DNA of 40,872 nt from Pseudonocardiales bacterium (GTDB lineage Bacteria > Actinomycetota > Actinomycetes > Mycobacteriales > Pseudonocardiaceae). Below, in pieces: positions 1-40,872 of the stretch. The notes under the pieces were generated by a model, which searched no databases, was not told the DNA's origin, and saw nothing but the letters and a program-made list of their open reading frames with translations. The DNA lies in contig JAHEXI010000024.1 of NCBI GenBank assembly GCA_023252195.1, positions 11,959 to 52,830 on the forward strand, written 5' to 3'. How positions within the stretch are numbered: the stretch's first letter is position 1; every line of letters starts with the position of its first letter. The translations under genes and the position numbers were made by a program.

Positions 1-297
1 TGCACGCCGTCGGCGACTTGGTGGGTGGGCGTTATTTCGATGGTGGTGAAGCCGGCGGTGGCCGGGTTGGCGTGGTATTCGGCGAAGGCTTCGGTGATGT
101 AGCCGGCGTAGGAGCCGCATTCGGCGCGTTCCTTCGTGGTGAGGTCGTCTTCGGCGATGACGTCGGGGATGCCGATCCGGCCGCCGGGGGCCAGCATGCA
201 GTAGGTCTCGGCGAGCACGGCGGGTTTGGCGACAGAGAGATTGATGACACAGTTGAAGATCACAACGTCGATGGTGTTGGCGGGGAGTGACGCCACC
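1..297 (-). pseudogene. Fragment of arsenite methyltransferase (ArsM-like)
   Basis: The minus-strand frame gives a typical ArsM C-terminal half: a VDVV-type strand, the block CVINLS, then PGGRI, and near the window edge a TH..ADGV motif. ArsM transfers methyl groups from SAM to As(III). The frame runs off position 1, so the real 3' end is not visible. Toward its 5' side homology stops abruptly near position 297: the frame stays open but gives no SAM-binding glycine motif and none of the N-terminal cysteines of ArsM. I therefore read it as a truncated remnant. A fusion or an assembly break at the window edge cannot be excluded. Confidence 0.6.
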
Positions 298-424
298 GAG
301 CGAGCGGATCGGCCACACTCACATGCCGCTAGTCGTGCGCTCGTGGCGATCACAGGGGAGCACCGCAGCCTGTGTCGCCTACTTCTCCGCCGCATGATCA
401 TGCGACAGCGCGGTGTCCTGCGTC

Positions 425-565
425 GCCGTGCCTGCCAAGGTAGATCTGTTCGAGATCAACGAGGCGTTCGCCTCGGTCGCCATCCATCCCATGCGCGACC
501 TCGACATCGGCTCCGTGGTCGTCAACGGCAGCGCCATCGCGATGGGCCCCCCGCCAGCATCCAGC
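425..565 (+). pseudogene. Remnant of acetyl-CoA acetyltransferase (thiolase) C-terminal domain
   Basis: About 47 codons on the plus strand match the thiolase C-terminal domain: the block FEINEAFASVA with the family's NEAF motif, then VNGSAIAMG in place of the usual NGGAIALGHP. The catalytic HP is already degraded (GPPP), and neither the N-terminal half nor the final catalytic Cys region is present. Mycobacteria carry an acetyl-CoA acetyltransferase gene (fadA4) close to nucS, so this may be the relic of that conserved neighbour. Non-functional. Confidence 0.6.
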
Positions 566-590
566 ACCAGTACGTACCAACCAGAGAAGG

Positions 591-733
591 GTGCACAACT
601 GCATACTTCTGTGTGGTGTACGCACCATCGGCACGTACACCACACCGGTTGGGACATCCTCATCCACCACGGCCACGTCGAATTCATCCCACCTGCCATC
701 ATCGACCCCACCCGCACCCCTCTCCGCCGCTAG
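591..733 (+). pseudogene. Remnant of HNH/DUF222 (13E12-type) protein C-terminus, frameshifted
   Basis: The end of a DUF222/HNH endonuclease-like protein of the 13E12 repeat family is visible in two frames. NCILLCG lies in the frame starting at 591. After a frameshift near 620 the plus-one frame continues HHRHVHHTGWD and finishes with the typical PPAIIDPTRTPLRR ending and a TAG at 731-733. HHRHVHH is the HNH zinc/metal part. Only the last 45 or so codons remain. It follows the thiolase remnant directly, so two degraded genes are joined end to end. Confidence 0.6.
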
Positions 734-741
734 CGGTCAGA

Positions 742-1401
742 TCAGAACAACCGCAGCTCGAGACTCTCGGTGCCACGCAACTCGTCATAGTCGACGGTGA
801 CACAGCGAATTCCACGGTCCGTGGCGAGCGTGTGAGCCTGCGGCTTGATCTGCTGGGCGGCGAACACCCCGCGGACCGGGGCAAGCTGCGGGTCGCGGTT
901 GAGCAGGTTCAGGTACCGGGTGAGCTGCTCCACCCCGTCGATCTCTCCCCGACGCTTGATCTCCACTGCCACGATCACGCCTTCGGCGTCCCGGCACAAC
1001 AAGTCGACCGGTCCGATCGCGGTGGGATACTCCCGGCGGATCAGGGTGAATCCGGGACCCAGCGTCGCGGTGTGCTCAGCCAGTAGGGCCTGCAGATGAG
1101 CTTCGACGCCATCCTTCACCAGCCCTGGATCCACTCCGAGTTCGTGGCGTGAGTCGTGTACCACCTCGTCGATCTCGATGATCAGCTGTTCACCGGCCCG
1201 GTTCGTGACCGTCCAGCGACCTGGTTGTTCGACCACTGTGCAGGGCGGGCTCATCCAGTTCAGCGGCTTGTAGGCGCCGCCGTCGGTGTGCACGCTCACC
1301 GATCCATCCGCCTTGACCAGCAGCAGCCGCAGTGCCATCGGCAGATGCGCAGTCAGCCGACCCACGTAGTCCACCTGGCAACGAGCGATCACAAGACGCA
1401 C
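742..1401 (-). CDS. nucS: Mismatch-specific endonuclease NucS/EndoMS
   Basis: This 219-aa protein is a full-length NucS, the DNA endonuclease that makes double-strand cuts at mismatches and replaces MutSL in actinomycetes. The N-terminal DNA-binding and dimerisation part (residues 1-105) begins VRLVIARC and includes [10 protein letters not shown]. The C-terminal RecB-like nuclease has the catalytic set Asp133 (PVDLL), Glu147 and Lys149 (VEIKR), followed by GVEQLTRY. The start is the GTG at 1399-1401, which matches the usual NucS N-terminus; longer readings add unrelated residues. It is divergent from the Nudix gene with 48 bp between the starts. The C-terminus [14 protein letters not shown] looks like the beta-clamp-binding tail of the family. 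Confidence 0.95.
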
Positions 1402-1449
1402 GGTGGACCAGCTTAGGGCACCGCAGCCCAAGCCAGGCAGGATCGAGGT

Positions 1450-1983
1450 GTGCAGACGCTGAGTACTCGGCAGGTGTATACGAACGCCTGGATGTCGGTG
1501 CGTGAGGATCGGGTCCGGCGCGGAGACGGCTCGTCGGGCATCTACAGCGTGGTCGACAAGCCGGACTACGCCTTGATCATCCCTCTGGACGGTGACCGGG
1601 TACACCTGGTGGAGCAGTACCGCTACCCGGTGGCAGCGCGACGCTGGGAGTTCCCGGCCGGCACTGCTCCGGACCGGCCGGACATCGAGCCGGCCGCGCT
1701 GGCTGCCCGCGAGCTGCGCGAGGAGACCGGGCTTGTCGCCGGCCGGCTGCACCTGCTCGGGGTGCTCGACGTAGCACCCGGGATGTCAGCCCAGCGCGGC
1801 CGGGTCTTCCTGGCCACCGACATCGTGGCCGGGCACGCCGAGCGTGAGCACACTGAGCAGGACATGCACTCAGCCTGGTTCACGCTGGCAGATCTCGACG
1901 GGATGCTGCGCAGCGGCGAAGTGTGTGACGCGCAATCGGTGGCCGCCTACGCCTTGTTCCGGCTGCACGAGCGCACCGGCTGA
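1450..1983 (+). CDS. Nudix hydrolase, ADP-ribose pyrophosphatase type
   Basis: 177 aa. It probably hydrolyses ADP-ribose or a related nucleoside diphosphate sugar. A beta-rich N-terminal part with EQYRYPV and WEFPAGT (residues 55-72) is typical of the ADPRase branch. The Nudix box follows: Gly71, Glu80, REL 87-89, EE 91-92, Gly94. The stretch from Gly71 to Arg87 is two residues longer than the canonical Nudix consensus, as in many actinobacterial members. The start is a GTG at 1450. It is divergent from nucS, and both may share the short 48-bp control region. Substrate not determinable from sequence. Confidence 0.85.
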
Positions 1984-2005
1984 GCCGGGACGGGGCTGGT
2001 CCCAC

Positions 2006-2776
2006 TCAGCCCTGCCAGATGGGTTGGCGCTTCTCCAGGAAGGCCGCCATGCCCTCTTTGGCGGCTGCGGTCTGGGAGACAGTGGCCATCACGTCGAGCG
2101 CGATGGCGTAGGCGTCTACTTCGGGCCGGTCCAGCTGCGCGTAGAGGGCCTGCTTGCCCAGCGCCTTGCTGGTCCGGCTACCGCGGGTGGCGCGGGCAAG
2201 CAGATCGTCTACCGCGGCGTCCAAGTCGGCGTCCGGGACTGCCCGGTTGACCAAACCCCATTCCCCGGCGGTGTGGGCGTCCACCACGTCGCCGGTCAGC
2301 GCCATCTCCATCAGCCGCTTGCGCCCGATCGACCGAGCGACCGGCACCGCGGGTGTGTGGCAGAACCAGCCGCCCTTGCCGCCGGGCAGCGCGAACCCTG
2401 CCGACTCGGCCGCCACCGCAAGATCGCAGGAAGCCACCAGTTGACAACCCGCAGCCGTGGCCAGCGCGTGCACCCGCGCGACGACGACCTGCGGAACCGA
2501 CTGGATGGTGCGCATCACCTCGGTGCACAGTGCCAGCAACTCCCGCACCCCGGAGAGGTCTCGCGATGACACGTCGGCGAAGTCGTGACCGGCCGAGAAC
2601 ACCTTTCCCTCGGCACCGAGCACGATGCCGGTAGCGTCGGACCGGCCCGCATCGGTGAACGCATCGCGCAGCTCAATGAGATGATCAGCCGACAGCGCGT
2701 TGCGCCGCTCCGGACGGTTCATCGTGATCCGGACGGTCTCCCCGTCCCGTTCGACCTTCAGTGCAGCAAATCCCAT
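2006..2776 (-). CDS. Crotonase-fold protein, ECHDC3-like (enoyl-CoA hydratase family)
   Basis: 256 aa, crotonase superfamily. FSAGHDF (60-66) and the block ATAAGCQL (106-113) supply the oxyanion hole. The two glutamates used by true enoyl-CoA hydratases are missing: the first position is Gln112, and the usual PE-V-GL segment reads PGGKGGWFCHTP (131-142). Together with SCDLAVA this resembles the ECHDC3 branch rather than a hydratase, so the reaction is unknown. The start ATG at 2774-2776 gives the usual N-terminus; a longer in-frame reading runs into the mutase region without homology. It lies 157 bp downstream of the mutase gene on the same strand, separated by a 60-bp palindromic repeat. Confidence 0.85.
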   Translation of the reverse strand: MGFAALKVERDGETVRITMNRPERRNALSADHLIELRDAFTDAGRSDATGIVLGAEGKVFSAGHDFADVSSRDLSGVRELLALCTEVMRTIQSVPQVVVARVHALATAAGCQLVASCDLAVAAESAGFALPGGKGGWFCHTPAVPVARSIGRKRLMEMALTGDVVDAHTAGEWGLVNRAVPDADLDAAVDDLLARATRGSRTSKALGKQALYAQLDRPEVDAYAIALDVMATVSQTAAAKEGMAAFLEKRQPIWQG

Positions 2777-2818
2777 ACCCCGACGGTAACCCGCGCACCC
2801 CCCGACAACCCTCAGCGT

Positions 2819-2878
2819 CCCGAGCTCAGCGGCAGAGCTGCTCGGAACGCGACGGACGACTCCCCTGTTGAGTTCGGG
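2819..2878. repeat. 60-bp palindromic intergenic repeat, copy 1
   Basis: Arms at the ends, CCCGAGCTCA and TGAGTTCGGG, pair with one G-T wobble. A second 60-nt copy at 27984-28043 aligns without gaps over its full length, about 70 percent identical by eye. It lies between the mutase and crotonase genes and may also act as a transcription attenuator. Confidence 0.6.
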
Positions 2879-2933
2879 GGACAGAGAGCTCCGGAGACAC
2901 TGAGCGCGGCTACCGTTCGTGCGGACTTCCTGG

Positions 2934-4925
2934 TCAGCGGGGGCGGATGAGGTCCACGATCTGGTCCATGATCTCGGTGAGCTCGAAGTCCTTCGGCGTG
3001 AACACCCGAGCAACCCCCTGGGCGCGCAACAACTCGGCGTCCTGCGGCGGGATGATGCCGCCGACCACCACGGGCACATCCCCGGCACCCGCCGCGCGTA
3101 ACCCCTCGACCACCGCCGGCACCACTTCCAGGTGTGAACCGGACAGCACCGACAACCCGACAACGTGAACGTCCTCGGCCACCGCGGCGGCGACGATCTC
3201 CGCCGGAGTGAGCCGGATACCCTGGTAGATCACCTCGAAGCCGACGTCGCGGGCCCGCACCGCCACCTGCTCGGCGCCGTTGGAATGGCCGTCGAGGCCG
3301 GGCTTGCCGACCAGCATCCGCAGCCGCTGGCCCAGCTCCTCGCTGACCGCCCGTACCCGGCCCCGGACTCGCCCGATCGCGTCGCCGGCCGAGCCGGCCA
3401 AGCCTGGCGCCGACGCGCCGGCGATCCCGGTCGGCGCCCGGTACTCGCCGAACACCTCCCGCAGCGTTGCGGCCCACTCCCCTGTCGTCACACCGGCACG
3501 AGCGCACGCCATCGAGGCCTCGACCAGGTTGGCGTCGGTCTTGGCGGCCTGCGCCAGGACCTGCAGCGACGCTTCCACCGCGGTGGGGTCCCGATCCGCC
3601 CGCCAGGACCGGATCGCCTCGATCACGTGGACCTCGGTGTCCGGATCGACAGTCTCGATGGCCCCGACGCCGTCAGCCTGCAGAGGGCTGGGATCGGTCT
3701 CGGTGAACCGGTTCACGCCGACAACCACATCCTCGCCGTCCTCGATCCGCCGTCGCCGCGCGGCCAGCGAGGACACCAGCTGCGACTTCATGTATCCCGA
3801 TTCGACGGCGGCGATCGCGCCGCCCATGCCCTGCACCCGGTCGATCTCCGCCCGGGCGCCGGCGGCGATCTCGGCGACCCGAGCCTCGACAACACGAGAG
3901 CCATCGAAAAGGTCCTCGTAGTCCAGCAGGTCGGTCTCATAGGCCAACACCTGCTGCATCCGCAGCGCCCACTGCTGATCCCAGGACCGGGGTAGGCCCA
4001 GCGCCTCGTTCCACGCCGGCAACTGCACCGCGCGGGCCCGGGCGTCGCGGGACAGCGTCACCGCGAGCATCTCCAGCACGATGCGCTGGACGTTGTTCTC
4101 CGGTTGCGGCTCAGTCAGGCCCAGCGAGTTGACCTGCACGCCGTAGCGGAACCGGCGCAGCTTCGGGTCCGTCACGCCGTAACGGTCCCGGCAGGTCTCC
4201 TCCCACAACCGCCCGAAGGCGCGCAGCTTGCACATCTCCTCAACGAAGCGCACCCCGGCGTTGACGAAGAACGACATCCGCCCGACGACCTGCGCGAAGT
4301 CCTGCGGCGCGACCTGCCCGCAGTCGCGTACCGAGTCCAGCACGGCGATCGCCGTGCACATGGCGTAGGCGACCTCCTGCACCGGCGTCGCGCCCGCCTC
4401 CTGCAGGTGGTAGGAGCAGATGTTGATCGGGTTCCATTTCGGCATCTTGTTGACCGTGTAGACCACCACGTCGGTGATCAACCGCAGGCTCGGCCCCGGA
4501 GGGAAGGCGTAGGTCCCGCGGGACAGGTACTCCTTGATGATGTCGTTCTGCGTGGTGCCGGAAAGCTGCGCCAGGTCCGCCCCGTGCTCGGCGGCCACCG
4601 ACGCATACAGCGCCAGCAGCCACATGGCGGTGGCGTTGATGGTCATCGAGGTGTTGGCTTGCGCCATCGGGATGCCGTCGAAAAGGGCGCGCATGTCGCC
4701 GAGGTGGCTGATCGGCACGCCGACCTTGCCGACCTCGCCGCGGGCCAGCTCGTGGTCGGGGTCGTAACCGGTCTGGGTGGGCAGATCGAACGCCACCGAA
4801 AGGCCGGTCTGCCCCTTGGCGAGGTTGCGCCGGTACAGCGCATTGGACGTGGTCGCCGACGAGTGGCCGGCGTATGTTCGCATCACCCACGGCCGATCGC
4901 GCGCGCGATCGCTGGGGTAGGGCAT
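2934..4925 (-). CDS. meaA: Ethylmalonyl-CoA mutase (MeaA-type), adenosylcobalamin-dependent
   Basis: 663 aa, single-chain B12-dependent acyl-CoA mutase. The N-terminal part (RPWVMRTYAGH, then NALYRRNLAKGQTGLSVAFD) and the overall length match the MeaA/Ecm branch, which converts ethylmalonyl-CoA to methylsuccinyl-CoA in the ethylmalonyl-CoA pathway. The C-terminal cobalamin domain has the base-off motif Asp545-x-His547-x-x-Gly550, followed by LSVLSGSH and VVVGGIIP. The start ATG at 4923-4925 gives MPYPSDRARDRPW, the usual beginning of the family. It is divergent from the acyl-CoA synthetase, with 72 bp between starts. No crotonyl-CoA carboxylase/reductase or epimerase is visible in the window, so pathway completeness is unproven. 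A PduO-type adenosyltransferase gene lies at 8023. Confidence 0.9.
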   Translation of the reverse strand: MPYPSDRARDRPWVMRTYAGHSSATTSNALYRRNLAKGQTGLSVAFDLPTQTGYDPDHELARGEVGKVGVPISHLGDMRALFDGIPMAQANTSMTINATAMWLLALYASVAAEHGADLAQLSGTTQNDIIKEYLSRGTYAFPPGPSLRLITDVVVYTVNKMPKWNPINICSYHLQEAGATPVQEVAYAMCTAIAVLDSVRDCGQVAPQDFAQVVGRMSFFVNAGVRFVEEMCKLRAFGRLWEETCRDRYGVTDPKLRRFRYGVQVNSLGLTEPQPENNVQRIVLEMLAVTLSRDARARAVQLPAWNEALGLPRSWDQQWALRMQQVLAYETDLLDYEDLFDGSRVVEARVAEIAAGARAEIDRVQGMGGAIAAVESGYMKSQLVSSLAARRRRIEDGEDVVVGVNRFTETDPSPLQADGVGAIETVDPDTEVHVIEAIRSWRADRDPTAVEASLQVLAQAAKTDANLVEASMACARAGVTTGEWAATLREVFGEYRAPTGIAGASAPGLAGSAGDAIGRVRGRVRAVSEELGQRLRMLVGKPGLDGHSNGAEQVAVRARDVGFEVIYQGIRLTPAEIVAAAVAEDVHVVGLSVLSGSHLEVVPAVVEGLRAAGAGDVPVVVGGIIPPQDAELLRAQGVARVFTPKDFELTEIMDQIVDLIRPR

Positions 4926-4997
4926 CAGGGCACCTCCAGCAGCTCTGGCTCCTCGACACTACTGGCCAGTAACGTGCTTCTGGAAGGGGCTACAGCG

Positions 4998-6632
4998 GTG
5001 GATAGCACGATGATGGATGTTCCGCTGACCGTGGCCATGATCATGCGCCACGGCGCAGGCGTGCACGGCGACAGTGAGGTCGTCACCTGGACCGGCGACG
5101 GTGCCCGCCGCGCGAGCTACGCCCAAGTGGCGCGCCGCGCCGCCCAGCTGGCCGGCGCGCTACGCGGGCTTGGAGTCACCGGCGACCAGCGGGTGGCGAC
5201 CTTCCAGTGGAACAACCAGGAGCACCTCGAGGCTTATCTCGCGATCCCCGCGATGGGCGCAGTGGTGCACACCCTGAACCTGCGACTGCCGCCGGATCAG
5301 GTGTCCTGGATCGCCAACCACGCGCAGGACGACGTGGTGATCGTGGACGGTTCACTCGTGCCGGTGCTGGCTCGCGCGCTGCCGGAGATGAACACAGTTC
5401 GTCACGTCGTGGTGGTTGGCGAGGCATCGCTCCTTGACGGCGCCGGCAAGCAGGTGCACTCCTACCACGAGCTGCTCGCCGCGCAGCCCGAGGAGTTCGA
5501 CTGGCCGACCGACATCGACGAGCGCTGCGCGGCGGCGATGTGCTACACGAGTGGTACCACCGGCGATCCCAAAGGGGTCGCCTACAGCCACCGCTCGGCC
5601 TACCTGCACTCGATGTGCATCTGTACCGGTGAGGTCGCCGGTCTGACCGCGACCGATCGGATCCTGCCGGTGGTGCCGATGTTTCACGCCAACGCCTGGG
5701 GGCTGCCCTACGCCGCCCTGATGTCCGGCGCCAGCTTGATCATGCCGGACCGTTTCTTGCAAGGCCAGCCGCTGGTCGGGCTCATCGAGGCGGAGCAACC
5801 GACACTCGCCGCCGCGGTGCCGACGATCTGGGGCGATGTACTGCGGTACCTGCGAGCGCACGGCGGCGACATCTCCTCGATCCGCCGGGTGATCTGCGGC
5901 GGCTCTGCCGTACCACTGGCGCTGATGAAGGCGTTCTCCGAGGAATTCGGTGTCGAGATCAAGCATGCGTGGGGGATGACCGAGACTTCGCCGGTCGGCT
6001 CGGTAGCCACCCCGCCAATCGGCGTGCAGGGCGATGAGGCCTGGCGCTACCGGGCCAGCCAGGGGCGGTTGGTCGCCGGTGTCGAGGGTCGCATCGTCGC
6101 CGACGGCGACATTGTGCTTGCCCGTGACGGCACGTCAGTCGGCGAGATCGAGGTTCGCGGGCCGTGGGTCACCGCGCGGTACTACGGGGATGCCGACACT
6201 GAGGACCCGAAGTCCGCGAGATTTCACGACGGCTGGTTGCGGACTGGCGACGTGGGCACCATCGACGAGCTGGGCTTCATCACCATCAGCGACCGCGCCA
6301 AGGACGTGATCAAGTCCGGTGGTGAGTGGATCTCGTCGGTGAAGCTGGAGAACCTGCTGATGGGGCACCCGAAGGTGGTCGAGGCCGCGGTAGTCGCCGT
6401 CCCGGACGACAAGTGGGTGGAACGCCCCCTAGCCACCGTGGTCATCGCTGAAGGTGCGCAGGTCAGCGTAGCCGAGCTACGGGATCACCTCAGCGCCTCG
6501 GTGCCCACCTGGCAGCTCCCCGACCACTGGTCCTTCGTCACCGAGATTCCCAAAACCTCAGTAGGCAAGTTCGACAAAAAACTCATCCGCCAGCTCCCCC
6601 CACCCCGATATGGAGACATATCGGGGCAATGA
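4998..6632 (+). CDS. Acyl-CoA synthetase (medium/long-chain fatty acid-CoA ligase)
   Basis: 544 aa, ANL superfamily AMP-forming ligase. The P-loop-like motif YTSGTTGDPKG is near residue 182, the A5 motif GMTETSP near 324, the hinge SDRAKDVIKSGGEW near 431, and the catalytic lysine in TSVGKFDKK near 524. No signal peptide. The start is the GTG at 4998: an AGGGG-type ribosome site (4982-4989) lies 8 nt upstream and the protein then begins MDSTMMDVPLTV. Longer readings overlap the divergent mutase gene. The last codons (Arg-Tyr-Gly-Asp-Ile-Ser-Gly-Gln) lie inside a long inverted repeat shared with the murA end. Substrate chain length cannot be read from sequence; the neighbours suggest acyl-CoA or branched-acid metabolism. 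Confidence 0.88.
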   Translation: MDSTMMDVPLTVAMIMRHGAGVHGDSEVVTWTGDGARRASYAQVARRAAQLAGALRGLGVTGDQRVATFQWNNQEHLEAYLAIPAMGAVVHTLNLRLPPDQVSWIANHAQDDVVIVDGSLVPVLARALPEMNTVRHVVVVGEASLLDGAGKQVHSYHELLAAQPEEFDWPTDIDERCAAAMCYTSGTTGDPKGVAYSHRSAYLHSMCICTGEVAGLTATDRILPVVPMFHANAWGLPYAALMSGASLIMPDRFLQGQPLVGLIEAEQPTLAAAVPTIWGDVLRYLRAHGGDISSIRRVICGGSAVPLALMKAFSEEFGVEIKHAWGMTETSPVGSVATPPIGVQGDEAWRYRASQGRLVAGVEGRIVADGDIVLARDGTSVGEIEVRGPWVTARYYGDADTEDPKSARFHDGWLRTGDVGTIDELGFITISDRAKDVIKSGGEWISSVKLENLLMGHPKVVEAAVVAVPDDKWVERPLATVVIAEGAQVSVAELRDHLSASVPTWQLPDHWSFVTEIPKTSVGKFDKKLIRQLPPPRYGDISGQ

Positions 6633-6673
6633 CGGGCCCGATAACCCCGTTATGTCTCCATATCGGGGTGGGG
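6598..6673. terminator. 23-bp perfect inverted repeat between convergent genes
   Basis: The arms 6598-6620 and 6651-6673 are exact reverse complements over 23 nt, with a 30-nt loop. The acyl-CoA synthetase stop codon (6630-6632) lies in the loop and the murA stop (6675-6677) lies just outside the right arm. It probably works as a bidirectional terminator. The arms carry no T-tract, so it would be of the actinobacterial U-less type. Confidence 0.6.
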
Positions 6674-6674
6674 A

Positions 6675-7967
6675 TCAGCGTTCTGGGGGGGCGGTTACGC
6701 GTTGGATGCCGGCGCCTAGGGTCGTCAGGTTTTCTAGGAAGCTTGGGTAGCCGCGGTCGATGTGGAAGACATCCCAGACCTCGGTCGTGCCATCAGCGCA
6801 CAGGCCGGCTAGCACCAGTCCGGCGCCGGCCCGGATGTCGCAGGCCCACACCGGGGCGCTGGAGAGCCGCTCGATACCCCGGACCACCGCGTGGTGCCCG
6901 TCGGTCCGAGCGTCGGCGCCTAGCCGGATCATCTCCTCGACGAACCGGAATCGGGCTTCGAAGACGTTCTCGGTGATCATCGAGGTGCCCTCGGAGATAG
7001 CCGACAGAGCGATCGCCATCGGCTGCAGGTCGGTGGCGAAGCCCGGATAGGGCAGCGTCACGAAGTCCACCGCGCTGGGCCGGCCGGGCATCACCACCCG
7101 GAAGCCGTCGCCAGACCCTGGTTGATCGACCCCACTCGGTTGACCAACTTGAGCACCGGCCAACCGCAGCTTCTCCAGCACCAGGTCCAGGTGATGCGGG
7201 TTTACACCGCGGACCGTGACGTCACCCCGAGTCATCGCCGCGGCGAATGCCCAGGTAGCCCCGACGATGCGGTCACCGATCACCCGGTGGTCGGTGGGCG
7301 CCAGCGCGTCGACCCCTTCGATGGTGAGCGTGGAGGTGCCCGCGCCGGAAATGCGGGCGCCCATCTGCTGCAGCATCACGCACAGATCCACGATCTCCGG
7401 TTCGCGCGCCGCGTTGTCGATGACGGTGGTGCCCTGCGCAAGCACCGCGGCCATCAGGATGTTCTCGGTCGCCCCCACGCTCGGGAAATCCAGCCAGATC
7501 TGCGCCCCGTGCAGTCCCTCGGCCTCGGCCACCACACAGCCGTGCTCAATCTCGCTACGGGCACCCAGCTTGCGAAGCCCGTTCTGGTGCATGTCCAGTG
7601 GCCGAGAGCCGATGGCGTCGCCGCCGGGGAGTGCGACCCTGGCCCGCCGGCAGCGGCCGACCAACGGACCGAGCACGCACACCGACGCCCGCAGCTTGCT
7701 CACCGATCCGTAATCGGCCTCGTGCTTAAGCTCAGCCGGCGCAGTAATCCTGACTTCTGAGCCGGCGACCTGCACATCACAGCCCAGCCCCCGCAGCACG
7801 TCGCCCATCAGCGGGACATCCAGGATCTCGGGACAGTTAGTGAGCGTCGTAGTGCCCTCGGCCAGCAACGCGGCCGCCATCAGCTTCAGCACACTGTTCT
7901 TCGCCCCGACGACCTGGACCTCGCCGGTCAGCCGGGCGCCACCGCAGACCCTAAAGTGCTCGCTCAC
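6675..7967 (-). CDS. murA: UDP-N-acetylglucosamine 1-carboxyvinyltransferase MurA
   Basis: 430 aa, EPSP-synthase fold. MurA transfers enolpyruvate from PEP to UDP-GlcNAc, the first committed step of peptidoglycan synthesis in the cytoplasm. The substrate-binding [12 protein letters not shown] block is near the start. The active-site loop reads GGDAIGSRP: residue 117 is Asp instead of the Cys found in E. coli, the same change that makes mycobacterial MurA insensitive to fosfomycin. The start is the GTG at 7965-7967, giving MSEHFRV; an in-frame upstream extension of 8 residues has no homology. It is divergent from the adenosyltransferase gene (55 bp) and convergent with the acyl-CoA synthetase. 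Confidence 0.95.
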
Positions 7968-8022
7968 GCCTGCGCACGCTAGCGGGTGCACTCGTCACGC
8001 CGCGCAGCCGTAGCCTGATCTC

Positions 8023-8604
8023 ATGGCTGTGCACCTGACCAGGATTTACACCCGCACCGGTGACGAGGGTACGACCGGCCTCGGCGACTTCTCCCGGGTG
8101 AGCAAGACCGATCCGCGGCTGATCGCCTACGCCGACGTCGACGAAGCGAACTGCGCCCTGGGCGTGGCGATAGCGCTGGGATCATTGGAACAACGGCTGA
8201 TCACGGTACTGCGGCAGGTGCAGAACGACCTGTTCGACGTGGGTGCCGACCTCTGCACCCCCATCGTGAGCGACCCGAAATATCCTCCGTTGCGGGTTGC
8301 CGAGAGCTACGTCACCCGGCTGGAGGGTTGGTGTGACGACTTCAACGCCGCGCTGCCCGCGCTGGACTCATTCATCCTGCCCGGGGGCACTCCCGGCGCC
8401 GCATTGCTGCACACCGCCCGGGTGGTTACCCGGCGCGCCGAGCGCAGCGTGTGGGCGCTGCTGGACGTCGACGCGCAACGCACCAATCCACTGACCGCGC
8501 GCTACCTCAACCGGCTGTCTGACCTGCTGTTCATCCTGTGTCGGGTGGCCAATCCAGCGGGGGATGTCCTGTGGGCGCCCGGAGAGCGCCCACAGGGCTC
8601 GTGA
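8023..8604 (+). CDS. Cob(I)alamin adenosyltransferase, PduO type
   Basis: 193 aa, five-helix PduO-type ATP:cob(I)alamin adenosyltransferase. It makes adenosylcobalamin from ATP and cob(I)alamin. Motifs: TRTGDEGTTGL (N-terminal ATP-binding loop, residues 9-19), DVDEANCALG, FILPGG near residue 125, the helix with ARVVTRRAERSV, and LNRLSDLLFILCR. ATG start at 8023. The same gene faces murA in M. tuberculosis (Rv1314c). Its product is the cofactor of the ethylmalonyl-CoA mutase encoded 3 kb away. The stop TGA lies inside the left arm of a 24-bp hairpin. Confidence 0.92.
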   Translation: MAVHLTRIYTRTGDEGTTGLGDFSRVSKTDPRLIAYADVDEANCALGVAIALGSLEQRLITVLRQVQNDLFDVGADLCTPIVSDPKYPPLRVAESYVTRLEGWCDDFNAALPALDSFILPGGTPGAALLHTARVVTRRAERSVWALLDVDAQRTNPLTARYLNRLSDLLFILCRVANPAGDVLWAPGERPQGS

Positions 8605-8646
8605 GTGCGTAACAGTGTAAGAACACTGTTACGCACTCACGAGCCC
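8595..8646. terminator. 24-bp perfect hairpin with 4-nt loop carrying both stop codons
   Basis: Arms 8595-8618 and 8623-8646 are exact reverse complements and the loop is AAGA. The convergent genes end inside the arms: TGA 8602-8604 on plus and 8637-8639 on minus. Both proteins therefore finish Gly-Ser-stop, encoded by the palindrome. Likely a bidirectional terminator, possibly a dispersed intergenic palindrome. Confidence 0.75.
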
Positions 8647-9062
8647 CGCCGCGCGCGCGGCGGGGCTGACTCCAGCCAGGACAGAAAACCTGTGAGGGTG
8701 TCCTGTCGCATGGCCAGCTCCAACTCATCGACGCCGGTGCGGCAGCGCAGCACGACCGCCCCACTGGGCATCGCATAGCTTTCCGGCACCGTCAGACCCC
8801 GTCGTTCCACAATCTCCAGCTGGTCCCGGTCGAGCACTCGATCGGGACCCGATCGCAGGCTGGAAACCCGGAACCAGGCGAAGCCGTCGCCCTGATAGCG
8901 GCCCACCCCCTGGTGCCAGCCACGGCCGGCGTCCTTCGGCCGCGATCGCAGTGCGACGTCGATGCCGCCTTGACGCACCAGCCGGAGGCGTCGCAATGCC
9001 AGGGCGGCGATCACCACTGCCCCGGCTAGCAGGACGAACTCCAGGATCCGCGCTAGCCCCAT
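8637..9062 (-). CDS. DUF2550 family membrane-anchored protein
   Basis: 141 aa. It corresponds in position and content to Rv1312, the DUF2550 protein next to atpC. One N-terminal transmembrane helix (residues 8-24, LLAGAVVIAALAL) is followed by a soluble domain with WHQGVGRY, FAWFRVSSLR and a conserved PSGAVVLRC segment. The start ATG at 9060-9062 places the helix directly at the N-terminus. It is 25 bp downstream of atpC on the same strand and may be the last gene of the ATP synthase transcript. Function unknown; no catalytic motif is visible. Confidence 0.85.
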   Translation of the reverse strand: MGLARILEFVLLAGAVVIAALALRRLRLVRQGGIDVALRSRPKDAGRGWHQGVGRYQGDGFAWFRVSSLRSGPDRVLDRDQLEIVERRGLTVPESYAMPSGAVVLRCRTGVDELELAMRQDTLTGFLSWLESAPPRARRGS

Positions 9063-9087
9063 AGCGGCCCCCGCACCCGGAAGAATC

Positions 9088-9477
9088 TCACACGGTTTGA
9101 CCGACTGCCCGCAGTCGCGCGGTCGCTCTGGCCCGCACCGAGTCGGCTTGCTCCGAATCCTTGTCGGCGTTGGCCTTCGACAGTGCATCCCTGGCGGCCT
9201 GCGGATCGATCTCGTCGGCGAGCTCGGCCGCCTCGGCCAGCACGCTCACCTTGTCACCCGTAGCTGACAGAAACCCGCCGAAGACCGCCGCCGTCACGGT
9301 CTCACCGTCGGTGGTGGTGACCTTGACGATGCCACCCTCGATGAGCTCACCCAGCAACGGGGTATGCCCAGGCAGGATGGCTAGCTCGCCCTCGGTGGTT
9401 TCGGCGAACACCGAGTTCGCGTGGCCCGACCACACCTCGCGCTCCACCGCCACCAGCTCGACGGACATCTCAGCCAC
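9088..9477 (-). CDS. atpC: ATP synthase subunit epsilon
   Basis: 129 aa. Epsilon forms part of the central stalk of F1 and couples it to the c-ring. The N-terminal beta-sandwich shows [27 protein letters not shown] and [14 protein letters not shown] helical C-terminal part of about 40 residues ends in a basic [12 protein letters not shown], longer than the short mycobacterial tail. ATG start at 9475-9477, 54 bp after atpD. Confidence 0.95.
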
Positions 9478-9531
9478 GGGTAACTCCTGCCCTGTTGTCG
9501 GCCCTCCTGCGGATCTGATCAGTCTAAACGG

Positions 9532-11992
<2,461 letters not shown>

Positions 11993-11998
11993 TATCCG

Positions 11999-13852
11999 TC
12001 ACTTCTTCGCGTTGTTTTTCGGGTCCCGGTTTTTCGAGTCCTGGTTTTTCGAGTCCTGGTTTTTCGAGTCCTGGTTTTTCGAGTCCTGGTTTTTCGAGTC
12101 CTGGTTTTTCGAGTCCTGGTTTTTCGAGTCCTGGTTTTTCGAGTCCCGGTTTTTCGAGTCCTGGTTTTTCGAGTCCCGGTTTTTCGAGTCCCGGTTTTTC
12201 GAGTCCCGGTTTTTCGGGTCCTGCTTGGCGACCTTGACCGATTCGCGCTCAACATCGTCGGCGTCCATCGGCTCGGCCTCGTCTTCCTTACCCAACGAGG
12301 AGCCGTCCTCCGTGGTGAACTGCTTCTTGAAGGCCGTCACCGCGTCCACCACCTGCTGCTCGGTGTCCTCGCTGAACTGCTTGGTCTCCCGGATCGCGTC
12401 AAGGATGCCCTTATGGTGCCGGCGGACCTCGGCGAGGAAATCCGACTCGAAGCGCCGGACGTCAGCAACCGCCACCTCGTCCAGGTGTCCCCGGGTGCCG
12501 AGGAAGATCGACACCACCTGCTCCTCGATCGGCATCGGCGTGTACTGGGCCTGCTTGAGCAGCTCGGTGAGCCGAGCGCCGCGTTCGAGCTGGCGTCGCG
12601 AGGTGGCATCGAGGTTCTCCGCCCCGAACGCCGCGAACGATTCCAGCTCGCGATACTGGGACAGCTCCAGCCGCAGCGTGCCACCGACCGACCTCATGGC
12701 CTTGATCTGCGCTGAACCACCCACCCGGGAGACCGAGACACCGACGTTGATCGCCGGCCGGACGCCCTGGTTGAACAGGTCGGACTCGAAGAAGCATTGA
12801 CCATCGGTGATGGAGATCACGTTGGTTGGGATGTAGGCCGAGATGTCGTTGGCCTTGGTCTCGATGATCGGCAACCCGGTCAGTGATCCCGCACCCAGCT
12901 CGTCGGACAGCTTCGCGCAGCGCTCCAGCAACCGCGAGTGCAGGTAGAACACGTCGCCTGGATAGGCCTCGCGCCCTGGTGGACGGCGCAGCAGCAGCGA
13001 GATAGCCCGGTAGGCCTCGGCCTGCTTGGAAAGGTCATCGAAGATGATCAAGACGTGCTTGCCCTGGTACATCCAGTGCTGGCCGATCGCCGAACCGGTG
13101 TAGGGCGCCAGCCACTTGTAACCGGCCGAATCCGACGCCGGAGCTGCGACGATCGTGGTGTACGCCAGCGCGCCGGCATCCTCCAGGCCCTGGCGGACCG
13201 CCGCGATCGTGGTGCCCTTCTGGCCGATCGCCACGTAGATGCAGCGCACCTGCAAGGCCGCGTCACCGGTTGCCCAGTTCGACTTCTGGTTGATGATGGT
13301 GTCGACACACACTGCGGTCTTGCCGGTCTTGCGGTCACCGATGATGAGCTGCCGCTGACCGCGACCGATCGGGGTCTGCGAGTCGATCGCCTTGATGCCG
13401 GTCTGCAACGGTTCCTTCACCGGCTGCCGGTCGAGCACCGAGGGCGCCTGCAGCTCGAGGACTCGCTGTTCGTCGGCGTCGATGTCGCCCAGGCCGTCCA
13501 GCGGGATGCCCAGCGGATCCACCACCCGGCCGAGGAAGTTGTCCCCGACCGGCACCGACAGGATCTTTCCGGTGCGCCTGACCTCCTGGCCTTCCTCGAT
13601 CTCCGCGAAGTTACCCAGGATGACGGTACCGATCTCTCGCACATCGAGGTTGAGCGCGACGCCCAGCACACCGCCAGGGAACTCCAGGAGCTCGTTGGTC
13701 ATCGCCGACGGCAGCCCCTCGACCCTGGAGATGCCGTCACCAGCATAGATGACGGTGCCCACCTCCTCCCGCGAGGTCTCGGTCGAGAAGGAAGTGACGT
13801 AGTTCTCGATCGCGCTCCGGATCTCGTCCGAGGAGATCGTCAGCTCCGCCAT
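11999..13852 (-). CDS. atpA: ATP synthase subunit alpha with C-terminal pentapeptide array
   Basis: 617 aa, about 100 longer than E. coli AtpA and 68 longer than mycobacterial AtpA. The normal alpha domains are intact, with the P-loop [10 protein letters not shown] near residue 172 and the conserved [19 protein letters not shown] block. After the family end comes an acidic stretch finishing ESVKVAKQ, which matches the mycobacterial C-terminal extension (EAVKVKK). Then 14 pentapeptides of the DSKN(Q/R) type occupy residues 545-614, ending AKK. The array is encoded by a 15-bp minisatellite. In mycobacteria the alpha extension contacts gamma and restrains ATP hydrolysis; what the added charged, unstructured tail does is unknown. 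Upstream neighbour atpH (70 bp), downstream atpG (6 bp). Confidence 0.97.
12011..12220 (-). repeat. 15-bp minisatellite, 14 units, inside atpA
   Basis: Fourteen codon-aligned units of 15 bp encode Asp-(Ser/Pro)-Lys-Asn-(Gln/Arg/Asn). On the plus strand the unit reads TTTTTCGAGTCCTGG. Seven consecutive units (12030-12134) are identical; the others differ by a T to C change (Gln to Arg), and the outermost units by TCG to CCG (Ser to Pro). Near-perfect identity points to recent slippage or unequal exchange. The T5 tract in each unit is unusual in this GC-rich genome. Confidence 0.95.
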
Positions 13853-13922
13853 GGCTATCGGCCCCTGCTCTCTTGTTTCTTGACACCGTCTGGGTGTCCA
13901 TTTTGGCTAGTCGCCACGACGC

Positions 13923-14741
13923 TCATCGGGACATCCACTGGCGTGCCTGGCCCAGCCGGGCCGCCACGCTGCCGTCGATCACCTCGTCGCCCACCCTGAT
14001 CACCAACCCGCCGAGCAGTTTGGCGTCGAGATCGACCTTCAGTGAGATCGGCCGCCGGTAGATCCGGTTGAGGACGTCGAGCAGGCGCTGCTCTTGGCGC
14101 TGCGACAGCGGACCGGCCGCGGTGACGTGGGCCACCGAGCGTTCCCGCCGCGCCGCTGCGCGATCGACAAGACCTTCGACGATCTCGTCGAGGGGGCGTC
14201 GTCGTGGCGACCGGACCGCCTGTTCCAGCAGTTGGCGGGTCACCGGGCGAGTTCGGTCGGCCAGCACCGTGGACAGCAGCTCCAGGCGCCGTGCGCCGGG
14301 AGCGGTCTCATCCCCCAACAGCGACGCCAGTCGAGGTTGGGCAACCAGGATCCGACCGAAACGGAACAGCTCATCTTCGACCTCGTCGAGACTTTCGTCG
14401 TGCTCGGCGAGACTCAGCAGCGCCTGCCAGGCCAGCTCCTCGACTCCGTCGATCAAATCCAACGGCCGAGACCAGCGAGAACTCACCACGTCGCCCAAGA
14501 CGGCGAGGCTGATCTGGCTCACTTTCGCACCGAACAAGGTCTTGACCATGTCGCGCCGGATCTGCTCGGGCGCTGCGGAATCGGCGAGGTGCCGCCGGAT
14601 TACGGGCTGCGCGCCGAGCACCGCTGCGACGCCGGCCAGGTCGTCACCCAGGCGGTCGCGATCCTGCGCGCTGGCACCATCGGTCCGGCTCTCCAAGCGC
14701 TCCCGGGCCGCGGCCAGTGCCGCCCTGCTGGCCGGCTGCAT
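13923..14741 (-). CDS. atpH: ATP synthase subunit delta
   Basis: 272 aa, peripheral-stalk protein linking the top of F1 to subunit b. Both delta domains are present: the helical N-terminal part (DRDRLGDDLAGVAAVL, then KTLFGAKVS) and the C-terminal VTAAGPLSQRQ plus LLGGLVIRVGDEVIDGSV. This is the long form typical of non-mycobacterial actinomycetes. It is not fused to a b-like segment, unlike mycobacterial AtpH. The ATG overlaps the atpF stop by one nucleotide (TGATG). Confidence 0.95.
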   Translation of the reverse strand: MQPASRAALAAARERLESRTDGASAQDRDRLGDDLAGVAAVLGAQPVIRRHLADSAAPEQIRRDMVKTLFGAKVSQISLAVLGDVVSSRWSRPLDLIDGVEELAWQALLSLAEHDESLDEVEDELFRFGRILVAQPRLASLLGDETAPGARRLELLSTVLADRTRPVTRQLLEQAVRSPRRRPLDEIVEGLVDRAAARRERSVAHVTAAGPLSQRQEQRLLDVLNRIYRRPISLKVDLDAKLLGGLVIRVGDEVIDGSVAARLGQARQWMSR

Positions 14742-15430
14742 CAGCGCCTCCGCCGCGCGTGGGGTACCGAGGCGGCCCCTTTGACGGTGCCGTTCTTCGG
14801 CGCGCCGGCTTCAGGGGCCGCACTGTCCTGAGAAACCGCCCTGTCCTGAGCGGCGACATTGTCCTGAGGGACACTCTCGGGGGCGCTTGGGGGGGCGGCC
14901 ATACCCTGAAGCTCGTCGAGAAAGCGGTCCACCGTTCCGGCTCGGCGGGCGTCGTCGGCCACCGACTCACCGACGATCCGACCAGCCAGCGTCACCGCGA
15001 GTTTGCCCAGCTCACCACGCAGCTGACGGACGACCTGCTCACGCTGGGTGGCCAGCTGCTCGGCGCCGCGCTCGCGGATCCGCGCGACCTCGTGTTCAGC
15101 CTGCTCCCGCAGCTCATCCTTGATCTCCTGCGCATCGGCCCGGGCGCTCTCCCGGATCTTGGCCGCCTCGACGCGCGCCTCGGCTAGCGCCGCGGAGTAA
15201 CGCGCTTCGGCCTCGGCCAGTCGCTTGGTGGCCTGCTGGCTCTCCTGGATCTGCCGACGGACCATCTCCTGACGTTGCGCCGTCGCACGTTTCACCGGGG
15301 GCACCACGTAGCGCCAGATCACCCCGACCACGATCAGGAAGATCAGGAGCTCGACGAAGAAGGTCGCATTGGGGATCAGGAAGAGATTGCCACCACCGCC
15401 ACCCGGTGCAGCCACGCTGTAGAGACTCAT
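14741..15430 (-). CDS. atpF: ATP synthase subunit b
   Basis: 229 aa. One N-terminal membrane helix (about residues 22-40) is followed by a long charged coiled coil that forms the peripheral stalk. A Pro/Ala/Gln-rich tail of about 45 residues ends RRRR, longer than usual for b. Start ATG at 15428-15430: the ribosome site GAAGGA is 9 nt upstream and the protein begins MSLYSV; two upstream in-frame ATG codons lie within or before this site. The stop overlaps the atpH start. Confidence 0.93.
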   Translation of the reverse strand: MSLYSVAAPGGGGGNLFLIPNATFFVELLIFLIVVGVIWRYVVPPVKRATAQRQEMVRRQIQESQQATKRLAEAEARYSAALAEARVEAAKIRESARADAQEIKDELREQAEHEVARIRERGAEQLATQREQVVRQLRGELGKLAVTLAGRIVGESVADDARRAGTVDRFLDELQGMAAPPSAPESVPQDNVAAQDRAVSQDSAAPEAGAPKNGTVKGAASVPHARRRR

Positions 15431-15475
15431 GGCTCCCATTCCTTCACACGAAATCACTTGTCGTCCCCGACCAGA

Positions 15476-15841
<366 letters not shown>

Positions 15842-16579
15842 TCAGTGGGCCCCTTCTCCCTCCTGGCCACCGGCCGCCATTCCGAAGTAGATAATCGTCA
15901 GCAATGCGAAGATCAGCGCCTGAAGCATGCCGATGAACAGGTCGAACAACTTCCACGCCGAGGTGGGCAACCACGACACGGCCGCCGGCATCAGCGCGAG
16001 AACGCTGACCATCACGGTGCCAGCGAGGATGTTGCCGAACAGCCGCAGCGAGAGGGTGACCGGCTTGACCAGCTCCTCGATGATGTTCAGCGGCAGCATC
16101 GCCTTGTAGGGCTGGACGAAATGGCCGAAGTAGTGCTTGCCCTGGACCCGGATTCCGGTCGCCCACACCATAATCATCACGAAAACCGACATCGCGAAGG
16201 TCAGATTGACGTCCGCCGTGGGCGGCCGGACGTACTCCTCGGTCGCGTGCGGCAAGATCGATATCCAATTCGCGATCAGGATGAAAAAGAAGAGGCTGAT
16301 AGCCAGTGGCACGACAAAGGGTGCCGTGCGGATGCCGACGTTGGTCTCCACCTGGCGTTCCACCTGTTCGGTGACCGCCTCGAAGGCTATCTGCAGGGTG
16401 CTGGGCACCTTGGAGGTCGCCTTGGCCGCAAGGTAGAGACCGAACGCGAGGACGATGACCGCGGCGATCGATGTGGAGATGACGGTGTCAGCGTTGATCG
16501 TCAATCCGAGGATATGCCACTGGGGGTGCTCGCCGACCGATACGCCGCCCCCACCTTCGGCCAATACATGCGCGATCAT
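15842..16579 (-). CDS. atpB: ATP synthase subunit a
   Basis: 245 aa, integral membrane stator of the proton channel. Several transmembrane helices are visible. The essential arginine is Arg179 in TLSLRLFGN. ANWISILP precedes a periplasmic loop, and the last helix includes ALIFALLTIIYFGMA. The start ATG overlaps the stop of the upstream gene (16576-16579), so the two are translationally coupled. Confidence 0.95.
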   Translation of the reverse strand: MIAHVLAEGGGGVSVGEHPQWHILGLTINADTVISTSIAAVIVLAFGLYLAAKATSKVPSTLQIAFEAVTEQVERQVETNVGIRTAPFVVPLAISLFFFILIANWISILPHATEEYVRPPTADVNLTFAMSVFVMIMVWATGIRVQGKHYFGHFVQPYKAMLPLNIIEELVKPVTLSLRLFGNILAGTVMVSVLALMPAAVSWLPTSAWKLFDLFIGMLQALIFALLTIIYFGMAAGGQEGEGAH

Positions 16580-16998
16580 CCCGGGGAACCCCCGACTCCG
16601 GACTGACGCAGTTCCCGCACGAGGGGAACCGTCGCGATGAAGATCATCAATAGTTGAAAGATGGCTAGCCCGCCGAACACCCCGAGACCTTCGGGCTGCA
16701 GCACCAGCGCCAAGCCGACGGCGAGCGCGGTGATCAGCGTGAGCCGAGCCAGCACCGACACCGCGAATTTGCGCTTGTTGGGGTCACCACTGGCCGCGAA
16801 GCGCGCTGCAGAACGCTGGACGAGCGACGTGTTGAGCAGACCCAGGCCGAGTCCGCCGCAGAAGAACACCGCCGTCAGCGGGTAGCCCATTGGCGCGAGC
16901 ACCACAAAGCTGACGGCGCCCAGACCAGCCGCGATGGGCATGGCCCGGCGAAGATTGACGACCGATTTCGTCGTTGCAGTCACGTCAGGCGTGGTCAC
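16576..16998 (-). CDS. ATP synthase I-like membrane protein (Rv1303 type)
   Basis: 140 aa with four hydrophobic segments. In position and pattern it matches the gene between the AtpZ-like protein and atpB (Rv1303 type). Members of this group are thought to help assemble the c-ring or supply Mg. Chosen start: GTG at 16996-16998, with the GGAG of the preceding gene's end 11 nt upstream. A GTG at 16984-16986 is an alternative, and an upstream reading overlaps the previous gene. NTSLVQRSAARFAASGDPNKRK is the cytoplasmic loop. Confidence 0.75.
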   Translation of the reverse strand: MTTPDVTATTKSVVNLRRAMPIAAGLGAVSFVVLAPMGYPLTAVFFCGGLGLGLLNTSLVQRSAARFAASGDPNKRKFAVSVLARLTLITALAVGLALVLQPEGLGVFGGLAIFQLLMIFIATVPLVRELRQSGVGGSPG

Positions 16999-17006
16999 GT
17001 CAGCGC

Positions 17007-17222
17007 TTACTCCTTCAGAAACTTCGTGAAGTTGATGTACATATAGACCCCAGCACCGACGATGCCAAGCGCCAAGCCAACCAGGGTGAACGCCGGAATG
17101 GAGTGCACCACCTGGTCGACCAACCATCCCAGACCGAGGCCGACCAGCAGAATAGCTGCGGTCGCGGCGCCGAGGCCAAGTAGCGTCGCAAGCTCTGGGC
17201 CGTTGCGTTTCTCCACGACCAC
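17007..17222 (-). CDS. AtpZ/AtpI-like small membrane protein
   Basis: 71 aa with two membrane helices: LGAATAAILLVGLGLGWLVD and FTLVGLALGIVGAGVYMYIN. This is the AtpZ/AtpI family at the head of F1Fo operons, implicated in Fo assembly or Mg/Ca transport. The start is GTG at 17220-17222; the GTG two codons later is also possible. First gene of the operon; 240 bp upstream separate it from wecA. Confidence 0.8.
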   Translation of the reverse strand: MVVEKRNGPELATLLGLGAATAAILLVGLGLGWLVDQVVHSIPAFTLVGLALGIVGAGVYMYINFTKFLKE

Positions 17223-17350
17223 CTACTTCAGCGGGCGCATGACGTCGCCCGCCGCCATCGCTCAAAGGCACTCCTCGCAGTCCAGGGGCAGCGCGCATGG
17301 CGGATACGCCACGTTCATGAGCACTGCCGATGGGCCGGCCTGACCTGAAA

Positions 17351-17399
17351 TCCCACCCCCGGGTGGGACAAACCAGAAGCTATCACACTCACGCGTGAG
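17351..17399. promoter_or_regulatory. Two short palindromes in the atp operon upstream region
   Basis: TCCCACCC and GGGTGGGA (17351-17368) form a compact hairpin, and CTCACGCGTGAG (17388-17399) is a perfect 12-bp palindrome. Both lie between the wecA stop and the first atp gene. The first could end wecA transcription; the second could be a regulator site. No clear promoter hexamers identified. Confidence 0.35.
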
Positions 17400-17462
17400 C
17401 CCTGTGATCGACCCAGCTGCTTCTAGCTGCGCTTCTTGTCTTCCTCGCCAGTCCTGCGGAGA

Positions 17463-18611
17463 TCAGCGCGCGGGTAACCGGGGAATCATCGAACCCACCA
17501 CGGCGACCAACAGTCCCAGCATGATCGACCACACCACCACATAGACGTCGAACAGCGTCAGCGCAACGGCGCCGAAAGCCAGCAGCGCCGCCCACAAGTA
17601 GATCAACAACACCGCCCGGCGATGGGAGTGTCCGATCTCCAGCAGCCGGTGGTGCAGGTGCAGCTTGTCGGCCGCGAACGGGCTGCGGCCCGCGCGCGTC
17701 CGACGCACCACCGCGAGCAGCAGGTCCAGCAGCGGCACGAACAGCACCGCGGCCACCACCAACAACGGCGAGAGCAGCGCCAGTACGTCGGTGGCCCCGT
17801 AGTTGTTGGGATCGATCTTCCCGGACGCGCTGGTCGACGCCGCGGCCAGCATCAGCCCGATGAGCATTGCCCCGGAGTCGCCCATGAAGATCCGCGCTGG
17901 CTGGAAGTTGTGCGGCAGGAAGCCCAGGCACGCACCGGCGACCAGGGCGGCGATCAGCGTCGGTGGGTAGAGCGACACACTGCCACCGGACCGGTACAAC
18001 AGCTGCAGGGTGAACGCCCCGATAGCGACAGCGGCGATCAACCCGATTCCGGCGGCCAAGCCGTCCAGGCCGTCGACGAAGTTCATCGCGTTCACCAGCA
18101 CCACCGCCAGCGCGACGGTGACGAACACCGCCTGATCCTGCCCCAGGACGAGCACCGAGCCGACCCGGCCGGCGCTGCCGTTCCACGGCACCCAGAAGAT
18201 GAACCACTGCACGTCGTAGAGCACCAGCACCCCGGCGGCGGTGACCTGTCCGGCGAACTTGGTGAGCGAATCCAGCTCGAACCGGTCATCCAGGGCGCCG
18301 ATCAGCATGATGAGGCCGCCGGCGACCAGCACCCCCACGACATCCCCAGAGAACTCGAAGGACCGCCGTAACACGGGCAGCTGGTGAGACAGCAGGACGC
18401 CGCCGAGGATTCCGCCGTACATCGCCACCCCACCCAGCCGTGGGATCGGCGCGCGGTGCACGTCACGCTCGCGCGGCGTCGCCACCGCACCGGTGTAGAT
18501 CGCCAGTAGCCGCACCATCCCGGTAAGCAGGAAAGTCACCACCGCAGTGGTGAGGCCGACCAGCAGGTACTCCCGCAGCGGCAGTCCAGAAGGATCGGGG
18601 ACAGGTCCCAC
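17463..18611 (-). CDS. wecA: Polyprenyl-phosphate GlcNAc-1-phosphate transferase WecA/Rfe
   Basis: 382 aa, polytopic membrane enzyme with about 11 helices. It transfers GlcNAc-1-P from UDP-GlcNAc to polyprenyl phosphate, which in actinomycetes starts the linker between peptidoglycan and arabinogalactan or other wall polymers. Family motifs: PIPRLGG near residue 55, the Mg-binding DDRFELD near 107, NFVDGLDG near 177, FMGDSGAM near 244 and HLHHRLLEIGHS near 312. GTG start at 18609-18611. It holds the slot of Rv1302 upstream of the ATP synthase operon. Confidence 0.92.
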   Translation of the reverse strand: MGPVPDPSGLPLREYLLVGLTTAVVTFLLTGMVRLLAIYTGAVATPRERDVHRAPIPRLGGVAMYGGILGGVLLSHQLPVLRRSFEFSGDVVGVLVAGGLIMLIGALDDRFELDSLTKFAGQVTAAGVLVLYDVQWFIFWVPWNGSAGRVGSVLVLGQDQAVFVTVALAVVLVNAMNFVDGLDGLAAGIGLIAAVAIGAFTLQLLYRSGGSVSLYPPTLIAALVAGACLGFLPHNFQPARIFMGDSGAMLIGLMLAAASTSASGKIDPNNYGATDVLALLSPLLVVAAVLFVPLLDLLLAVVRRTRAGRSPFAADKLHLHHRLLEIGHSHRRAVLLIYLWAALLAFGAVALTLFDVYVVVWSIMLGLLVAVVGSMIPRLPAR

Positions 18612-18681
18612 CGGGGCAGGCTAGTCCCGCGGCGGTTGCGCCCCACCGGTAGCCCAACCGCCGCCGTCTCTCGGATCACTC

Positions 18682-18746
18682 GTGATCGCAGTTCGGGAAG
18701 AATGAGCCGCGCTCAGCGCGGTTGGTTCTTCCCAAATCGCCATCAC
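18682..18746. repeat. 65-bp palindromic repeat, copy 1
   Basis: Imperfect palindrome with inner arms GGGAAGAAT..CCGCG and CGCGG..TTCTTCCC and outer GTGATCGC/ATCAC. It aligns without gaps to 19652-19716 (about 52 of 65 positions identical). Its right end overlaps the stop codon of the DUF559 pseudogene. Confidence 0.75.
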
Positions 18747-19615
18747 GTGTTGGCTTTGAGGGCTGAGCGGATCTCCTCGACCACGCCGGCGGGGCGGGCG
18801 ACCAGGTCATGCCAGGTGAAACGCAGGAGCGCCCACTGCTCGTTCACCAGAGCGTTCTGACGTCGCCGGTCGTCGACGAACCGATCGGCCGTCACGTGCC
18901 AGGCCCAGCCGTCCACCTCGATGGCAACCCGCTGTACCGGGAACGCCAGGTCAATGACGTAGCCCGCGACGGGGTAAGCCAGCTCCCAACCAGTGATCCC
19001 CGCGGCACGCAGCAGCCGGACCAGCACCCGCTCGGCGTGCGAGGCGGCCCGGTCAGCCGCGACGGCAAGCAGCTGGGCTGCCTGAGCGGATCCCCGCCGG
19101 CCATGGTTGCGGCACTGCGCCCGGTACACCGCGGGGAACTTGACCCGACGTTGCAGTGATCGGTCGAGCAGCTCGGACCCTTCGGGTCACAGCGCGATCG
19201 CCGCTTCCAGCACAGTGAGAGGTAGATCGGTGACCCACAGGTCGCGCACGGCGACCAGATCCGGATAGGGCAGGCCACGTCGGCGTATCGAGACTCCAGG
19301 CTGCTTGCCGGGATTCCGGCTGCGCCGCACCGTCACCTCCACCGTGTCCGGCAAGGCCGGACCGAGGTCGTGCCACCATGCGGCCGACACACCGTGCGCG
19401 ACCGCGTCCTTACCGGCCCAGAGCACGGCCGCCCGCATCCGCACCTCATCGGTGTACGGGTGATCAGCGGACAGGTACACACCGGGGTGCAGCCGTTCCC
19501 ACCGTCGGCTGTTGATGCGGCGGTCGACCATGTCCTGGCTCAAGCCTGCCATCCGCGCTTGCGCGCAGCTGATCACGCCGGACTGCCGGCGCAGGTACCA
19601 GTCCAGTTCTTCCAT
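18743..19615 (-). pseudogene. AbiEi-like + DUF559 (PD-(D/E)XK) protein, broken by an in-frame TGA
   Basis: One 290-codon frame is interrupted by a single TGA at 19187-19189. The N-terminal half (143 codons from ATG 19613-19615) has a winged-helix-like region (SQDMVDRRINSRRWERLHPG) and a beta part, as in AbiEi-type antitoxin-domain proteins. After the TGA the same frame continues directly with PEGSELLDRSLQRRV, then a DUF559 Vsr-like nuclease domain with the metal residues in VIDLAFP and AIEVDGWAWH, then LRFTWHDL. Family members have Gly at the stop position, so a GGA to TGA change is the likely lesion. The gene is absent at this place in mycobacterial order and is bracketed by the 65-bp palindromes. 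Restart at 19129 could still give a free nuclease domain. Confidence 0.85.
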
Positions 19616-19651
19616 GATGTACAGATGCCCGGCGGTTTCCCAAGGTTGCCC

Positions 19652-19716
19652 ATGATCGCTGTTTCGGAAGAATCAGCCGCGCTCACCGCGGCTCATTCTT
19701 CCCATTTCGTGATCAC
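19652..19716. repeat. 65-bp palindromic repeat, copy 2
   Basis: Palindrome with core CCGCG..CGCGG and arms GGAAGAAT/ATTCTTCC, closed by TGATC at both ends. It lies between the Sua5-type gene's stop and the start of the DUF559 pseudogene, and is the partner of 18682-18746. Confidence 0.75.
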
Positions 19717-19722
19717 TTGCGG

Positions 19723-20370
19723 TTAGCGGGCCACCTGGATGGCCTGGCCGAGTACCTCAGCGATCTGAGCGATGGTCACCGCGCCTTCCCGGAGCACCAC
19801 GGGCTCGTCAGCGGTGAGGTCGATGATGGTGGACGCGACCTCACCGGCGGTCCCACCGTCGAGATACACCGATACCCGCTCGGCGAGCTGCTCACGGGCC
19901 TGCTCGACGGTGGTCGCCGGCGGCTGGCCGGACCGGTTCGCACTCGACACCGCCATCGGGCCCACCTCGCGGAGCAGTTCCAGCGCGACCGGGTGCAACG
20001 GCATCCGCAGGCTGACGGTGCCCCTGGTATCACCCAGGTCCCAGCTCAGCGACGGCGCGTGCGGAAGCACTATCGACAGTCCACCAGGCCAGAACGCCTC
20101 GATCAGCGCGCGTACCCGCGCTTGAACACCCAGCACCAGACCGTCCACCGTGGACCAGGAACCCACCAGCACCGGGACCGGCATGGCCCGGCCCCGCCCC
20201 TTCGCGGCCAGCAGCCCCTGCACCGCCGTCGCCGAGAACGCGTCGCAACCCAGCCCGTAGACGGTGTCGGTGGGCAACACGACGAGTTGACCGGCCCGGA
20301 CCGCGCCCGCTGCCGCGGTCAACCCGGCGATGCGGCCGTCCGGCAGCGCGCAGTCATAAACAATGCTCAC
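19723..20370 (-). CDS. L-threonylcarbamoyladenylate synthase (Sua5/YrdC/YwlC)
   Basis: 215 aa, YrdC fold. It makes threonylcarbamoyl-AMP from threonine, bicarbonate and ATP for the t6A37 modification of ANN-decoding tRNAs. Motifs: LVVLPTDTVYGLGCDA (residues 29-44), the KxR-type segment KGRGRAMPVPVLV, FWPGGLSIVL, and SSANRSGQPP. The start is GTG at 20368-20370 (MSIVYDC), the common beginning of actinobacterial members; longer readings have no homology. In mycobacteria it follows hemK directly; here an SGNH hydrolase gene on the other strand separates them. Confidence 0.92.
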   Translation of the reverse strand: MSIVYDCALPDGRIAGLTAAAGAVRAGQLVVLPTDTVYGLGCDAFSATAVQGLLAAKGRGRAMPVPVLVGSWSTVDGLVLGVQARVRALIEAFWPGGLSIVLPHAPSLSWDLGDTRGTVSLRMPLHPVALELLREVGPMAVSSANRSGQPPATTVEQAREQLAERVSVYLDGGTAGEVASTIIDLTADEPVVLREGAVTIAQIAEVLGQAIQVAR

Positions 20371-20479
20371 GGTCCGCAACACTACGACGGCCCACAACGG
20401 GCCTGGATTCGCCTGCGGCGTTGACAGCATGTGATCAAGACGGCACCATCCGTCTCCGATCACCTTTCGGAGGTTCACT

Positions 20480-21382
20480 TTGCTCGCGTACCGCCCCACT
20501 GTCCTCGCTGCCGCAGCGACCGTGCTGGCGCTGCTGGCGTTTCCCGGCAGCTCGGGCGCCGCCATCGGGAAGTCACCGAAGCACTATGTGGCGCTCGGTG
20601 ACTCCTACACCTCCGGCCCGGTGATCCCGGTGCAGCGAATCGATCCGATCGGCTGTGAGCGGTCCACTAACAACTATCCGGCGCTGCTTGCCCGGACACT
20701 GCAAATCCGCGACTACACCGATGTGAGCTGCAGCGGCGCGAAGACCGTCAACATGACGGCTCCGCAGGCGGTACCGCTGCTGGGCGTCAACCCACCGCAG
20801 TTCGACGCGCTGCGCCCCGACACCGATCTGGTCACGCTGACCATCAGTGGCAACGACATCGGTTTCACGGAACTCATCTTCACCTGCGCCCGGCTCAGCG
20901 TCACCGACCCGCTCGGCAACCCCTGCCAGCGAGCGGCCACCGCCGAAGGCGGGGATTTCTATGCGCAGCGCATCGCCGAGGCGGCACCCAAGGTCGCGCA
21001 GGTGCTCGACGGTATCCGGGCCCGCTCGCCGCACGCGACGGTGCTACTGGTGGGATACCTACGCATCCTGCCGCCGGCGGTGGGCTGCTATCCGGTGTTC
21101 CCGGTCGCCAGCGGCGACGTGCCGTACCTGGACAGTCTGGAGCAGCGCCTCAACACCATGCTGGCCGACCAGGCTTTCAAGCACGGCGCGGCATTCGTCG
21201 ACTCCTACGGAAGCTCGCTGGGCCACGACGCGTGCAAGCTGCCCGGGCAGAAATGGGTGGAGGGGACCGTTCCCACCAGCCCAGCCGCCCCGGTACACCC
21301 CAACGCCATCGGCATGCAAGAGGTTGCAGCTTTCGCTCGGGAGACGCTCACTAACCTGACCGAGGCACGGGCGGTGGGCTGA
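20480..21382 (+). CDS. Secreted SGNH/GDSL hydrolase (lipase/esterase)
   Basis: 300 aa. The signal peptide (residues 1-28) has an Ala/Leu-rich core and an SGA-A cleavage region. The SGNH catalytic set is visible: Ser42 in GDSYTSG (block I), the oxyanion Asn125 in SGNDIGF (block III), and a His in VHPNAIG (block V) near residue 277. Six cysteines fit the disulfide pattern of Streptomyces-type lipases. Start TTG at 20480, set by a strong GGAGG 6 nt upstream. It is divergent from the Sua5-type gene and overlaps the prmC end by 32 bp on the opposite strand. Likely an exported esterase or lipase; the substrate is unknown. Confidence 0.9.
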   Translation: MLAYRPTVLAAAATVLALLAFPGSSGAAIGKSPKHYVALGDSYTSGPVIPVQRIDPIGCERSTNNYPALLARTLQIRDYTDVSCSGAKTVNMTAPQAVPLLGVNPPQFDALRPDTDLVTLTISGNDIGFTELIFTCARLSVTDPLGNPCQRAATAEGGDFYAQRIAEAAPKVAQVLDGIRARSPHATVLLVGYLRILPPAVGCYPVFPVASGDVPYLDSLEQRLNTMLADQAFKHGAAFVDSYGSSLGHDACKLPGQKWVEGTVPTSPAAPVHPNAIGMQEVAAFARETLTNLTEARAVG

Positions 21383-22250
21383 TCATTGTGGTGCGCCGGG
21401 CGGTGGCGAACCGCGGCCGGCCGGCTAGGTCGAGGTGGTCGGCCACGTCGGTGAGCACCCGCCGGGCGGCGAGCAGCGCGGGGACGACCACCGCGTGCGA
21501 GTCGTCGTGTTCGATCGCGATGCTGCCCCCCTCGCGGAGCAACCTGGTCCCGGTCCGCACCACGTCAGGAATCACGGCGAGGCCATCGTCGCCGGCAAAG
21601 ATGGCGACGGGCGGGTCGTGCCAGGCCACCTCGGGTGGGAGTGCAGCGTCCAGCGGCACATAGGGCGGGTTGCACAGCACCAGGTGCGCCATCCCATCCA
21701 GCGCGACCAGCAGTCCAGGATCGGCGACGTCCCCGGCGTACAGCACCACCGGCGTGTCGCCGGCCGCGGCCCGCGTGTCGACGTTGCGCCGCGCCCAGCT
21801 CAGCGCCACCGGGTCCCGTTCGACGGCGTGGACCTGCGCATCGGGTCTGACGTGCGCCACAGCCAGCGCCAGCGCACCGGAGCCGGTGCAGAGATCGATC
21901 ACCAGCGGCTGCGCCACGCCGTCCAATGCGGCCAGACCCCAGGTCAGCAGCGCTTCGGTCTCCGGGCGCGGGATGAACACCCCGGGCCCGACCGCGACGT
22001 CGATGGGACCCATCGCGGCTGTCCCGGTGAGGTGCTGCAACGGCACCCGCTTGGCACGTCGAGAAACCAGCAACCGCAATGCCTCGACCACGGGCTGGTC
22101 GACCAGCGGAATCATCGGCAGCCGCCCTCGCGGCACGCCGACCACGTGCGCCGCGAGGAGTTCGGCGTCCACCCGGGGAGACTCCACCCCGGCGTCGGTG
22201 AGGATCCGTTGCGCCTCTAGCACCGCCAGGCGCAACGGTTGCCTGCTCAC
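21351..22250 (-). CDS. prmC: Peptide chain release factor N5-glutamine methyltransferase
   Basis: 299 aa, HemK/PrmC. It methylates the glutamine of the GGQ motif in release factors. The N-terminal helical domain (residues 1-80) is followed by [11 protein letters not shown] (92-102), the SAM-binding [10 protein letters not shown] (119-128) and the catalytic NPPY (194-197). The start overlaps the prfA stop by 4 nt (GTGA, 22247-22250), so it is coupled to its substrate's gene. Confidence 0.95.
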
Positions 22251-23314
22251 GAGCCCCGCAGCCGCAGCTCACGATCCGCCGCGATCAACGCGTCCAGCAC
22301 CCCGTCGAGGTCTCCGTCGAGCACCGCATCGAGGTTGTAGGCCTTGTAGTTGACGCGATGGTCGGAGATCCGGTTCTCCGCAAAGTTGTAGGTACGCACT
22401 CGCTCGGACCGGTCGACGGTGCGAACTTGGGAGCGGCGCTGGTCGGAGGCCTCCTGCTGAGCTTTCTCGTCAGCTAACGCCTGCAGCCGAGCCCGCAGCA
22501 CCGCGGTGGCCCGGATCCGGTTCTGAATCTGCGACTTCTCGTTCTGGCAGGACACCACGGTCCCGGTCGGAAGGTGGGTGATGCGCACCGCGGAGTCGGT
22601 GGTGTTGACGCTCTGCCCGCCGGGCCCGGAGGAGCGGTAGACGTCAATCCGCAGGTCCTTGTCCTCGATCTCGATCGCGACGTCGTCTGGTTCTGGGTAT
22701 ACCATCACTCCCGCCGCCGAGGTGTGAATCCGCCCGGACGACTCGGTGACCGGGACTCGTTGCACCCGATGCACCCCACCCTCGAACTTCAACCGCTCCC
22801 AGACCCCGGACTGTGCGGCTTTGACCGCAACCGTGACGTCCTTGTAGCCGCCCAGGTCGGACTCAGTGGCGTCGAGCACCTCAGCCCGCCAGCCGTGCCG
22901 CTCGGCGTAGCGCAGGTACATCCGTAGCAGGTCTCCGGCAAACAATGCGGACTCCGCGCCGCCCTCCCCTGACTTGATCTCCATCACCACGTCGGAGTCG
23001 TCGTGCGGGTCGCGGGGCAGCAACAGGTCGGCTAGCTCGGTTTCCAGCCGCGGCACCCGGTCGGCGAGGGCATCAGCTTCGGCAGCGAAGGCCGGATCCT
23101 CGGCGGCGAGCTCGCGAGCGGCCTCGACGTCGCCGCGGGCCTGATCCAGCTCACGAACCGCCCGCACAATGCGGGATAACTCGCCGTAGCGCCGCCCCAC
23201 CTTGCGAGCCGTATCGGGATCAGCATGCAACCCAGGATCAGCGAGCTGATGCTCCAGCTCAGCGTGCGCGACCAGCAGCGCCTGAACTGCCGCGGTGTCC
23301 ACGCCGGTCACCAA
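22247..23314 (-). CDS. prfA: Peptide chain release factor 1
   Basis: 355 aa, class I release factor for UAA and UAG. The codon-recognition tripeptide PVT is at 188-190 and the peptidyl-hydrolysis motif GGQ at 232-234, in [10 protein letters not shown]. Start GTG or ATG at 23312-23314. The gene lies 48 bp after rpmE and overlaps prmC. Confidence 0.96.
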
Positions 23315-23362
23315 TCCCCACTCGTGTCGATTTCCATTCGATAGCGCTTGGACTCCGGTGTC

Positions 23363-23575
23363 CTACTTCTGCCGTTTGCCGTAGCGCTTCTCGAATCGCG
23401 CCACCCGGCCACCGGTGTCCAGAATCTTCTGCTTGCCGGTGTAGAAGGGATGGCAGTTAGAGCACACTTCGACGTTGATCTGACCGTCGCGCTTGGTGCT
23501 CCGAGTAACGAAGGAGTTGCCACAACCGCAGGTGACCTGCGTCTCGACATACTCCGGGTGGATGCCCTGCTTCAT
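23363..23575 (-). CDS. rpmE: Ribosomal protein L31, zinc-binding form
   Basis: 70 aa. All four zinc-ribbon cysteines are present (Cys16, Cys18, Cys38, Cys41), marking the zinc-replete C+ paralogue. HPFYTGKQK is conserved. Start ATG 23573-23575 with an AGGA-type site (AGAGAGGACTTCC region) upstream. Confidence 0.96.
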
Positions 23576-23732
23576 GGAAGTCCTCTCTTCATGGCCGCCG
23601 GGTCCCCGTGATCGTGTGCGCGGGGTGAACCGGAACCGGACGGTGCACTGGCTCGCCGATGGCAGGCAGTGAGCCGTGACAGTGTAAACCGTCAGCCGTG
23701 CTGCGATGTTCCCGGCTGTTTGACCTGAAGAT

Positions 23733-24434
23733 TCACAACAGCTCGGACGGGATATCCGCGTACTGCCTGCGCAAAATATCCAGCACCGGATGCTCATGCG
23801 CCCACTGGATACCGTCGACAGCGCTGACGGAACGGACGCCGACTGCGGCGTTCGTGGCGAACACCGCGTCCACGCCGGCTAGGTCGCTCAGAGTGATCGG
23901 CGCGGTGGTGGCATGGGCCTGCCGAGCCTCGTTGATCAGTCTCATGGTGACGCCGGCAAGGCAGTCCGCCTGGGGCCAGACGATCCGATCCCCGGCAACG
24001 AAACCGATGTTCGATGTGGTCGCTTCGGAGATCGCCGCCGCGGCGTCGATGAACAGCGCGTCGTCAAAGCCATTGCGCTGCGCGACCCGCCGCCACCGAA
24101 GCGCGCCGAACAGCCCGACATGTTTGACCTCGGGCAGCTCCCGGCAATGCGGGGCTGACTGCAGACGCAACGGAGGCAACGGTGCCATCGCGGCCGGCCG
24201 GGTGGTGACCAACAGCTGCGGCGCGGCGTCCGCTCCGGGGCGCCCGAGTTCGAGATCGGGGTCGAACACGGTCACCCGGACCACGACCGATCCGGCGGTT
24301 TCAGCCAGAGCGCGCCGGACGAGATGCCGGACCCGGTCGGGGTCCAGATCAGCATCGAAGATCCGGCGGCAGTCCCGCATCAGGCGTTCCAGGTGCAGGG
24401 CCAGACCCCGCACTCGGTGGCCATCGACCCGCAT
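23733..24434 (-). CDS. Aminotransferase class IV (aminodeoxychorismate lyase-like)
   Basis: 233 aa from ATG 24432-24434, fold type IV PLP enzyme. Lys in [10 protein letters not shown] is the probable PLP lysine, [10 protein letters not shown] carries the catalytic-site Glu, and [11 protein letters not shown] binds the phosphate. In-frame sequence upstream of this ATG continues the family's conserved N-terminus ([10 protein letters not shown]), yet no ATG, GTG or TTG lies in frame before it. The true start may be a CTG near 24461, or the 5' end may have decayed. Lies between rpmE and rho, same strand. Substrate uncertain: branched-chain, D-amino acid or 4-amino-4-deoxychorismate. Confidence 0.8.
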
Positions 24435-24523
24435 CGAGGTGTAGTGGCCGTAGTTGAGCAGAGCTAGCGCGGTGACCTGATCAAGGTCGGCGCAACCGCC
24501 GCTACGGTGCCCGAGCTGCCCTT

Positions 24524-26746
24524 TCAGTCGGCGCCGTTGCCGGCTGTCGACTTCGAGACCTGCATCAGGAACTCGATGTTGGTGCGGGTTTTGCGCAGCT
24601 GGGCCAGCAGCAGATCGATGGCCTGCTGAGACTCCAGTCCGGACAGCACTCGCCGCAGCTTGTGGTAGATGGCCAGCTCGTCCGGGGACAGCAGGAGCTC
24701 CTCCTTGCGGGTGCCGGAGGGGTTGACGTCGATGGCCGGGAAGATCCGCTTGTCGGCGATCTTGCGGTCGAGCTTGAGCTCGGCGTTGCCGGTTCCCTTG
24801 AACTCCTCGAAGATCACCGTGTCCATCGTCGACCCGGTCTCGACCAGCGCGGTCGCGAAGATGGTCAGCGAGCCACCATCCTCGATGTTGCGGGCCGCGC
24901 CCAAGAATCGCTTCGGCGGGTACAGTGCGGTGGAGTCCACCCCACCGGACAGGATCCGGCCGGATGCCGGCGCTGCCAGGTTGTAGGCCCGGCCCAGCCG
25001 AGTGATGGAGTCCAGCAGCACGACCACGTCGTGACCCATCTCCACCAGCCGCTTGGCCCGCTCGATGGCCAGCTCCGAGATAGTGGTGTGATCCGACGGC
25101 GGCCGGTCGAAGGTCGAGGCGATGACCTCACCCTTCACCGAACGCTGCATGTCGGTGACCTCTTCTGGCCGCTCGTCGACGAGCACGACCATGAGGTGGC
25201 ATTCCGGGTTGTTCGTGGTGATCGCGTTGGCGATCGCCTGCAGGATCATCGTCTTGCCCGCCTTGGGTGGCGAGACGATCAACGCCCGCTGACCCTTGCC
25301 GATCGGCGCGACCAGGTCGATCACCCGGGTGGTCATGATGTGCTGCTCGGTCTCCAGCCGCAACCGCTCGTTGGGGTACAGCGGGGTCAGCTTGGTGAAC
25401 TCCGGGCGCTGTTTGGCCTGCTCGACGTCCAAACCGTTGATGCTGTCGACCCGGACCAACGGGTTGAACTTCTGCCGCTGCTGCTCACCATCGCGAGGCT
25501 GGCGCACCGCGCCGGTGATCGCGTCACCGCGGCGCAACCAGTACTTGCGGACCAGCGACAGCGACACGTACACGTCATTGGGCCCGGAGAGGTAACCTGA
25601 TGTGCGGACGAACGCGTAGTTGTCGAGCACGTCGAGGATTCCCGCGACGGGCAACAACACGTCGTCCTCGCGGACCTCTAGCTCACCACCGTCTCGGCGG
25701 TCGCTGCTGCGGTCTGGGCCGCGGTCGGCGCCACGGTCGGGGCCGCGGTCATTGCGGTTGCGCCGGTTGCGGTCACGGAACCGGCGGCCACGCCGGCGGC
25801 CCGCCTCGTCATCGTCGTCACCGCGCGGACCATTCTGGCTCTGGCCAGCCGCATTCTGGCTGACCTGCTGGCTCGCGTTCTGGCTGACGTTGGGCCCGCT
25901 CGGTGCCTGATCAGCCTGGGTTTGATCACCCTGGGTTTGATCACCCTGGGTTTGATCACCCTGGGTTTGATCACCCTGGGTCTGGTTGCCCTGGGTCTGG
26001 TTGCCCTGGGTCTGGTTGCCCTGGGTCTGGTTGCCCTGGGTCTGGTTGCCCTGGGTCTGGTTGCCCTGGGTCTGGTTGCCCTGGGTCTGGTTGCCCTGGG
26101 TCTGGTTGCCCTGGGGGCGAGTTACCTCACCGCCGCGGACCGGACGTCGCCGCCGGTTGCGGGACCGGTCAGCGCCGTCGGTGTCCCCGTCCGGCTGACC
26201 CCCTTGCTGATCACGACCTTGCTGAGGCTGATCTTGGCGACCCTGATCTTGCTGGTCCGGAGTCTGCGACTCAACGGTGGTCAGCGACTCAACAGGGCGT
26301 GACTCAACGGGACCCGACTCAGGCCGACTCGATGCGACGGCGGGGGCATGCTGCTCCACTGCCGGAGCATCGGGTTGAACCGTTGGCGGACCTGTCTGGG
26401 CATCTACCTGAGCGGTCCGGCCACTCGTTCGGCTGGCGGTGTGGGCTACCGGACCGTCGAGCGGGAGCTGCTCAGCAGACGCACGCCGCTGCCCGGGGAC
26501 GGTGCCCTGGCGCTCCTTGATCGCCGAGATCAGGTCATTCTTACGCATACCGGTGATGTTGGAGATGCCCAGCTGGCCAGCCATCTGGCGCAACTCCACC
26601 ATCACCATTCCAGACAACCCGGCACGGCGCCGCGGCGCCGCCCCGTTGCCCGAAGACGGGGCAGCACTGCCAGCCTCGTCGGCTGGGCGCTGGTCCGTAG
26701 ATTCCGCAGCAACAACGTCGCTGCCCAACAAGTTGATATCGCTCAC
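24524..26746 (-). CDS. rho: Transcription termination factor Rho with long low-complexity insertion
   Basis: 740 aa; E. coli Rho has 419 and M. tuberculosis Rho about 600. Residues 40-85 hold the N-terminal helical domain ([20 protein letters not shown]). Residues about 90-355 form an insertion rich in Gln, Asn, Asp and Arg, including a tandem array TQGNQ then TQGDQ (about 211-275) and an RRNRN/DRG stretch likely to bind RNA. The canonical RNA-binding and ATPase domains follow: Walker [12 protein letters not shown] near 494, Walker [17 protein letters not shown], and the Q-loop [11 protein letters not shown] start at 26744-26746 with AGGAAGGA upstream. Confidence 0.96.
25921..26115 (-). repeat. 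15-bp minisatellite, 13 units, inside rho
   Basis: Thirteen 15-bp units. Four plus-strand units of the type TTTGATCACCCTGGG (25921-25980) encode TQGDQ, and nine of the type TCTGGTTGCCCTGGG (25981-26115) encode TQGNQ. Within each block the units are identical apart from the last. Degenerate half units flank both sides. Confidence 0.95.
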
Positions 26747-27069
26747 GCAGGTCCTTCCTAACCGACCCGGGACGTAGCTCGGGCCAGCCTGTTCGCCGTC
26801 CGGCGGTATGCGGACGGCGCCTGATCCGGTGCGGGGGCTCGCGTACCCAAAACCATCGGTTCGAGCCGACCGGCACGGGACATGTTCAGCTGTGGCAAGA
26901 GCCTGGGTGCCAGCCTTCCCGCTACCACGTAACTGGAGGGCGGGAGATTAATTGCCCGGGTGAGAGGAACCCGAACGCGGCACCGGCGCCCGTGCACACG
27001 GTGTCTGAACGCCACTGAGACTATCGGTCCAGCGCCATCGCGGCAACAACAGGTCCGCGGATGGGTGGA
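26747..27069 (-). promoter_or_regulatory. rho leader and putative promoter
   Basis: 323 bp without a gene between thrB and rho. On the minus strand TTGTTG (27044-27049) and GATAGT (27020-27025) are separated by 18 bp and could be a sigma-A-type promoter, which would leave a leader of about 265 nt before the rho GTG. Long rho leaders often carry autoregulation. No riboswitch fold recognised. Confidence 0.35.
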
Positions 27070-27942
27070 TCATCCCCACTCGACACCGGCACCAACGCGG
27101 GCGACGTCGAGTGGAAGCTGGGTGAAACCCGCGGTATTCACCACGGTCAATGCCTCGCCGCTGGCCGGCAACGCGAGCACCGTCGGCCCAGCACCCGACA
27201 CCGCGGCAGGAACCCCAGCCGCGCGCAACGCGTCGACCAACCGACCCGTCGCCGGGTAGGCGGGCCGCCGGTAACACTGGTGCAATCGGTCCTCGGTGGC
27301 GACCAGCAGAAGGTGCGGCGCGGCCGTCAACGCGTGGACGAGCAATGCGGCTCGTCCGGCGGTGAACGCCGCATCGGCGTGGGGCACCTCGGCAGGTAGC
27401 AGCCCGCGGGTGACCTTGGTGGCGGACGTCTGCGCTGGCACCAGCAGCACCGGCGCCAGCCTCGGATGGGGCTCCAGGCGAACAGCCCGGAAGGACTGCT
27501 CGTCACGCCAAGAAATCACCAAACCGCCCAGCAGGCTGGCGCCGGCATTATCGGCATGCCCGTCGAACCCTGCTGCGAGGTCCAACGCCGCCTCGTCCGG
27601 TTGCATTCCCGCAAGCGCATAACCAGCCAGCACCCCGGCGACGGCAGCCGCCGCTGAGGAGCCCAATCCTCGGGAGTGCGGGATGGCGTTGTGGCACCGC
27701 AGCACCAAACCGTCCGGCCGGTAACCACACTGCTTGCACGCCGCTCGCAGCGCGCGGACCACGAGGTTGTCTTCGTCGGTGGGCACCTGCCCCGCGCCCT
27801 CGCCATGCACCTCGACTCGGAGACCCGACGCCACCGGCGTCACCTCGAGATCGTCGTACAGCGCCAGCGCCAACCCAACGGCATCAAAGCCCGGTCCGAG
27901 GTTGGCCGTGGACGCAGGCACCCGCACCCGCAGCACGCTCAT
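27070..27942 (-). CDS. thrB: Homoserine kinase
   Basis: 290 aa, GHMP kinase. It phosphorylates homoserine for threonine synthesis. The N-terminal strand is VPASTANLGPGFD (8-20), the phosphate loop PHSRGLGSSAAA (88-99), and a third GHMP motif lies near 245 (AAVSGAGPTVLAL). ATG start at 27940-27942; a TTG directly upstream is less likely. It lies 121 bp after thrC, with a 60-bp palindrome between them. Confidence 0.95.
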   Translation of the reverse strand: MSVLRVRVPASTANLGPGFDAVGLALALYDDLEVTPVASGLRVEVHGEGAGQVPTDEDNLVVRALRAACKQCGYRPDGLVLRCHNAIPHSRGLGSSAAAAVAGVLAGYALAGMQPDEAALDLAAGFDGHADNAGASLLGGLVISWRDEQSFRAVRLEPHPRLAPVLLVPAQTSATKVTRGLLPAEVPHADAAFTAGRAALLVHALTAAPHLLLVATEDRLHQCYRRPAYPATGRLVDALRAAGVPAAVSGAGPTVLALPASGEALTVVNTAGFTQLPLDVARVGAGVEWG

Positions 27943-27983
27943 CAATCAGCCCCCGGCTGCCCGACCTCGGCCGCTCTGAGCCT

Positions 27984-28043
27984 CCCGAACTCCACAGCAG
28001 CGCTGTTCGGGCGACGCTGGACAGCTCTGCTGTGGAGTTCGGG
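27984..28043. repeat. 60-bp palindromic intergenic repeat, copy 2
   Basis: Perfect 17-bp outer arms (CCCGAACTCCACAGCAG at 27984-28000 and its complement at 28027-28043). A gapless homologue lies at 2819-2878. It sits between thrC and thrB and could reduce transcription into thrB. Confidence 0.75.
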
Positions 28044-28063
28044 AACAGCAGCGCTGTGCATGG

Positions 28064-29143
28064 TCAAGCAAGATCCAGCGCGGCGGCCACCGCGGCCGGG
28101 TCGACTGGGGTGGGTTCGGGCTCGGGCGCGTCGCGCAGCGCGGTGTCGGGATCCTTCAGGCCGTGCCCGGTGACCGTGCAGACCACCAGCGAACCGGCAG
28201 GCAGCCGACCGTCCTCGACAACGCGTAACAATCCCGCCACCGAGGTGGCCGAGGACGGTTCGACGAACACCCCTTCCTGGCCGGCCAGCAACCGGTATGC
28301 GGTGAGGATCTGCTCGTCGGTGACCGCCTCGAACAGCCCACCGGACTCGTCGCGGGCGCGCATCGCCGCGTGCCAGGACGCCGGGTTCCCGACCCGGATA
28401 GCGGTGGCAATGGTGTCCGGGTTCAGTACCGGCGCGCCGTGCACCAGTGGAGCGGCACCAGCGGCCTGGAAGCCGAACATCCGGGGCCGACCGGCCACCA
28501 CCGCGTCGGTGTGGTATTCCGTGTAACCCATCCAGTAGGCGGTGATGTTCCCTGCGTTGCCGACCGGCAGGCAGTGCACGTCCGGGGCTCGGCCGAGCAC
28601 GTCACAGACCTCGAACGCGGCGCTTTTCTGCCCCTGCAGCCGAACCGGGTTCACCGAGTTGACCAGCGCGGTCACCGGGTAGTCGGCGGCGGTCTTGCGG
28701 GCCAGTTCCAGGCAGTCGTCGAAGTTGCCGTCCACGGCGAGAATCCGGGCGCCATAGACGGTGGCCTGGGCGAGCTTGCCCAGCGCTATCTTGCCCCGGG
28801 GTACCAGCACGGCGCAGGGGATCCCGGCTCGGGCCGCGTAGGCGGCGGCTGAGGCGGCGGTATTGCCGGTCGAGGCGCACAGCACTGCTTCGGCACCGCG
28901 GGCCAGCGCTTCGGTGACCGCCATCGTCATCCCGCGGTCCTTGAAAGAGCCGGTGGGATTCGCGCCTTCGACCTTGAGTAGCACCTCGCAACCGGTGCGG
29001 GCCGACAGCACGGGAGCGGGCAGCAATGGGGTGCCGCCCTCCTGCAGAGTCACCACTCGGGCGCCGGGGCTGACCTGGATCCGGTCCGGGTAGGCCTCGA
29101 TCACTCCTGGCCACGCTCGGCCGGCCGCCACCTGCAGTATCAC
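28064..29143 (-). CDS. thrC: Threonine synthase
   Basis: 359 aa, PLP fold type II. It converts O-phosphohomoserine to threonine. The PLP lysine is Lys68 in [11 protein letters not shown], the substrate loop is ASTGNTAAS, and the phosphate-binding segment is [11 protein letters not shown] start at 29141-29143 overlaps the hom stop by 4 nt, giving coupled translation. Confidence 0.96.
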
Positions 29144-30462
29144 GTGACCTCACCCTCTACCCGCATCACGCTGACCACGTCGCGAACCGCGTCCAGCCCG
29201 GCCAGCTTGTCCACTGTGGAGCGCAGCGCGGCATCCGGCGCGCAGTGGGTAACGATCACCAGGTTCGCCCCGGCACCGCAGGCCGGCACGTGGTCAGGGG
29301 TGCGACCGGTCTGGCGCACCGCCATGATGGACACCTCGTGGTCGGCGAAGACCTGCGCCACCTGCGCCAGCACCCCCGGGCGGTCGACCACCTCGAGACT
29401 GACGTGATAGGCGGTCGGGGTGTCTCCCATGGGCTGAATCGGCAGGTCGGCGTAGGCAGACTCGCGCGGCCCGTAACCGCCCGCCACCCGGTTACGAGCG
29501 ACGGCCACCAGGTCGCCGAGCACCGCGCTGGCGGTCGGTGCGCCGCCGGCGCCCTGCCCGTAGAACATCAGCGCACCGGCGGCGTCCGCCTCGACGAACA
29601 CCGCGTTGTAGGCACCTGCCACGGTGGCCAGCGGGTGCGAGCGGGAAATCATCGCCGGGTAGACCCTGGCCGAAACCGACTCGGCACCACTTGAGTCGAC
29701 GACCCGCTCACAGATGGCCAGCAGTTTGACCGTGCGACCGAGCTGCCGGGCGGCGAGAATGTCGGCGGCGGAGACCTCAGCGATGCCCTCCCGGTAGACG
29801 TCGGCGCTGGTCACACGGGTGTGAAAGGCCAGCGACGCGAGGATGGCGGCTTTGGAGGCGGCATCGTAGCCGTCCACGTCCGCGGTCGGATCGGCCTCGG
29901 CGTAGCCCAGGGCGCTGGCCTGCTCCAGCGTCTCCGCATAGCCGGCCCCGGAGCTGTCCATGGCGGACAGGATGAAGTTGGTCGTGCCGTTGACGATGCC
30001 GGTGACGCGAGTGATCCGGTCCCCGGCCAACGACTCCCGCAGCGGGCGCAACAGCGGGATCGCCCCGGCTACCGCCGCCTCGAAATACAGGTCGGCGCCG
30101 GCGGCGTCGGCTGCGGCGTACAGCTCCGGTCCGCACTCGGCGAGCAGCGCCTTGTTCGCGGTGACGACGCCGCGCCCGGCGCGCAGCGCCGCGAGCAGCA
30201 GCGGCCGAGCCGGTTCGATGCCACCGATCACCTCGATCACGACGTCGACGTCGTCGCGGTTGATCAGCTCGGCGGCGTCGGTGGTGAGCAGTTCGGTGGG
30301 CACCTCGGGATGGCGTCGCGGGCGTCGCACCGCGACCCCGACCAGCTGCACCGCCGCACCGACCCGCGCGGAGAGTTCGTCGGACTGATCGGTGAGCAGC
30401 CGTAGCACCTCGCGCCCGACGGTGCCGCAACCCAACAGTGCAACGCCAATGGGTCTGCTCAC
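29140..30462 (-). CDS. hom: Homoserine dehydrogenase
   Basis: 440 aa. NAD(P)-binding [11 protein letters not shown] (9-19), the catalytic domain with [11 protein letters not shown] near 157 and [13 protein letters not shown] near 193, and a C-terminal ACT domain (about 355-435) for threonine feedback. It reduces aspartate semialdehyde to homoserine. The GTG start overlaps the lysA stop by 4 nt and the stop overlaps thrC. Confidence 0.96.
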
Positions 30463-31880
30463 GAGACCTCCAGGGACAGCAGATCGGCCAACGTCTCCCG
30501 GCGCAGCAGCAGCCGGTGGGAGCCGTCGCGCACCGCAACGACCGCCGGGCGCGGCACCAGGTTGTACCGGCTGGACATCGAGTAGCAGTACGCGCCGGTG
30601 CTGGCGACGGCCACCAGGTCGCCCGGGGCCAGATCGTCGGGCAGCCAGCAGTCCCGGACGACCACGTCACCGGTCTCACAATGCTTGCCGACCACCCGGG
30701 ACAGCGCGGGTCGCGCCTCGGAACGGCGCGACACCAACCGGCAGTCGTAGCTCGCGTCATAGAGCGCAGTGCGCACGTTGTCACTCATCCCACCGTCCAC
30801 CGAGACGTAACGTCGCTGGGTGGATGCCACCACGGTGATGTCCTTCGTCGTGCCCACCTCGTACAGGGTCACCGTGCCGGGTCCGGCGATCGCGCGGCCC
30901 GGCTCCACGACCAGTTCCGGGGTGGGCAGGCCGGACGCCCGACACCGGGCGTCCACGATGGTCCGCAGATGCGCGGCCAGCATCGTCGGTGGCGGCGGAT
31001 CGTCGTCTGCGGTGTAGGCGATGCCCAACCCACCACCAAGATCCAAGATGGACAGATCGGAGAAGGCGTCGGGCCCGTGCTCGTCTCGGATCGCCGCGAG
31101 CAGATCGACCATCCGGTGTGCCGCGAGCTCGAAGCCGTCGGCGTCGAAGATCTGCGAGCCGATGTGGCTGTGCAGCCCCACCAGGCGCAGGCTTTCGGAT
31201 TTGAGTACCCGGCGGACGGCTTCGGCGGCGTCCCCGGCGGCCAGCGAGAACCCGAATTTCTGGTCTTCGTGCGCGGTGGCGATGAACTCGTGGGTGTGCG
31301 CCTCGACGCCGACAGTCACCCGGATCAGCACCGGCTGGATGACACCGTGGCGACGCGCGATGTCGTCCAGCCGGGCGATCTCCAGGAAGGAGTCGAGCAC
31401 CACTGCACCGACTCCGGCCGTGACGGCGGCAGCCAACTCGTCGGAAGACTTGTTGTTGCCGTGCATCGCGATCCGATGGGCGGGGAAACCCGCATGCAAT
31501 GCGACGGCGAGCTCGGTGCCGGTGCACACATCCAGGCTCAGGCCCTGTTCAGCCACCCAGCGAGCGACCTCGGAGCACAGGAAGGCCTTGGCCGCATAGT
31601 GCACCCGCTCGGGGGCGCCGAAGGCGGAAGCATGGTCGGCGCAACGAGCCCGGAAGTCCGCCTCGTCCACCACGAACAGTGGGGTGCCATAGATCTCAGC
31701 GAGCTCGCCGACCTCCACACCGGCCAGCCGCACCGCGCCATCGTCACCGCGGTGCGCCCCACGCGGCCACACCGCTGGGTGCAGCGCATGCAGCTCGGCG
31801 GCGCCGGTCGGGCACGGACCCGCGGTGGAGGACCGGGCCAGCACGTCGGCATGGCGCGGGCCGGCCGGGTGCGCTCTCAC
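30459..31880 (-). CDS. lysA: Diaminopimelate decarboxylase
   Basis: 473 aa, alanine-racemase-fold PLP enzyme that makes L-lysine from meso-diaminopimelate. PLP lysine Lys98 in HYAAKAF, the His loop SHIGSQIF, the Gly-rich LGGGLG, EPGRAI, and the active-site KHCETGDVV segment. The start is GTG 31878-31880, which overlaps the stop of the ArgS-like gene (GTGA). All genes from the ArgS-like gene to thrC are coupled in this way. Confidence 0.95.
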
Positions 31881-32659
31881 AGCCGGTCCGGTGCACAGGC
31901 CCCGAGCAGGCCGAGGCCGTTGGCCAGCACCTGCCGGGTCGCCTCGCACAGCGCCAGCCGGGCGGCGTGGCGCGGCCCCGGTTGCTCATCGCCCATCGGC
32001 AGTACCCGGCAGGTACCGTCGAACCGGTGATAGGCGTTGACCAGCTGCTCCAGGTAACGAACCACCCGGTGCGGCTCGCGGAGATCCGCAGTCCCCGACG
32101 CTGTCGCTGCCACGATGCGCGGGAACTCTCCCAGCGTTCGGATCAGCTCCCCCTCCCGCTCATGTTCGAGCAAGTCGAGCTGGGCGCCCTGGTGGGTGAG
32201 CCCAAGGTCAGCAGCGTTGCGGGCCAGCGCGGCCAGCCGGGCGTGCACGTACTGCGCGTCGCGCACGGGTGGTAGCTCTTCGACGCCGGCGAACCGGCGG
32301 GTAGGCCGCCCTTGAACAGCACCGAAGCGCTCCCCTGCCGCGATCACCTGCGCGACGATGTCGCCCTGAGCGCCGGCCGCCAGCCGCAGGTTGAGGAAAC
32401 CGGGCCCGGCGACCTCCACAGAACGCAGTCCGTGGCGCTGCGCCAGCGCGTGCGCCAGCCAGCCGGCGAGCTCGCGCGGTGGCACTCCGGCTCTCGTCCC
32501 GGTCTGCAACGCCACATTAGTCGCGTAGTCACCGTGTTCGGGTACGCGCGGACGTTCGACGGTCACCGTCGCCGGAAGCACGACGGGGTCCAGGCCGCGG
32601 CCGGTCAGCACGTCGTGGGCGACGGACCGGACCAGGTCGGCGAGCGCAGCGGGAGTCAC
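31877..32659 (-). CDS. ArgS-related tRNA-binding protein lacking the catalytic domain (NrtL-like)
   Basis: 260 aa in the place where mycobacteria have argS, which is about 550 aa. Residues 1-113 match the N-terminal Add-1 domain of arginyl-tRNA synthetase ([24 protein letters not shown]). Residues 135-260 match the DALR anticodon-binding domain ([33 protein letters not shown]). The whole Rossmann catalytic core, including HIGH and KMSK motifs, is absent and the joint is clean, so this is a stable family rather than a broken argS. I recall it as the ArgS-related anticodon-binding family called NrtL in other actinomycetes. It cannot charge tRNA; binding of tRNA-Arg is an inference. GTG start at 32657-32659; longer in-frame readings have no homology. 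Confidence 0.85.
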
Positions 32660-32811
32660 GCCTGCGAGTCTAGGTGAGGTGTCGCGCCCAGCCGGCGAAC
32701 CAGTGTGGACACCCGGGCTCACGGGCCCTTGACGGGCAATCCCTAGACTGACGCCGCGGTCGGGCAGCAGACCCCCATGTGAGTGAACAGGTGAATCAAA
32801 ACCGAGGACCA

Positions 32812-33615
32812 ATGCCCAGTGGCAAGAGCAGCAAAGCGGTGCGCAACGCCCGTTCGGTGGTAACGGCGACCAAGCCGAGGCCATGGGGCACGCTAGTGGC
32901 GGTGCTGACCGTCCTCGTGTTCGCAGTCGGCATCTTCGGCTACCTGTACTTGCAGTATGAGGACCGTCGCGCCTACACTCCCTCCGCCAGCGACAAGGAC
33001 CCCTCGACTCACATCAAGGGGATCGTCATCCATAACTACGGGGCGGCCAACCGCGGGCACATCGGCGCAGACAAGCGGGTCGCCTACGATCACAGCCCGC
33101 CCTTCGGTGGTCCGCACGACGCGACCTGGGCCGCCTGCAACGGCGTGGTCTATTCGACGGCCGTGCGCAACGAGAACATGGTTCACGCCCTCGAACACGG
33201 CGCGGTGTGGATCGCCTACAACCCAGCCAAGATCAACGGGCCGGCGCTGCAGTCGCTGCAGGACCGGGTGCAGGGTTCGAACTACCTCATGCTGTCGCCC
33301 TACCCGGGGCTGGACTCGCCGATCTCCCTGCAGTCGTGGGGACACCAACTCAAGCTGACCAACCCCGCCGACAAGCGGATCGATCAGTTCATCCAGTCGC
33401 TGCGGCTCAACCAGTACACCTACCCCGAGGTCGGCGCCAGCTGCGACGAACTCCCTGGCCTGTTCGATCCGGCGAAGCCGCCACCGTTCGTCGCCGCGCC
33501 GCCCGGTCCGGACGCGATCCCGATGAACTACGGCGGCGGTCGCGGCGTCGCACCCAGCACCGGGGCGGCGCCGGGTGGGACGCAGTCGACACCCGGCCTA
33601 CCCGCAGGTGGGTGA
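32812..33615 (+). CDS. DUF3105 membrane-anchored protein
   Basis: 267 aa. Basic N-terminus, one membrane helix (about 27-47), then an extracytoplasmic DUF3105 domain with HIKGIVIHNY, YDHSPPFGGPHDATWAACNGVVY, the His-rich NMVHALEHGAVWI and YPGLDSPISLQSWGH. The HxxxPPxGGxH motif and conserved His suggest metal binding, unproven. The tail is Gly/Pro-rich. Start ATG at 32812 with GAGGA 4 nt upstream; an in-frame GTG at 32779 is possible. It overlaps the DUF305 gene by 4 nt and is divergent from the ArgS-like gene. Confidence 0.85.
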   Translation: MPSGKSSKAVRNARSVVTATKPRPWGTLVAVLTVLVFAVGIFGYLYLQYEDRRAYTPSASDKDPSTHIKGIVIHNYGAANRGHIGADKRVAYDHSPPFGGPHDATWAACNGVVYSTAVRNENMVHALEHGAVWIAYNPAKINGPALQSLQDRVQGSNYLMLSPYPGLDSPISLQSWGHQLKLTNPADKRIDQFIQSLRLNQYTYPEVGASCDELPGLFDPAKPPPFVAAPPGPDAIPMNYGGGRGVAPSTGAAPGGTQSTPGLPAGG

Positions 33616-34352
33616 ACCACGCGATGGAGCAGACGTCCACCGAGACCGATCCTGGCGGGATGACCCAGACCAGCCCTGATGTCGCCACGCAGCCGCAAGC
33701 GCGCTGGATCCGCTGGTTTGTGCGCGCCGGTGCGTTGCTCGCGGTGCTGCTGCTCGGGGCGGCGCTGGGGATGTTTCTCACGGGTGGGTCGGCGCAGCTC
33801 AAGGGCGGTGCGGTGGACGTCGGCTTCGCCCAGGACATGTCGGTGCACCACCGCCAGGCGGTGCTGATGGCCGGTCTGGCGCGGGATCGCAGCACCGACC
33901 CGGCGATCCGCTTGATCGCCTTCGACATCGAGACCAACCAGCTGCAGCAGATCGGTCAGATGCAGGGCTGGCTGAGTCTGTGGAACGCCGCACCCTTGCC
34001 CACAGGCCGGTACATGACCTGGATGGCTGATATTTCGTCGATGCCGGGGATGGCCCACGACACCGGACCGGGCACTGCCGGGGTGGCAACGATGCCGGGG
34101 ATGGCGTCTACGGCTGATCTGCAACAGCTTCAGGCAGCAAGTGGTGGCCCATTGGACGTGCTGTTCCTGCAGCTGATGCTGCGGCACCACCAGGGTGGCA
34201 CGCCGATGGCCCAGTACGCCGCCGGGCACGCCGAGAGCGCCCAGGTTCGCAACCTGGCTGAGAAGATCGTCGTTTCCCAGGGCGCCGAAAGTGACTACCT
34301 GGCCCAGCTGATCGCCCAGCGCGGGGCGCAGCCGCTACCAGCGCCGCGCTGA
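33612..34352 (+). CDS. DUF305 membrane-anchored, His/Met-rich protein
   Basis: 246 aa, DUF305 (ferritin-like four-helix fold). One membrane helix (about 37-57) is followed by two HH motifs in equivalent helices, MSVHHRQAVLMA (76-87) and LMLRHHQGGTPMA near 193, and a Met-rich linker with two MPGMA repeats. These features suggest an extracytoplasmic metal, perhaps copper, binder. GTG 33612 overlaps the DUF3105 stop (GTGA); ATG 33624 is an alternative. Forms a two-gene operon with DUF3105. Confidence 0.85.
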   Translation: MNHAMEQTSTETDPGGMTQTSPDVATQPQARWIRWFVRAGALLAVLLLGAALGMFLTGGSAQLKGGAVDVGFAQDMSVHHRQAVLMAGLARDRSTDPAIRLIAFDIETNQLQQIGQMQGWLSLWNAAPLPTGRYMTWMADISSMPGMAHDTGPGTAGVATMPGMASTADLQQLQAASGGPLDVLFLQLMLRHHQGGTPMAQYAAGHAESAQVRNLAEKIVVSQGAESDYLAQLIAQRGAQPLPAPR

Positions 34353-34406
34353 GCACCGCCTGGCTTGGGCGTGCGTAGTCCGTACCGGTAAGCTCACCCG
34401 CGGCAT

Positions 34407-34481
34407 GCCCCCGTAGCTCAGGGGATAGAGCACCGCCCTCCGGAGGCGGTGGCGCAGGTTCGAATCCTGCCGGGGGCGCCA
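34407..34481 (+). tRNA. tRNA-Arg (anticodon CCG)
   Basis: Complete cloverleaf: acceptor stem GCCCCCG/CGGGGGC, D stem GCTC/GAGC, anticodon stem CCGCC/GGCGG with loop CTCCGGA (anticodon CCG, reads CGG), T stem GCAGG/CCTGC with loop TTCGAAT, discriminator G, and an encoded 3' CCA (34479-34481). It lies 54 bp downstream of the DUF305 gene. Conserved gene order ends here. Confidence 0.97.
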
Positions 34482-34649
34482 CGTCTGACCTGCTAATACT
34501 ACTGTGAGTTAGGTGGCTTTTCAGGCTAATGTGCCGGGGCGGTGCTCATGCTCTACTGAGCCACACTGTAGTGGCAGTCCGGGACGTCAGCCGTCTTCAC
34601 CTCGCTGAGACGATCCGGTACGTGGCGTTGCGAGTTCCGCCCCTGGGCA

Positions 34650-36023
34650 TCACCGGCCGGGTGGGGCCAGTCGGTAGACGGCCCCGGCGTCGTCGTCGGT
34701 GATGTAGACCGCTCCGTCGGGGCCCTGTACTGCGGCGACGGGCCGGCCCCACCGGGAGCCGTCCGGGGCCTGGAAGCCGCCGACCAGGGTGCGCTGCGGG
34801 CCGAGGGTGCCGTTGACCCAGGGGTAGAAGGAGACCTCCGGGGCGCGCGGCGGGGTGCGGTCCCACGAGCCGTGCACTCCGATCAGGGCGCCGGCACCCC
34901 AGCCGTTGGGTAGGGCGCTGGTGGTGAAGCTCAGCCCGAGCGGGGCGGAGTGCGCGCCGATGCCCTGCTCGACCGGCGCGAGCCGCGAGCAGTCCAGCTT
35001 GCTGCCGTCGGGATTGGTTTGCTGGTCGCGGGTGAACCGCATGCCGGCGTAGTTGCGCGGGGATCCGGCGAGCCCCGGTTCGGTGTCGGGGTCGGGGTTG
35101 CAGTAGGGCCAGCCGAGGTCGCGGCCGGGGGTCAGCCGGGCGATGGCCTCGGCGGGATGGTCGCGGACGTAGCCGGGGACGACCTTGCCCTGGACGGGCG
35201 CGTCATCCGAGCCGTATGGCCGGTCGAACGGGTATTCGATGTCGTCCCGCTCGTTGACCGCGGTCCACATCGCGCCGTCCGGCCCGATCGCCAGCCCGGT
35301 GCCGTTGCGGACCCCGGCGGTGAACTCCCGCGGCGGGCCACCACCGGGCGCTACCCGCAGGATCGACGCCCGCGGCGGGGTGGCGGTCCGGTCGGCGAGG
35401 GAAATGTTGGCAGTGGAACCCACCGAGACGTAGACGGCGCCGTCGCGGCCGACAGCGACGCTCTTAAGCGCGTGCGCGAAGGCGCCGTGCAGATCGGGGC
35501 TTTTGGCATCGGGCAGGTCGGTGACCATCGGCCGCGGCGTCGAGACCCGCCCGCCGGCGTAATCGAAGGCGTCCACCCGATTGCTCTGCGCGACATACAG
35601 CGTCGACCCGGCCAACGCCAGCCCGTGCGGCTGGTCCAGACCGCTGATCAGCACCGAGGACAACGCGGTGCCCGCCGGGGTCGGGGTCAGCCGCACCACC
35701 TCGCCATCACCGGGCATCGACACCAGCAGCGCCCCATCCGGGGTCCATGCCGCCAACCGCGGGTCAGGCAGCCGCGCCCACACCGACATGCGCCAGCCCG
35801 GCGGGACGAGCACCGATCGGGGCGTGTCAAACGGCGCGCCGTACCCGGCCGGCACCGTCACCGGCGTGGCCACCAGGCCCGCCGGCACGGCCGCTACCGG
35901 CGCCGATCCAGAGCGAGAAGGCGACGGCGTCGGCGCGCCGCAGGCAGCAACCAGCAACGTCAGGGTCAGCGCAGCCACCAGGCCCGGAAGTCCACATTTC
36001 GCAAATCGGTCATCGGTGACCAT
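34650..36023 (-). CDS. PQQ-type sugar (sorbosone/glucose) dehydrogenase-like lipoprotein
   Basis: 457 aa. The signal peptide carries the lipobox LVAAC with Cys28, so it is a membrane-anchored lipoprotein. The rest is a six-bladed beta-propeller of the soluble glucose/L-sorbosone dehydrogenase family: LDQPHGLAL, HALKSVAVGRDGAVYVSVGS, ILRVAPGG and GVRNGTGLAIGPDGAMW (the catalytic-His-like and PQQ-site region), LIGVHGSWDR, and PVAAVQGPDGAVYITDD at the end. Whether PQQ is used is not provable from sequence. Start GTG or ATG at 36021-36023. Stand-alone, between the tRNA and the fhuF-like gene. Confidence 0.88.
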   Translation of the reverse strand: MVTDDRFAKCGLPGLVAALTLTLLVAACGAPTPSPSRSGSAPVAAVPAGLVATPVTVPAGYGAPFDTPRSVLVPPGWRMSVWARLPDPRLAAWTPDGALLVSMPGDGEVVRLTPTPAGTALSSVLISGLDQPHGLALAGSTLYVAQSNRVDAFDYAGGRVSTPRPMVTDLPDAKSPDLHGAFAHALKSVAVGRDGAVYVSVGSTANISLADRTATPPRASILRVAPGGGPPREFTAGVRNGTGLAIGPDGAMWTAVNERDDIEYPFDRPYGSDDAPVQGKVVPGYVRDHPAEAIARLTPGRDLGWPYCNPDPDTEPGLAGSPRNYAGMRFTRDQQTNPDGSKLDCSRLAPVEQGIGAHSAPLGLSFTTSALPNGWGAGALIGVHGSWDRTPPRAPEVSFYPWVNGTLGPQRTLVGGFQAPDGSRWGRPVAAVQGPDGAVYITDDDAGAVYRLAPPGR

Positions 36024-36041
36024 TCGTCTACAGATCCAGGT

Positions 36042-36950
36042 TTAGGCTGGGTTGAGTGTGGCTAGGATGTGGGTTCGTTGGGTGTCGTTGACTCGTGGGC
36101 AGCTGGCGCAGGGATGTTCGATCCCGGGCAGTGCATAGGAAAAGCAACATGAGCTGCGTCGACGGGTCCAGTGTGTGCGTCCACGGTCGTCGGTTATCTG
36201 GCAGATTGTTGAGGCTGATGTGAGCGGCTTTTCTCCGTCGGCGAGTACTAGGCGCGCGTCTGCTGCACCGGCTTTTGGTGACCCGAACGAGCACCCCGCC
36301 AGCAACAGTGCTTTGTCCAGCGTGTCAGTGACCGCTGCCCATTGGGTGCGGCGTCCCAAACGTACCTGTGGGTCGTAGACCGCGAGGAACCGGGTCGCGT
36401 GCGCGATGACCTGCAGACGCAACACCGCACCCAACGCCGCCTCGTCGGGCACAGGCATCGCGTCGGGGTGCCCCGCGTGGGGATCACCGGGTAAGCACCA
36501 GAACCGACCTGGGCGCAGCACGATCTGGTGTAGCGCCGCGAAGTCGAGCCGGAAGCCCATCTGCCGCGGCACCAGGGAGGGCACCCGTCGAGCAGAGTGG
36601 AACAGCAACCCACCCAGATAACTGGGGATTACCAAATAACGCTGCAACACATACCCTGCCGTGGTCTTGTCCGGGACGAGAGCCTTCTCTGACATCAGGG
36701 CGTGCTGTTGGGCTAGCTGTCGCCCGAGCGCCCGCCGCCACCAGGGGAAGAAAGCCGGATCGGATAAGGCGTGCTCACACCCAATCCATGGGGCGTTGGG
36801 CCAGTGGGAACCGGTGACATTCAGCGTTCGGAAGGACAGCGACGTCACCGCACGGTCCACCGCCGTCACCGACGTGGCCAGTGGATGCGGCTCGTAGCGC
36901 GTGTCGACCGCTCTAGCAGGCGCTGCAGTGCTTACCGCGACTTGTGTCAC
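36042..36950 (-). CDS. FhuF-like siderophore-iron reductase, [2Fe-2S]
   Basis: About 302 aa. The C-terminal cysteine cluster CC..C..C (RSSCCFSY, then CASCPR) is the [2Fe-2S] motif of FhuF-type ferric-siderophore reductases. Spacing between the Cys pair and the third Cys is 11 residues instead of the 10 I expect from E. coli FhuF. The preceding part resembles the FhuF/IucA-like C-terminal region (LVLADGEKPLTSASTICQI), and HPDAMPVPDE and LRLQVIAH are also present. An IdeR/DmdR iron box (36969-36987) lies directly upstream, so it is probably repressed by iron. The start is uncertain: GTG 36948-36950 has a GAGGGAG site just before it, while TTG 36963-36965 would leave only 3 nt to the operator. 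Confidence 0.8.
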   Translation of the reverse strand: MTQVAVSTAAPARAVDTRYEPHPLATSVTAVDRAVTSLSFRTLNVTGSHWPNAPWIGCEHALSDPAFFPWWRRALGRQLAQQHALMSEKALVPDKTTAGYVLQRYLVIPSYLGGLLFHSARRVPSLVPRQMGFRLDFAALHQIVLRPGRFWCLPGDPHAGHPDAMPVPDEAALGAVLRLQVIAHATRFLAVYDPQVRLGRRTQWAAVTDTLDKALLLAGCSFGSPKAGAADARLVLADGEKPLTSASTICQITDDRGRTHWTRRRSSCCFSYALPGIEHPCASCPRVNDTQRTHILATLNPA

Positions 36951-36968
36951 AACTCCCTCACTCAATTA

Positions 36969-36987
36969 TTAGGTTAGGCTTGCCTAA
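36969..36987. promoter_or_regulatory. Iron box (IdeR/DmdR-type operator)
   Basis: The 19-nt site TTAGGTTAGGCTTGCCTAA matches the consensus TTAGGTTAGGCTAACCTAA at 17 of 19 positions. It lies immediately upstream of the fhuF-like gene, where a DtxR-family repressor with Fe(II) would block transcription. Confidence 0.85.
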
Positions 36988-37037
36988 TTTAGCACCAACG
37001 TGACGTGGGTCGTCAACCCACCGTGACCAGTACACCG

Positions 37038-37889
37038 TTATTCGGACATTCTCGATGTCGCCGGTGACCAGACCCGAAGCTGACGATGGTCCGACGTCTC
37101 TTGTACCTCGGTCAGAAAGTCACGGTGCCCGCCACGTCGTTGAGTCGGGTCGCCGGTGCCGGCCAGTGCGTTTTGCTGTGGAACCTGCGGTGGCATAGCC
37201 GGAGGTGTCTGGGATCGGGTCTGGCGGCTCAGGTAGAGGGGGACCGCACCCAGGATGAGCACGAGGATGCTGGCGGCTACGGCGTCGCGTGCGGTGATCA
37301 GGCTGATCCGGATGAGCGCTTCGGTCAGCAGATAGACGCCAAGAATGACCAGCATGGGGCTGGCGAAGCGTTCGACGCACTCACGCATGCGTCCGCTGAT
37401 CCGGACGCCGAAAGACAGACCTAGTTGGGAGACGACCACTGTTTGGAGTGCGACGACGGCAATGATGGTGGTAGGTATGGTGAGGCCGGCGCCGAGGCCG
37501 AGGCTGAAACCGATCGCCAGCTCGTCGAGGCTGATCGATAGTGCGAGCCCGGCGAGAGCGAGACCACGTGCGCTGGTGAGTCGCCGTGCCGTCGCCATCT
37601 CGTCGCCATCATCGTCGTCGTCTTGACTGTCGGCCCACCATAGGTAGCCGCCGAGTACCACGAGCAGGCCACCGGAGAGGTAGTCGGCGACGCTTCCGAT
37701 CGCATGTCCCAGGGATGCGCCAAGAGCGAGGCCCACCAATGGCATACCCCCTTCGAAAATGGCGAAGACCGCTGAGATCCTCCACCGAACCTGGTCGGAC
37801 GGCTGGCTCGCACCCACCGCAGCGGCGATCGCGAACGTGTCCAGACCCAGCGGTAGCACAAACAACAGAAGACTAACAATGTTACCCAT
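37038..37889 (-). CDS. MntP-like (DUF204) manganese/divalent metal efflux protein
   Basis: 283 aa. Two homologous halves of three helices each carry the conserved acidic residue of MntP pumps: Asp17 in LPLGLDTFAIA and Asp122 in SISLDELAIG. The cytoplasmic loop is very acidic (DSQDDDDDGDE, 88-97). Beyond the normal 190-residue MntP core there is an extra helix (about 203-221) and a 60-residue hydrophilic tail. Probably exports Mn(II) or a related ion. ATG start at 37887-37889; the in-frame upstream extension has no homology. Same strand as, and upstream of, the fhuF-like gene, which has its own operator. Confidence 0.82.
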   Translation of the reverse strand: MGNIVSLLLFVLPLGLDTFAIAAAVGASQPSDQVRWRISAVFAIFEGGMPLVGLALGASLGHAIGSVADYLSGGLLVVLGGYLWWADSQDDDDDGDEMATARRLTSARGLALAGLALSISLDELAIGFSLGLGAGLTIPTTIIAVVALQTVVVSQLGLSFGVRISGRMRECVERFASPMLVILGVYLLTEALIRISLITARDAVAASILVLILGAVPLYLSRQTRSQTPPAMPPQVPQQNALAGTGDPTQRRGGHRDFLTEVQETSDHRQLRVWSPATSRMSE

Positions 37890-39053
37890 GGGCCGTGCTC
37901 TCTCCAATCTCTTGATGTCATCGATACCCCGCCCTGACTGATAGCGCGTACACCTGGGTTGGTAAGCCGGAAAACGGCCGGCTCTCAAGTCCGCCATGAG
38001 GTCTCAGGTCCTCATATGGACGCCGGTCCGGACGGTCCCGCTACGCGGTTCCAGCCCTGACTGAGCGAAGGTGTTGGTAAACGGTAGCGCGGGAACAACA
38101 CTCATCGATCCAATGATGTGCAATCCGTCGCCGAGGTGAGGTAGGGACGCGCCAGACGGCACTGAATTCGACCAGATTCAGCGATTGATGTCGCGAGCTG
38201 ACAGCGGGCGTCACCCTTATAGTGATGATCATTTTTGGCTCATTACTCCCAGCTTAAGGCCGTACCCGGTAGCTGAAGATCATCTCAGCCGAACGGGCTA
38301 ACGTGTGGAGGTTTCGGTCCGTTACTGGACCGGTTAGCGCCAAAACAGACCGTTAGACGCAGCCAGCCAACCAGGATTCTCATATTGGCGGGTCTGTGAC
38401 CATCTCCCAATAGGATTCTTTGTTTTGGCGGTTCGGGTGGAAGCCTCAGTCGAGGTCGCGCCTTAAGTCAGAAGCGGAGCCGCAGTGAGGAGCTACTCCG
38501 GGATTACTTTCATTGCACCGCAGGTGGGTGCGGGAGGCACGGTGCCAGGGGAGACTGTTCGTCAACTGGGTAGGCGTTTTCATTGTCGGGAAGCCGAAGG
38601 TAAATGACGATATTGATCCGGCGTAGCCTCGCTAGAATCTGACGGCAGCCGGGCCGGCGACGCTGGTAACGGTTTCTATGGTGGTCTGCGGTTGATGTTA
38701 TTGACCTGGTACATCAGCAGTGGTGCGGGTGGTCCCGCCAAGGCTGTCCGACAGCAACAGATCGCTGTGGCTCAGCGAGTGGTGATGACGCGGTGCATCG
38801 GTGCATGGTCGGTCTGCGCCATACCAAGCGACCGCAGCCACATCTAGGAGTACAAGACACACCCCGACCCCAACCGTGCTGCCGCCACCGCGGACCAACC
38901 CACCGCGCCTATCAGGGCCAATCCGGTGCAAAAACAACGCCAGAGCTCGGCGGAGGGGCCAGGTGCGCGGTTGGGTTTAGGGTGCGACCGGCGGTGGTGG
39001 TTGTGTTGACAGCTTGGGAGGTCTGGTGTCGACCCGCGATGTGTTCTCGGTGA
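37890..39053. other. 1.16-kb region without a supported gene
   Basis: Upstream of the mntP-like gene. It holds an ATGATCAT palindrome (38225-38232) beside a TATAAG-like hexamer on the minus strand, a small hairpin CGGTCC-GTTACT-GGACCG (38315-38332), two imperfect direct repeats AGGATTCT..TTGGCGG (38373-38391 and 38412-38431), and a GCGCCAAAACAGACCG segment (38337 on) partly inverted to the second repeat. Open frames here are short and code-unlike. Probably eroded mobile DNA plus the mntP promoter. Confidence 0.5.
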
Positions 39054-39213
39054 GAGCTGGCGCGGCTGCAGGGGTTCCCCGAGCTCACCCGTGAGGAGCT
39101 GATTCATTATTTCACGCTGACGTCGGCCGCATTTTCACGCTGACGCCGGCCGCTGAGGCGTTTATTCGCTCGTCGAGGCGGATGCCAGCGACGGTGCTGA
39201 GTGTGGGAGAGTG
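39054..39213 (+). pseudogene. Remnant of Tn3-family transposase N-terminus (DUF4158)
   Basis: The frame from 39054 reads ELARLQGFPELTREEL then IHYFTLT, the typical start of Tn3-family transposases of the TnpA/DUF4158 type. A tandem duplication of about 22 nt (TTCACGCTGACG(T/C)CGGCCGC at 39111 and 39133) shifts the frame. The second copy continues FTLTPAAEAFIRSSRR and stops at 39211-39213. About 50 of some 1000 codons remain, so it is an inactive fossil. Confidence 0.6.
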
Positions 39214-39247
39214 AAACAAATGGGAGGAAGTTTAGGCCACTGATGGG

Positions 39248-39940
39248 CTACTTGGCGTCGGTGTCAGCGACGTTGACTCGCAGCGTCTGTCCAGGAGGCC
39301 CTTCCACCCGGAACGTGTAGGTGCCGTTGTCGTTGAACAGCAGCGTTTGGTGTTCGCCCGGGTGGTAGAGCTGGTGACCCATTCCCATGCCCAGGTCTGG
39401 GGTACTGTCGACGGTGATCGTCTGTTTCGTGTCGTTGTCGATCTGGATGCTTTCACCCTTGTTGACGGTGACGTCCTGGGGACCGAAGGCGTGGTGCGCC
39501 CCGAAGTGGATCTCCGCCACGGCTTGCTCGCCACAGGTGTAGCGCTGGGTAGCAGAGACGTTGACCGTCAGCGCCGTGGCGCGGTGCTCCTTGCTGGACA
39601 GCACGTAGCTACCGGGCTTGGTGAACGGAACGTGTTCCATCTCCTGGGGATCAAGCACCATGTAGCGCAACCCGTCGTCGGGCTTGGTCACCAACGTGAA
39701 GGTGTTGTTGGTCTTGTTCATGACCAACAACGTGTTTCCAGCATCAAGATTGACGCTGGTCTGGTCGTAAGCATCGTTGACGACGTTGACGTTCACCGCG
39801 GGATCGCAGTTCGCCGGCGCGGCCTGGACCGAGGTAGGGGCCGAACCACTCGACGCCGGGTTCGACTGTGAGTTGCCGCAGCCGGCTAGTAGCGCGCTGG
39901 CGCCGACGAGCGCAACGGCGCCCAACCAGTTGTTGGACAT
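39248..39940 (-). CDS. Cupredoxin-like secreted lipoprotein
   Basis: 230 aa. The signal peptide ends in the lipobox LLAGC (Cys21), so it is a lipid-anchored exported protein. Two beta-sandwich segments look like tandem cupredoxin-type domains: about 45-120 (FTKPGSYVLSS, LTVNVS) and about 130-230 (VTVNKGESIQI, GMGMGHQLYHPGEHQ, FNDNGTYTFRV). His and Met residues are frequent in the second, but I cannot identify a classic Cys-His-His-Met copper set. ATG start at 39938-39940 with AGGAAG upstream. Stand-alone gene; a 26-bp perfect palindrome lies 164 bp upstream. Confidence 0.75.
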   Translation of the reverse strand: MSNNWLGAVALVGASALLAGCGNSQSNPASSGSAPTSVQAAPANCDPAVNVNVVNDAYDQTSVNLDAGNTLLVMNKTNNTFTLVTKPDDGLRYMVLDPQEMEHVPFTKPGSYVLSSKEHRATALTVNVSATQRYTCGEQAVAEIHFGAHHAFGPQDVTVNKGESIQIDNDTKQTITVDSTPDLGMGMGHQLYHPGEHQTLLFNDNGTYTFRVEGPPGQTLRVNVADTDAK

Positions 39941-40783
39941 GGCAGTTTCTTCCTGTGCGCAGCGGTTCGTAAGAGGAGCGTTACCGAGGGACCTGGACAC
40001 TAGGGAACTGAGCCGGTGCCTGAGCTGGATCTGAGAGAGTTGGTTGCCTGACGGCGCCCAGTGCGCTGCTGGACGCGCCGAGCATCGGGTAACTACGCCG
40101 TCCGGCGCAATGGCGTACGCCATTGCGCCCATCCCCGCCTCAGTTTCGTGTGGACGATCTGCGGATTGTCTGGCTGGGGTGTACCCCAACCAGACGTCAG
40201 GCGCTGCCCAGGATCAGGGTCAAGTTAGGGTTGGTGTCCGCGGTGGACCCCGGTGCCTGATCGGGCTGCTGGCACGGCGTAGGTCGAGGAGGGATCTGTT
40301 CACTACGCTTCGAGGCGTGGATGTCGAGGAACTGCCGGTGGAGTGGGCGAGCTGCGGGTGGAGCTTTATCAGCCCCATGCCGGGTTCACCCAGGGGGCAG
40401 CCCGCGCGATCTGATCGACATGGGCACCAACCTCGGCGAACGCGGTGTGGCGGTCCGCACACTGAGAAGGGGTCGGGGGGTCGTTGGCCCCACCCACCGG
40501 CAATCACCGGAATGCGATCTCGACCGGGCTAGTGCCGACGGGAATGGGTGTGCCGGGGGTGTCACGGTGTTGCCGACCTCGTTGGTGATGTAGGCGGCGT
40601 GCTGAGCAGGTCCTCACCATCGATGAGACCAACGACACCGCCATGCGCCTGTCCGTGGCCGCAGCTCACCTGCTCCTGACCACCGATGCAATCAACGCCT
40701 GGCCCCGAATCCACCAGACACTAAGCACATCCCGACGGTTCGCCCATGACCTGTGGAGTGTTCCCGATTTTATTGACACCGAT
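39941..40783. other. 0.84-kb region without a supported gene
   Basis: Contains the 26-bp palindrome (40104-40129), a 28-nt hairpin (40168-40195, one mismatch), and the terminus of an IS3-type element. A short resolvase-like stretch (DLIDMGTNLGERGVAVRTL, 40409-40465) is too short and isolated to call a gene. Confidence 0.5.
40104..40129. promoter_or_regulatory. 26-bp perfect palindrome upstream of the lipoprotein gene
   Basis: GGCGCAATGGCGT followed by its exact reverse complement with no spacer. A loopless two-fold palindrome is better explained as a site for a dimeric regulator or recombinase than as a terminator. It lies in the region that must hold the lipoprotein gene's promoter. Confidence 0.55.
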
Positions 40784-40872
40784 TTAGGCTGCCAGGTCGG
40801 TTAGTTCCCTATATCCTAGCTCGTATTCGAGGGGTGTCAAGTATCCGAGGGTGGAGTGTCGCCGGCGGCGGT
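40759..40872 (-). mobile_element. IS3-family insertion sequence, partial (orfB C-terminus and terminal repeat)
   Basis: The minus strand, cut by the window end, encodes the last 28 or so residues of an IS3-family transposase (RRRHSTLGYLTPLEYELGY, stop TAA at 40784-40786). RxHSxLGYxTPxEYE is the typical C-terminal signature of the DDE integrase domain. About 20 bp after the stop, a TG-initiated sequence (TGTTCCCGATTTTATTGACAC, 40759-40779) is a likely terminal inverted repeat. Confidence 0.8.

Follow-up and report, generated by a model that had tools for sequence, protein, structure and literature searches.

A coding minisatellite at the C-terminus of the ATP synthase alpha subunit of a Pseudonocardiales bacterium, probably tolerated beyond an apparently intact rotor-stator latch

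Introduction

The ATP synthase alpha subunit encoded in the stretch of Pseudonocardiales DNA analyzed here (40,872 nucleotides, hereafter the window) ends in fourteen in-frame repeats of a pentapeptide, located just after the C-terminal hook that in Mycobacterium smegmatis catches the gamma subunit. The array is probably a recent coding minisatellite that is tolerated past an intact latch and has little effect on it. Comparison with those congeners whose alpha end is readable shows that one ancestral pentapeptide, R-D-P-K-N, located close to the C-terminal end of alpha, was multiplied to 14 units by copying of DNA in the lineage of the window. The array would follow an intact hook, whose docking on gamma and block of ATP hydrolysis are predicted by homology with M. 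smegmatis. As the C-terminal end of alpha is presumably free and probably unstructured, 65 extra residues would probably be tolerated with little consequence for the latch.

The array and its units

The atpA gene (11999..13852, minus strand) encodes a subunit alpha of 617 amino acids with the Pfam domains ATP-synt_ab_N, ab and ab_C (PF02874, PF00006 and PF00306), the last of which ends at residue 508, and its product matches PDB 7jg5_A with an E value of 3.6e-272. The array covers 210 bp at the 3' end of the gene. In the ancestral phase, assigned by TRF, translation and congener comparison, it consists of fourteen 15-bp units on the minus strand at 12014..12223, each reading C(A/G)G GAC (C/T)CG AAA AAC and encoding (Q/R)D(P/S)KN. 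When the units are taken to begin with GAC instead, the array occupies 12011-12220, where the first-pass annotation had placed fourteen in-frame 15-bp units. The TRF score was 371 with 96% match (12014-12223), and when the window was shuffled 100 times with dinucleotides preserved the best score was 74, thus the array is not due to chance. With tandem units of at least 9 bp, in frame and above chance, it qualifies as a coding minisatellite.

The unit GACTCGAAAAACCAG occurs eight times, seven of them consecutively (units 6-12), which bears out the earlier remark on seven identical units; GACTCGAAAAACCGG occurs four times, and these four copies end in CGG. The first and last units carry CCG instead of TCG. 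After the array the protein terminates in NAKK (12002..12013, minus strand), which matches the KAKK of the congener G009. The tail after the hook comprises 76 residues.

Origin of the array

The window's genome (G000; 4.74 Mb, 48 contigs) was compared with ten congeners, each species being represented by one genome. Two of these, G001 and G002, fall outside the comparison of alpha ends, their alpha match stopping at residue 128 and a gamma match being absent. In G009 alpha ends in ESVKVSK-RDPKN-KAKK, with a single unit (CGG GAT CCG AAA AAC), and in the window in ESVKVAK-(14 units)-NAKK; hence unit number differs between species, from 1 in G009 to 14 in the window. The full unit is absent in the seven other congeners with a readable alpha end, and the flanks match: G010 ends in KAPKAKAKK and G003 to G008 have other short tails. 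The single unit of G009 and its matching flanks point to an ancestral (Q/R)D(P/S)KN unit and to a gain of 13 units, or 65 residues, in the window's lineage. Judged from these alignments, the atpA array is a 13-unit expansion in that lineage. The earlier figure of about 70 added residues therefore holds for the fourteen units present but not for the net gain, since one unit is ancestral. In the alpha tree G000 groups with G009 with weak support (81/83), and G009 may be mixed, as its row spans two contigs and the genome has a second gamma match; its one-unit tail is on the contig that also bears the closer gamma (C298).

The composition of the units indicates how the copies were made. There are no synonymous differences among the 14 units, and the two variable sites (CCG/TCG and CGG/CAG) are both replacement sites. 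Lysine is encoded by AAA in 14 of 14 units, compared with 3 of the 73 other lysine codons of four window genes. A rare codon in all units together with the lack of synonymous change argues for copying of DNA and not for selection for lysine, and the expansion appears DNA-driven. Edge units that retain CCG, as in G009, would be expected if the array grew from inside. The earlier proposal of a recent in-frame expansion after the ESVKV hook is thus supported by the single unit of G009 and by the units' lack of synonymous variation. Loops of 15 bases exceed what MutS handles, so mismatch repair is taken here as background and not as proof of the copying mechanism. According to the literature, Actinobacteria, in which the MutS-MutL repair system is missing or does not function, have conserved NucS/EndoMS homologues (PMC7736090), and NucS of M. 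smegmatis leaves indels of 1-2 bp unrepaired (PMC11551767).

An assembly error in the unit number or in the very presence of the array is extremely unlikely. Short-read assemblies can misjudge array length and this genome is in 48 contigs, but the array is internal to a 52.8-kb contig, its internal variants are ordered and ancestral flanks are found on both sides. Moreover, assemblers tend to shorten arrays and seldom invent them.

The hook and its gamma partner

In M. smegmatis, alpha residues 533-545 are reported to dock on gamma and block rotation, and deletion of this docking segment to increase hydrolysis and decrease synthesis (PMC8698299); the hook has been described as residues 520-548, which catch the gamma loop 212-220 (PMC8617483). 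The window's alpha likewise extends past ab_C (which ends at residue 508) and carries an E-[ST]-V-[KQ]-V strand, ESVKV, at residues 537-541 (12230..12244, minus strand), aligned with M. smegmatis alpha 536-540. Among the eight alpha contact residues listed in the source consulted (PMC8698299), six are identical (E534, E536, S537, K539, V540 and P545) and two are changed, L533 to V and P543 to Q. Gamma is encoded by atpG (10985..11992, minus strand; 335 amino acids; PF00231) and retains the catch strand EVEYV at residues 215-219. Identity extends to 12 of the 14 gamma contacts whose letter fits the M. smegmatis numbering, the changes being M206 to L and F232 to L; A59, H201, H202 and V207 were excluded because they mismatch the M. 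smegmatis sequence, and the printed R02 was taken as R202.

The first unit of the array corresponds to M. smegmatis alpha 543-547 and covers the contact positions P543 and P545. Consequently, the array starts where the docking segment ends distally, at the last contacts of the hook, and the ESVKV strand is unchanged. Since 12 of the 14 units have serine at the P545 position and none contains a VKV strand, the units are not extra hooks. With the hook strand and most gamma partners kept, the latch looks intact, with the array apparently protruding from its tip.

These observations bear on the idea of a length-tunable latch, in which the array would alter hook docking, through slower capture or a weaker hold by the bulky tail, and changes in unit number would reset the control of hydrolysis. 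The array does adjoin the docking segment, the P543 and P545 positions lie within its first unit, in-frame units permit graded change, and repeat number is reported to change function in tolA of E. coli (PMC3477136). Nevertheless, the hook strand is unaltered, most partner residues are retained, and the units lack both the VKV strand and, in 12 of 14, the contacting proline, which makes such tuning unlikely. The suggestion of the first-pass annotation that the array tunes the latch accordingly finds no support in the place where the array starts, in the intact ESVKV or in units mostly devoid of the gamma-contacting proline.

The segment of gamma between EVEY and FEP forms an acidic loop of 28 residues in the window, compared with 18-24 in nine other rows of the genus and 11 in M. 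smegmatis. This loop is the longest of the genus rows, which would fit a co-adaptation of tail and loop and was counted against a merely tolerated tail. Longer gamma loops are found together with short alpha tails outside the genus (e.g., L005 and L031), which argues against a tie between loop length and tail length. A further version of tuning is regarded as improbable. In it, the length-variable tail would serve the rotor-stator latch as a mutational rheostat: gain or loss of units, perhaps jointly with the longer gamma loop, would change how often the alpha hook catches gamma, and a population could thereby reset its control of hydrolysis.

The tail is 47% charged with a net charge of +8, and the neighboring gamma loop has -4. 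These values would suit a charged tether or bristle, with three 76-residue tails per F1 gripping the membrane or the acidic gamma loop and surrounding the central stalk as a cushion or an exclusion brush. Yet net charges of +5 and +6 are present even in G009 and G010 with their short tails, so that the array adds length more than charge; a tether or bristle is thus quite unlikely. A tolerated minisatellite past the hook continues to be the favored reading.

Occurrence among actinobacterial alpha subunits

Alpha ends were collected in 117 rows, namely 78 of 80 named loci (L057 and L080 gave no parsed alpha), 9 genus loci including that of the window and 30 family loci; after dropping identical sequences 108 distinct rows remained. 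The named loci are the best-scoring 80 of 580, which biases the sample toward close relatives. The pattern E[STAKNQ][VIL][KQRTNSV][VRLT] detected a hook in 106 of the 108 distinct rows, with E[ST]VKV exact in 64. The tail after the hook measures 3-21 residues in 105 rows and 76 in the window. When the tails (or the last 20 residues of the two hook-less rows) were subjected to a tandem test, the window alone was flagged among the 108. A second set, of 60 family genomes drawn from 119 rows that lack a locus, was searched by tblastn with a slightly looser pattern and gave a hook in 56 of 60, with tails of 3-10 residues. The two sets together make 168 actinobacterial alpha rows (loci L001-L166 and L255-L310), of which 162 have a hook under the loose pattern, totals that include overlap as the second set partly repeats species of the first; no hook-bearing row other than the window has a tail of more than 21 residues. 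A 65-residue repeat gain at the end of the highly conserved alpha subunit was therefore met once among the sequences surveyed. The absence of such an array from every other alpha in the survey could mean that selection normally removes expansions and that the window's is special.

A search with the window tail gave matches in 20 of 296 class genomes, its own included. Of the 19 other genomes matched, 9 were sampled with one locus each; a DNA array of 15-bp period is present in all nine of these non-self loci, and the alpha motif was found in none of them. This recurrence elsewhere in the class, together with an array of the same period in rho (see below), was counted in favor of a minisatellite. 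One of these loci, L246, encodes an ornithine cyclodeaminase-like protein according to Pfam. Look-alike pentapeptide arrays are carried by two unrelated actinobacterial reading frames, named by eye: L250 encodes an ABC-transporter-like ATPase with DSGNQ repeats at its end and L254 a kinase-like protein with AAQDS repeats. A degenerate three-unit pattern was confined to one of the 296 class genomes, the window's own, and in that genome a pattern of two units, with at most 3 mismatches allowed, matched nothing beyond the atpA array; the unit is thus rejected as a dispersed element. In a literature search on repeats in atpA, the term 'ATP synthase alpha' appeared in none of the matches listed.

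Operon context and other repeats

The remaining subunits lie on the minus strand and were assigned by Pfam: a (15842-16579), c (15476-15829), b (ATP-synt_B, 14741-15457), delta (OSCP, 13923-14741) and beta (9532-11082 as read), the starts of the open reading frames being mechanical calls. OSCP and ATP-synt_B are on separate reading frames, so a b-delta fusion of the mycobacterial type is absent, and the interval from atpE to atpH showed no further b gene. The atpG start is located 6 nt past the atpA stop and in the same frame (11992-12001; TGA then C); G009 and G010 have a 7-nt spacer, which places the two out of frame. A hypothetical read-through of the atpA stop would join alpha to gamma, the array serving as linker between them.

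This proximity to atpG is the basis of another reading, by which the array, with fourteen AAA codons that are rare in four window genes, would alter translational coupling and the alpha:gamma ratio. The RNA over the array and the atpG start (301 nt) folds no better than shuffled sequence (z +0.69; 74 of 100 shuffles fold at least as well), Rfam gave no match at the array in a search of 8000-27000, and no sigma-70-like promoter or terminator-like site was found in 11700-12500, all of which makes an expression effect very unlikely. On the same findings an RNA element was rejected. The sole Rfam match in the region searched is an L31-Actinobacteria ribosomal protein leader (RF03158; 23593-23639, minus strand).

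A repeat search revealed a second in-frame 15-bp array in the window, within rho (24524-26746), at 25908-26115 on the minus strand. It lies in the N-terminal part of Rho, which is variable, and is made up of NQTQG (nine units), DQTQG (three) and DQTQA (one); G009 has about six related units, G001 degenerate copies and the other congeners few or none. Arrays of at least 4 copies, with a period of at least 9 and a length of at least 60 bp, number 5 in 722 kb sampled from the window's genome (6.9 per Mb) and 2 in the 41 kb of the window, and this higher density in the window makes local causes possible. In comparator genomes the counts were 0 in 200 kb (G012), 3 in 100 kb (G070), 1 in 100 kb (G021), 1 in 165 kb (G004), 0 in 90 kb (G005) and 0 in 20 kb (G007); the window's genome is not clearly exceptional, and genome-wide repeat instability was rejected. 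Elsewhere in this genome, L179 (4765-4904) holds an array with a 13-bp unit in 10.8 almost perfect copies.

The hook beyond mycobacteria

Both the extension of alpha and the extra loop of gamma have been described as conserved in mycobacteria and not found elsewhere (PMC8617483). At the level of sequence, the present survey contradicts this for the alpha extension, the hook being widespread in the actinobacteria sampled: hook-pattern ends occur in rows of Pseudonocardiaceae, Rhodococcus, Nakamurella, Thermobifida and Actinomadura, the last three with more divergent forms. The ESVKV extension that the first-pass annotation called mycobacterial-like is present, but with a loose-pattern hook in 162 of 168 rows it is not specifically mycobacterial. 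In the literature searched, which was mostly open-access and included the available text of two reviews (PMC10049701 and PMC9317440), no prior notice of this wider distribution was met.

Six of the 168 rows have a hook-less alpha: L035 and L078, named Actinomycetospora, and L311-L314, all of them g42 rows; the family has five such rows, and the fifth (G140) is outside the sample. Gamma lacks EVEY in all six, with LSLEE, LDLGS or LDLES instead, and five of the six alphas have C-terminal tails rich in Ser, Asp and Glu. Rows without the hook thus also seem to be without the gamma catch sequence, and the joint absence is probably one event in one clade. A latch-less enzyme may occur naturally in these six rows, which are possible candidates on sequence grounds. 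The EVEY pattern deviates in six further gamma rows (L049, L057, L063, L066, L069 and L080), which argues against a strict pairing of hook and catch; the four of these with a parsed alpha have the divergent hooks EKVQV, ETIKR, ETITR and ETITR. The gamma scan parsed 138 of 171 loci and left 33 unparsed, and its loose pattern passed L035, so that only those of its rows that were read by eye were used.

Comparison with known systems

The repeat tail is a natural experiment on how much the tip of the rotor-stator latch can bear. The wider distribution of the hook would make the latch testable in non-pathogenic organisms and bears on the selectivity of hook-directed anti-tuberculosis compounds. The hook has been described in print as mycobacterial, and its wide spread among actinobacteria, as suggested by the rows surveyed, is the addition made by this comparison.

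One of the closest known systems is the alpha hook of M. smegmatis (520-548; PDB 7JG5 and the 7NJK series), through which the window's alpha aligns. The M. smegmatis chain has 548 residues, whereas in the window 14 repeat units follow the hook. In mycobacteria b and delta are fused, and in the window they are coded separately. The b' 'fail-safe' contact described for the mycobacterial enzyme (PMC8617483) has no obvious counterpart here, given that a second b gene was not seen between atpE and atpH.

Among repeat-bearing proteins, the repeats of E. coli tolA form a helical domain in the middle of the protein. Like the window's atpA, tolA is reported to carry short in-frame repeats in the gene for a conserved protein (PMC3477136); the repeat number of tolA varies between strains with an effect (PMC3477136), whereas the array of the window's alpha lies at a free C-terminus and is known from one genome. 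The repeats of Rho, encoded in the window as well, also consist of 15-bp in-frame units (NQTQG) that are partly homogenized, but they differ from the alpha array in that related repeats are found in several congeners, with varying number, and in that the region is variable in all Rho rows read.
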